Shown in pieces: positions 1-64,000 of a stretch of DNA of 64,000 nucleotides (within the stretch, counting starts at the first letter, position 1; each line of letters begins with the position of its first letter). Source of the DNA: Spongilla lacustris (lineage: Eukaryota; Porifera; Demospongiae; Spongillida; Spongillidae); contig OX442415.1 of the NCBI GenBank assembly GCA_949361645.1, positions 14,752,986-14,816,985 of the forward strand. Reading direction: 5' to 3'. Under the pieces are notes generated by a model. It had not been told where the DNA came from. It ran no database searches and was given only the letters and a program-made list of their open reading frames with translations. The position numbers and the translations under genes were made by a program.

Positions 1-2869
1 TGTATACAGGACAAATTTTCATTAAATTATTTCATATCCTAAAAATGTTCAATTGAAGATTTTATAGAAAGAATGGTTCAAGAATTGGTCCAAGATATTT
101 GTAATGTGGCATGTGTAGTCTTTACAGTCATACGTTTTTAATGAAAACTATTTGTGTTGAATTTTGGCATGCTGCAATATAAAAATTTTGCTGCTTTTTA
201 TAACTAGTAGTAATTTATCTGAGGTTTGGGACCTGTTCCGTACCTGAAACTTTCCATATTGCACATATCATCACTGCACAACATGTGTATAAAAAGGTGA
301 GAAAGGTGACCTTTCCTTTCATCACCTTTTCATTTTGTTTCATTGATACAGGAATACCGGAAATAGACTTCTTTACATTCAAGACCCTTAATTGATATTT
401 GTGGATGCAAGGCATGAAAAATGGTATCACCATATGACTGTCATGTACTTTATGATGATTTCTATGTGCCATTGATTCATGACATTTTTATCTATGTTGC
501 CATCTCAATTATATATGCATTTAATCACATACAGACAGTGTTTATTAAACGATCTACCACTGGCTTATTGAACCAGTCACTTCACTGTTCCCTCAAAACT
601 TTCCGCAAAGCTGAAACTGCAATGCATGTTTGGCAGCACACTGTCTTCCAGTTCCTGGCCCACACATATAAAACAAAGTTGCTTTTTTCTCTAAACAGGA
701 GCACTTTTTGCAAAAGAAATAAGCCTTCTTACCACAAACTCCATCACTGTCATCAACCACCACTTTACACTTACCCATCACTGATGCTGTCCCATAACCT
801 GAGCCACGTATTAGTACTGGGCAGTGGTCTGGTACTGAGGGTTCTACCAATTTCTTTGCAGACTCATTCAAACATCTCAAGATCTGTCTGGGCGGAGATA
901 CAGCTGGCCTACATAAGGATATTGATAATGTGTTCACAAATTCTTTCAGTGCTATGTTTGATTCCTCAAAATAGACAAATGCACGGAAAGAATTTACAAC
1001 AGCCATGCCCAATAATGTCTGGAATAAACGAATTCACCAGTCTTTTGTTTGCCATATCTCTTCCAGGCCAAGCAAATGCTGCCGAAGTTGGTTATGAACA
1101 TCGATACAATTTGCACTCTGATAGTATGACTTAACTATATTTGACTGAGAGACTTCCATATATTCTTCACATATCTGACCAGCATCATTCCTGATTCTCC
1201 TCAGCCTCCTCCATGGTTCAGTAGGCAGTGATGTTCCAAAAGTTGAAATGAAAAGTTTCATTACTTTGTTGATTTTGACTGACTTATCATTTAACTTCTT
1301 ACCAGGTTCTTTTTATGCATGTGCTATCAATCATCTTCCATATTGATCTAATGAGTGTAAAGAAAGCACATCACCACGCTTAGAATCAGAGTTAAATGCA
1401 TTATCTTGAAGCCATTTTTTGGGGTAATTAGCAGTAGAATTTTTAATAACTCCAACAAAATACATTCCCATTCTTTGCATAGCTTATGCTGTCTTAACAC
1501 TTGCAAACCATCCATCACCAGCAATACTTCTCTTGGTTCCATGATAGTGTTCAGATAGACGTTGTGTTACAGCAGTAGTTTTCATTTTTGTGTCAGCAAA
1601 ATATTTTTTTTGGGACATATTTTCTGGCTTCTCTTGCAGTTCAATGTTCAGCACTATCCTGCTTTTTGCATCACAAATATTCTTTATCATGAATCCAACT
1701 CCTTCTGGTTTCAGCTTCATTTTTGTCACTTGAGGAACATGATGTTCACTACCCAACCACCGGCTCATGGATTCATCTATGGCTAGTGAGTCTCCCGCAA
1801 CAAATACTGACTCCATATTCTCATTGAATAGCTGGAACAAACATCTTATTCGGTACCATTCATCGGTTTTCTCTGCCTTTTCTGCATTCCCTTCCCAAAA
1901 TGCCAGTGCACCACGAATTTGCTCCCATCTATGCTTACTCATTCCAGTTTTTTCACCAAATCAATTTGCAGTTATAAATCCATCATCCTTTACTTTCCAG
2001 TAATCTTGTATTGTAGTAAGAGGTTCTACAGACATGCCAAGCAAACAGCCAATGAACTGATCCATTTCATCTACATCCAAATTACCATTTTCACCCAGGA
2101 AAGTGTTTGTGTTCTGAATTATGAAGTTTTGCATCTGCTGAGAATACATCAAACGAAAGTAATCAATAACATTCTTACCAAACACTTCTAATCTGCCTTT
2201 GGAAGACGATTGCCAGTTGAGACGAGGCTTAACAGTCACAATATCCTCTATGCTTCTCGGATCGACAGAGTCTAGCGAGGGATCCAATTTCCACACGCGA
2301 TCGCCTACCTTTATAGAGTTGCCTTCACAAACTTCCTGAGGGGCATCCGATGGTTCCTCGTCATCAGTGGAGACCTCTTCTGATGAACTAACTCCATCAG
2401 AATCGTCTGCAGTCTCTTCGCCCACAGATGGAATACTCAAATGTACGCACGTTTTAGCGCGTTTGGAGGGTACGCACTCAGTTTCCCTCCTAAAAATTCG
2501 ATGTTGCGCCGCATACTCTGCCACAAAAGGAGGTTGAAAGGAGGTCCATTCAACACGGTATTTACGCTTTTTCACGAGTCCAAGTAATTTTCCTTCGACA
2601 ATATCACTCTTCCAATTCCGTCCAAAAATCTTTTCCAGTTCACCGTTTTTTGCTACAATTGTACCTTTCGCGTGGATGGCCTGTCCTACCTTCATTCGCG
2701 TTCCATTGATTGTTATACACGACTTACTACGAGAAGGTCCAACTCCATCTTCATCACAACCTGCCATTTTTAGTTCAAGGTTTAACTAGAATAAATGGCT
2801 TCACGCGTTCAAAAATTGTCCCACATAAAGGACAATTGTCCTTTATACAGGACATTGAGTGAATAGGGG
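1..2869 (-). mobile_element. piggyBac-like DNA transposon, left tip outside window
   Basis: The right end is bounded by TTAA (2870-2873), and reading inward on the minus strand the element begins CCCC, as piggyBac elements do. The subterminal sequence TGTATAAAGGACAATT (about 2834-2849, minus) is matched at the left window edge by TGTATACAGGACAA (1-14, plus) in inverted orientation. The left terminal repeat should therefore begin about 20 bases before the window. An 18-base palindrome (2827-2844) lies inside the right end. The element carries a degenerate transposase (593-2767) and is presumably immobile. The TTAA target site is established for the superfamily; the left tip is inferred. Confidence 0.85.
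593..2767 (-). pseudogene. piggyBac-like transposase (DDE_Tnp_1_7), in-frame stops
   Basis: One reading frame runs through the whole locus on the minus strand, starting at an ATG at 2767. It is interrupted by in-frame stops TGA (1961-1963), TAA (1484-1486) and TGA (1034-1036), with further stops near 1310-1340. Family hallmarks are visible: an acidic Ser/Asp/Glu-rich N-terminal region; DESMSRWLG (first catalytic Asp region); KPEGVGFMIKNICD; GDGWFASVKT (second catalytic Asp region); a YPKKW segment just after the TAA stop; and NCIDVHNQLRQ (third Asp region). The C-terminal part is cysteine-rich (GKCKVVVDDSDGVCGKK then FFCKKCSC), as in piggyBac zinc-binding tails. Loss is mainly by nonsense substitution, which suggests moderate age. 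It is a pseudogene as it stands. Confidence 0.9.
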
Positions 2870-2873
2870 TTAA
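2827..2873. repeat. Terminal inverted repeat and TTAA target site of the piggyBac-like element
   Basis: This holds the 18-base palindrome AAAGGACAATTGTCCTTT (2827-2844), then a CCTGTATA-like stretch, then GGGG directly before TTAA at 2870-2873. It marks the outer boundary of the element. Confidence 0.8.
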
Positions 2874-3372
2874 GGTTTTGCATTGAACATTGTATTAGTA
2901 GTTCAATCTGTGTGAATTTCTAACTTTTGGTGTTTATTAGAACATAATTCTTATCAGTTACAGTTGTACAGTTGTACTATTTGGCAGCATGATCTTCTAT
3001 CTTATCATGACCAACAATAAGAGTGATTTATTTACTGAAGTACAATTATAGTGAGGCTATGTGTTTTTAATGCTACACAATTATCTATATACTGATTATA
3101 AACTCAACAAGGATAGTATAATGAAGCATAGTGTTAGCGGTTATGCTAAAGCAAAACTTACTGACATGTTGGATTTGTTGTAGTATATTCGTAAGGGGAG
3201 TTATGCAGCTTATGCTTTACAAATTTCAATCTTTTGGCATTAAAAGCTAGTTTTCTTCAAGTACTAATAGTAACTAACAACAGACTTTATTGGCTTAGGA
3301 ATACAAGTGGGGATCTTAATAGCTTGTCGATGCAGCCAGACACTACTGGAGCACTCTTCAGTGAGTGAACAG

Positions 3373-3404
<32 letters not shown>

Positions 3405-3558
3405 TTAAACTGTTGCCCAACGCACCTATATACACGTGGCTAGCCCCAACATGGCCCATGCTTATTTTATCACAGACAGACACACTAAGGTTAGATTAAA
3501 AAAAGAGTGAAGGAAGATATACAAATAAATCCGTTTTGTAGGATTACACATGCATAAA
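2874..3558. other. Spacer and probable 3' UTR of the 2A-Death gene, with poly-C
   Basis: No coding frame is supported. A 32-base cytosine run occupies 3373-3404. On the minus strand an AATAAA signal (plus TTTATT, 3286-3291) lies about 270 bases after the predicted stop of the upstream gene and is the likely polyadenylation signal. Confidence 0.6.
3286..3291 (-). terminator. Putative polyadenylation signal of the 2A-Death gene
   Basis: AATAAA on the minus strand, in context GCCAATAAAGTC. It is the first canonical signal after the predicted TAA at 3559-3561. Confidence 0.5.
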
Positions 3559-4215
3559 TTATATAATGTACTTACATTTAGCATACATGCAATTTATGGC
3601 AGGTAGATATGCTAAATGATGTTGTTCTGTAACACCAGAATTTGTAATTTATGAATGCATCCTTGTTTCCTTACTTTTAATTCTATTCAGTGGTGTCTAC
3701 AAATCCTTTATGTACTTACCAGTGCTGTCACTCTTAGCATAAGATGTGGTCAACTTTCTAACACCTTGGGCAGCTTCCATGTGTTGCAGTTTTTCAAATA
3801 TGTTAACCAGTTCCCTGTATGTGGCCTTGGGTCCCTTCATTTCCAGCCACTTCTCAAACACTTCATCTCTTTTATTTTGTTCACTGAGCCCTTCATTGCC
3901 AATGATGTCTTTGGTTAGCTGGGGACCTATCAGACGCCTAGCTACTGCCCTCAAATCGAAGCATTGAAATGATGCTATTTCATACAAGTGTTCATGACTG
4001 CATAGCAAGTCCAGAGGGTCTAACGATGCATACATGTACATTATTAAACTAGCTGGTTAGGGTATAGCAGGCACCTTACCTTCACCATGCTGTGCTAAAG
4101 GTCCGGGGTTCACTTCTACATCTCCGGACAATATCAGAAGCTGCCTTATCGTCGACATTAATGACGTAACCACTAAAGACAGTACATGTAGAAACTTCCC
4201 AACTGCTCTGTACAT
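3559..4215 (-). CDS. Three-exon gene: 2A ribosome-skipping leader plus Death-like domain
   Basis: Exon 1 (4215-4080) starts at the only suitable ATG and codes 45 residues. A hydrophobic stretch (FLHVLSLVVTSLM, residues 8-20) leads into LLILSGDVEVNPGP, a full match to the class 2A consensus D(V/I)ExNPG|P; skipping would fall between Gly38 and Pro39. A GTAAGG donor and a 60-base intron follow. Exon 2 (4019-3720, phase 1 in and out) codes a Death-superfamily helical bundle: LYEIASFQCFDLRAVARRLIG, then VFEKWLEMKG, KATYRELVNIFEKL. A GTAAGT donor follows. Exon 3 (3626-3559) is a weaker call and ends at TAA; the total is 167 residues. In sea-urchin and sponge NLR-type proteins, 2A leaders are known to double as signal sequences. 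Here the downstream product would be a Death-domain adaptor of about 129 residues, unless more exons exist. Exons 1 and 2 are strong; exon 3 is tentative. Confidence 0.8.
4099..4125 (-). other. 2A-type translational recoding motif (GDVEVNPGP)
   Basis: Codons 31-39 of the gene read GDVEVNPGP, preceded by the hydrophobic LLILS typical of active 2A peptides. In characterised 2As the ribosome fails to form the Gly-Pro bond and releases the upstream peptide. Activity here is inferred from the perfect motif. The complete reading frame from ATG through the motif to an in-phase splice donor argues against a chance match. Confidence 0.85.
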
Positions 4216-4585
4216 CTGTTATGAGGAGAAATCAGAATAAGCGAAAAACGTATGCACTTGAACACACACCTCGCTAGACCTCGATCGAAGTTTGCTACCA
4301 ACTGCAAATTCTAAACTCATGGACCACTGTTCCAGGCACATCGATATTCTTGCTATTACGTATTTGAGGTTGTCCTGGTAACAACCTCTATCGGATACTT
4401 TGCAGATATCCTTTCCTCTCCACCTTCGCGTCACGTTGGCTGGGCTATGATTCTTGTCCCCGCAGCTAACGTTTCTACGGCTAACAAACGTCCCGATCCT
4501 TGCCCTGTACGTCGCAAGGTCGACTCCCATCTTGCGGCTTGTCTACTCCTTCGCAAAAAACCTTTTCTCCACAACAATATACAAT

Positions 4586-5446
4586 CATAGATATTATACG
4601 GAAGGGATTGGAAACGGATCACGTGCTGCAATACATTGCATTATCCTAGCTTCGGGCCGTCAGTGTAGTATTAATCAACACCTTCTTAGTGACCACGGTA
4701 AAGGAACTTTTTCGAAAAGCAAAGATATTTGTCTAGTTAGAGGCTTTCTTTGGTGTTATGCGACTTGCTTGAGAGGTATGGATATTAAGAAATGCGTGTT
4801 TCTGACTGTAAATGTATTCAGACGCGAGTTTGTCATTAGACCTGCGTTCCGTGTGTTAGCGATGCCTTTGTGGGCGTACAGGTAACGATAGCTTTGTCGC
4901 ATTGGCTATGTTTGTGTATAATCGAGGAGATCTTACTAAGGCAAATCGACCTCTGTGGGTTTTGTCTCTGATGCACTTCGTACACTAATAAAAAAGTCGC
5001 CGATAACCTTTTGGACATGTGTGTGGTTGTGGGCGTACAGCGCGTGCTGAGGCCTATTTTCCCATTATTTTATTCCTTTTTCTGGTTGTGTGCTGATCAT
5101 ATAAACGACCTGGTGTGTGGACAACTGGCTTCCACACTAAATACTCCTATTTTTTCTCTTTGGAACTCAGGTGTGAATGGGAGGTCACCGTCGATTCACG
5201 ATTGTGACTCTCAAGTACGAAGAATTAAGAATGGAAAACTTGATGTACAGCGTCCAATAGGATAGTGTTTTCGTCTAGATATAGGAAAGTGCATGTGTTC
5301 AACTCTTTGTTTAAGTAAGTTATACCAACAACAGTTACAGCATCGCAATCCATTGATTCCGCCATTTTATTTCCTACTACACTGATGGAACCTGTTAATT
5401 GGTGTTGAAACGTCCCGTTTCCAATCCCTTCCGTATAATATCTATG
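4586..5446. mobile_element. Non-autonomous DNA transposon, 861 bp, 32-bp TIRs, 7-bp target duplication
   Basis: Perfect inverted repeats at 4586-4617 and 5415-5446 begin CATAGATATTATACGG. They are flanked on both sides by the direct repeat ATACAAT (4579-4585 and 5447-5453), a clear target-site duplication. Open frames inside show no transposase similarity. Seven bases does not fit a common superfamily exactly (hAT and P use 8 bp), so it is left unclassified. It lies just upstream of the 2A-Death gene and could carry part of its 5' region. Confidence 0.85.
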
Positions 5447-5453
5447 ATACAAT

Positions 5454-6063
5454 CGCGCCGCGCCTTCCTCGATCGCGCGCTCAAGGTCGATCAGAAATAG
5501 CACTTGCACGTGATTAGGTATGAGAATAATGAGACCTATGATGTGATTTTGTATTAGGTCACCATGTCTGAGTGAAAACTAGTCTCAGTCTGTGACCGTA
5601 AGTCTGGTCAGTAAACTGATGATCCCGGACTATGTGCTGATTGCATTGCGGTTTTATGGACAACTTCATACCTTACACCTTATGGCATATTATAGACTGT
5701 AGAACACATGTACTTTTAATAGTTGCTTCTTGCTCAACATTGATTCCGGTCTGAAATCACTAATGTTCATAACACAGCAGCTTCTTATTAACATTAAAAT
5801 ACTACATAACTTCACATACATGTATATGTAATCAGATCTATTTGACAAATTATAGTAAGTTTGCCCTATTGCACTTAGATCAATGGAGGTCCATGGAGCC
5901 GTAACAAACATAATTTACTCACATGTTCACAGTGTGCTTCAATTGGAAGAAAACATGCATAAAGGTAAAAATGTATAAGGATTTGATATGTTTGCAAATC
6001 AGTGTTCAGCCAGAAGATTGGTCACAGACAGACCACAGGAGGAGGCTCATCCCTAAGCTCCGC
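5454..6063. other. Intergenic, no gene seen
   Basis: This lies between the 861-bp element and the 3' end of the eight-exon minus-strand gene. I find no supported coding frame or repeat family. The part near 6060 would be 3' UTR of that gene. Confidence 0.5.
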
Positions 6064-9000
6064 CTACTTAGCAGTCCTCTTGGTACACCTGATGCACTCG
6101 TCCTGGACCACCACAGGCCTCCTCTTGATGGGGGACCACTGGGAGTGGGGCGTCTTGGGACAGTTCTCCTTGTTCAGAGGGGAGTGGACCACTTTGGTGC
6201 GAGACTGGATACCTCCCCCATCCTAACACAGGACAACTATAGCTCACCATAACATATGTGGTACACAGGTGTACAATGTGCAGCATAACATATGTGGTAC
6301 ACAGGTGTACAATGTGCAGCATAACATATGTGGTACACTGGTGTACAATAACATACCATATCCATGTCAAGATGCTGAAAGTTGTGTTGAGAAAACAAAA
6401 AGGATACTTGTAAACAGAAGTACAAGGTCTCAAGGGAATAAGTTAATTATTCATTGCATAAGTATCTGAGTTATATTCATAGCAATAGTTGCTGGTCACT
6501 TGACTCTTGAAACTCTAATAAATTCCTTACACCATGAGTAAAGTAAACAATCATTTTGAGATACAGACATGGAGGTACCCAGGGAACATGGAGGTACATG
6601 TACCTAGAGCACATGGAGGTACCCAGAGCACATGGAGGTACCCAGAGCACATGGAGGTACCCAGAGCACATGGAGGTACCCAGAGTACATGGAGGTACCC
6701 AGAGCACATGGAGGTACCCAGAGCACACACCTCAGCCTTCATTGGCCCTTCCTGTCTGGTCTGCTGCTGGCCAAACATGCGGCCATTTCTTGGCTTAAGG
6801 AGACCACCAAGCCTAGACTTTGGGTTCAGCTGCAGTTTGGTTGGCATGACTTTCCCTGTGGGGGGAGGTGGCCTCTCGGCAACAGGACTACAAGGATCTG
6901 TATTATGATGGTGTGCCTGAGAAGAGGGAGGAAAGGGAGAGAGGGTGCAGAAGAGTTGAATAACATCAGCATATGCACACATCACATCATACATCTTATA
7001 CACACAGTACCACCCACAAGTTTGTTTAAACTTACTGGTGGGCAGCACTGTATACACATCATACACACCATCACATCACACACATGAACAACATGTACAT
7101 GTACTACTACTGTAGCTCTCCATACACTCATACCCCTGACAATACCCCCCATCCACCTTACCCTGCCACCAGGTGTGGGAATAAATGAACGACGCTTGTG
7201 AGCTGAACCAGGTGTGTGTCCCTCTGCCCCTCCTCTCTCCAGATCAATGGTGGGAGGCAGCTGGTTGTCTATGGAGCTGAGGCACAGGGGTGGAGACACA
7301 CCCTTGACAGGGGTGGTGACCAGCTCCCCTGATGGGACAAAGGGGAGGGACTTGGCCGGAGTGGACTGCTTGGCAGAGGGTGTGGCCACACACATGATGG
7401 AGGTGCTGAAGGAGCTGTCAGCAGCAGCCACAGGGATGTTCTCTTTGGGGGGAGGGAGGCCGGCTTTGGGGGGCCTGCTGGTGATGGTACCATTGGCCAC
7501 ACCCTCTGTGGGAGGAGCTCTGACCTGTTGCCTAGGAGTTGGTGCTTTTCTTGATTGTTTGGGAGGTGTGGTCAGCTTGCTACGCAGCTCCTGCTTGGAC
7601 AGATTTGAGGACAGTACTTTGGTTAGTGTCTTGATTGGCCTGGGAACCTGGTTGTTCTCATCCCCAGCCTTAGCATGCTTTGAGTCACTCTTAAAGCCTG
7701 TTGGAGGCTTCAGTTTCAATGGCACTGAGGTCAGCCTAGAGGCAGCATCAGTAGCACAATCCACAGGGTCAGCAGACCTAAGTGGTACCACTTTAGTAAC
7801 AGGCTTGCAAGGAAGCAGCTATACGAGGTGAGAGAGAGGAGGGAGGAGGGAGTTATATAGGCCACCACTATGTAATACAACATATAACGCATACAGTACA
7901 TGCATGATTCATTATCGACAAATAAACATAACATTTTATGTCCTAACCTAAATGATCCCACAAAGAATATTTTAGCACAATGTTCTACTGTGTGTTTATA
8001 TGCCATGTGTTACTTCAATAGCTAACCTTGGCCTTAGAGGTAGGTGGCTGCAGTTTCCCAGGGAGACCAGACATGGCAGGAGCAACACTCCTTGGAAGGC
8101 AGCTCCTGTAGTAATAGGGAGAGGGAGGAGGGTTAGTCCAGTGTGCAATGGTCCATGGGGGGAGGTGGGGCATCAATGGTCCATGGACAGGTGAAGGGTA
8201 TCAATGGTCCAGGGGCATCAATGGTCCAGGGGCACATGCAGGTTGATAAGTTTGGTCACTCACTTCACAAGATGAGGCTTTAGTTTCAAAGGATGTCCAG
8301 GAGCTTTGGCATTCATAGCCCCAACAGAAGGAGGTTCAGGTGGAGGCTCCACAGAACTGCTTGTGCTACAGCTGGAGATGGCAGACTGCCATGACTCATC
8401 CAGGTCCAGCCTGGGGGCGGGCCTGACCACACCCACCATTGGTACCCCACTGCAGCTCCTTGGTGCAGTGGGAAGCGAGGGTGTGGCCACAAAGGAGGAG
8501 ACAGAGGTGTCATGTCTATCCCTGACCTCCCTCAGCTGCTTCAGCTCACTGCAGAGCACAGGCTGTAGGAGTGGGGTAAGAAAAATTACTCCACATAATG
8601 CCCACCATGTTAGCCAGATGGCCTACCGATTTATCAAAAGTGCTGCACTTCTTTAGCTGCCTCTTGGGTGTGGGCAGTCTGGAGGGATGGTCCGTGGCAT
8701 TCATGGAGTTTGACCGACTGATGTGGGGAGTGCCACTATCCACACCCTGGTGATCAGGAGGCTCCGCCCCCAGCTGCACATCACGTTGTAGGACTGTTAC
8801 AGTGGGTGTGGGTCCAACTACCTTCACATCTCCACCAACACTGCCCTCCTCCTCCTCAAACCTCAGCTTCCCTTCAAAGCAAGCAGAGGTGGGTCTAGAG
8901 ATGCCGGATGAGTCAGACTCGATAATGGACAGGTCCTTGCCCCCCTCCCCTCTCTCCCTCATGTCCTCCTGCCCCTCTTCTGGCTTTGGGGTGAAGGCCA

Positions 9001-9568
9001 TCAGACAACCCTCAGTGGTGTGGTGGGCAGACTGCACCCTCCATGGCATGCATGTGATGAGGTCCACCTCACCCCCCTCCTCCTTGTCAAACATATGGGA
9101 CGCGTGAAGGGCAGTAGAGGATGGGTACCCAGTCCCAACAACTGCAGGAGAGCTACTCCTGTGCATAGCTCCCTCCTCCATGCTGTTTACAGATGGCTCC
9201 TGGTCGGGGTTGAAGCTGAAAACAATGTGAAATGATGGCATATAAATTCAGTGGTCCAACTACATGTACAGTAGTGGTCTATACTCCCTCTCTCCCAAAC
9301 AAAAGTACCAGATGGGACTGTACTAGTAATAGAACATCAGCTGTGCTAATGTCACAAACACACACATACACACATGCACAGAAGTACACAAACAGCACCA
9401 ATCTTTCGTATCGCATTTATTCATTTTGCACTAGCTCCATCCCTGCCATGGTGCACAGACAAACCCTACACACACACACACATACACACACACACACAAC
9501 ACACATCCATACACACAATACACAGACACACGCGCGCGCACACGCACACACATACACACACACACGCA

Positions 9569-9610
<42 letters not shown>

Positions 9611-9940
9611 TGGGCCTATTCATACCTGATGTTGAGATACTCCTCTGGCACGTCGAAGTCGAACAGCTCGTCTTCAATGAGCTTCACATCTGTCGGGGAA
9701 CCGGGGAAATATGAATGCATGGATATGTAGTACGATGTAAGGAAGGGTAGCTGTTACCTTTCATATCAGGAGTCAGCCAAGTAGCGCCTGAACAAGTCAC
9801 CAACGTTAAACCCGGCAAGTATTTATAAACTTATTCTTACCGAGTGTGTCTTTTTTTGCAGTGTGTGAATCCGCTGTAGAATCGATAGGTCGTTTTAAAA
9901 ATAGTTTGGCAGAGCCTGCACCATCGATAGTACCCTCCAT
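6064..9940 (-). CDS. Eight-exon Pro/Ser-rich protein, possible GTSE1-like mitotic microtubule protein
   Basis: Exons on the minus strand are 9940-9841, 9689-9626, 9215-8627, 8562-8264, 8105-8027, 7818-7162, 6916-6731 and 6222-6064. All have GT-AG borders and consistent phases, giving 2133 nt and 710 residues. The N-terminus holds an acidic motif, VKLIEDELFDFDVPEEYLNI (residues about 35-54), recalling the FDFD motif near the start of vertebrate GTSE1. The rest is low complexity with many SP/TP sites, a repeated PLKLKP motif (exons 4 and 6), basic patches such as HKRRSFIPTPGGR, and a C-terminal SPLNKENCPKTPHSQWSPIK. This looks like a Cdk-regulated, disordered microtubule-associated protein. No globular domain is visible. 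The gene structure is strong; the GTSE1 name is a hypothesis. Introns hold a CA repeat and two minisatellites. Confidence 0.85.
6249..6350. repeat. 36-bp tandem repeat, about 2.8 copies
   Basis: Units contain CATAACATATGTGGTACAC followed by AGGTGTACAATGTGCAG. It lies in intron 7 of the eight-exon gene. Confidence 0.85.
6568..6726. repeat. 19-bp minisatellite, about 8 units
   Basis: The unit is ACATGGAGGTACCCAGAGC. It ends within a few bases of the exon 7 donor site (6730), in intron 7 of the eight-exon gene. Apparent open frames here are repeat artefacts. Confidence 0.9.
9469..9606. repeat. (CA)n microsatellite, interrupted
   Basis: A CA-rich tract with CGCGCG and ACAT interruptions, inside intron 2 of the eight-exon gene. 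Confidence 0.95.
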
Positions 9941-10480
9941 CTGTTTTTTTAAATTCAAATTTAATGGTATTATGCCATTGGTAGTTATCGCGTGATGAGA
10001 TCGTGTACGTCATCCACTTTTCCTTCCGGAGGCTGGCATTGGGCGATACATCACGGTCGTTGACCTTAATTTAATTCGCTGCACCTTCCTTTTCTGATTT
10101 GGTTCTGCTGTTGGAGATATATAGTCGGCCCGACCAAACGCGGTGGTAGGGCCCGCCCGACTAGGGGATATACGTACGCGTGTACCTTTGCATCAACCAT
10201 GACCAGGCCCGTAGGCTGGGGGGGGGGGGGGGGGGGGGGTCGGTGTGTTCGGTCGACCCCCCCCCCGCTCGTCAGAACTAGTTCCATATATATAGTAAGC
10301 TTAGCAACCGCGGGACATCCATTCTAAATGGGGCGCCCACGTCCCGCCCACAACAAACAGCAGCGGCGGAACAGGGGGAGGGTCCGTGAATTAAATTACG
10401 GGTTCCCATGCAACTATGGGTACTGCATGTAGAAGTTCCGCATACGATCAAGAATTGTGGAACTTTTACCCATGCATACT
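9941..10480. other. Upstream region with poly-G/poly-C
   Basis: It contains the likely promoter of the eight-exon gene (first ATG at 9940) and a run of more than 20 G near 10219-10240, followed by a C run near 10257-10267. No coding frame is supported. Confidence 0.5.
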
Positions 10481-10543
10481 GTTGGGCGTAGCCCGACCTG
10501 CGCGTAATATTGGCGGATACGCGAAGGTCGGGCTACGCCCAAC
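10481..10543. repeat. Short hairpin element with 19-bp arms
   Basis: GTTGGGCGTAGCCCGACCT (10481-10499) is repeated inverted at 10525-10543, with further pairing (GCGTA/TACGC) inside. A related half copy, GTTGGGCGTAGCCCGACC, lies at 61059-61076, so this is probably an interspersed family or a transposon tip. Confidence 0.8.
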
Positions 10544-10756
10544 TAGCATACTGTTACATTAGTCTTGGCCCCAGACCCAACGGACGCGTCAGTATCGAGA
10601 GTTACGTTAGTAACTCTCATATAGGATTTGACCCCGATTGTGAATATAATTAAAAAAACGGGACCCGCTTCTAACGGGACTCCTATCAATCGGATGGCTT
10701 AGCTAGTCGTCGGTATCTAACAAGAAATCAAAAATGAGCCGTTTCGTGTTTGTTTG

Positions 10757-11059
10757 ATGTCGCAAAACCGTGTCGTTCAAGAGAACAAAAGGGATTCTGT
10801 TTTTCCTCGTCCCCAGACGGAACGGCGGCCATTTTCTCCTTCTTCCTTTATTTGTAAAGTACTCGAGATAAGAACCGTTTCAAAGGACGCGAACGGTGCC
10901 AGTACGTTAAGAATTTCAAGCGGTAGTGCCCTTTTGAGTCAGATACACGTGGATCCTATTGGACCTGGAACTGATAACATAAATACATATGTTGATAACT
11001 TTACTGGGGAAAAAACTCGACACGGGAGCTGTTTCAAAGAACGTCAGTGGTATCAATAG
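10757..11059 (+). CDS. Unrecognised open frame, 100 residues
   Basis: An ATG-started frame (MSQNRVVQENKRD...) with no family resemblance that I recognise. The segment around 10876-10935 is echoed imperfectly at about 11031-11080, suggesting an internal duplication. Expression is unsupported; it may belong to a repeat with the next frame. Confidence 0.25.
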   Translation: MSQNRVVQENKRDSVFPRPQTERRPFSPSSFICKVLEIRTVSKDANGASTLRISSGSALLSQIHVDPIGPGTDNINTYVDNFTGEKTRHGSCFKERQWYQ

Positions 11060-11294
11060 GTTCAGAATTTCAATTTATATCCGTACAAGTGAGTATGTTC
11101 ATAGGGATCGCTTGTTACAGTAGCTCAGGCTAGAAATGGTGTGTTTCAAGCCATACGGCCATGATAGATGCTGTAAGCCACACCTACTTGAGCTTAAATA
11201 TTAGAACTACACGTGAGGCTATTTCTTGGTGTTCCTGTTTGTAGTTAAGGTGTTTATATCGTTTGCTTTTGTTAGTGAAGCTGTTTTTGTCAAA

Positions 11295-11689
11295 ATGCGT
11301 TCACGTCAGCGTAAGGCTAGAGCTAAACGTCGAGCGGAATACCTCCAAAAGCGAGAGGAAATATTGAAAGAGTGGTCGTCAGAAGAGAGCAAAGAAAAAG
11401 CTCGAGAACGATATCATCGGAACCCCGAGCCAAAACTAACCTCTGAGGAAGAACGATATCACCAGAACTCCTATCAAAAGCAAACTGCTGAGTGGGGAAA
11501 ATATCACAAGAACCCCGAGCCAATACTATCTTTAAAGCGGCAACAGAACAGTGCAGAACATCGCGACGATTCCATCGCTTCTCCTGCGATTGCAAGAACG
11601 ACCGACAGATCAACATGCTGCACGAAGCAAATGCTACCGCAAGCTAAGGATAATGGGCTTAGAAAGATATCTACCAATAAACCCCAAAG
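11295..11689 (+). CDS. Basic protein exon with tandem RYHxNPEP-type repeats
   Basis: Starts at ATG 11295 with a strongly basic helix (MRSRQRKARAKRRAEYLQKR). It then holds three degenerate repeats of the type RYHRNPEPKLTSEE, RYHQNSYQKQT and KYHKNPEPILS, and ends at a good donor, AAAG|GTACGT (11690). Similar NPEP-type basic repeats occur at the N-termini of transposon-encoded proteins in invertebrate genomes, so a mobile-element origin is plausible. Downstream exons were not identified. Confidence 0.4.
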
Positions 11690-11829
11690 GTACGTATGTT
11701 CGAATTCGACTGAGTGATATATCATACAATACGTATTTTGAACATGTACATGCATGCGTGCATGTATTATAAAATAATGTTTATAAACCTTTGCGTTGCA
11801 AAGTCAACATGGACATAGTGCCCATATTA

Positions 11830-13300
11830 CCAGGGCAACCTCATCCCTCCATCCTGCACATTCTCTCAGACGGTTCTATTCAGCTAATGTGTGGGGGAAG
11901 GTGTCATCCTACTGACAGCTCAGACATGTGTGGTTCTATCATTGTGGTCATACATACTATAGGTGTTACAGCAAGGTTGATGGGGGATCAAGGCAGATAT
12001 GGAGTCAGCAAGCCACATAGTTCTACAGAAGTCTAAGGGCATTCTCCATTTGAAGACCTGTTGAGGTATGGTAAGTTTCAATGGCCTGCCTGAAGCATGC
12101 CATGAAGTTTAGCCCTTCCCACTGCCTGCATAATTTTATTCAATGTTTCTTTGAAGTGCACTGCGGTGACTGAATATGGCTTCTGTTTACCAAGCATGCT
12201 GTCCTGCTTGTATTGGAGTCTGCTTGTATTGTTGCTACATGTATGTCTTTGTCAACACCTCCAAGACTTGATTCTTCCATTCTGTTTTAACATTTTAGAA
12301 CGCTTCCTAGCTGTGCAGGTCACATGTGTAACTTTGGAAAGGAAAACAAAGGTATGGATATAAAAATCATGATACGCTATTTGACTGGTGTACTCCACGT
12401 ATAGAAGAGTACATGAAGAGTACTGTACATCTACATGTATGGAGAAGATTGATATGGTCCTCCAGTGGTGCTACAAAAGTGAACAATAAGTGTGTGGTGC
12501 TTATCCTGAAATTGGAAAGAGGATTAGTTTGGCAATGCAATGGCAGTTTAATGAAGGTATAGTGTGTGTCACATATGGAGATGCAGTCATCCTAATGACA
12601 GCTCAGACATATTTGACTATAAATGAGGTGGGAGGCAAAATTGTGTGTTATCATTGTGGTCATACAAAATAATATTTTATAAAAATTTACTATAGGTGTT
12701 ACAGCAAGGTTGATATGGGATCAAGACAGATATGGAGGCAGCAAGCCACATAGTTCTGCAGAATTTTAAGGGCATTCTCCATTTGAAGACCTGTTGAGGT
12801 ATGCATAGGTCTCAATGGCCTGCCTGAGCATGCCGCCCTTCCCACTATGTGTTCTGCTGTTAGCTGATACGGCTTTAATGTTCTGGATATAGTGTAAAGA
12901 TGTTGGTCCAATATCAAGGTAAATGAATGCTGCATTGAGTTGAGTGTATTAGTCATGTTTCTTTATCTACTCTGTAGAGATGTGCGTCAGTGTCTTCTGT
13001 CAGTTGCAAAAATGGTGGTGTGACATATGGTTCTGAGCCTCTACCAACAGCAGAAAAAAATAGCAGCTGTATGGAACACCACCAAGATACAGCAGTGGGT
13101 CCTACAGCTACCAATCTGCCTCACTACAAATGAGCAATCAGCTACCATGGGAGAATCACTCGTAGAGGAGCTACCAGCGCCCATATACCTCATTTCTCCA
13201 TACCCCAGTCATTTGTCAATTGGTACACAATGAAGCTACAAGCTGTAAATAAAGAAAAGAAAAAGGTAATGGTGGTGTACAGGTGACATTTACTGAGCCA
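11830..13300. repeat. Degenerate tandem duplication (copies A and B)
   Basis: Segments near 11904-12105 and 12587-12835 share CATCCTAATGACAGCTCAGA, ATAGGTGTTACAGCAAGGTT and GGCATTCTCCATTTGAAGAC in the same order. Parts recur again around 13800-15000 (for example GGCTTCTGTTTACC and ACTGGTGTACTC). No coding function is seen. Confidence 0.75.
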
Positions 13301-13564
13301 CTACCAACACCAGGTTAAAGAGCTTTGAAAGAAAGAACAAAAGCTTAATGGAACATCAGTAAGATACTGCATTCATCGTTCGAAGTGACGTAAGTGTCTA
13401 GTAACAGAAGGAAGTGCCTGTATATGGGCTTGTAGAGTGTTTACCAGGTACATGTACAGTCGTCACTTTGTAGATTGCAGTAAATGCATGTTTGTATTCA
13501 TTGCTTCTTTGAACATCTCAGGGGTGGATACCGGATTTCAGAAAAGGGGGGGTTGTTATAATGA

Positions 13565-13757
13565 ATAATAAGACGAGTGGAGGGGGGGGGTGCTGTCCAC
13601 CTCCAGTCGATTCAACAAGCAGGGGGAGGGGGGGGGTGCTGTCCATCCGCTTTCGGCCAATTCAATGAGCGGGGGGGGGGGGGGGGGGGGGGGGGTTGCT
13701 GTCACATACAACTGCAAGCGAGAAAAAAAGTGATTTGCAACACCCCCCCCCCCCCCT
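13565..13757. repeat. G-run cluster followed by a C run
   Basis: Several G tracts, the longest near 13671-13695, are followed by a C tract at about 13742-13756. They could form G-quadruplex or hairpin DNA. Glycine- and proline-rich frames here are artefacts. Confidence 0.9.
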
Positions 13758-14027
13758 CTGTATCTGCTCCTGCATCTTATCTGATGACCAAACATATATT
13801 TAGGTCTGCTGGTGTTGATATGGCTTCTGTTTACCTGAACTAAGGTATCTACACTCAACAAATTAAAGCAGTTTATTTGCTCATGTACACATGTAACTTT
13901 ACAGTGTTGCTGCAGTGTATGACACCATCAACACTTTTAAGATTCCAGTTGAACACTTACTGTGTGCAGGTCACAACTAAAAGTAAAGAATATGATAATT
14001 CACTATTTCACTGGTGTACTCTACATA

Positions 14028-14853
14028 TGGGACAGTGTCCAGCAAAATCGGGCTTGTGGGGTTATAATTTTATCACTATAAAAATTGAACGTTGTACTAA
14101 ACAACACATCTTCGCGATGGTACTACGTTTTCCTTTCAAATTTCGTACAATTGTTCCCACACCATTTCTCTGTGTGAAAATCAATTTTTGTGATCTACAC
14201 ATTTTCCATACCGTGGATACAACAATTGTTAACCCCGCGGGTTAGAATTCCTCATTTCTCCAAGTACGAGTGTTGAAAACGCATCAAATTCGGGTTGCAC
14301 ATAGAGGAGTCCTTAAGCTATTGATTTGTTCTGTTCGTTAATTTCTATATCATCCGTTACGGAGATACAGTTGAACAAACTACAGGCACGTTTTCCCGCT
14401 TGATTTGCGCCAAAGATTTTGGCAAATCGCGTCCCGCTCAGTGAATGGGAAGGCGGTGATTGTATCATTGGCGCGAATCAAGCAGGAAAATGTGCCTGTA
14501 GTTTGCTCAACTGTATCTCCGTAACGGATGATTCAGAAACTAACGAACAGAACAAATCAATAGCTACAGGACTCATCTATGCACAATCCGAATTTGACGC
14601 GTTTTCAACACTCGTACGTGGAGAAATGTGGATTTCTAACCCGCGGGGTTAACGATTATTGTATCCACGGCACGGAAAAGGTGTAGATCACAAAAATCAA
14701 TTTTCACACAGAGAAATGGTGTGGAAACAAGTGTACGAAATTTGAAAGGAAAAGGTTGCACCGTCGCGAAGATGTGTTGTTTAGTACAACGTGCAATGTT
14801 TATAGTGATAAAATTATAACCCCACAAGCCCGATTTTGCTGGACACTGTCCCA
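14028..14853. mobile_element. 826-bp foldback element (giant hairpin), TA target site
   Basis: The left arm (14028 to about 14411) is repeated inverted in the right arm (about 14440-14853), with a loop of about 30 bases. It begins TGGGACAGTGTCCAGC, ends with the complement, and is flanked by TA on both sides (14026-14027, 14854-14855). The related sequence near 12390-12405 (ACTGGTGTACTCCACGTATAG) lacks the element and serves as an approximate empty site. Mirrored open frames (14028-14245 plus; 14636-14854 minus) are the two arms read as protein, not genes. Confidence 0.9.
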
Positions 14854-14881
14854 TATATAGGAGGATGACAGTAGTGTTTGA

Positions 14882-15810
14882 ATGATGTTGGTCCTGAAAT
14901 TTTTGAGAGGCTTAGGTTGGCAATGCAATGTGATGATGGTATGTACTGTGGAGATTGTTCAGTGGATTTAGGGACCAGACTTGGTGATGGTTGTGTACAA
15001 TGTAGGTGTGTGGAGTTAGTGATGGTGCATCACACTTTTCATGGATCAGATTTGTTGAAGCTTCCTCCAGAATGTAATAAATGGAGTGCTTATATTTGGT
15101 CCTTGATTGGAGTTCAGCTGACATGGCTGGTAATGACTTGAAAATGTTGGTGTTTTGCGACTCAGAACGGACTGTTGCAGTTGTTGTGTGTATTGGAGCA
15201 GGATAGTTAGTCTGTTTTTGCCGCAGAATGTGGATTTTTGCCTGCCCCCTGCTCAAGCCTGTGTATGCCTATGGTGTCATGATTTCAGACATTGATAGTA
15301 GGCTCTGGAAGTAGTTGCTATGTTGTGTTGTAGTTATGGTGTGCATCATGTGACACTGACACCAATTGGGTCTGGGGAGTAGCAGTAACAATGTAATATT
15401 AATTTATGACGCGATAATACATTGCACATCAAAAAAGAGTGACTGAACTTTCCCGGAATGACAACTGCACATTAAAGGATTAAAGGGCTAGCACCGGAGT
15501 GATACTCTCAGATCGGTGAACGCGATGGGCTAAACAAGCGTACGGCAACAGATTTTAGCCCCCTATTTAAAATGTCTTTACCTTGGTTTTAGACACATGT
15601 CCAGATATCACAGCCTTTGATACGCACGCATGAATCGATTAAGCTACCAGGCTCTACTCTTTCTCAGTCTCATACCCAGACCCAAATGTACGTAACAATG
15701 ATCATCGTTTGCACAAGTCTTGGGCTGTTTCCGCATAGCGGAGATGTATCCATCCGCTGCTGCGAACGGGTCTGGGGCCGAGACTAATAATCGGGTATGA
15801 ACAAAAATTA
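14882..15810. other. Region without a recognised gene
   Basis: Continues the degenerate repeat cluster to about 15140, then about 670 bases of unassigned sequence. Open frames are short and without recognisable motifs. Confidence 0.4.
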
Positions 15811-16117
15811 ATGAAACAAGTAAATAAAAAACATTCTCTATGAGAAAGTTGGTGGCATATAGGATTTGAAGGCGAGGGTGGTGTAAAAAGGAAGGAAACA
15901 AGGGTCTAATATAAAGGGAAAATGGAATAGTCCTATATTTAGCACATGAACAACACATTATATCCTACATGTAGAAATGTGCTAAATATAGGACTATTCC
16001 ATTTTCCCTTTATATTAGACCCTTGTTCCCTTCCTTTTTACACCACCCTCGCCTTCAAATCCTATATGCCACCAACTTTCTCATAGAGAATGTTTTTTAT
16101 TTACTTGTGTACTTCAT
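15811..16117. mobile_element. About 305-bp foldback/MITE-like palindrome
   Basis: The sequence from AAGTAAATAAAAAACATTCT through TATAGGATTTGAAGGCGAGG to ATGGAATAGTCCTATATTTA is repeated inverted, with the centre near 15962. A partial copy of one arm (ATAGGATTTGAAGGC then GGTGGTGTAAAAAGGAAGGG) lies at about 41475-41550, so the family is interspersed. Confidence 0.88.
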
Positions 16118-16451
16118 TATTGAACGGGAACACAAACCATGTTTCTATGCAATTACATATGCTATGTTTTGTGGCTGAAAAAGTGCAAAAGTTGTAAAGC
16201 TGCCCCAGAACCCGATGGGGGAGCTTACAGCTCTCCCCCATACCCCCGAGGGGGGCTGCGCCCCCTCCTGCTCCCACCACCGCTCTTAATCAGTTCCACC
16301 TTATTGCTTTCCCGAACCCCCCCGTCTCCCGACCAGCCTACGGGTTTGATGACTGAGGTCGATCTCGATATAGCTATTATCTTATCTGCACCTACAATTT
16401 AATCGAATCCATGCTAAAGGTATGATATGATATAGCAATACAGGTACACAT

Positions 16452-16533
16452 GTGGTCGCTAGCGTCATTTAACATGTTACATTCCTATACGCGAGTATAG
16501 GAATGTAACATGTTGAATGACGCTAGCGACCAC
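16452..16533. repeat. 82-bp near-perfect palindrome
   Basis: Arms of 39 bp (GTGGTCGCTAGCGTCATT... and its complement) with one mismatch and a 4-base GCGA loop. No flanking coding context. It could be a miniature element or an extrusion-prone hairpin. Confidence 0.95.
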
Positions 16534-16664
16534 TACAGCAAAACACTTCCGGCCGGTTGCAAATACAATTGTTCATCTACATGTAGATCGTCTATCACCA
16601 GCCGTTAATAGACCTTGCTTGCTGTTCCCGTATTCTCACGTTGGTTTGTAGTGATATTGAATTA

Positions 16665-16688
16665 CAAAAAAAAAAAAAAAAAAAAAAA
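16665..16688. repeat. Poly-A tract
   Basis: An uninterrupted run of about 24 A just outside the RRP9 duplication boundary (homology to the second unit begins near 16731). It could be a retroelement tail. Confidence 0.9.
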
Positions 16689-17322
16689 CACAATATCTCA
16701 CACTTACGTATGTGTTGCATACATATTACATGCAGGTCCCTCGTCCACTAAAGGCTGATAACTATTTAATATGAATCACAATTAGTATGAATCACAATGA
16801 TTTTAAAATAATAAAACGGACACTCAATCACAAGGTGGCCAAGGTTCCCACACACTGCCTGGTCAGAGGGATGACGGCCACACCATTCTTGACGCCCTCC
16901 ACCTTCCACCAGCGACCACACCTGTGCTCCTGTGCCACAGCCGCCACCAGGTACCCCCCAGACTGGGAGAAGGACAGGGAGTTGACCACACCCGGCTGGG
17001 GACGAGGCAATGAAGGAAGACTTAACAAGACAGACAGACTTAACAAGACAGACAGACAACACAAGGGTGTGCAGCACCAATGGTGGGCGTACAGACAGTG
17101 CTTTTAGCAAGGCAAGCAACTGAATGCTTACCAGAGGGACAGCAAAGCAAGGTTCCAACGACCGAAAAGCATCTCCACATTTCCAAAGTCGAACATACCC
17201 ATCACTTGCACCTGAGAGGGAAAAGTGAAGCATCCAAGGCACTCATGCAAAGCATCCAAGGCACTCATGCAAAGTAGCCATCAACATCACAACCCTGGAG
17301 ATAGGGTGCTCCCGCTAGTTAA

Positions 17323-18425
17323 GACGAATTTCGAACTTTGTTTATATATATCCGCACGGGCTTGCATGATAACCTTTTTTTTTCTATCCAGGAACGACCC
17401 CGTATCACTTCCCTTACAGTGAGTAGCTTCAAAAGAGAAAAGTTATTTTCATAGGAAAAAATATAAAAGTTTTGCCGAGCGGGGGTATAGTCCGCCTATT
17501 GTGACGAACGCGCGCATAATTCATCAGCGGTTACAAGCAGCTTTGACAGGATTAATCTGTGGCTTCATCTGTAGCAACAAGAGGTCATGCAGCTGGGAGA
17601 CCTCGTTCCTTTAACCACTGATCTGTCTTTCAGTTGTAGCTTGTATCGCCTCAATGGGGCTTCAGGTATACCGGCAGCCTTTGGGACAGAGTTTAGGCTA
17701 TGACCCTGGCTAATTCACTGTGTCACATTGCGAATCAATGCTGGATTTCGCTTTAACCTATACGGCCTTAGCTGCGATGACAATTTTGTGATGCAAGCAT
17801 GTGATTGCAGACTGCCAATCTGGAATTACATGCTTGTGCCACAGAAAATGATTTCGGCTACATCGACAGCCCTGGATAATTATGGTATTGTATGGATTCC
17901 GTTGTGGTCGATTGTGAAATTCATATCGCTCTATAATGAAGTGAGTCCGACCTGGTCGTACATTTTGGTATACAGCTACCTGTATTTTCACGCATCCAGG
18001 CTGAAAGTGACAAGGACAGAATCCACACTCTTGGACATGCATATTAACATACCACGAAGCTTTGATATAAACGTAGTTTGCTCTAAAACGTTACGCAAAC
18101 ATAAAATTCGATCGTAACCAGTTGAGGGGTAGTGTGACCTTTCGAGTACTGTGGGCTCCAGAACGATCAGCATCGCAGGTTTTTGGTACCTGCATTTTTG
18201 GAAACGATCTGTAGTTTGCAATACGTGAGCGAATGTGACGGTTTTTAGAAAACATTTCCCTGAGTGGGTGCGACATATCAACTCGTAACTTCCAAACGGA
18301 AGGTCCAATCGAAGCCACTTTTCTTTCCATACATTGGGAAGACATGTGAGTACAATAAAAAAATCTTTATTTATCCTTAAAACGAATCCTTTATTTTATT
18401 AAAAAAATTCTGTTCGAAATTCGTC
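17323..18425. mobile_element. 1.1-kb DNA transposon with TTAA target site
   Basis: Terminal inverted repeats GACGAATTTCGAAC at both ends are flanked by TTAA (17319-17322, 18426-18429). It is absent from the matching intron of the intact RRP9 copy near 34382. A TTAA target suggests the piggyBac or Kolobok groups, but the termini lack piggyBac CCC. Internal frames are unrecognised. It sits inside a second, shorter element (see finding). Confidence 0.8.
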
Positions 18426-18539
18426 TTAATACCCGGCTCGTCATTAGACCCGGGAGCACTCTACTATAGAAGATCACAATACTTTAGGCAACATGTCAAC
18501 ATTTTGACTGCAAACTCAAGACTCAAAAACTTTTAGCTT

Positions 18540-19337
18540 AACCTTAATTCTCCAGGTCCAAGTCCTACGCGTAGGACCAATATTTGAAAATTCATTATAA
18601 ATAGAAATGCAGTTTTTTGGCATCCATTTCTCTACTGTTGTTTGATGTGTCTATCATGTTAAATTTACCATAGTCAGTCTATTTTTTAAATCACACCCTT
18701 GGTTACACGATGCAAATAAACAGATACAGTTCTTAAAAATGCATTATGTAGAGAATTTAATTGTCACAGAAAAAAGTACGACAAGTATCACTTTTTAAAA
18801 ATGTTTTTTGAAGCACGATGTGTGGGCTACTTTATACATTCTACGGCAGTGTTTATACTATAATTGATTTTGTCATTTTTACCGAAAACGCACTGTACGT
18901 TTTCAAAATTTTGTCCATTCACTTGGCTATTCCCCCAACATGCGTCTGACAAATACATATCATTCATAAGCTTGTGGAGCTTACAATTTCCAAATGTACA
19001 ATGTACTTTTTTATATGCTTAGTGTAAAAGACCTGACCCATTACCCTCTTCTTTTAAAATGTTTGCTCTGATCTTCCCAACATTACTTTTTGGTACTTTA
19101 AGTTGCTTTGCAATTTACCACAAATACATCTTTTAGCACTGCAATATTGATTGTATTTGACAATCTTTGAAGAATTGCAAGCAAGTAAAAATATTTCCTG
19201 AATTAATAACCATTTCTACAGTGCAATGAGATTTTGGTTTATTTTTGATCATATGAGTTTGCTAAAAATTAATTTTAACTTGCGTCCTATGCATAGGACG
19301 CTAATCCTACGCGTAGGAGGACGGGAGATTAAAGGTT
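18540..19337. mobile_element. About 800-bp MITE-like insertion with CCTACGCGTAGG motifs
   Basis: The ends read AACCTTAATTCTCC...AAGTCCTACGCGTAGGAC and, inverted, CCTACGCGTAGGAGGACGGGAGATTAAAGGTT. It is absent from the intact-copy intron near 34425, where AACTTTTAATTCGAAAATGG runs straight through. No coding capacity. Confidence 0.75.
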
Positions 19338-19676
19338 TACTGAAAAATGGTTCTCTAGTGCAAGTACTGCCTTATGCCACACCTACACACCCCACCCCCA
19401 AAAGAATAATAATACCTCATGCTTGAGTACTTGCAAGTACTGCCTTGTCATATGCCACACCTAATCCACCCTCCCCCCCCCCCCTTCACTCAGCCCTTGT
19501 ACCTGAGGCAACCAGGTCACTGTTGGGAAGAGCTGCCACTGCAGTAACCCAAAATGTCCAGGGGCTGTTCCTGGTGTTGTACAGACACCAGAGGCTTCTT
19601 CTTCACCATGTTCCACAGAGCTATGGTCCTGCACAAACCATGAAAGATCAACTAGCTATGGTGTGATATGCACATA

Positions 19677-20241
19677 CAGTAGCGGTCATAAAAAAGTTTA
19701 CGTAGTTATTTACGCCGTGGCCGTAGTACGGTATAACCGTAAACGTAACGTACATGGCAATAGGCATGCCGTACAACGCCTACATATACTGCTACCTATA
19801 AGTGTCCCTAGCGTTACAAGAAGCTGCGGATTCTTTTCTAAGGACTGATGGCGCCCAAAGAGGCGGAATCCACAAATTCATTAAGCGGTACCAAGCCACA
19901 GGATGCAGTTACCGCAGAAATCATGGCGATAGTCGATGACCACATGAGACGTCCGCTCTCCACCGACTCCACACAGCTACTTCTTTCGAAAGGCGAGGTA
20001 GCGCTTATTGCCAGATGATTCGTGACGGAAACAAGGTGATGCGTCTGGATTGGGCAAGAGCTAACCTCGCTGAAGCGCTACGTAGTGACTAAGTAGATAC
20101 GCTAGCTAGCTGTTTACTTATTAGATACTCATGTACGGCCGTAATCGTACCGTACGTCTGTAATAGCGTACCGCACGTACGGCTGACCGTACTACGGCCA
20201 CGGCGTAATCAAATACGTAAACTTTTTTATGACCACTACTG
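19677..20241. mobile_element. Internally deleted Tc1/mariner-like element
   Basis: Inverted ends CAGTAGCGGTCATAAAAAAG / CAGTAGTGGTCATAAAAAAG are flanked by TA on both sides. The intact RRP9 copy has an uninterrupted GCACATATGGTGATG here (about 34784), which is the empty site. Inside, plus-strand remnants read IHKFIKRYQATGCSYRR (Tc1 helix-turn-helix type) and MRLDWARANLAEAL (transposase core type), in broken frames. Confidence 0.88.
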
Positions 20242-20949
20242 TATGGTGATGTACTAAAGTTGATTGTTCATGATTTTTTAAAGAGATGTGTGCGAAAAAA
20301 AAACACAGAATGTGGAAGTTTATGTCATTGTGGTTGTTCATATGATTTTGTTTCATAAGTCTATTGAAAAGAGTTGTGGGCAAGTGCAAACAGATCTACA
20401 ACACCCCACACCCATCACACACACATTTGTCACATACCACACACCATCACATCACACAGGTTTTTCACACACACTACACCCATCAGACACCACACTTGTC
20501 ACACATACCACACCCATCCTGTGATCCGCTGATGAAGTGTTCTTCATTGATCATCTTCACACAGTCTATGGAGGACCTAGCCATGTCAAGGGACACACTT
20601 GACTCAAACACTTCTTATTTTACACATGCACCACTGTAATATTATCAAGACTGCACTATGATCTGTCATAACTACCATTCCTCCTACCACTCCTCCACAC
20701 ACCTTCCACCACCTTCCACATCCTCAGGGTGCGGTCACTGGTACCAGCAGTCACGGGCCTCTCCCTGCTCAGGCAGTCAATGGCTCCCACGGGGTCCTGG
20801 TGACCAAACCTGAGGGAGGGAGAGGTACCATACAACACACTGAGAGCATGTTGCCATGTAGCGACATAAGGGCACGCTACCAATGATGTTAACTTGACAT
20901 GACTGTGATACCTCTAACTATGCAATGACAACCCACATGTTGATAAGGT

Positions 20950-21152
20950 GGTGGTAGTGAGGATGACCAGTGGTGGGAAGTGAGGGGTGAGGATGACCAG
21001 TGATGGGAAGTGAGGATGACCAGTGATGGGAAGTGAGGGGTGAGGATGACCAGTGGTGGGAGTGAGGGGTGAGGATGACCAGTGGTGGGAAGTGAGGGGT
21101 GAGGATGACCAGTGGTGGGAAGTGAGGGGTGAGGATGACCAGTGATGAGAAG
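20950..21152. repeat. 30-bp minisatellite, about 7 units (pseudogene copy)
   Basis: The unit is GTGAGGGGTGAGGATGACCA followed by GTGGTGGGAA. It is the same locus as the array of about 33 units in the intact copy (35560-36561). Confidence 0.92.
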
Positions 21153-21160
21153 TGTACTAC

Positions 21161-21262
21161 GCTTAGAGAATAGTTAAGCTTAGAGAATAGTTAAGCTTAG
21201 AGAATAGTTAAGCTTAGAGAATAGTTAAGCTTAGAGAATAGTTAAGCTTAGAGAATAGTAAA
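21161..21262. repeat. 17-bp tandem repeat, about 6 units
   Basis: The unit is GCTTAGAGAATAGTTAA. The intact RRP9 copy has only about one unit (near 36565-36590), so this array expanded in the pseudogene copy only. Confidence 0.92.
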
Positions 21263-21739
21263 AAAAGCAACGTTAGTCATCCCCATGATCTATTTAGGGG
21301 GTAAGGGGACTCACAATGTTTCCACGTAACCATCTCACTTAGGTTCCATATCTTGACAGTCCTGTCAAATGAACAGCTCAACAGTTGGTGTGTGCCCCTT
21401 TGGAACACCAAACCCTGCGGAACAGACGGTAGTAACCATTGGTAACCATCTCACAACAAATGTGGCTCACGGTGATGGCTTGGTTGTGGCCCCTGAAGGT
21501 GTGGACATGAAGGCTGGTGGGCCCCTCCCAAATATGGATGACCTGTCCTGACCACCAGTGGCCTGGGTAGGAGGGTGTGGTTAGATGTAGCACCACATCA
21601 CATTATTCAAATACAATAATAAACCAGTTACTAAAAATATATACAAAGCTCCCTTTATGCACTCCGAATATTTTAAGGTACTTACATATGTATGTATGCA
21701 AGACACCGTAACACTAAAGATTACAGACAGAAACACCAA

Positions 21740-24280
21740 TTAATCCCCAACTGTGGGGCATTTGATTTGATGAAGGTCAAATCCCATCATTGACCCCCAC
21801 GTTTAGTGAAATAATTCCCTCTACTCATCAGGCAGGGAGAATCGTGTATCTAGGCTCAAATCTTACAACTCTCTCATTATCAGGTATTATATTTGACTAA
21901 TGCTTGATTAAAACTTGTTTTCACTACACATACGTCTATTAACTTAAGTTTGCCAATATTTATCTTGCGAACCCATTATACAAAAGGTACAACAAATTAC
22001 GTTTGCTTGTGAAATGGCAAATTTCAGGCTCTATTTCACTATTATCTCATTCAACTTTCCTTCAATATTATAATAGTTTAAGATATGAGGCACCTCTGTT
22101 ATCGCTGCACGTTTTGCAGGCTGCTTTGAAAATCATTATAGTTTCCTTGTTGTAAGAGTGCGCTAGTTGTTGGCTGTTTATTTCAGCTTTGCATAATAAA
22201 ATTGGTTAGATAATAGATATGGTCTTTATTCCTTTTGGCGAGTCATTCGAGCTGGCTGTGTTCTGGCTGAAAGCTCTTCAATGACAACCAAATCTTTCAC
22301 TGCATTGGTGAGGTGCTTCCACACATTCGTAGTGTTGTCTGCCTGACATGGTGAGTTTGACTTTCCTTTCGTACTTGTTGAACTGATAGCCATATGTGCA
22401 CTCTTCATCTAATGTTTCACACTGTTTTGGTCTGTGATGGGTTTGTTGTCTGATGGGTATTATTTTATTTGTATTTTGAGCATTTCGTTATCGTTTTTTG
22501 CTTCTCTAGCCAATGTGTGCACATTTTCGCTCTTTGTCTTTCTCTGTCCTCCGTACTGACGGACCGTGGGACCTTCTCCACACCACTGTGCCTGGGCAGT
22601 TTTATTATTCTCGCTCAAACCCCACCTTGTGCGGGTAGGGACGTCCCCTCCTCAAGTGGAATATGTGGGCCTCTACTTGAGGCCATCAATGTCTTGGGGG
22701 GAAGGCGAACGGTACTGTAGTACCTCCACCCATAACATTAAGCACCAGTATAGGAAACACCAGTACCAGTAGAGGAAACAGGCAAGTGTAAATACCTGCA
22801 TCCATGCAAGAAGCAATCGAATTAAATTGATATATTTAGTCCATGCTCATTTTGTGTAGGATGTATTTGAAGTGACAGTAGAGTTGCATTGTCCCAGGAC
22901 AGAGAGTGCGACATCACAATAGAAGGTTTGGCCATCCGCTGAGATGGATTGTGAACTGCAAATGAACAGCCGATACCATAGTTGTAGTTCTCCAGCTATG
23001 CTTTATCTTACCTTGCTGGTACATATTCAGTACAAACACAAGTAGCATGAGTATTCTGCAAGGCTGCAGATGGCAAATTTCAGGCTCTATTTCATTATTA
23101 TCTCTTTCAACTTTCCTTCACAGTACTAAAATTTCACTAATGGTATGTTATAATATTTAGTTTTAGATATATGAGAGCACCTTTCTTCATAGTTACTAGT
23201 TGGTAAATATAGATCTATATGGATAGTATGTTTAAAGGTTTTAGAATTAAGTCTGGGTGCGTATTGTTCTGACGATGGAAACGAACAATCTTCGATTGCG
23301 ATCGAGTTGGTGTTACCTTCATTATTAATCACTATGCTCCAGGGAGTCATGGATTTAAATTCTCCATATGTTCTCAGATAGACACCCTCCTCAGAACATG
23401 TTCTGCAACATGAATATTTCCATCAATTGGGGTCTATGGCAAGACTATCTGGGTTATTGAAACTACTGTTGCCATTCCGTTACAGATTCACTTCAGAAAC
23501 AATCATGTTTCCACCCCGTTTCAGTATCCGTTTTCCGTTACAAGTCCATTCCCAATACGACCCCATTTCGACCCGTTTCAATGTCTGTTCCCGTTACAGG
23601 TCCATTCCTGATACAATACTGTTTGGACCCCGTTTTCGATGTCTATTGCCAGTATCATTAAAATCAAAACCACGACTTTTAATAATTAAACCATTACTAG
23701 TTGGTAAATATAGATCTATATGGATAGTATGTTTAAAGGTTTTAGATTTATGCTTGCAATGCAATCAATGATTGTGCTCTTCATTTTAACACATTGCTTT
23801 TAACCCCCCACTCAACACATCAGTTTTTCCTATGTTGCAGGTCACATTCATTTTATCATATTGCACAGCATTTTTGATCTGTATTGCAATAACCTTGTTT
23901 GCATTAGCACTACGTTTCGTTCTTCCAAGTATTGACATACACAGCCATTTCACATTTGATTTTGCAATAGCTGTGAGCCTAAAGTAATGACATCACTGTA
24001 GCACTCTTGCTTTCAGCACCCACCACTCCCTAGTGTGTTTGCAGCATTCCCTCATTGAAGGGCGCTGTTTTTTATGTACCTTCTCACTGGCTTGTGGGTT
24101 CAGTACTGAAAAAACCCTGATTTTATCTCAAAGATTTTCTGTTCTTATTTAAAACGTTTCTCTTTCTATGCATAAGATCCATTTTGAGAGTACACGCTCA
24201 AAGAAATTTCACTTAAAGGATGGAATAAATAAATATGGTCTGGGTCCTGTCAACCAGAGTATATATATAGTGAAGCGTAA
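21740..24280. other. Unassigned DNA in the giant pseudogene intron
   Basis: Homology with the intact copy stops near 21740. Direct repeats are visible: about 22013-22070 resembles 23069-23123, and a 50-base TTGGTAAATATAGATCTATA... block at about 23196-23250 recurs at 23696-23750. 23450-23650 is a degenerate tandem repeat rich in CCGTTACAGGTCCATTCC-like units. No gene recognised. Confidence 0.6.
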
Positions 24281-24324
24281 TGCCACTGTATGGTGGCCAG
24301 GAAAAGACTCTGCATGAAGCCCCA

Positions 24325-24460
24325 ACTTTGTGGTCGTACACAATTGAAGGATGCTAACCACGTGACAACAGCTGGTGGTATTTATATTTATACATGTACA
24401 TGTACAAATGCAGCCAAAAGCCTTAAGCCAATGCTAAGAAGAGGATACAGCTTTAGCTAC
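24325..24460 (+). repeat. Interspersed repeat family B, copy 1
   Basis: Contains ACACAATTGAAGGATGCTAA, CCACGTGACAACAGCTGGTG and CATGTACATGTACAAATGCA. Other copies lie at 30464-30905 (partly tandem) and 40545-40770. Confidence 0.85.
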
Positions 24461-24744
24461 AGAAAACTTGTGGCATGAACTTAAAGAGTATTAGAGATGA
24501 GAAGTGAAACCTAAATTTCACGCGGATATATGGTTCCTTATAAGCAGTGTGAAGTAGGCTGTATATGCTATACCACACGTTGTCAGAATATCGTATAAGT
24601 TCATGCATGCGTGCCGCGCAGTTCTCATCGACGCTGATAACGATTCGGATACATGTAAGCGAATTGACGGCGCCAAAATAGAAAAAACTTTATACATGAT
24701 GAATTCTACCAATGACCAACTTCCCGGTAAGACAATCTGGTAAT

Positions 24745-25040
24745 TAACAGTATGCACAGCTATCAGCCGAGGCTCCACCTTATTCAGGCTGCTGATGTCA
24801 GCAATTGCTTCAATGCTCACTAAAATTCCAACTGAAATAAGGAGCAGATGCATTTTTAGAGGCAGCAAGTTCACCACAGAAATGGAGGAGCAGAGGGCCA
24901 CAAGGTTAAAAACAAATGGAGCAGGTATGAGGAGAGGGAGGTGTGGTAGGAAGAAGGCCTGCTTCTAGTTAGTCTCCAGAAACAAAAAAGGAGAAACATT
25001 CAATACTCTCCTGCAGATTTTGTGTTGGGTTTGGTGGAAG
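24745..25040. repeat. Interspersed repeat family A, copy 1
   Basis: Contains AGCTATCAGCCGAGGCTCCA through GCAAGTTCACCACAGAAATG to CTAGTTAGTCTCCAGAAAC. Further copies are at about 26284-26500 plus 28090-28190 (split by an insertion) and 38368-38700. Minus-strand frames in all three share LLPLKMHLLLISVGILVSIE, which may be a relic of a coding region. Confidence 0.88.
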
Positions 25041-26500
25041 TTGTAGTTTTAATTAATGGAAATTTGCACTTTTGTAGTACGCACATTTTACGTTGCTAAA
25101 TATAGGACTTGCGTATCTAGATGAAGGTAGTTTGTGTTTGTGTTAATGGCATGAGGGGGAGAGAAGGATTGATCACCGAGTGGGAAACAGCCCAAGAGCA
25201 AGCCCACCAAAAGCTCAAACTACCAATGACACGGAAACAAACCCATGTGTGAGAGATAAGTGAGTATAATAATTCTACACACCAATCGACCTGAGCTCAA
25301 TTTATTAATGGCGGAACATTATATCACTTGTTCACTCCCCAATCACAACGGATGACTGTACCCCAACCTAACCTCTAATCACAATGGATCCACCACCTGA
25401 TGACCGAAGGCGGACGGCCACTCCTACCTCTCCCAGCAGCAGACATCACCCCCACCTGATGCCCGAAGGCAGAAAGCCCTACCTCTACTACTTCTCATGC
25501 AGTTAGTATGCTGCCACACACCAACTTGGCAGGGAGGGGAAGTGGCCACCGGTGAGTCAGACGAGGAGGTCCACCAGAATGCTGAGAGGAGTGAGCGGTT
25601 GCTGCAGGCTGCCAGCTATTGCCAAAGACGTCCAGTACCTTGTTATTACTACCAGCAAGCTTAAATGCTGCAAAGAGAGAGCTGAAGCGTGCATACAGCA
25701 ACATATGCCTTTGTCCCACTAGAGGTGCCTTACCATGGACCGTGGGTAACAACCAGTATGCGGGGGCGATGGGCATACAATGCCATTGGGATCTCCACAT
25801 CTCTCATGTGAAGGTTCGTGTTTGGGGTGCTATCAGCAACTAAGGATACTTATGAACATGGCTTGGACTGAGGGATAAATAAATGCTGGAAGACCATTAC
25901 TCCCCTTGTTAGTGCCACTATATTGAAAAGAACTGGTGGAAAACACCCACTGAATCACCAGACCTAAACCCTACAGAAAACTTGCGACATGAACCGAAAG
26001 AGTATTAGAGATGAGAAGTGAAACCTAAATTTCACGCGTACCTGCTGCAGATATATGGTTCCTTATAAGCAATGTGAAGTAGGCTGTACATGTATATGCT
26101 ACTTGTCAATATATACCACACGTTGTCAGAATATCATATAAGTGCATGCGTGCGGCGCAGTTCTCATTGATGCTAATAACGATTCGGATAGCGAATCGGC
26201 GGCGCCAAAATAGAAGAAATGTTATAGATTATGAATTTTACCAATGACCAACTTCCCGGGAAGACAATCTGTTTTCTGCAGCTGGTAATTACAGTATGCA
26301 CAGCTATCAGCCGAGGCTCCACCTTATTCAGGCTGCTGATGTCAGCAATTGCTTCAATGCTCACTAAAATTCCAACTGAAGTAAGGAGCAGATGCATTTT
26401 TAGAGGCAGCAAGTTCACCACAGAAATGGAGAAGCAGAGGGCCACAAAATGGAGCAGGTATGAGGAGAGGGAGGTGTGGTAGGAAGAAGGCCTGCTACTA

Positions 26501-28087
26501 CAGTGGAAACCATCACACTTGGAACAATAATTTTTTTGTACTATTATTGACAACACTTGAATTTATTTCAATAACAATTAGCTCAAATGCAAATCTGACA
26601 ACGTAGGTATAGTGTACAACTATTTGTCAATATATATTTAAAGTTAAAAAGCATCATGTGACTATTTACTTTTGTTATTAAATCTTGTTGTGACCCAAGT
26701 ACAAAAAAAATTGTAAGCTGAATTCCTCCTCCTGTAGGCAATAGATCTTAGCCAAATTTGCAATATATCTAGAAAACAAGCATCACCAACCTTTGGCCGC
26801 GTCCGTTTTAAAGTCCGGTAAATAGTTACAGTTTTATCGAGCTGGATGTGCGTTTTTAGCTCATAAAAGCTTAGGGATGCTATTTCGTAGTACGATTTCA
26901 CTGAACGGATATATTTCGTCTCCGACTCGTCACATGTTAGATCTATCGCAAAAGCATACTTCAGAGGCGATGGACCCTCCTTTGCCGTTAGAAAAGTGCT
27001 ATCAAAGACGAGTACCTGAAAACTTCCGCCATTTCCCTATGAATTGCATTTGAAACGTCATTATAGCGTCATTTTTCGTATGAATATACTTTTCATGTGA
27101 CGTCTTCGGTATTTGTTTATCCAGTGGGTGCAAGCATAGATATGGTGCAAGTGCTGCCAATGGAGATTGCAAAAAGCCACTCACGACGAACGGCTAGTAA
27201 ATCAGCAGCATCAATATGGGCAGGCCTAGAAATGGCAAAGAGCAAGAGGCAACGCCAAAAGCTGGAGACGAAAAGCGGTGGAATTAGTAATATAAGCGGT
27301 CTGGTCCTGTCTCACTCTGCATGGTAGGCCTACTGGTACGCGGGACCGCTTATTCCACCGCTTTTCGTTTCCAGCATTGGAGTTGCCTCTTGCTTATTGC
27401 CGTTTCTAGAGGCCTGCCCAGATTGATGCTGCTGCTTTTACTAGCCGTTTGTGGCCCACAGGTACTGGATAAACAAAGACCGAAAACGTCACATGAAAAA
27501 TATATTCATACGAAAAATGACGCTATAATGACGTTTCAAATGTAATTCATAGGGAAATGGCGGAAGTTTTCAGGTACTCGTCTTTGATAGCACTTTTTTA
27601 ATGGAAAAGGAGGGTCTATTGCCTCTGAAGTACGCTTTTGGGATAGATCTAACATGTGACGAGTCGGAGAAGAAATATATCCGTTCAGTGAGAGCGTACT
27701 ACGAAATAGCATCCCTAAGCTTTTACGAGCTAAAAACGCACATCCAGCTCGATAAAACTGTAACTATTTACCAGACTTAAAAACGGACGCGGCCAAAGGT
27801 TGGTGATGTTTGTTCTCTAGATATATTGCAAATTTGGCTAAGATCTATTGCCTACAGGAGGAGGAATTCAGCTTACAATTTTTTTGGTACTGGGGTCACA
27901 ACAAGATTTAATAACAAAAGTAAATAGTCACGTGATGCTTTTTAACTTTCAGTATGTATTGAAAAACAGTTGTACACTATACCTACATTGTCAGATTTGC
28001 ATTTGAGCTAATTGTTATTGAAATAAATTCAAATGTTGTCAATAAAGTACCAAAAAATTATTGTTCCAAGTGTGATGGTTTCCACTG
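26501..28087. mobile_element. 1587-bp giant foldback element with CAGTG ends and TA duplication
   Basis: Arms of about 780 bp are inverted copies (26501 to about 27310 and about 27340-28087). It begins CAGTGGAAACCATCACACTT, ends with the complement, and is flanked by TA (26499-26500 and 28088-28089). It interrupts a copy of repeat family A. In the other two copies the site reads GCCTGCTTCTAGTTAGTCTC without interruption, giving a direct empty site. CAGTG ends and a TA target fit the Tc1/mariner superfamily. No transposase is visible, so it is non-autonomous. Confidence 0.93.
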
Positions 28088-28534
28088 TAGTTAGTCTCCA
28101 GAAACGAAAAAGGAGAAACATTCAATACTTCCTGCAGATATTGTGTTGGGTTTGGTGAAAGTTGTAGTTTTAATTAATGGGAACCCAAAATACCAAGCAC
28201 CTTACCATGGTCCTTACATATACAGTGTAACAACCACATACATAATAAAGAGGAACTTGTGGATAAATGTTAGAACTGAAGGACCTCAAAAGACCGCAGC
28301 CCTACAAGAGGGGTCGCAGTTAAGGATTCGTGGTCTTCTGGAAACCCCACACCTCAACACAATCAACAAGCCCCTCTGTCTCTAACATCAGTACTTGTCT
28401 TCAAGTTCAGAAAAGAACAAGGAAGAACAAAGAGCAAAGCAGATAGAAGACCACACCAAATTCTAAATTTAGTTTGATTGGCTTAAATAGTAGACCGTGG
28501 CAGTATGTTAACTAGTATGATATGAGGAACATAC

Positions 28535-29071
28535 ATGCATGCATGCAGTATTAATCATGACTGTCAATTCGCTATTAGATGCTTGTACGTAAAGACCGTA
28601 TGCTACCCCTCGAGGAAGGGTGTGGCTAAACCACTCCATCCCCAAACTCACACTGAACCTAACCTAATCGCTAATCCAAGAGGTACAGGTATAAGAGAGG
28701 AAGGGATAGCTAATTCCAAGACCTGCAAACTCACCCTAACTAAAACGGACCCTAAGCTAATCTCTAATCCGAAAGAACAGAGAGAAACTATAGGGCACAC
28801 TCCAGTTTTAGTGCTTCCGCATAATGACAATATACGGGAAATGCTTAAACAGCTCTGGAAAGAGAATGTAGATAGCCAGGCAAAACTGTTACCTACAGTT
28901 CCACGGATAGCCATTAGCCGTAACAAGTGCCTATCGGAATATATCTCAAAGGCTATTACACCATACAAGTCCCACCCTTACCAGGAAGAGCAATTTATGC
29001 TCTGGGAGCATATAGCCTTAGACCGAGATTATCCCAACAAGATTGGTAAAGCACAGGCACATAACCTGTGA
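28535..29071 (+). CDS. Open frame, possible retroelement remnant
   Basis: 178 residues from the first ATG. The C-terminal half (IREMLKQLWKENVDSQAKLL, then VPRIAISRNKCLSEYISKAI) faintly recalls the 'xxRxNKNLxDxLVRA' stretch between reverse transcriptase and endonuclease in Penelope-like and LINE proteins. The first 60 bases belong to dispersed repeat family C (also 29982 and 39800). The function is not established. Confidence 0.25.
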   Translation: MHACSINHDCQFAIRCLYVKTVCYPSRKGVAKPLHPQTHTEPNLIANPRGTGIREEGIANSKTCKLTLTKTDPKLISNPKEQRETIGHTPVLVLPHNDNIREMLKQLWKENVDSQAKLLPTVPRIAISRNKCLSEYISKAITPYKSHPYQEEQFMLWEHIALDRDYPNKIGKAQAHNL

Positions 29072-29717
29072 TACACAAGAAAAGTAAACTAGTCCATACA
29101 CCCACAAAAACCTACTGGGGAAGAGGTTTTTAATAATACCCATGAGTTAATTCCATAAGTGATGTAATGCGGAATCGTGCTAATTGATACCGTAATTGAG
29201 GTGACAAGGCGTGGTGCTATGGCGCGGGTGGGAAACAAAAAATCGTATAAAAACCACCCGAACTCACTGATGGCTCACTTTTGATCTCAAGTTCTCCTCT
29301 CTTGTGGCGGAAACTTTTGATTGGAATTTTGCCAACTGGCTCGGTTGTTGAAAAAGCAATTTACCGAATCTGGTAAGCGATCTCCGTGAGGCGCGTGCCC
29401 AGGAAATCATTGCTTCGTGTTGAAGAGTGGGTGTGGTTTGATCGATTGACAGACCTGCCTCTTGGATAGAATATTCATAGGATAAAATCCCGCAATACTG
29501 TAGGGGTATCCGCCTTATTTCTTCCTGACTGACCCAATCCGAATTGAATCTGAGGTGGTTTTTCTTTTACTCGTTAGAGTATAAAGAAAGCTTAACCATT
29601 CCCCTGAAGTTCGAGAGGTCATTTGATCTCCGTGAAACGCGTTGGGTTTGGGTGAAGTAGGGTTCCCACTCACCCTGTAATTGAGTTTTGCTCTCTTATA
29701 TCTGCTCATGCAGAAAG

Positions 29718-29897
29718 AATGGTTGAACAACAGGTCCAACAGCGAAAGAAGAAGTCGCCACCTGTTGCAAATCTGGACTATGGTAGAGAGATGGTTGAAA
29801 GTGACTTGACTTTCAATCCAACTATTTCTTTCTCAGATGATGACTGGAGAGAGATAGACGCAGCTGCAGTCCAGAGAGAAAGAGACTGTACAGCCTA
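29718..29897 (+). CDS. Small open frame, 59 residues
   Basis: ATG at 29718 opens MVEQQVQQRKKKSPP and then an acidic TISFSDDDWREIDAA, ending TAA. It lies about 450 bases after a CGTATAAAAACCACC TATA-like segment (29253-29267), an arrangement resembling the start of a retroelement. Not recognised. Confidence 0.25.
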
Positions 29898-29981
29898 AAA
29901 CTGCTACATCAAGCTCACTCTCTCTGAACATAACCCCAGTTGTCCCTAAAAAAAACAAATGCTAAAGACAACAACCAACAT

Positions 29982-30210
29982 ACATGCATGCATGCAGTAT
30001 TAATCATGACTGTCAATTCGCTATTAGATGCTTGTACGTAAAGACCGTCTATTCTTAAAGGTATCAATATCCGGTATTCAAATCGGCACTTTATAAATTG
30101 CATTGCATGCGTAAGTCATTCAATCCAAGACCATGAGTTCGGAAGGTGTCGAAGAAGTTGGCAGCTGGTTGCGACGTAATGACTGTTCCAAATTCAAGTC
30201 GGTGTTCAGA
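29982..30210 (+). repeat. Interspersed repeat family C
   Basis: Shares CATGACTGTCAATTCGCTAT...GATGCTTGTACGTAAAGACC and CAAGACCATGAGTTCGGAAG with 28535-28600 (short copy) and about 39795-40010. The 30133 and 39927 copies both hold an ATG frame starting MSSEG. Confidence 0.8.
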
Positions 30211-30463
30211 GGTAAATATTTCCACTTATGTATCATATAGAATATTCTATAATGGACAATTGTCACCCCTGAAACAGGACGGCCATTTCGACAAACAGGG
30301 GTCCTTGATGGTGGCTCAGAAAGATTTGTTATAACTGTTTCCAGATTTTACCATAAAATAATAGCAGCAGAAGATGAGGAAGGATTTGGAGGTGAGCGCA
30401 GTTCACAGCAGGGTTACAGGTTATTAAAATAAAACAAAATAAAAAGAACGGAACAAGCTAAGT

Positions 30464-30905
30464 TTCCAGAATGAACAATGGAACTGCCTCTGGCTCAGGT
30501 GAGTGATGGTATTAGGATGGCTGCCCTTACCTCATCTTCTTCCTGCACGATGCAGTCCAGGATCCTTGGGATGTTGCAGTCACTTGGTGGTCGCACACAA
30601 TTGAAGGATGCTAACCACATGACAACAGCTGAGTTTCCAGAATGAACAATGGAACTGCCTCTGGCTCAGGTGAGTGATGGTATTAGGATGGCTGCCCTTA
30701 CCTCATCTTCTTCCTGCACGATGCAGTCCAGGATCCTTGGGATGTTGCAGTCACTTGGTGGTCGCACACAATTGAAGGATGCTAACCACGTGACAACAGC
30801 TGGTGGTATTTATATTTATACATGTACATGTACAAATGCAGCCAAAAGCCTTACAGCCAATACTAAGAAGAGGATACAACTGTAGGAACATCTGTAGTCT
30901 GTACA
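30464..30905 (+). repeat. Repeat family B with a 169-bp head-to-tail duplication
   Basis: The block from GAGTTTCCAGAATGAACAAT to TGACAACAGCTG occurs twice in tandem (about 30464-30632 and 30633-30800), nearly identical, then continues into the family B tail. This implies a recent local duplication. Confidence 0.9.
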
Positions 30906-31195
30906 TATTGTACCCCAACCTAACCTCTAATCACAATGCCCCACCCTAATCCCTAATAATAATATATACATGTAGCTTGCGCTTTCATTGTCATCAGCCG
31001 ATGATGAAATATAAACCTGCTTATTAACTTCTGATCTACCCCCTCATTGTCTTGGTTACGTACAATACAGGAAGAAGCAAACGCGTACAGATTGTCAAAA
31101 CAGTATTTAAACAACAATGCGCATGCATTAAGAAGTATATCTGTAGTAGCTATGGCTGAATTAAGTGCCAACGATTTAGAAGACAGTATTGTTTC

Positions 31196-32290
31196 ATTCC
31201 TACCTCCCTTTACACACCTTCCCTCATCCCTCTACACACCTTCCCTCCTCCCTCTACACACCTTCCCTCCTCCTCTACACACCTTCCCTCTATCTACACA
31301 CCTTCCCTCCTCTATCTACACACCTTCCCTCCTCTATCTACACACCTCCCCTCCTCCCTCTACACACCTTCCCTCCTCCCTCTACACACCTTCCCCTCCC
31401 TTTACACACATTCCCTACTCCCTCTACACACCTCCCCTCCTCCCTCTACACACCTTCCCTCCTACCTCTACACACCTTCCCTCCTGTCTACACACCTTCC
31501 CTCCTTATCTACACACCTTCCCTCCTCCCTCTACACACCTTCCCCTCCCTTTACACACATTCCCTACTCCCTCTACACACCTCCCCTCCTCCCTCTACAC
31601 CCCTTCCCTCCTACCTCTACACACCTTCCCTCCTGTCTACACACCTTCCCTCCTTATCTACACACCTTCCCTCCTCTATCCACACATCTTCCCTCCTCCC
31701 TCTACACACCTTCCCTCCTACCTCTACACACCTTCCCTACTCCCTCTACACACCTTCCCTCCTCCCTCTACACACCTTCCCTACTCCCTCTACACACCTT
31801 CCCTCCTCCCTCTACACACCTTCCCTCCTCCCTCTACACACCTTCCCTCCTCCCTCTACACACCTTCCCCTCCCTCTACACACCTTCCCTCCTACCTCTA
31901 CACACCTCCCCTCCTCCCTCCACACACCTCCCCTCCTCCCTCCCCACACACATGTACACCCTCCCTCTACACACCTGCATCTACACACCCTCCCTCTACA
32001 CACCTGCATCTACACACCCTACCTCTACACACCTGCATCTACACACCCTCCCTCTACACACCTGCATCTACACACCCTCCCTCTACACACCTGCATCTAC
32101 ACACCCTCCCTCTACACACCTGCATCTACACACCCTCCCTCTACACACCCTCCATCTACACACCTGCATCTACACACCCTCCATCTACACACCTGCATCT
32201 ACATACCCTCTCTCGACACACCTCCCCCCTCCCTCTACACACCTTCCCCCTGCACACCTCCCCCCCTCCCTCTACACACCTTCCCTCTCC
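31196..32290. repeat. 22-bp minisatellite in the pseudogene intron after exon 6
   Basis: Units such as CCTCCCTCTACACACCTTCC with length variants, about 1.1 kb in all. The 400-residue open frames across it are artefacts of a stop-free repeat. It corresponds in position to the 21-bp array at 52310-54340 in the intact copy. Confidence 0.95.
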
Positions 32291-33554
32291 TTTCCCTATG
32301 TCCAATGCTCACACTTAGTCACTGTGCAGTCCTTAGATCCAGAGTAGACATACTTTTCATCTGGCGTTATGGCAACGCAAGTCAGTAGGAGCTGATGTCC
32401 TTTGAAGAAGCGTATGGCAGAAGGATCAGGAGGAACATACTGTAAAGAGAAACACGGATTGGAGGGAAGAGTCACCATGGAGATGTTAGGAACATACTGT
32501 AAAGAGAAACACAGATTGAAAGGAAGAGTTACCATGGAGATGTTATAGATATAAAGCCACTCATTTGATCAGCACCTTCTACAGATGTCAATCACAATGC
32601 ACTGCAATTTTGAGACTACGTCTAGTCAACTTATACAGGAACTACAAAAAAAAATAATACACTGGATATAACAACACACAAGGCAACAGCTAGCAGACCA
32701 GGACATTTATGCTGTTTTAAGGTTATACCAATGATCACTTATTAAGGAGTGCCAATAGTACCAATGACATCATGTGACCTTAGCATTGGACATTTCTGCA
32801 CCAATATCTGCATAAAAATACACTCCAGAACAGCCCACGAATACTCCGGTCACCTTCATGCAGCTGGTACGTCATTTGGGCGGGCTAAGGCTTACCAGAT
32901 GGGCGACCTTCTTCTGCAGCCGGCCGCTATGTTCCAGCTGCACAAGACACAAGGCGAGCCGTAAAGCGTGTACACATACACCACCCATGCGAAGAGCGCC
33001 ACCTACCAAGTCTTCTTTAAGCCTCTCTTCAATCGTGTCGCGATCGGCACCATCATCATCGTCCTTTGTGTCTGGTTATTAGGTGAGTGGGTGGGTGAGG
33101 GGAGGATGGATAAGTTGTCTTGAGCATTAAGCGTCAAACCTGATTCTTCAAGGCGCGCGAGGTACTCTTTAGCTAGCCGCAGCCTCTTCCCCGCCGCGGT
33201 CTCCTCCACCTCGGGGGCTTTGTCCTCTTCCGCGCGCACCTTCTGTCTCTTCTTCGTAGGACTTATAAAGGACCACATATGGGAACACGACCTCGCCACC
33301 CATATCGGATTACAAGTCTACCTTTCGACGTCGGAGTCGCTCAGAATCTCTTCTGACAGGGTCGAAACTTTCTTGGCGTTCGAAGGTGTCGCTTGCGGCT
33401 TTTTACCACCTTTCGGCTTGGCCTTGTAGGAATATCGATTAGTTTATTAGAACGAGAGGGGCAACAAACAAATAAACAACTTACTGTGCGAGCTAGCGGT
33501 CCATTATGCTCCTGAGCGGCTGCCTTAGCTCGGTAGAAAGAAACGTCGAGACAT

Positions 33555-33830
33555 ATGTAATAATTAAAATTGCGTGATACCGCACGTGGTTTACACACAT
33601 GCAGTGTTGAATACTTACCTTTGGTTGTTTTTAGTCTGGGGACCGGTTTGATTAGCGTGGGGGGGGGGGGGACACAATTGGGCGTGGCCACGCCCAATTA
33701 GGGAGGACATATCACATATGTCCCCGGGTGCAGATTATTACGAACGTTAATTATCGCGTAATCGCCGGTGAGTCTTGATTGAGAAACATCCGCAAGCAAA
33801 CTATTATATGCAGCTTCCTCGTCCACTAAA
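33555..33830. other. Junction between the two RRP9 duplication units
   Basis: Left of about 33640 matches the RRP9 5' flank (including CACGTGG near 33584 versus 55634). Right of about 33828 matches the RRP9 3' flank (CCTCGTCCACTAAAGG, also at 16740). Between them lie a poly-G run and a short inverted repeat (AATTGGGCGTGGCCACGCCC). This is the duplication breakpoint. Confidence 0.8.
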
Positions 33831-33946
33831 GGTTGATAGCTGTTGTGTAGACAACTTCCTGTGCAGCCCATTTAGTATGAATCACATATACATGAATCAC
33901 AATTACATGAATCAGAATGATTTAAAATAATAAAACGGACACTCAA

Positions 33947-36900
33947 TCACAAGGTGGCCAAGGTTTCCACACACTGCCTGGTCAGAGGGATGATGGCCAC
34001 ACCATTCTTGACGCCCTCCACCTTCCACCAGCGACCAAACCTGTGCTCCTGTGCCACAGCCGCCACCAGGTACCCCCCAGAGTGGGAGAAGGACAGGGAG
34101 TTGACCACACCGGGCTGGGGACGAGGCAACGAAGGAAGACTTAACAAGACAGACAGACAACACAAGGGTGTGCAGCACCAATGGTGGGCGTACAGACAGT
34201 GCTTTTAGCAAGGCAAGCAACCGAATGCTTACCAGAGGGACAGCAAAGCAAGGTTCCAACGACCGAAAAGCATCTCCACATTTCCACAGTCGAACATACC
34301 CGTCACTTGCACCTGAGAGAGGGAAATATGAAGCATCCAAGGCACTCATGCAAAGCATCCATCAACATCACACCCTGGAGATGCTACTAGGCAACATTTT
34401 GACTGCAAAACCAAGACTCCAAAACTTTTAATTCGAAAATGGGTTCTCTAGTGCAAGTACTGCCTTATGCCACACATACACCTACACACCTCACCCCCAA
34501 ACGTAGCTTATAATAATACCTCATGCGTGAGTACTTGCAAGTACTGCCTTATCATATGCCACACCTAATCCCCCCTCCCCCCCCTCAGCCCTTGTACCTG
34601 AGGCAACCAGGTCACTGTTGGGAAGAGCTGCCACTGCAGTAACCCAAGATGGTGGTGCCCCTTCCCTGTCCAGGGACTGTTCCTGGTGGTGCACAGACAC
34701 CAGAGGCTTCTTCTTCACCACGTTCCACAGAGCTATGGTCCTGCACATACCATGAAAGATCAACTAGCTATGGTGTGATATGCACATATGGTGATGTACT
34801 AAAGTTGATTGTTCATGATGTTTTAAAGAGATGTGTGCTAAAAAAAAACACAGAATGTGGAAGTTTATGTCATTGTGGTTGTTCATATGATTTTGTTTCA
34901 TAAGTCTATTGAATAGAGTTGTGGGCAAGTGCAAACAGATCTAGAAACACCCATCACACACATTTGTCACATACCACACACCATCACATCACACAAGTTT
35001 TTCACACATACTACACCCATCACACACCACACTTGTCACACATACCACACCCATCACACCCCACCATACCCATCCTGTGATCCGCTGATGAAGTGTTCTT
35101 CATTGATCATCTTCACACAGTCTATGGAGGACCTAGCCATGTCAAGGGACACACTTGACTCAAACACTTCTTATTTTACACATGCACCACTGTAATATTA
35201 TCAAGACTGCACTATGATCTGTCATAACTACTACTCCTCCACACACCACTCCTCCACACACCTCTCCTCCCCCAGTACCTGTGTCCATTGAAGACCAGCT
35301 GTGACTCCTCCACCACCTTCCATACCCTCAGGGTGCGGTCACTGGTACCAGCAGTCACGGGCCTCTCCCTGCTCAGGCAGTCAATGGCCCCCACGGGGTC
35401 CTGGTGACCAAACCTGAGGGACAGAGGTACCATATAACACACTGAGAGTACGTTGCCATGTAGCGACATAAGGGCACGCAACCAATGATGTTAACCTGAC
35501 ATGACTGTGATACCTCTAACTATGCAATGACAACCCTCATGTTGATAAGGTGGGGGTAGTGAGGATGACCAATGGTGGGAAGTGAGGGGTGAGGATGACC
35601 AGTGGTGGGAAGTGAGGGGTGAGGATGACCAGTGGTGGGAAGTGAGGGGTGAGGATGACCAGTGGTGGGAAGTGAGGGGTGAGGGTGACCAGTGGTGGGA
35701 GTGAGGGGTGAGGATGACCAGTGGTGGGAAGTGAGGGGTGAGGGTGACCAGTGGTGGGAAGTGAGGGGTGAGGATGACCAGTGGTGGGAAGTGAGGGGTG
35801 AGGATGACCAGTGATGGGAAGTGAGGGGTGAGGATGACCAGTGGTGGGAAGTGAGGGGTGAGGATGACCAGTGGTGGGAAGTGAGGGGTGAGGATGACCA
35901 GTGGTGGGAAGTGAGGGGTGAGGATGACCAGTGGTGGGAAGTGAGGGGTGAGGATGACCAGTGGTGGGAAGTGAGGGGTGAGGATGACCAGTGGTGGGAA
36001 GTGAGGGGTGAGGATGACCAGTGGTGGGAAGTGAGGGGTGAGGATGACCAGTGGTGGGAAGTGAGGGGTGAGGATGACCAGTGGTGGGAAGTGAGGGGTG
36101 AGGATGACCAGAGGTGGGAGTGAGGGGTGAGGATGACCAGTGGTGGGAAGTGAGGGGTGAGGATGACCAGTGGTGGGAAGTGAGGGGTGAGGATGACCAG
36201 TGGTGGGAAGTGAGGGGTGAGGGTGACCAGTGGTGGGAAGTGAGGGGTGAGGGTGACCAGTGGTGGGAAGTGAGGGGTGAGGGTGACCAGTGGTGGGAAG
36301 TGAGGGGCGAGGATGACCAGTGGTGGGAAGTGAGGGGTGAGGATGACCAGTGGTGGGAAGTGAGGGGTGAGGATGACCAGTGGTGGGAAGTGAGGGGTGA
36401 GGATGACCAGTGGTGGGAAGTGAGGGGTGAGGATGACCAGTGGTGGGAAGTGAGGGGTGAGGATGACCAGTGGTGGGAAGTGAGGGGTGAGGATGACCAG
36501 TGGTGGGAAGTGAGGGGCGAGGATGACCAGTGGTGGGAAGTGAGGGGTGAGGATGACCAGTTAGAGGATAGTTAAGCTTAGAGCATAGTAAAGTTAGTCA
36601 TCCCATGATCTATTTAGGGGGTAAGGGGACTCACAATGTTTCCACGTAAACCATCTCACTGAGGTTCCATATCTTGACAGTCCTGTCAAATGAACAGCTG
36701 AACAGTTGGTGTGTGCCCCTTTGGAACACCAAACCCTGCAGAACAGACGGTAGTAACCATTGGTAACCATCTCACAACAAATGCAGGCAACGTGGCTCAC
36801 GGTGATGGCTTGGTTGTGGCCCCTGAAGGTGTGGACATGAAGGCTGGTGGGCCCCTCCCAAATATGGATGACCTTGTCCTGACCACCAGTGGCCTGGGTA

Positions 36901-39900
36901 GGAGGGTGTGGTTAGATGAAGCATCACATCACAAATGCGCTCATTAAAATATAAACCAGTTACTAAAGATATATACAAAGCTCCCTTTGTGCACTCCGAA
37001 TACTAACCTATGTGCAAGATACCATAACACTAAAGATTACAGACAGAAACACCAAAATATATTACATGAGAGAAATTGAAAATTGGAATGACAAGATGGA
37101 ATAAGTTTAACAAGATGCTAGAATCCAGCATACAGCTTTCTCCTGGGGACCAGCCTCAACTGAGTTGCCCTATCCTAACCATTAATATAGGGCCAATGTC
37201 ACTAGAGGAAATGTAGAGAAGGGAACGAACGGTTTTGGCTTCAGGTAAACTTCAATACATTCTCTAAACCACCCTCCAACTGCATGATGTGTGTACCAAG
37301 GATATACTCAGAGTGCTGCCCCTAGCAGTGGAGACCACACCATACCACTCAACCCTAGAAGGTCCCCAGGTGTTTCAGGTTTGAGCCTGTTATTTTGCAG
37401 GTTCTATTATTGAAACCACTTCAACCACACAGATGCACAGCCACGAGGCTTGTGGCTGAGATGCCAATATAACAAGGCTGCATTTTGACCCACCGACACT
37501 GGTGACTTCAACCTTATCGTGGAGACAGACAATAAGCACTGAGCTAGCCACCTCAAAAGGGGCTCGCCAGCACCCCTCTAAGAGCAAATCCTCCACCGAT
37601 CTACGTCATCTGCTAGCAGTTCCAGCAGCTCCGAAAGTTCAATGCCCGAGTCCATGCAGGAAGAAACGGAAGTCCAAGTCCAAGCGACACAAGAGGCACC
37701 ATCACTCTAAGTCGCGGGACCGTAGCTCCCTGAACCTTCACCCTTCAAGGCGCGAAGTGAAGACCGAAAATCCTACCCCTCCTCAACCAACATTTCCAAA
37801 CACTCTCCACTGACCCCCAACTCTCTATGATTTACTCCAGCAACATTCTCATGAGCAACCAAAACAAACCCTCTATATACAAAAAAACTCATACGAACAG
37901 CCCTCCCTAATGACTTTCAAAAAACCAAAATTCCCAACTCCAACAAAACATACACCCTACCACTCCTTGTCAATCCGTGTCACAAATCACAATGTGGCAC
38001 TTGCCACATGATACTTTGCAAAAACGCAATTTCTACCTCAAACTCCCCATCACGGAACGTTTTACATGTGAATCCAAAAATCTCATATACGTCATCCAGT
38101 GCAAATAATGTTTGAAAATGTACGTAGGAGAAACAATGACACTCAGACAAAGAATGAAAAAACACAGAAACAAACTCAACGCCACCAATCTCTCACCACG
38201 CCCATAGAAGGATAAGTATGCCCATTTTGACAAACTTCTTTCCTTCCTCGCTCCCTGTGGGAAAGCGCAAAGGGAAGGACAGACGGCAAGTCTGCGACCT
38301 TGGCAACTGGTTCGAGGCCTGGAATATATTTATTGCCATCCGGATCCAGATCGCCCCCAACACTGCACTGGAGCTATCAGCCGAGGCTCCACCTTATTCA
38401 GGCTGCTGATGTCAGCAATTGCTTCAATGCTCACTAAAATACCAACTGAAATAAGGAGCAGATGCATTTTTAGAGGCAGCAAGTTCACCACAGAAATGGA
38501 GGAGCAATGGGGCACAAGGTTAAAAAAACAAATGGAGCAGGTATGAGGAGAGGGAGGTGTGGTAGGAAGAAGGCCTGCTTCTAGTTAGTCTCCAGAAACA
38601 ACAAAGGAGAAACATTCAATACTTCCTGCAGAATTTGTGTTGGGTTTGGCGGAAGTTGTAGTTTTAATTAATAGGAACCCAAAATACAAAGCACTCTACC
38701 TTGGTCCTTACATATACAGTGTACAACAACCACATACATAATAAAGAGGAATCTCCCCTGCATGAATTCTGGCAAGGTATGATATGAGAATGGCGAGTAA
38801 GTTTGCAAAAGGTGTGAAAATATATGGGAATAGGCACCCCCTGTAATAGTGAGTGTCCGACTATGAAAAGAGCTATCCCGAACCATTCTTAAAAAATTGT
38901 TATGTAATAACCATCAATAGAAAATATGTGAAGAAGTCTTCGAATCTGCAGAACCCACATCAGTGGATTGCAAAGGTATTCTGTACATCACAGCTGAAAG
39001 AACAGTAATCAGCAAAGTCCATATAAATGAAGCAATACACACGTGGTTGTGAAAATGTATTCCTTTATTTTAGAAAGGATATTTCGTATCTCAACTGCTT
39101 CTCTGGATCCAGACTGCATCAGAAGCTTTTTTTTACAACGCACTGTTATTATGTGTATAATTAAGTTGTTTTGTTTTGTCAATCCTGCATTACTGGATTG
39201 TGCAAGTGTTCTGTACCTCACAGTAGAAAGAACTGTATTCAGCAAAGTCCAACTAAATGAAGCAATACCAGCTCTTGTAGCTACATATGACATATATGAT
39301 ATGAAATACACACAAGGTTGTGAAAAAGTATTCCATATTTTAGAAAGGATTTTTTGTAACTCAACTGTTGCTCTAGATTTAGACTGAGTTACTGCATCAG
39401 AAGCTTCTGTAACTGCACTCATGCATCTCTCAGTTATATCTTCCGAGGAGCTTGGCCTTCATCTGCAGCCATTAGTGGTTCGGGTAGCCGTCAAGACCTC
39501 GTATATGGAGACAACGACCAAACGACGAAAGACATTTTTAATGCGGTTTAATCTAACTGCCACACCCACTTCAATCAGTGTTCCTAATATGACGACGAGT
39601 ACTGACTCAGCTACCAGTGACCCCTACGCTGCTTCAGCGCGTCCCCCGCGTGTACACCAGCCTCCCCCAATACGTACCCGCACACACCAGCCTCCCCCGA
39701 GGCAAACACCTGAAACCTGTCTATACACACATGGTTGTAATTAATCCTGTACAGGCAAAGACACTGTGTCAACTTAAATCCCAAAAGTGTCTATACACAA
39801 TTGTCAATTCACTACTAGATGCTTCTACGTATGGGCCGTTTATTCTTAAAGATATCAATATCCAGAATTCTAATCGGCATTTCATAGCATTCGTGCGCAC

Positions 39901-42900
39901 GCATAAGTCATTCAATCCAAGACCATGAGTTCGGAAGGTGTTGAAGAAGTTGGTAGCTGGTTGCGATGTAACGACCGTTCCAAATTCGAGACGGTGACAA
40001 AGTCACCTCCATTACAGTAGCTAACCAGCTGGTAGCAGTCCTCAACATTACTGGAAATCGTAGTATCAATGATCCTGGATCCCCTTCGATGACGTGCAGA
40101 CTCGTATCGTTTCACTGCTATATGACCACACGCAGGCTGCACCATTTCCTAACTACCGACGACCTGGATGAGTACTCGTGGGTCAAGTACGCGCGGCATG
40201 ACGAATTTGTGGATATCGAGGGTGAAGTTGAACAGTGGCGCCCTGCCGTACGTAACCGGCAAGTTAGATGCAGAGGCACTCAGGCCAAAGCCAACACGAT
40301 AGATTCAGGTACCCAGTCCCTGGTCACCTTTGTTAATTGTGATAGTACCCAGACCGATGCACCCTATTTACTACCAGGGGTAGTTAAGGGTACCCAGACT
40401 GAGACTTGCAGTACCCAGACCCAACAACGTGAAGACTTTCTCCCTCAACAATTTTCTTCCTGTTTCTCTTAGGATGTGGGGGGCGTTGACGTTATGGATC
40501 CTGGGCAAACCTTTTACCCTTCACCCTAACACCTTTAACCCATCTCCTTCCCGCACGATGCAGTCCGGGATCCTTGGGATGTTGCAGTCACTTGGTGGTC
40601 GCACGCAATTGAAGGATGCTAACCACGTGACAACTGCTGGTGGTATTTATATTTATACATGTACATGCACAAATGCAACCAAAAGCCTGACAGCCAATGC
40701 AAAGAAGAGGATACAGCTGTAGGAACATCTGTAGTCTGTACATATTGTACCCCAACCTAACTTCTAATCACAATGCATGGCTGTGCCCAAACCAAATTCC
40801 TACTGACAATATATGCATGTAGCTTGGCTTCATCAGTTGGAGCAAGTTGTACAGCCCCCTATCTGTAGTCTTTCAGGCTTTATAGGGCTGATCGTGAGTT
40901 GTGTGAGCGAGAATTCCTGGTCAAGATATTGCACCACTGCCTTCCTCCTCGCGTTCATTGTCATCAGCCGATGATGAAATATAAACCTGACTATTACCTT
41001 CTAATTTCTAGATGGCTAAAAAGTACTCGTCAGATTTGACTCAGATAGTGATGCCCCTGATGATCACGACTTGATGGAAGCATCCATCCAACTCATTCAT
41101 GAAGCGGAAGCCCAAGGCTCTGCACTGGACGCCATGGACTGCGCCGAACACTTACAAGATGATGAAGAAATTTTAATGGCAATATGCTCATTTGCTTTAC
41201 ATAAAATGTAACATTTTTTGATTTCCGAACAGGAGCCTGTGAAAAAAAAAAAGGCAGCTGCAGAAAAAGAAGCAGCTGAAGGAGGGAGGAGGGAGAGGAG
41301 GAGGTGGATCAACCGGAGAGCGTCCATACATATTTAAAATAACTGTCTCGATCGCTTACGAAGGATAGCGTATTTAGTATGTAGTACAGAAATAGTAAAA
41401 AAGTTTAATTATAAAAATAAGCATTCCGATTAAGTCCATCAAAAATAAAGGGATCCGAACAAGATATCAATAACATTCTCGCTAAGAATGTGGGTTGGAT
41501 ATAGGATTTGAAGGCAATGGTGGTGTAAAAAGGAAGGGAACAAGGGATCAATGATGATACGAAATTATAGACTTCACACTGCTCATGATGATGATGACGA
41601 TAAAGATGGAGATGTGATGCCATATGTCCTAAGGACAGGAAACACCCTGGTCCAACTAGTGCTGTGGCTCCTCTTGGCTGATGCCAGTGCAGTGGAGGGT
41701 AGCGTGAGGCAGAGGTCACAACATCAGCTTTCATCACCAATATCAAGAACTCCATCACCGCTACCACCACTGTACAGCTACAATGTAGAAGTCGTATCCA
41801 GGACGTGTGATGCCAGTCCAGGGTTGCGATCCCGAGGCTACGTCACGCAACGTGAAGAACAGAACACCTTCACTGTAAACACACTATTCAAGCCCACACT
41901 TCACGATGGAGAAGGCATAGAAAACTATTTTCACCAGGCAAGTCGTCACATGTTATAGATATATAAATGCACTACGGTTCTATATACGCATGCTTCCTGC
42001 GCAGGTTTGTACACTTTTACGGCTGGCCTCCATCCTTTGACCTTGCGAACTCTAAACTGACACTATTGTCAACACATATCCAGAGTCCACACGTGAAGTG
42101 CAGAGAAATGCTCTGTGTCATATACTAAGCTGGTCAACTGCAATTACTAGGCACAGTGATGTCTGTTGCTAAGGCCAAGATGTAAGCACATGTGCAGTGA
42201 TTTCTCTCTGTTTTAAAGATTAATGTAATAGATGCAGTGATGAAGTATTAATCTTCATGCTTATAGTATGCTAATAGAGTTTCGAAAGTCGAATTTCCAA
42301 AATGTACAGATAGCTATCAAATGTGCACTGGATTATGAACTGTTTGCATTTTACGAAAATGACCTTCCATCATACTCCTCACTGCCCTCAAAACAGGATT
42401 CTTTACTGGAGGAGAAAAATGGAAATTGCTACATAATAGTTGGACACTGGAACCGAGGAATCTACGTGATTTAGAATTCCCGACAGCCACCACCCACCAA
42501 ACATAAAAACAGCCATCATAAAAGGAGAACTACTAAGATACAAACGCCAATGCTCAGACCCCACACAGTTCAATATGTTTCATTTCTGCAGGCGTATCTA
42601 AAAAGCTAGAGATGAGACGAAGTACTGCGTAAAAATGTGGAATCAATGGACAAGTTACAGACAGCTAACGTGCGGTACTGTAGTAAGTGCAATAGAAACA
42701 CTTTCACAGATTGACCTTCAGTACTGGCTGCAAAGATTTGTCCTAGAAGTTAGGAAAAAAGATGGAACAGAATTCCCTCCAAATACTCTTCAACATAGAA
42801 AGCCTATTGTACAGACGTAAACGCTCTACACAATACAACACCAAGTCTGATAAATCAAAAGGTATGATGGGTTTACATCATAATGTTTTGGTATGAAGTT

Positions 42901-45900
42901 TAAAAACTAGATTTAGGGCATAGTGAAAGGAGGAGACAATCCTTAAGTACACAAGCCAGATACAGTATTTCTCTAAATTTTAAAGTAACCAATTGCCTTA
43001 GATGGGCCTCCTCAACTATCTCCTGTAGTACAGCCTCCTTCACCAATTGTCGTAGATGGGCCTCCTCAATCACCTGTATTTGCAGATGCACCCATGCAGG
43101 ATGCTATTGAGAAGTTCAGAGTACTACCAGATTATGCCACCAAAAAGGGAGTGGGTACATGGTACAGACTACTAATATTTCAATATACATGTCACACTTT
43201 AATTTACGTTGGCGGTCACGCCGCAATGGATTCTAAGAGCGAGGACAGACCATTTGGCTGTCCTCGCTGTTCCAGCACCTTTCATGAGGTTCCGGGTGTG
43301 CGGCAGCACATATTTAAATCAAAGTGCTGTAGGTATATGACTCAAGCGCAAAAACGACAGCTGCTGCAGGTAGCTATAAAGAACCCCCTCTACCCATTTC
43401 CTTCTTCGCTTACACCATCCATTTCTTCCTTACTAAATTAGGAGATGCTCTAAATTATGATCATTATTAAAGTTAATCAACCATGCATAGAAAAATGGCG
43501 TCAAAGTTGCCTTCGGATGTAAGAAAGCCTAAGTGCTGCTCGTGCTCGTGCAATGGGTTGAACGCTCAATGTAAGTTGTGCATTTGTGTGAAATCGGGCA
43601 GATCTTGTACAGACTGTCAGCCCATGAAGCGTGGGAGGTGTGTTAATTCCATCCAGAGCGCAGCATGGTCATCTACGAACAGCGCTTCTACAGAATCTAC
43701 AAACAGCGTTTGCTCCCAACCATTGATTCCTTCTCCCGAGGCTCTACCTGTAACATCACATTCACAACCTTTGCCACAATCACCGCAACAACCACAGCCA
43801 CCGCAACAACCGCAGCCACATGCTTCAATGCAGTCGCTATCACAGCCGGCGCCCAAATTGCCACCAGTTTTGTGTTCACAACATATCAACGTTGACGCTG
43901 CTGTTGATACTGTCGTCAACGAAAAGTTTACCCGTGTCTTTGGTAAACACAGGCCAGCAACTTCCCTACCTTGCCCAGTTTCTTCATGTTGTGAACATAT
44001 TCTTCCATCTATGTGGAAAATTCACATGGATAGGCATGCCTCTGGTGCTCTCCCAGGCAAGATACCACACGGTTGGCTCTCCCTCAATCAGTACTCTGTT
44101 CTAACTGTTCCACACTGGTAGCCATCTCACATACTCATGCTCACATATCTCATTGCACTGGTAGTAACTCATGTGTCACAGACATCAACCATGCTGGGGA
44201 TACAAATGTTCCGGGTGTAACTATGGATCATGAGTACCCTTCATTTGATGATATATTTTCCACATCATTTCCAACTATCAAGCGTATACCTGTTTGTGCT
44301 CGTCAGGCTGTTGGAAGAGTCCTTCTAGGTATTTTGCAGTCTATTGTTTTTCAAGAGTCAATTATTGCTTGGAAAAAACTGTTTATGTTCCCAAAGTGCA
44401 TATTGTATTGCAATCAAAGAAGGGGTCGTTCCTTTAAACCATCTGACATCAGGAAATTATGTGAATTATGGGATACTGGGCATGAGTTGGAACTTTGGAA
44501 CAATGTAATTTCGAGAAGCATTGCTTATTCTAAGAAAGTATCCAAAACGAGTAGTTGTCAGCAACTATTAGATAGGAGACGTGTTAGCATTGCTACGGCA
44601 CTTGCGTAAGAAAGGTTATTTGGCAAAGCATGTCGTATGCTTACATCATCTGGCATTGCAGCTAACAATGAAGAAACTTGGGAACTTTTGAAAGCAAAGC
44701 ATCCTTATGTTCCCATCCCGTCACACCCTACAAACATACCACCTCATTCTTCTGTTGATTTGTTGCCATCTGACTTTAACATTCGTGCTGTTCTACTTTC
44801 ATTTCCTAAAGATACCTCTTGTGGACCTTCTGGTTTACGAGTGCAACATTTATTAGATGCCTCTGAAGCTTCTTTACCATCCTCATTGCTGTCTGCATTT
44901 AAGGCGGTAATAAACAAATTGGCTTCTGGGAGAGCTCTTCCGGAAATAGCTGAGTATCTAGCAGGCGCAACTGTGATTGCTCTGAAGAAACCCGGGGGAA
45001 ATGATATTCGTCCTATTGCTGTCGGGGAAGTATTGCGTAGATTAACAAGCAAGTGCCTCTGTGCAATTGTGAAATATAAAGCCAGTGAATTTTTCAACCC
45101 TTACCAATATGGGATTGTTTGCCCCATTCACTGCGTTCAAGTATTGATGATCATTGGTTTGATGAAGATTTTAATGTTGCCAAAGTTGACCTACGAAATG
45201 CATTTAACTTGGTGTCTAGAAATGCTGTGCTAGAAAACTGTGCTGAGTTCTTCCCAGAAACTTTCCCATGGACACTCTGGTGTTATGGAGTACATCCAAA
45301 ACTGTGGCATCCAATGGGCATGCTTCGCTCAGCTACTGGTGTGCAGCAGGATGATCCACTTGGACCGCTCTTATTTTCACTTGTGTTGCATCGACTGATA
45401 TTGAAGATTGCTGAGGTTGACATGTGTAGAGATTTACTATTCAATAAGTGGTACCTTGATGATGGAGTCCTTGCTGGAACCAGTTTTTCTGTCAGAGCTG
45501 CCCTGGATGTCATTTCATCATTGGGTCCTTCTCTTGGGCTATACATCAACTTTGCAAAATGTGAGGTGTTTGGCAAGGCAGAGCTATCTGCATTCCCATC
45601 TGAGATCACTAAACGATATCACACTCCTCAACTTGAAATTTTGGGTGCACCAATAGGCGATGAGGAATTTTGTAACAACTTTGTGATCAACAAACAGTCA
45701 AGTGTTTCTTTCCTTCTCCAGCAGTTACAAGCGTTGGAAAAACCCCAGCTAGCACTTGCATTGTTACGAAAGTGTGCAGCATTTTGCAAAATGACACACA
45801 TCTCACGTGTTACACCTCCAACCTTAATAAAGTCATCATTGTCTGAATTTGATGATAGCATTCACCACTGTTTCACAGAGTGCTTGGCCCTCAATCTGCC

Positions 45901-48900
45901 ACCACAAAGTTCGGGTTGGATGCAAGCCTTAGCAGAGGAGGGCTTGGTTTAAGATCAGTAGCTGTTCACTCCACAGCAGCATACCTAGGCTCAGTTAGTT
46001 CCTCTTCCCCAGACTTGGCATCTAGCCAGTATGTTATAGATGCACTTAACCTGTTCAATCTCCAAGTTTCTGCTGAGGATACTGTATCTATTCCGTTGCC
46101 AACGAAGTCTCATTTTCAGCATGATTTGTCACAACGAATTGAGAATTGCCAATTCCATGCACTGTATAACTATGGCAGTCTGGCCGATCGGGCCCGCTTA
46201 CTCTCAATTTCATCGGTGCATGCCTCCTCATGGCTTCAGGTGGTCCCCTCCCCTAGGCAGGGATGCGACTTGACTACAAGCGAAATGCAGTGGGGCATCA
46301 AATGGTGGCTTGGTCTTCCTCTAACACCTGAATTAGGGGTATGTGCTTATTGTCCAGACAAAGCTCTGGATGCACACCATGCTGTTACTTGTAAGTTTGG
46401 GGGAGATGTAGTGGCGCGCCACAATGCTCTGCGCAATGCTATTTTTGATTTTTGCAAGCGAGCCCTTCTGAACCTAAAATTGGAAGCAGGTGCAGGTTTG
46501 GGTCATGAAAGGAGACTAACTAGACCTGCAGACATACTCATCCCAAGCTGGTCCAATAGTGATAAGCCTGCAGCCATTGATGTGTCCATCACCTCTCCGC
46601 TTAAATCAAACATTTTGTCTGAAGCGGGTGTGGTGGCAGGTGCAGCAGCAAGGCAAACAGAAGAGAGAAAGCATATATCCAATAATACTATCTGCTCCGA
46701 ATTGGGATGGAAGTGTGTACCATTAGTGGTGGAGACGTTTGGAGCTTGGGGAAGAACTGCAGGCCAGTTTTTTGGAGAACTCGCATCACGACTTGCGGCT
46801 CAAAGCCATTCCTCAAAGACTATAATGTTGAACAACATCTATGGGAGACTAAGCCTCACACTAGTTCGAGCCAATGCCCGTGCTTTCAATGCTAGGGTGG
46901 CTACAACAATGGACTTGCTTGAAGGCTAGGGTAGTTTTGTGCAAGTTCGTGTGTAGTAACGTGTATATATGTGCATTTATTTTATCTCATTTGGAATAAT
47001 ACTACTATCATGTATACAGTGGGTTATGACAGATGCTCGCCATGACTCTACTTCTAATGCGTACCATACTACTTGTCCCTTGTACCACAGGAAGGTACAA
47101 AGTGTGTGTGTGTGGGGGGGGGAGCATTTACTTTCTGAAGCAATTATTTTCTGAAGCAGTAGCTGGTAGTTAAATCAAAGCCTTTTCCCCTTTTTTTATC
47201 CAACAGGAAGAGGGGGCCAAGAAGGAAGGCGAGGAGGAGGCAATGGTGGTAATGGATTTACTAATGAAGGACGTTGAAGACTGCTGTTCAGCAGTATGGA
47301 GAAGGCAAGTGGAGGTAGTCCACATGAGGTCACTGTCACTAGGTTGCATGTATGGACCGCAAACACCAGTGGAAGATGGAGTGCAGGGGAAGACTTGCGA
47401 TAATATGCACATTTGAGTTGGTGTGATACAGCTCCATCTGGTCACCTACAAGTATGGCATGATGATTCCTAAGGCTCTGGAGTGAACAGAAACTGCTTTC
47501 GAATACTAATTCAGTTCCTCGCGGATGAACTTGACCGCAGTTCAGTGCACATGCCTTGTGGAAAAGCTGTGCGTTCATCATGGAATGTGTGGTGTTTCCG
47601 TATTAATGGTATGTGGGCATGGTAAATACACACTCATATCATGACATGAATGTGTTTAACCTTTGAAAATGGTAGAAACAAAGCTTAACCCCACAATGGA
47701 CGAATTAAGGAACATATCCAGCCAAGGATTTGAAAAATGGCCATGCTGGTCATTGAACAACATATTCAATGACCAACAAGCTAACTCATTACAGGATTAT
47801 GTTGAAGCTGCAGTCATGCTTAGATTTCTTAACAACTTACTACAGGTAGGGTTTTACCAATTTCTAATCTCCCAGAAGAAATCCGTGTGATAATGGCATA
47901 GGTAAAATGGAATTTGGATCAATGATATAGACAACTAAGGATCCACTTAATTTCTCCACGAGAGAAGTGTTTCATGTCTATGAGATCAAACTGGGGTATG
48001 TCCGAGGTTTTGGTTATAGCTGCATTGCATTGAGGTCTTGGGATGACGCTTTGTACCCCATGATATCCACAATAACCATTATTTTCCATGCGACTCCTCA
48101 GTTCTTGTACGTGCTCAGTCGGAAGAGTCCTGCATGCCGGCCTCTGCAGTGAGCAGCAAGCTTAAAGAGCTCCTCGGATTCTATGGAAAGGAAGTCCAGA
48201 AGGCACATGAAGCAATGCTTCAGGTGACCCTGCTGAAGCAATACAATGCTTCAGGAGTCATACCTAAGGGTATGACACACGAACAGGAAATCACCATCAA
48301 GGATCCCAGCCGCAGGTTTACCAAGGCGAGAGCCATCAAACTCGAGGCTGCGATGGAGAAATTGCACCTTCTGACTGTGCATTGGGAGGAGGTGGCTCTA
48401 CGTCTTGAGGGACTTACCCTGAAAGTAAGGAATGATTGAGTGAGAGCTCTAAGAGCGGGTCCATCTATGGACAATAACCCTAATCGGCAATTGAAAACGG
48501 CATACAAGCCGAAACCGGTCTTGCCTAATTATATTTTTTTGCCACTTCTCTCTAGTGTGGTTACCTCAATTTGACCGGGTGGGAATTAAAGTTAGACTAT
48601 ATATACACCCACAGACCTTTTTCAGGGACTTGCGGTGAAGTCTACTTAGAAGGATGACTACCCCACGGATCTGAGGAACCTGATGACGGAGGCTACTCTG
48701 CAACACCTAGGCGAATTTATAGAGGCCAAAGACCAGATGGGCCTTAGCAAATTCGGACATGGCAGGATTTTGCCACCTTCAGCACTTGAGGGGATGAAGA
48801 ATTGGCACTCACCTTCTCACAGTTTGTAATGCAACGAACGTGTCACTTGCAGTTCCTCTGTGTACAAGAATCACCCCTCTCCTCACTGGCTCTTGCTACT

Positions 48901-51900
48901 TTACAGAGTCGATGGTGATGTTGACAAGTCAATTTCAATTTCAATCAATTTCACACGATCAGCTGAAAGGGTAAGTATTGGCTGGCTGTGGGAAATTGAT
49001 TCCTTCTCCCCAGGCCATTCGTGCTAAATTTCTTGTGAACTAGACCAGGGTTCTCCCTAGAGAAAGAGTGGCAAAGGAGGGGGGGTACCCGTCATGCCCA
49101 GCAAGGTTTTTTTTTTTTCAATATAACTAACACCGTAAGGGCCACGGTAAGCGGATACACAAAATATCATCTCCTAATCTAGATAGCCAGAAACTGCAAG
49201 AGAACCATTTGGTCATACGCTGCTTGAATCAGCGCCGAATTGGTTTGAAAATGCTTGATGTTGTTCTGCTGCCATTTGAGACATCAATTCTTCTGTGCTG
49301 TGAGTAAGTAAATTTCTAACTGCCACTTTGGATGATACCCTCAATAAAATCTTACAAATCTCCAGCCTAGCAGAGTTGTAGCCATCTTTCGTATTCGTTG
49401 CAATAATTGCACACTAGCCTTGCCCATTCTCCGACTATGAGAACTATACGTTCATTCTCACAACACCATGCAGGGTAGGTGTTGTGCTATCAAACTAAAG
49501 GCTGCAGTGGAGAAATTGTGCCTTCTGACTGTGCATTGGGAGGAGGTGGCTCTACGCTTTGAGGGACTTACCCTGAAAGTGAGGAATGATAGAGTGAGAG
49601 CTCTAAGAGCGGGTCCCATCTATCGACGATAACAATTGGAAACAGCATACATGTAGCCGGTTCGTTGCAATAATTGCAATAATTGCACACTAGCCTTGCC
49701 CATTCTCCAAGTATGAGAACTATACATTCATTCTCCCAACACCATAGGGGGTAGGTGTTGTGCTATCTCACAAGTGGGAGGATGGACTGGATAGACCCAC
49801 AGCATATGCCTCGCACACCTTGTCTTTGGCCGAGAAGAAGATACCTTTACATCTACTGTCATGGCTGCTGTTACTACCATGTGGATATACTACCATATGA
49901 ACATGCAATGGGTTTAGCCCACCGGACATCATCCTGCTTATATCATCCTGCTTATACAAGATGCTGATCCTGGTACATCCAAATAGATAGTCTGGCCATT
50001 GTATTCGGAGTGTCCAAATTTCATCACTTCCTTCTTGGTTGCGAGTTTACCATTCTTTCCGACCATAAGCCGCTTCAGTATCTCTTTCCCAGCAGTTCAA
50101 GTTAGATAATGCAGGTGCTTTGAGCAGGCCAACCATTGGACAAACTTTGCCTGGACAGTGCTGAGCCTAGCAAGATTGTATTGATGGTTGAGGCTTTTGG
50201 AGAATCATTGTGGTTGTTCAATCTCCGCAGCCTCCATCAAAACTTTGACGGAGAGGGACACCATTCTGTCTCCAGTCAGAGATGGAGTGGGCACATGGTG
50301 ACTGGAGGCCCCTTGCAAAGAAACGGGAGCTTCCTTCATAAAATTTGGACTCATGCTCTTGGGGAGACGAATCATCGTGCTGTAGTTAGCAGGCTGAGAA
50401 GCTCTCCTCCATAGTGCATATGAAGGTGTTAGCAAGAGGCATTGTCTGGTGGCCCGCTCGGTATAGACAGCGACCTGGAAGCACCAAGGTTAAGACCTGC
50501 AATGCTTGTCAGGTCAACAGGAAGTCTCCACCAGTTGTCCCACTTCACCCTTGGGAGTTCCCTGCTCACCCGTGGTTATGTATCTGCACATCGACTTTAC
50601 TGGTCCTTTTCTTGGTAAAATGTTCTAGTTGTTGCTGTTGAGAGTAGTTACCGTTTCCACTTGATCCTTCTCAACAGGTAATTAAGTTTCTTCGGAGTAT
50701 GCTGACCATCAATGGTCCACCTGACCTCCTCATGCTGACCATCAATGGTCAACCTGACCTCCTCATGCTGACCATCAATGGTCCACCTGACCTCCTCATG
50801 CTGACCATCAATGGTCAACCTGACCTCCTCATGCTGACCATCAATGGTCCACCTGACCTCCTCATGCTGACCATCAATGGTCAACCTGACCTCCTCATGC
50901 TGACCATCAATGGTCCACCTGACCTCCTCATGCTGACCATCAATGGTCAACCTGACCTCCTCATGCTGACCATCAATGGTCCACCTGACCTCATGCTGAC
51001 CATCAATGGTCCACCTGTCCTCATGCTGACCATCAATGGTCCACCTGACCTCCTCATGCTGACCATCAATAGTCAACCTGACCTCCTCATGCTGACCATC
51101 AATGGTCCACCTGTCCTCCTCATGCTGACCATCAATGGTCCACCTGACCTCATGCTGACCATCAATGGTCCACCTGACCTCCTCACGCTGACCACATATT
51201 TATAGGCTACACTAGCGCTTGCTATATTAACGTAACTATGTGACTTCATGCTAGCTTTCCAAACACTGTTTCTCTTTCGGCCATAATTAACTTTTCTATT
51301 CTACTCGTCATTTCACTCAAGAAAACGGAGTTGGTCGTGGACCTACAGTACACGCATACACATTAGAATCAGATCATGTCCAAACAAATCTGACTGTTAT
51401 CTGCCAAAGTTTAATATCAGTCTGCCAAATTACCAATCAAGATTTAGTCCTTATTTTGAGCACTGCCCATGTCATTTTTTTTTTTGGACACACATAATAT
51501 GAATAACAATAACAGTGGGGCAGGAGGACAAGTGGCATGTCTACATAGCGACGTTTGTCCTCCTGCCCCACAGTTACCTGCTTCACCCAATGCACCACCC
51601 TCAAATACGTTGCATAACTCAATGCACCACCCTCAAATACATGACATATTCCTGTATCACTCAATGCACCACCCTCAAATACATGACATATACCTGCTTC
51701 ACCCAATGCACCACCCTCAAATACATGACATATACCTGCTTTACTCAATGCACCACCCACATGGCATATTCACTTACCACAAACTTTCCATCTGAGCTGA
51801 TGGCCACTGCTAGCACCTGTCCCGTGTGTCCTACCACCCCCGCATGGACCCCCTTATGATGGCCGACAAACACGGTGTGTTTCTTCCCTGTTTCTATTTC

Positions 51901-54900
51901 CCCTGAAAATAAAAGGAGACAATGAACGGTCCAATCTGGTCACTAACAACAAGATTGTAAAAGCCTTGTTATGCAATACTGTGTAATTTCATACAACTAA
52001 ATGAACTATGAACCTACCATCCCCACAACTGGCCAATCCCCACAAATAGACCATCCCCACAACTAGACCATCCCCACTAATAGACCAACTACCATTCACA
52101 TCATCAACATGCTATCATACAGACCACTTGGTGCTTATGTCATGGCATGGTGATACAAAGCCTCCCTAATGACCCGCAAGGCAATACATTGTATACATGA
52201 TGTCATCATAATCAAGTGGTCTATATGTGTGATCTATGCACACTAGCTTCTACACATGTAACCATAATCAATACTAGGTTTTGTGACTTTGGTTCCATTC
52301 CTCCTCTACCTCCACCCTCTACACCTTACCTCCAACTTCCTCCAACACCTTCACCCACCTCGTTCTACACACCTCCCCCTCCCTCTATACCTCCTACTAC
52401 CACCTTCCATCTACACACCTCCCTCCTCCCTCTACACACCTCCCTCCTCCCTCTACACACCTTCCCTCCTCCCTCTAAACACCTTCCCTCCTCCCTCTAC
52501 ACACCTTCCCCCTCCCTCTACACACCTCCCTCCTCCATCTACACACCTTCCCCCTCCATCTACACACCTCCCTCCTCCATCTACACACCTCTCTCCTCCA
52601 CCTACACACCTCCCTTCTCCATCTACACACCTCCCTCCTCCATCCACACACCTCCCTCCTCCATCCACACACCTCCCTCCTCCATCCACACACCTCCCTC
52701 CTCCATCTACACACCTCCCTCCTCCATCTACACACCTCCCTCCTCCATCCACACACCTCCCTCCTCCATCTACACACCTCCCTCCTCCATCTACACACCT
52801 CCCTCCTCCATCCACACACCTCCCTCCTCCATCTACACACCTCCCTCCTCCATCCACACACCTCCCTCCTCCATCTACACACCTCCCTCCTCCATCTACA
52901 CACCTCCCTCCTCCATCTACACACCTCCCTTCTCCATCTACACACCTCCCTCCTCCATCCACACACCTCCCTCCTCCATCTACACACCTCCCTCCTCCAT
53001 CTACACACCTCCCTCCTCCATCCACACACCTCCCTCCTCCATCTACACACCTCCCTCCTCCATCCACACACCTCCCTCCTCCATCTACACACCTCCCTCC
53101 TCCATCTACACACCTCCCTCCTCCATCTACACACCTCCCTCCTCCATCCACACACCTCCTCCATCTACACACCTCCCTCCTCCATCCACACACCTCCCTC
53201 CTCCATCCACACACCTCCCTCCTCCATCCACACACCTCCCTCCTCCATCTACACACCTCCCTCCTCCATCCACACACCTCCCTCCTCCATCCACACACCT
53301 CCCTCCTCCATCTACACACCTCCCTCCTCCATCTACACACCTCCTTCCTCCATCCACACACCTCCCTCCTCCATCTACACACCTCCCTCCTCCATCTACA
53401 CACCTCCCTCCTCCATCTACACACCTCCCTCCTCCATCTACACACCTCCCTCCTCCATCTACACACCTCCCTCCTCCATCCACACACCTCCTCCATCTAC
53501 ACACCTCCCTCCTCCATCCACACACCTCCCTCCTCCATCCACACACCTCCCTCCTCCATCTACACACCTCCCTCCTCCATCCACACACCTCCCTCCTCCA
53601 TCCACACACCTCCCTCCTCCATCTACACACCTCCCTCCTCCATCTACACACCTCCTTCCTCCATCCACACACCTCCCTCCTCCATCTACACACCTCCCTC
53701 CTCCATCTACACACCTCCCTCCTCCATCTACACACCTCCCTCCTCCATCCACACACCTCCCTCCTCCATCTACACACCTCCCTCCTCCATCTACACACCT
53801 CCCTCCTCCATCCACACACCTCCCTCCTCCATCCACACACCTCCCTCCTCCATCCACACACCTCCCTCCTCCATCCACACACCTCCCTCCTCCATCCACA
53901 CACCTCCCTCCTCCATCTACACACCTCCCTCCTCCATCTACACACCTCCCTCCTCCATCTACACACCTCCCTCCTCCATCCACACACCTCCCTCCTCCAT
54001 CTACACACCTCCCTCCTCCATCTACACACCTCCCTCCTCCATCTACACACCTCCCTCCTCCATCTACACACCTCCCTCCTCCATCCACACACCTCCCTCC
54101 TCCATCTACACACCTCCCTCCTCCATCCACACACCTCCCTTCTCCATCTACACACCTCCCTCCTCCATCTACACACCTCCCTCCTCCATCCACACACCTC
54201 CCTCCTCCATCTACACACCTCCCTCCTCCATCCACACACCTCCCTCCTCCATCTACACACCTCCCTCCTCCATCCACACACCTCCCTCCTCCATCTACAC
54301 ACCTCCCTCCTCCATCTACACACCTTCACTCCACACACCTTCCCTCTCCTTTCCCTACGTCCAATGCTCACACTTAGTCACTGTGCAGTCCTTAGATCCA
54401 GAGTAGACATACTTTTCATCTGGCGTTATGGCAACGCAAGTCAGTGGGAGCTGATGTCCTTTGAAGAAGCGTATGGCAGAAGGATCAGGAGGAACATACT
54501 GTAAAGAGAAACACGGATTGGAGGGAAGAGTCAAAATGGAGATGTTAGGAACATACTGTAAAGAGAAGCACGAATCAGTTGGAAGAGTTACCATGGAGAT
54601 GTTATAAATATAAAGCCGCTCATGTGATCAGCACATTATATGGATGTCAATAACAATGCACTGCGATTTTGGGACTACATGTCTAGCCATACACTGGATA
54701 TACATGTATGACAGCACACAAAGCTACAGCTAGCAGGCCAGGACATAAATGAGGTTATACTTATTAAGGAGTGCCAATAGTATCAACGACATCATGTAAC
54801 CTTTGCATTGGGCAGTTCTGCACAAATATCTGCATAAAAATATAGCTCACTACAGAACAGCCCACGTATACTCCCGGTCACCTTCATGCAGCTGGTACGT

Positions 54901-55596
54901 CCTTTGGGCGGGCTAAGGCTTACCAGATGGGCGACCTTCTTCTGCAGTCGGCCGCTATGTTCCAGCTGCACAAGTCACAAGGCGAGCCGTAAAGCGCGTA
55001 CACATACACCACCCATGCGGCGCGCGCCAACCTACCAAGTCTTCTTTAAGCCTCTCTCCAATCGTGTCGCGATCGGCACCATCATCACCGTCCTTTGTGT
55101 CTGGTTATTAGGTGAGTGGGTGGGCGAGGGAAGAATGGACGGAGTGACAAGTGTCTTGAGCATTAAAGCGTCAAACCTGATTCTTCAAGGCGCGCGAGGT
55201 ACTCTTTGGCTAGCCGCAGCCTCTTCTCCGCTGCGGTCTCCTCCACCTCGGGGGCTTCGTCCTCTTCCACGAGCACCTTCTTCTGTCGCTTCTTCGTAGG
55301 ACTTATAAAGGACCACAAATGGGAACACGACCTCGCCACCCATCGGATTAAAAGTCTACCTTTCGACGTCGGAGTCGCTCAAAATCTCTTCTGACAGCGT
55401 CGAAACTTTCTTGGCGTTAGCACGTGTCGCTTGCGGCTTTTTACCACCTTTCGGCTTGGCCTTGTAGATGTATCGATTGTTTGTTAGAACGAGGGGGGCA
55501 TCAAACAAATAAACAACTTACTGTGCAAGCTAGCGGTCCATTTTTTCTCTTAGCTCCTGAGCGGCTGCCTTTGCTCGGTAGAAAGAAACTGGACAT
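33947..55596 (-). CDS. RRP9: RRP9 / U3-55K, U3 snoRNP WD40 protein, intact copy
   Basis: RRP9 binds the box B/C region of U3 snoRNA in the nucleolus for 18S rRNA processing. Exons: 55596-55522, 55460-55360, 55301-55177, 55100-55036, 54965-54924, 54498-54372, 51902-51778, 36893-36801, 36735-36635, 35413-35279, 35132-35070, 34740-34598, 34312-34233, 34114-33947. All phases agree: 1443 nt, 480 residues, close to the human length. The start MSSFFLPSKGSRSGAKRKNG leads into a basic/acidic N-terminus, then LRLAKEYLARLEE and RLKEDLLEHSGRLQKKVAHL (about 90-136). Seven WD40 repeats follow: FFKGHQLPLTCVAITPDEKY, GHTGQVLAVAISSDGKFVAT, FRGHNQAIT, FGHQDPVGAIDCLSRE, GHRSSIDCVKMINEEHFISG, DGYVRLWKCGDAF. The C-terminus GVVNSLSFSHSGG...EHRFGRWWKV is diagnostic of RRP9. 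Intron 7 (51777-36894) is 14.9 kb and transposon-filled. Confidence 0.95.
35560..36561. repeat. 30-bp minisatellite, about 33 units, in RRP9 intron 9
   Basis: Unit GTGAGGGGTGAGGATGACCA + GTGGTGGGAA, highly homogeneous, with a few 29-bp units and A/G variants. Open frames of repeated VRGEDDQWWE are artefacts. The pseudogene copy has only about 7 units. Confidence 0.95.
37054..37840. other. Intronic DNA after the divergence point, with a basic Ser-rich frame
   Basis: Homology with the pseudogene copy ends near 37054. A frame at 37502-37813 is Ser/Lys/Arg/His-rich (CRKKRKSKSKRHKRHHHSKS). It resembles nucleic-acid-binding tails, possibly retroelement ORF1, and sits just before the Penelope-type endonuclease remnant. 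Confidence 0.4.
37840..38260 (+). pseudogene. Penelope-like element GIY-YIG endonuclease remnant
   Basis: One plus-strand frame, with a TAA (38105-38107) and a later TAG, reads FTCESKNLIYVIQC, then MYVGETMTLRQRMKKHRNKL, followed by KDKYAHFDK. This is the GIY-YIG pattern of Penelope-like retroelements (LIYVIQC, then MYVGET, then LRQR and H). A CGTCH cysteine motif lies just upstream near 37993, as in that family. No reverse transcriptase is recognisable next to it. Confidence 0.75.
38368..38700. repeat. Interspersed repeat family A, copy 3
   Basis: Uninterrupted copy containing GGCCTGCTTCTAGTTAGTCT, the empty site used to define the foldback element at 26501. It follows directly after the Penelope-like remnant. 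Confidence 0.88.
38965..39425. repeat. Direct duplication of a segment of about 180-220 bp
   Basis: 38980-39130 and 39208-39420 share GTTCTGTACCTCACAG, TCAGCAAAGTCC, ATGAAGCAATACACACAAGGTTG-like and TGCATCAGAAGCTT blocks. The second copy has an insert of about 30 bases near 39270. Confidence 0.8.
39790..41010 (+). repeat. Repeat families C and B, with an intervening open frame
   Basis: 39795-40010 is a family C copy and 40545-40770 a family B copy. Between them, a 127-residue frame (40089-40472) holds repeated GTQ/STQT motifs (RCRGTQAKAN, SGTQSLVTF, STQTDAPY, GTQTETCSTQTQ). The frame is unrecognised and may be part of a compound mobile element; families C and B also occur in the same order at 29982-30905. 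Confidence 0.55.
41011..43090. other. Intronic DNA without a recognised gene
   Basis: Contains a partial foldback arm (41475-41550) and an unrecognised 135-residue frame (41551-41958, with DDDDDKDGD). Near 43010-43150 a Pro-rich frame reads GPPQLSPVVQPPSPIVVDGP. None is supported as a gene. Confidence 0.35.
43225..46929 (+). pseudogene. RLE-type non-LTR retrotransposon, frameshifted
   Basis: In order: a C2H2-type finger (FGCPRCSSTFHEVPGVRQHI, 43255); a CXC-like cysteine cluster (KCCSCSCNGLNAQCKLCICV, 43535); a Gln/Pro-rich linker; a second finger (CPVSSCCEHIL...MDRH, about 43970); a reverse transcriptase with KVDLRNAFNLVSR, GVQQDDPLGPLLFSLVLH and the catalytic YLDD (45452-45463); a zinc knuckle (CAYCPDKALDAHHAVTC, about 46345); and a PD-(D/E)XK-type endonuclease (RPADILIPSW, then AIDVSITSP, about 46522-46600). 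Breaks: a frameshift near 44095, TAA at 44607-44609, and frameshifts near 45115 and 45925. Fingers, RT and a C-terminal restriction-like nuclease resemble R2/R4/NeSL-type elements, which usually insert site-specifically. The exact clade is unknown. The last 349 residues are open. Confidence 0.8.
46930..48330. other. Downstream flank, unassigned
   Basis: Immediately downstream of the retrotransposon ORF, presumably including its 3' UTR. An unrecognised helical frame (48134-48439, MPASAVSSKLKELLGFYGKE) overlaps the next direct repeat and resembles a retroelement capsid-type sequence only loosely. Confidence 0.35.
48335..49755. repeat. Two nested direct repeats
   Basis: 48340-48500 (ATGGAGAAATTGCACCTTCTGACTGTGCATTGGGAGG...) recurs at 49495-49650. 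A second repeat, TTCGTTGCAATAATTGCACA...GGTAGGTGTTGTGCTATC (about 49397-49492), recurs at about 49660-49768. The spacing of about 1.1 kb could mark remnants of long terminal repeats or a segmental duplication. Confidence 0.75.
49990..50640 (+). pseudogene. Ty3/gypsy-type pol remnant (RNase H and integrase)
   Basis: 49995-50085 reads AIVFGVSKFHHFLLGCEFTI then LSDHKPLQYLF, the RNase H segment of Ty3/gypsy polyproteins. 50430-50535 reads GIVWWPARYRQ and VKTCNACQVNRKSPP, the integrase zinc-binding finger. 50555-50625 reads PWEFPAHPW and, one frame over, HIDFTGPFLGKMF, with the first catalytic Asp of the integrase core, then stops. Several frameshifts and stops lie between. No LTRs were identified with certainty. 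Confidence 0.82.
50697..51195. repeat. 33-bp minisatellite with alternating variants
   Basis: Unit ATGCTGACCATCAATGGTCC + ACCTGACCTCCTC. GGTCC and GGTCA versions alternate over the first half, giving a 66-bp higher-order repeat. Some units are 30 bp. Both strands are open, which is an artefact. Confidence 0.93.
51517..51572. repeat. Short hairpin, 16-bp arms
   Basis: GTGGGGCAGGAGGACA is repeated inverted as TGTCCTCCTGCCCCAC about 24 bases later. It lies in the large RRP9 intron just after exon 7. Confidence 0.85.
51575..51758. repeat. About 42-bp tandem repeat, four units, next to RRP9 exon 7
   Basis: Units contain CAATGCACCACCCTCAAATA and CATGACATATACCTGCTTCA. The array ends within 20 bases of the exon 7 donor site at 51777. 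Confidence 0.88.
52310..54340. repeat. 21-bp minisatellite of about 2 kb in RRP9 intron 6
   Basis: Unit CTCCATCTACACACCTCCCTC, with T/C alternation (CATCTACA or CATCCACA). Because 21 is divisible by 3 and the unit lacks stops, frames of over 700 residues appear on both strands; they are artefacts. It ends 32 bases from the exon 6 donor. Confidence 0.96.
54498..54605 (-). promoter_or_regulatory. RRP9: Duplicated 57-bp splice-acceptor region of RRP9 exon 6
   Basis: TTCTCTTTACAG|TATGTTCC occurs twice, exactly 57 bases apart (exon starts 54498 and 54555). Use of the upstream acceptor adds 19 in-frame residues (YVPNISILTLPSNPCFSLQ). The pseudogene copy has the same duplication (about 32440-32545), so it predates the gene duplication. 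Confidence 0.75.
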
Positions 55597-55855
55597 ATTG
55601 TATATAAATTAAAAATTGCGTGAGCCCGCGCACGTGGTTTACACGCATGCGTTGAATACTTTCTTTGGTTGTTTTTGTGTTTACCAATAAGCCAACAAAA
55701 GGATAAAATTTGTGTTGTTGAACACTTCGAAGGTACGCGTGCTTGTAACTCGGTGAGGCTCTAAGCATATCTAGATATCCAATGTCTAACATCTAGTACG
55801 ATGTTTATGAAACAGTGTTTTTATTGTATAATTTCGTTTCTAATTCTAGCGCACC
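55597..55855. promoter_or_regulatory. Divergent RRP9/SEC13 promoter interval, about 260 bp
   Basis: The start codons of RRP9 (minus, 55596) and SEC13 (plus, 55856) are 259 bases apart. A CACGTG E-box lies at about 55631-55636 and is retained upstream of the pseudogene copy (near 33584). No TATA box is obvious. A shared bidirectional promoter is inferred from the spacing. Confidence 0.6.
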
Positions 55856-56362
55856 ATGTCGGGACAAGTTAAGCTCCAGAATACCGTCGACACTCAACAT
55901 GAGGACATGATCGTAAGTGCACAGACTAGCGGGTAGGCCGCGCCCTGACCGAATGGCCACCTGCTGTCGCTTTGCGCGGCAGCACGATGCGCAGCTGGAC
56001 TACTACGGCAGACGGCTCGCCACCTGCTCCTCCGATAAGACCGTGAAGGTGTTCGAGATCTCGAACAACTCGCGGACTCTAATAGAAACTTTAGTTGGGT
56101 AAGAAACACGAAGCAAGCTTTAAAAAACCAACGATCCTTTATGAACTGTCGGCCCCCGTGTGCAGCCATGAGGGGCCAGTATGGCAGGTGGCCTGGGCCC
56201 ATCCGAAGTTCGGGAGCATATTAGCGTCATGTTCGTACGACCGAAAGGTACGCAATGTTCTCCAATGCGTGCATGTATCAGTCAAATAATGTGCACAAAA
56301 AAAAAAAAAACCACTTAAATTATTTGGACCCGTGGGCGGAACCCACCACTAACCTGCACTCA

Positions 56363-56396
<34 letters not shown>

Positions 56397-57651
56397 CAGG
56401 TGATTATATGGAAAGAGACGAGTAGTGGTTGGGTGAAATTGTATGAGTTTGGTGAACACAAGTCCTCTGGTAAAACTTTTATGTATTCATTGTACACACT
56501 GTAGAACCAATTAACATACAGATCACACACCAGTTAACACATCACCCATGCACACTGCACTGACACATTTCTTGATGACATCATATCTATGACCACACCT
56601 ATAGTGAACAGTGTGCAGTGGGCCCCCCATGAGTGGGGTCTGATGTTGGCCTGCGTGTCATCTGACGAGTCCTTCTCCATCATATCCAACAGTGGTTAGT
56701 ATTCACATCCAGCTGGTCACTCCAACATCCTCCTCTCCTCTGCATCCATCCCCTACCTTTCCTTCCCCTCCTCTCCTTCCTCTCCTCTCCTTCCCCTCCT
56801 CTCCTTCCCCTCCTCCCTCCTTTCCTCTCCTCTCCTTCCCCTCCTCCCTCCTTTCCTCTCCTTCCCCTCCTCTCCTTCCCCTCCTTTCCTCCCTCTCTCC
56901 TCCCTCCTCCTTCCTCTACAGGTGATAGTAATCAGTGGAAGTACACCAAACATGAGAACGCTCATGCGGTAGGAGCATTGGGTGGGCGGTCTGGGGATGA
57001 GGGGGAGGTTGGATACACAGTATAATGACTGTCTGTTCCCTGTGGCCGTTGTCTGCTTGGTGATGTTTGTTTCCGATGGCATTTGTTCCCTATACGGCTG
57101 TGTCCATCATGTGCACGTTATCATGCATTGAAGTTTAGATTATCACACCATATCAGCCCCCCCCCCCACCCGGTCCTGGCCAGTATCACACCATATCAGC
57201 ATGTTAGTATACTAACATGCATATTATTGTAATGCTATTGGTATGCACTGAAGTCAGGGGGCTGGGGGGCATCAAGGCTGCCTATGTGGTATGCACTGAA
57301 GTCAGGGGACTGGGGGGGATCAAGGCTGCCCATGTGGTATGCACTGAAGTCAGGGGGCTGGGGGGCATCAAGCCTGCCCATGTGGTGGAAATGCTTTTTA
57401 CTGAGTGCCCTCATTCCTCTAACATACGTGAAATGATTTCATTTAGGCATCGAGATTATAATGTATCATTCAAGACTTTATATCAATTATCAATTTCAAA
57501 ATCCTAATTTGGTTTTTTTAAATCCATCCATATAATAAAATAAGAAAATGCATACATACATACATACAAAATAAATTAAAATAACCTATCTGTATTACCA
57601 ATTGGATATTAAACAGGGAGCTCGCCTTGTACATGATTGGCATACTTCATA

Positions 57652-57732
<81 letters not shown>

Positions 57733-57904
57733 TTTCTGCAGCTTGGCTGCAATGCTGTCAGCTGGGCCCCTGCAATCAATCCATCATCGCTCATCGAGGT
57801 GGGGCACCCGAGTGTGTACGTGTGCTTGGTGTGGAGTATTACATGTACTGTATGTAACTTTCACTTTTTAATATGCCCACCCTTCTCTCTCTCTCTCCCT
57901 CTAA

Positions 57905-57969
<65 letters not shown>

Positions 57970-60115
57970 TTTATCTCTCTCTCTCTCTCTTCAGACCAAC
58001 GCTAGGCACCCAGTTAGCAACGTGAAGAGGATTGTCACAGGAGGGGGAGACAGCTTGGTGAAGATATGGAGGTGTGTGGGTGTGGTGTGTGGAGGTTGTG
58101 AGAGTGGGTATGTGTGTATGTGAGTGTGAAGTTTATGTATGACCGTTTGATTGTCTGCCCTACACACACACATACACATGCACACACACACATACACATA
58201 CACATGCACACACACATACACATGCACACACACATGCACACACACACATACACATGCACACACACACATGCATATGCACACACACACATGCACATGCACA
58301 TGCACACACACACATCCACACTCTCCCAGGGAGGAGAATGATAACTGGATTATGGAGGACAAGCTGGAAGCTCACACGGACTGGGTCAGGGATGTGGCCT
58401 GGGCACCCAGTGTGGGTCTCCCCACGAGCAGGATAGCCAGCTGCTCCCAGGTAAGGAGCTCATAAGAAGGGTCCCGACAAGGCAAGGTGACATCATGCAT
58501 GATATGGCTTCTAAAACTATCTGCCAAACTTGGAGGCCAAAAAAAACTTCTGAATTGTGTTGTGAAAGCAATACTATAGTCCAATAGCATGGGTGCCCAG
58601 GCCTCTCCTATCAGTCCAATCCAATACAGTGCCTGTTCCTGAGTGAAAAGTCATACCTTGCAAGAGCGAAAAATAAGATTCGTCATGGAGTTGGGAAAAC
58701 TGAATGATGAATATTTTTCGCTCTTGGGTGGCAAGCCCAGTGCCCAGGATTCTCCTATCAGTCCAATTGCATGTTTACCCAGGCCCGGGGGGTGGGGGGT
58801 TGATGCGGCTCCTCTTAACTGCCAGATAGGTTGGTAACCTTTACCACTATATGTACCTTATGAATGTGTCAGGCATACCCCCTTCCTGTTACTAAACATG
58901 TACATAGCTTTGCTACACTAACTGCACTTCTTATAAATCTTCACCTTCAGGATTGCAAGGTCATTGTTTGGACCAAGGACGAGTCCTCTGGAGAGAACTG
59001 GACACCAAAGGTGGGGGGTACTGGTGGGAGGAGTCATTACATCATAGGGGACGGATAGAGACACTTTCCATGCACAGATATTATAAGGATGGTGCCAAAT
59101 CACGTATTGTATATTTTTGCACATGCTTCTACTCAAGCATAGAGCTTTTATTGGTGGCCCCCCCCCCCCCTGTGTCATCATTTTCCTCTGATTGCAATGT
59201 TACTTGTACGTGAGGGGGGGAGGGGAGGTTATCCTTTGTGTCACCTGCTCTGCCATCATCACTCCTCTCCCTCCTCCTCCCCCTCCTCCTCCTCCCCCTC
59301 CTCCTCCTCCCCTCCTCCTCCTCCCCCTCCTCCTCCTCCTCCTCCCCCTCCTCCTTCTCCTCCTCCTCCTCCCCCTCCTCCTTCTCCTCCTCCTCCTCCC
59401 CCTCCTCCTCCTCCTCCCCCCTCCTCCCCCCCCCTCCTCCTCCTCCCCCCTCCTCCTCCTCCCCCTCCCTCCTCCCCCTCCCTCCTCCTCCCCCTCCCTC
59501 CTCCCCCTCCCTCCTCCTCCCCCTCCCTCCTCCCCCTCCCTCCTCCCCCTCCCTCCTCCTCCCCCTCCCTCCTCCCCCTCCCCCTCCTCCCCCTCCCTCC
59601 TCCTCCCCCTCCCTCCTCCTCCCCCTCCCTCTCCTCCCCCCTCCCTCCTTCCCCTCCCTCCTCCTCCCCCTCCCTCCTCCCTCCTCCTTCCTCCCCCTCC
59701 TTCCTCCCTCCCCCTCCAATATCAGGTACTCAAAACCTTTTCTGAGGTGGTGTGGCGGGCCAGCTGGTCAGTCACTGGTGACATCCTTGCTGTGTCGGGT
59801 GGAGACAACAAGGTAAGTGTTTGGCCTCTGCTCTGACTTGTACACCACACACCATACACACCACACCATACACACCACATAACACACACCACATAACACA
59901 CACCACATAACACACCATACACACCACATAACACACACCACATAACACACCATACACACACACACCACATAACACACCATACACACACACACCACATAAC
60001 ACACCATACACACACATGCACACCACGTACCTAGGTGACACTATGGAAGGAACAGAAAGGTGGTGAATGGGCTTGTGTCAGCGAAGTCAACAAGACTCAA
60101 CAGGCACAACAGTGA
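55856..60115 (+). CDS. SEC13: SEC13, WD40 scaffold of COPII, nuclear pore and GATOR2
   Basis: Twelve exons with GT-AG borders and consistent phases: 55856-55912, 55983-56098, 56166-56247, 56400-56469, 56605-56694, 56922-56968, 57742-57798, 57995-58071, 58330-58450, 58951-59010, 59726-59812, 60035-60115. Total 945 nt, 314 residues (human is about 322). The protein is an open six-bladed propeller: [20 protein letters not shown] (20-39), [20 protein letters not shown] (59-78), [96 protein letters not shown]. These are SEC13 signatures. It pairs with SEC31 in ER-exit coats and with NUP96/145C in the pore. Introns are full of simple repeats, but every exon is intact. Confidence 0.97.
56365..56397. 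repeat. (CA)n in SEC13 intron 3
   Basis: A short CA microsatellite ending two bases before the CAG acceptor of exon 4. Confidence 0.9.
56735..56918. repeat. CT-rich minisatellite in SEC13 intron 5
   Basis: Repeats of CTCCTTCCCCTCCT-type units form an extended polypyrimidine tract running into the exon 6 acceptor. Confidence 0.9.
57225..57385. repeat. 51-bp tandem repeat, three units
   Basis: Unit TGGTATGCACTGAAGTCAGG followed by GGCTGGGGGGCATCAAGGCT and GCCCATG. It lies in SEC13 intron 6. The apparent frame with [16 protein letters not shown] repeats is an artefact. Confidence 0.88.
57656..57728. repeat. (GT)n microsatellite, about 36 units
   Basis: An uninterrupted GT repeat ending 13 bases before SEC13 exon 7. 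Confidence 0.97.
57880..57994. repeat. (CT)n-(CA)n-(CT)n compound microsatellite
   Basis: Fills the end of SEC13 intron 7 up to the exon 8 acceptor. Confidence 0.95.
58160..58320. repeat. CACACATACACATGCA-type repeat
   Basis: A degenerate CA/CATG repeat in SEC13 intron 8, immediately before the exon 9 acceptor. Confidence 0.93.
59255..59715. repeat. CT-rich minisatellite, about 460 bp, SEC13 intron 10
   Basis: Units of CTCCTCCTCCCC and CCTCCCTCCTCC. Nearly pure pyrimidine on the plus strand, so triplex (H-DNA) formation is plausible. Pro/Ser-rich and Glu/Gly-rich frames are artefacts. Confidence 0.95.
59838..60018. repeat. ACACCACATAACACACC-type tandem repeat, SEC13 intron 11
   Basis: Repeats of CACCACATAACACA and CACACCATACACA lead up to the last exon. 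Confidence 0.93.
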
Positions 60116-63100
60116 ACCACAGATATGCATATGTACAATCATTTATGTAAGACTGGTTCACACACAATTTCTATTCCATTATTTCCCTCTTTCAAAAATA
60201 GCAAATCTTTCTATAAGGGGGTGGATAACACCCCCAATCGTTCAATTGATGACATCATCTTTGAACTGATTCACCATCATAGATAATTATAAACACGATA
60301 TGAACCCACACGAATTATTAAAACGAAATGAAGTAAACCGGCCGCACGCTGTCATTTTAATTCCTTCCTAACCAACCATACCAGTATGTGCATGATATTA
60401 AATATCCATATGCATGTTTTAATAATCCTCTTTCCACTGTTGCAGAACGCCGCTGGGATGAATCACAAAAGCAAAAGTTTTGTATATCCTACCTTGGAGA
60501 CTGACCATAGATGAATGTATCAAAAACCTTTAATGACACTGATGAGATAACATTAAAAAAAAAAAAAAAAGCATTCTCCCGAATATCCATCAAATTCACT
60601 GAAAGCTAAATTTAAAATGATAGTTAGACTGTAATCAAATCTCTGATGTAGCACTAGCAGCTAGTATCAGGAATTCTTGACCGCACCTTCTATACACACG
60701 GAAAGAATTATGCCTTAACGGCTGGATAACGGGGACATTGTCTCACCTAGTTGTCTGGCAAGCAGTTTACAAGCGCTGTCACTTTCGAGTATTGATGTAA
60801 ACTTTTTGAAATTGGCGGGATCCTTTCGTATAGCGACCTGGACTGCTGTCAAAAGTACGGTTGCCTTCCGCGCCCTTGTACCAGCTTCGTTGATCTCTTC
60901 AAATTCGTCGACGCTAGCTTATCAGGCGAGTAGAGTAACACATGGGCGTTATGTCGTGGGGATTGATACAGTCCTTTAAGCGGTCAAACATTTGTGCAAA
61001 CGCAGTCACTTGAGCCATATGAGCAGAGTTTTCCATTAGGAGTCGATCACGCGCACTAGTTGGGCGTAGCCCGACCTTCGCGTATCAACTACAGCATTAA
61101 TTACCTGTTCCTGGTCGTGAAAATAATTATATCAATCGCAGCGACACGTATACGTGCTTGCCATTCTGGATACAATACTGGGACGCAAACACGGTGCAGT
61201 GTGCATTGTCTCAAGCACTCCACTACCCGTCACAAATGAATCAGGGGGAAGGACTATTAAAATGGTATAACTTGACCACAATAGCTCCTACATGCTTTTC
61301 CTTTTAAAGTTTCGTTAAGAAGTAAATTATTCTTGATGGAACTTTTGTAAGGGATTATTCGACCGCAAAAATGAATATATTCTTGTGTGACATGCATGTG
61401 ACATAATTGGAAAGGCGTCGCCGTTAATGAGATATAAACTGAACTGTCGGATTCGTTTAAGCAGCTTGATACGGTGGGAAAGTTACGCTATAAAGAGAAG
61501 CTTGGTATGCTAGGGGTAACCACAGATCCATACAGTACTTTAAGAGACGTTTGGCCGGCCCACAAAGTGTTTTCTTCGAGGCATATCACAAGGGCTGTGT
61601 AAATCATGACAGCTCAACTCCGTAATTGAGGCGCAGAATCTCAACAACCCTACACCGTGTTAGCATGCATGCTTTATATCTCAATACACCCACTAGACAT
61701 CACTACACGTGGATTCGTTCCGTGTTCTATCTTTACAAAAATTGATTCGCTGACAGTTAAAGTCGTTAAATTGCCTTGTCTTGATTGTGTTAAAAAACGA
61801 GGTGAAGTCAAATCAGTCCTATTACATTACATATATTGTCGCTGAACCAATACATTTATATATTCATAAGGTCTATATACAGTACATTGTACAGCGATCG
61901 AAACATTAATATTGCAGATGTTAATAATGCCGGAGACAAGCGACGGCGCGGTGTAGTGTTATTAGGTAGTAGGATTTTTTTTTTTAAATTGCGGTGATAT
62001 GTATATTATACGTCGTTGGAAAGGGCAAAAATCTACATTCCAAAGATACCTTATATTCATTGTAATGCATGCGTTTCGTTGCGAGCACCACGCTATTCGA
62101 AAGATCACAAATGCGAATGTACGTGAATTAATAGGGTACGCGAAACAAAAACTGTCTCGGTTGAGTTTATAATCAGTCAGTATAATTGTATAGAGATATA
62201 AATAAGTGTGCAGCCTTAACCAAAACTTTAAAATACATAGTCTTGCTAATATTATACATAGGGATGCATTGGATTTCGCTTCAATAACAGACAATAAGTA
62301 CCTAACACTTATTTATAAAAAGGAAGATTATTCGGCCAAATATTACCCATATATAACTATATGTAAGGAGTGATTAGAATAATGGTAGATCTACTAACTG
62401 ATATAAATCTACACAAATCACTTGCACATGTATTGTATATAGTGTGGTGTGTTTGATATGTAGCTTTGCATTTAAAATTGTACTAGCAGAGTTTGATTTG
62501 TGTAGAAGGATTCACACAAACTACATGCCCATTATAGCTAGCTATATATAGAGTACATTATTCTCATTCACATACTGACCAAAGATGTTCGAAGTACATG
62601 TAGAAACCAACCGCTATGGAGGCAAAACGTTTAATATTGTAGTTACTTGATGACTTTTCCTAAATGTATCCTTGCTCTTCTGATTTAACTTTTTGTCCAG
62701 CATACCTGACCTGTGTTACCTAAAACTGATTTTACCATCTTATCTTGTTCATCTAGATCTGGTGGGTGAGAGAACACAACCATGCATAGTAGTGTTTTAT
62801 TGATCTTACTTTGAACTTTGCTATCTAAAATCCCACTTTTGTGCTTGTGCCTGCTGGGCTAACTTTATCATTGCATTCGGGTTTTTTTTTTAAAATTATT
62901 TTCTATGTTTATGCACGTAGGAATTTAGTTTTTTTTTCATCAATTATTTACTTTCTGTATGATATGCTTTTTGAAGATACTGTATGGTTTAGCATTTTAA
63001 CACTAGCAAGTACTCAAAGCTTTACTTTGATAACCTAATTTGATGTAATGAACTTCCTTACTTGCACTTTTTCTTAATTTCCTTACATTTAGTGTAGCTA

Positions 63101-63615
63101 GATCTAAGGTTCATTGGTATATAAAGAGTGGGAAGTGTCAGTTTGCATTGGCTACTGTGCAGAGCATTGACTGGTGAAAGTGGATTTTTGAATGTATTTC
63201 TTTGGGATTCATTTAAAGGCAATTCAAATTGCAGTAAGGCATTTTTTATATCAGGAGCTAGAAGGGATCCATCTCACTCACATCTTTTTATATTTAGTCT
63301 TGAGCCTCTTGAGATTAATAACTATCTTTATAGCAACAATTGGCCTGGTTGCGCACATGCGCATCATTCATACATGTAATAATGCCCGCATCAGGGGATA
63401 CATGCATCTAATTAAACATGAATACTTGGCTTGAAAAGAAGGCGGCATGGGCATCATCAAATTGCAAAATTTCAACAATGAGTTAAATCGTCTACTTATT
63501 GCCATTTACAACTTAGTTGATCGAAGGTTGGTGTGTGCAGATATGTGCTTATATGCTTTGTAGACAAAGACCCCAATCAAACCTACTTAGTTCAAATATT
63601 ATATAAGCATGTGTG
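60116..63615. other. Downstream intergenic DNA, no gene recognised
   Basis: The SEC13 3' UTR is presumably at the start; 60220-60620 includes a poly-A run near 60553-60570. A half copy of the GGGCGTAGCCCGACC hairpin family lies at 61059-61076. All open frames are under 112 residues and unrecognised. The region is AT-rich and free of the minisatellites seen elsewhere. Confidence 0.5.
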
Positions 63616-63616
63616 T

Positions 63617-64000
63617 AGGTAGGCGGGGTACTGATGGGAGGAGACACTTTCTATGCACAGTATATTATATGGATGGTGCCAAATCACATTAGCTGTGTTA
63701 CATATGCTTATACTCAAGCATAGAGCTTATATTACCCCCCCCCCCCCCCCCCCGAGTGTGTGATCCATCTGATTATCCGATTGGATCAGTGAGCATTGCA
63801 ATGTTACTTGTACGTGGGGGGGGGGGGGGGGGGGGGGGGGGAGGGGTTACCTTTTGTTTCACTGTGACCTGCTCTGCCATCATTACTCCTTGCTTTCTAT
63901 ATCCTCTTTCCCCTCCCTCCTCCTCCCCTCCCTCCTCCTCCCCTCCCTCCTCCTCCCCTCCCTCCTCCTCCCCTCCCTCCTCCTCCCCTCCCTCCTCCTC
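63617..64000 (+). repeat. Partial duplicate of SEC13 intron 10, continuing past the window
   Basis: GGGTACTGATGGGAGGAG, GACACTTTCTATGCACAG, GATGGTGCCAAATCAC, ACTCAAGCATAGAGCTT, GCAATGTTACTTGTACGTG and CTGCTCTGCCATCATTACTCCT follow in the same order as at 59020-59270, then a matching CTCCTCCCCTCCCTC array. Exon 10 itself is not found upstream. Homopolymer C (about 63735-63753) and G (about 63817-63840) runs are expanded. Confidence 0.88.

What the first reader, a model, noticed from the sequence alone, without database searches (positions are those of the whole stretch)
3559..4215. Virus-like 2A ribosome-skipping leader spliced to a Death-domain exon
Seen directly: an ATG opens a 45-codon exon ending LLILSGDVEVNPGP then LAQHGE and a GTAAGG donor. 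After a 60-base intron, phase-matched, comes a Death-superfamily domain, and an AATAAA lies about 270 bases after the stop. Established: 2A (D-V/I-E-x-N-P-G|P) causes ribosome skipping, and N-terminal 2As in sea-urchin and sponge NLR-type proteins can double as signal peptides. Inference: one mRNA would give a short hydrophobic peptide plus a free Death-domain adaptor starting with Pro. Skipping efficiency could also switch the adaptor between secreted/ER and cytosolic pools. A stand-alone 2A-Death mini-gene is, as far as I know, not a standard described architecture.
Basis: partly seen in the sequence, partly recalled or inferred. Interest (0 to 1): 0.93.

Follow-up and report, generated by a model that had tools for sequence, protein, structure and literature searches.

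The report
Immune-receptor genes carrying virus-like 2A splitter
This stretch is likely the front end of a sponge-type NACHT immune-receptor gene, in which a virus-like 2A motif, intact in all 25 related genes that could be checked, would make ribosomes release a conserved 125-residue front piece and then a separate Death-NACHT protein.

The parts
4270..4530 (-). Exon 0: 87 codons, MGVDLATYRARIGTFVSRRNV..., conserved N-terminal exon; ATG context AAGATGG; donor GAG|GTGTGT
   Evidence: alignment of 17 of the 20 C1 loci; 26 genome matches; dN/dS 0.24-0.31 against the other subfamily, codons 1-21 near 0; Ephydatia protein records start with it
4080..4215 (-). Exon 1: hydrophobic segment plus 2A (RQLLILSGDVEVNPG|P) and LAQHGE; acceptor TAACAG, donor GTAAGG, phase 1
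   Evidence: dN/dS 0.11-0.34 over the last 22 codons in eight pairs; 25 of 26 exon-0 copies followed by an exact 2A, the other by a run of N
4100..4122 (-). 2A core DVEVNPGP (pattern match; the last base of the final codon is not included)
   Evidence: exact pattern match at genome C1:14757085-14757107
3720..4019 (-). Exon 2: first Death domain, phase 1 at both ends, donor GTAAGT
1..3719 (-). Intron between exon 2 and exon 3 of the model; the model's later exons lie outside the window: linker at genome C1:14752162-14752067, linker 14751519-14751427, Death 14751213-14750938, NACHT exon 14748619-14747017, last exon from 14746962
   Evidence: NACHT 83.1 bits and second Death 23.2 bits, both over the Pfam cut-off
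1..2869 (-). Transposon with a DDE_Tnp_1_7 transposase (piggyBac type, name recalled), frame broken, inserted at a TTAA in that intron; its far end lies outside the window; sister copy L013 lacks it
   Evidence: Pfam 28.0 and 76.3 bits on two separate pieces, a third piece matched nothing; empty site in L013
3559..3626 (-).

Best explanation
The finding is likely the front of an NLR-like gene whose single reading frame would be split by a 2A (StopGo) motif into two proteins: a conserved ~125-residue front protein and a ~825-residue Death-Death-NACHT receptor that begins with proline. The motif, its position between a conserved upstream exon and the Death exon, its intactness across paralogues and its concentration on one group of similar NACHT exons are shown by the sequence. 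The splice joins are predicted from GT/AG sites at the edges of conserved blocks and from annotated Ephydatia proteins; no transcript was seen. That ribosomes skip the Gly-Pro bond here is inferred from the motif. Inferred further: the front protein ends in a hydrophobic stretch 9 residues from its new C-terminus, so it may sit on a membrane as a tail-anchored protein, while the receptor is cytosolic. When skipping fails, the same stretch would act as an internal anchor and tether the receptor to the ER.
For: Gene model: 8 exons, GT/AG at every join, intron phases 0,1,1,1,1,1,2, one open frame of 949 codons. Exon 0 is protein-coding: dN/dS 0.24-0.31 in five comparisons of the window copy with the other subfamily, and zero to one amino-acid change in codons 1-21 against 3 to 6 synonymous ones in seven pairs. 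Independent support: six Ephydatia protein records (two of them nearly identical) share the N-terminus, 2A region and NACHT; Death passes its cut-off in all five that I scanned. 2A kept: 25 of 26 exon-0 copies, the other blocked by a run of N; the 22-codon 2A segment has dN/dS 0.11-0.34 in eight pairs. Association: 23 of 23 NACHT exons of the same group have their own 2A within 36 kb upstream on the same strand (22 within 30 kb), against 2 of 50 weaker NACHT matches. NACHT within 30 kb downstream for 24 of 49 2A sites against a random mean of 0.52 and a maximum of 4 in 1000 trials; upstream control 1, opposite-strand control 1. Hydrophobic segment 9 residues before the 2A end in the window gene and three Ephydatia proteins measured. 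SpNLR2A6, a sea-urchin NLR leader, skips in reporter assays (PMC4981915; abstract, passages, sections 4 and 9 read).
Against: No RNA or translation data. I chose the splice sites, so GT/AG at every join is a condition of the model rather than a test. No exon was sought in the 2.3 kb between the second Death and the NACHT exon beyond the tblastn, and the two linkers may be alternatives. The hydrophobic segment is only moderate in the window gene (19-mer Kyte-Doolittle mean 1.82), so membrane roles are weak inference. One Ephydatia record (P0007) has GNVEMNPGP, an altered motif. Exon 0 has no confident fold (AF2 pLDDT 64), and outside codons 1-21 it is less constrained (dN/dS 0.28-0.70 in seven pairs). 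25 of 49 2A sites showed no NACHT within 30 kb in the capped search, and 11 of 49 showed no Death match, several of them with little sequence read, so the rule is firm for the NACHT group, not for every 2A copy. For one group member, C3:1275636, the 2A is 35 kb away with fragments of another such NACHT exon in between, so it may belong to that other gene.
Confidence: 0.78

Rival explanations
1. A short isoform or stand-alone gene: transcription ends in the intron at the reader's exon 3 and AATAAA, giving a 2A-released Death-domain adaptor without NACHT.
For: The exon 3 splice is in phase and an AATAAA follows. Both remain in copy L012; in L013 the acceptor AG and the AATAAA remain although the bases before the AG changed. 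Three DVEENPGP-type 2A-Death loci show no NACHT exon in the 6 kb read (by eye, and none in the list).
Against: No protein-level match in the other paralogue groups (open frames under 18 residues not queried); AATAAA lost in L011; the Death exon ends in a phase-1 donor that joins in phase to a conserved linker exon; in the three NACHT-less loci checked, the Death exon also has a GT donor near its end.
Confidence: 0.1
2. A sea-urchin-type 2A signal leader: translation starts at the ATG at 4215, and 2A works as an N-terminal signal sequence that is skipped or kept, giving cytosolic or secreted receptor.
For: The ATG exists in L011-L014. 12 of 14 sea-urchin N-terminal NLR 2A sequences were predicted signal sequences, and SpNLR2A6 was tested (PMC4981915, sections 4 and 9 and passages read).
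Against: Nine paralogues (L020-L028) have ATA at this codon, exon 0 is conserved and in frame, and the Ephydatia records start with exon 0. ATG context is CAGATGT against AAGATGG at exon 0.
Confidence: 0.08
3. A relic: NPGP is kept by recent duplication, and the ribosome does not skip here, so one fused protein is made.
For: Many copies are recent duplicates (for L011, L012, L014); no activity data; one Ephydatia record has an altered motif.
Against: 2A codons vary synonymously while the residues stay, and the motif is kept in five of six Ephydatia records despite 36-43% identity over the N-terminal region.
Confidence: 0.04

Closest known systems
SpNLR2A: sea-urchin NLR proteins with N-terminal 2A-like sequences (Roulston et al. 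2016, PMC4981915)
   Same: 2A at the front of a NACHT protein family; many members (85 of 241 NLRs in the passage read)
   Different: There the 14 listed 2As are 26-residue N-terminal sequences, one shown to act as a signal sequence; the passage says others lie within the N-terminal region. Here 2A follows a conserved 87-codon exon and would release a ~125-residue protein.
Sponge Death-NACHT(-LRR) receptors (NLRD; Dysidea avara survey, PMC12909245, 12 passages read)
   Same: Death plus NACHT; NLR expansions that group mostly by species; that paper also reports some NLRs with transmembrane domains
   Different: No 2A or upstream polypeptide appears in the passages read. The present model has two Death exons, and no LRR was found in it or in the five Ephydatia records scanned.
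Ephydatia NACHT protein records Em0001g2612a, Em0001g2569a, EMCRGX_G002758, Em0001g1739a, EMCRGX_G002839, Em0001g1731a (the two EMCRGX records name Ephydatia muelleri; the Em000 ids are read as the same species)
   Same: Same N-terminus, 2A region, Death, NACHT; five of six end at the same place as the model
   Different: One Death domain each in the five scanned; one has an altered 2A (GNVEMNPGP) and one gene model continues into a reverse-transcriptase-like stretch (Pfam RVT_1 below its cut-off). Em0001g2569a and EMCRGX_G002758 are nearly identical, probably one gene.
Viral 2A/StopGo peptides (D-V/I-E-x-N-P-G|P)
   Same: Core motif and leucine-rich lead-in (general knowledge, recalled)
   Different: Located in a host gene family; activity here untested.

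Membership tests
2A / StopGo element | D(V/I)ExNPGP core at the end of a ~20-25-residue leucine-rich stretch | tested here: met
   RQLLILSGDVEVNPGP; exact match among 49 genome sites, reversed control 0
2A / StopGo element | Purifying selection on the motif | tested here: met
   dN/dS 0.11-0.34 over 22 codons in eight pairs; 25 of 26 exon-0 copies intact, one in a run of N
2A / StopGo element | Separated translation products | not testable with these tools
   needs in-vitro translation
Death domain | Death fold | tested here: met
Death domain | Pfam PF00531 gathering score | tested here: not met
   17.5 bits against 22.6 for the window exon alone. Paralogue exons of the same type pass, e.g. 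31.7-37.7 bits; second Death exon of the same gene 23.2; Ephydatia Death 23.2-31.3 in five records.
Bona fide NLR | NACHT domain | tested here: met
   83.1 bits against 26.7, same strand, 9 kb downstream of the 2A
Bona fide NLR | C-terminal LRRs | tested here: inconclusive
   Crude motif scans of about 6 kb downstream found none; the five Ephydatia records scanned show no LRR family. Hence called NLR-like.
Sea-urchin-type 2A signal leader | 2A at the extreme N-terminus | tested here: not met
   87-codon conserved exon 0 precedes it
Stand-alone 2A-Death mini-gene | Gene ends after the Death exon | tested here: inconclusive
   In-phase conserved exons lead on to NACHT, which speaks against it; a short isoform is not excluded without RNA
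piggyBac transposon (intron insertion) | DDE_Tnp_1_7 transposase and TTAA target | tested here: met
   28.0 and 76.3 bits on two of three pieces; TTAA at the 5' boundary and in the empty site. That this Pfam family marks piggyBac is recalled.

The most novel reading that the evidence does not exclude
A sponge immune-receptor group is built as a two-protein unit: a virus-like StopGo site co-expresses, in fixed stoichiometry, a front protein with a hyperconserved N-terminus and a hydrophobic C-terminal end, and its own Death-NACHT receptor. The front protein would be a dedicated partner, such as a membrane guard, chaperone or inhibitor, and the unit would be older than the split from Ephydatia.
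Probability: 0.4. Interest if true: 0.8.

Novelty: new variant of a known kind. Interest (0 to 1): 0.6.

Why it matters
2A elements are mostly known from RNA viruses and retrotransposons; host uses are few (general knowledge; PMC11512398, passage read, names NLRs as the cellular case). Here a whole group of NACHT genes keeps one, and so do five of six related Ephydatia records. If it works, these animals use ribosome skipping to make an immune receptor together with a separate conserved companion protein. That gives a concrete, testable host function for 2A, and a new kind of partner for NLR-type receptors. It also warns that reading the 2A exon as a signal leader misses the companion.

Tried and rejected
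Stand-alone mini-gene: rejected as the main reading, not excluded as an isoform (see rivals). Retrotransposon origin of exon 0 plus 2A: of the 26 exon-0 matches in the genome, 25 lie beside a 2A and one beside a run of N. A search with residues 1-60 of P0005 returned only P0005 and P0007 at E up to 10, so no retrotransposon relative was seen; that search is limited to proteins of 651-2072 residues that share 5-letter words, and it did not even return the other four Ephydatia records. Fold of exon 0: AF2 gave pLDDT 64 with one long helix; not searched further. LRR search: crude, nothing convincing. The Death-family alignment was not accepted as a genome query, so the Death tally rests on the capped Pfam list (150 of 405 candidates scored) and on tblastn in fetched loci. 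No tree of NACHT exons was built; the group of 23 is defined by identity (55% or more over at least 400 residues, where 84 of 136 candidates were scored). Thirteen of the 86 rows (short fragments or second pieces) were left out of the 23-versus-50 count; the 36 kb limit was set to include the 35 kb case.

Papers: no report of 2A in sponge NLRs turned up in searches. Two papers that might mention it (Odon 2013, Yuen 2014) are not held, so absence from print is not shown.

Errors corrected: one search used exon-1 ends that broke the frame (fixed). One search printed nothing because of a wrong option (redone). One search's 27-codon exon-1 comparison was one codon out of register for L011-L014 against the others (redone over 22 codons). 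One search had wrong coordinates (redone).

Full report
What was checked. The window is C1:14752986-14816985 of a 248.6 Mb genome in 51 contigs. The proteins found with the N-terminal query carry Ephydatia muelleri names or Em000 ids that I read as that freshwater sponge, so the animal is likely a sponge; no tool names it.

The gene is larger. A Pfam NACHT match lies on the same strand beyond the window edge. With the adjacent DNA fetched, open frames were compared with 14 paralogue loci. Conserved blocks are, in order: an upstream 87-codon frame, the 2A exon, the Death exon, a linker found twice, a second Death exon, a 1603-base NACHT exon and a short last exon. Joining them at GT/AG sites gives one open frame of 949 codons in 8 exons with intron phases 0,1,1,1,1,1,2. 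I chose the sites, so this shows that a consistent model exists, not that it is transcribed. The DNA then reads ESLE followed by TAA; five of six Ephydatia records end at that place, four with SLE and one with SLK.

Exon 0. In an alignment of 17 of the 20 C1 loci (L009, L010 and L015 left out) the block starting at the ATG is conserved, followed by a GT donor, and the 2A exon follows an acceptor; L019 is N through most of exon 0, and in L017 the acceptor position differs. dN/dS is 0.24-0.31 in five comparisons of the window copy with the other subfamily, and 0.24 and 0.41 within that subfamily. Codons 1-21 have 0 or 1 amino-acid change against 3-6 synonymous ones in the seven pairs; the rest of the exon has dN/dS 0.28-0.70. 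In 24 aligned sequences (19 of this genome, 5 of the 6 Ephydatia records) MGVDLATYRARIGTF is nearly invariant except at T14 (one row starts later because its match is partial). The six Ephydatia records begin with it, TF being SF in two.

2A. 49 exact DVExNPGP-coding sites exist, reversed pattern 0; 5 DIE-type sites, reversed 0. Starting from exon 0, which does not use the motif, 25 of 26 copies have an exact 2A close by and one runs into a run of N. Over the last 22 codons of the exon dN/dS is 0.11-0.34 in eight pairs. The motif is present in five of the six Ephydatia records and altered to GNVEMNPGP in P0007.

Association. 24 of 49 2A sites have a NACHT within 30 kb downstream on the same strand without another 2A between. 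Searching with the NACHT exon, 23 places match at 55% identity or more over at least 400 residues. All 23 have a 2A of their own within 36 kb upstream, 22 of them within 30 kb. The last, C3:1275636, is 35 kb from its 2A with fragments of a similar NACHT exon at C3:1298042-1298605 in between, so that 2A may belong to another gene. Of 50 weaker matches (23-35% identity) counted the same way, 2 have a 2A upstream. Thirteen shorter or second pieces were left out of both counts. Death matches lie downstream of 38 of 49 sites, exon 0 upstream of 25, either at 45; 43 of 49 sites were fetched, 23 of them with about 400 bases or less downstream in that fetch. Three loci without a NACHT were read for a further 6 kb. 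By eye, two hold transposon-like frames and none a NACHT exon; their Death frames also contain a GT donor near the end. Whether they are true 2A-Death genes is open.

A transposon whose frame is broken (two of three pieces match DDE_Tnp_1_7) sits at a TTAA in the intron after the Death exon. The sister copy L013 lacks it, and the NACHT exon is outside the window.

Mechanism. Shown: order of parts, conservation, concentration on one NACHT group. Predicted: splice joins. Inferred: skipping, giving a ~125-residue front protein and a ~825-residue receptor starting with Pro. The most hydrophobic 19-mer ends 9 residues before the front protein's end in the window gene and in the three Ephydatia proteins measured (means 1.82-2.52); tail anchoring is a guess from this. 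The dual-targeting idea comes from sea urchin (PMC4981915), where a leader mutated to block skipping sent a reporter mainly to the Golgi.

Known and new. Sea-urchin NLRs with 2A are published (PMC4981915: abstract, passages, sections 4 and 9 read; PMC12846837 repeats the point in the one passage read; PMC11512398 mentions NLRs in a passage read). New here, as far as my searches reach: a sponge-type group in which 2A follows a conserved separate protein rather than serving as the N-terminal leader.

Noticed in passing
window 1-2869 (minus): Transposon with DDE_Tnp_1_7 pieces (piggyBac type) in the intron of the receptor gene, in a span shared with copies L011 and L012 and absent from L013, so it predates some of the duplications.
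   Followed up: yes
L055, L056, L057, L058 (C1:6194780, C5:265160, C10:8724616, C17:4073019) and C1:6274373 (not fetched): Five DIE-type 2A sites. Four code for DIEENPGP; the three of these that were fetched show a short hydrophobic lead-in (e.g. MATQLISLLLLMAGDIEENPGP) and look like another gene family.
   Followed up: partly
L033/L061, L044/L059, L045/L060: DVEENPGP-type 2A-Death loci with no NACHT exon seen in the 6 kb read after the Death exon; what follows is unknown.
   Followed up: partly
P0007 (Em0001g1731a): Natural 2A variant GNVEMNPGP beside the closely similar P0005 with GDVEMNPGP: a ready pair for testing loss of skipping.
   Followed up: no
P0005, after its KLPNVESLE: The gene model runs past the usual C-terminus into a reverse-transcriptase-like stretch (RVT_1 match at 814-875, below cut-off), probably a fused model.
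   Followed up: no
window 3373-3404: Run of 32 C on the plus strand inside the intron; the matching stretch differs in length among the four close copies.
   Followed up: no
window 52364-54325: About 93 copies of a 21-base C/T-rich unit; GC skew -0.925 over 52001-54000.
   Followed up: no
window 35559-36561 and 20957-21154: The same 30-base unit (GTGAGGATGACCAGTGGTGGGAAGTGAGGG) forms arrays at two places in the window.
   Followed up: no
L020-L028, start of the 2A exon: Tandem CAGCAG acceptor, which would add or drop one glutamine.
   Followed up: no
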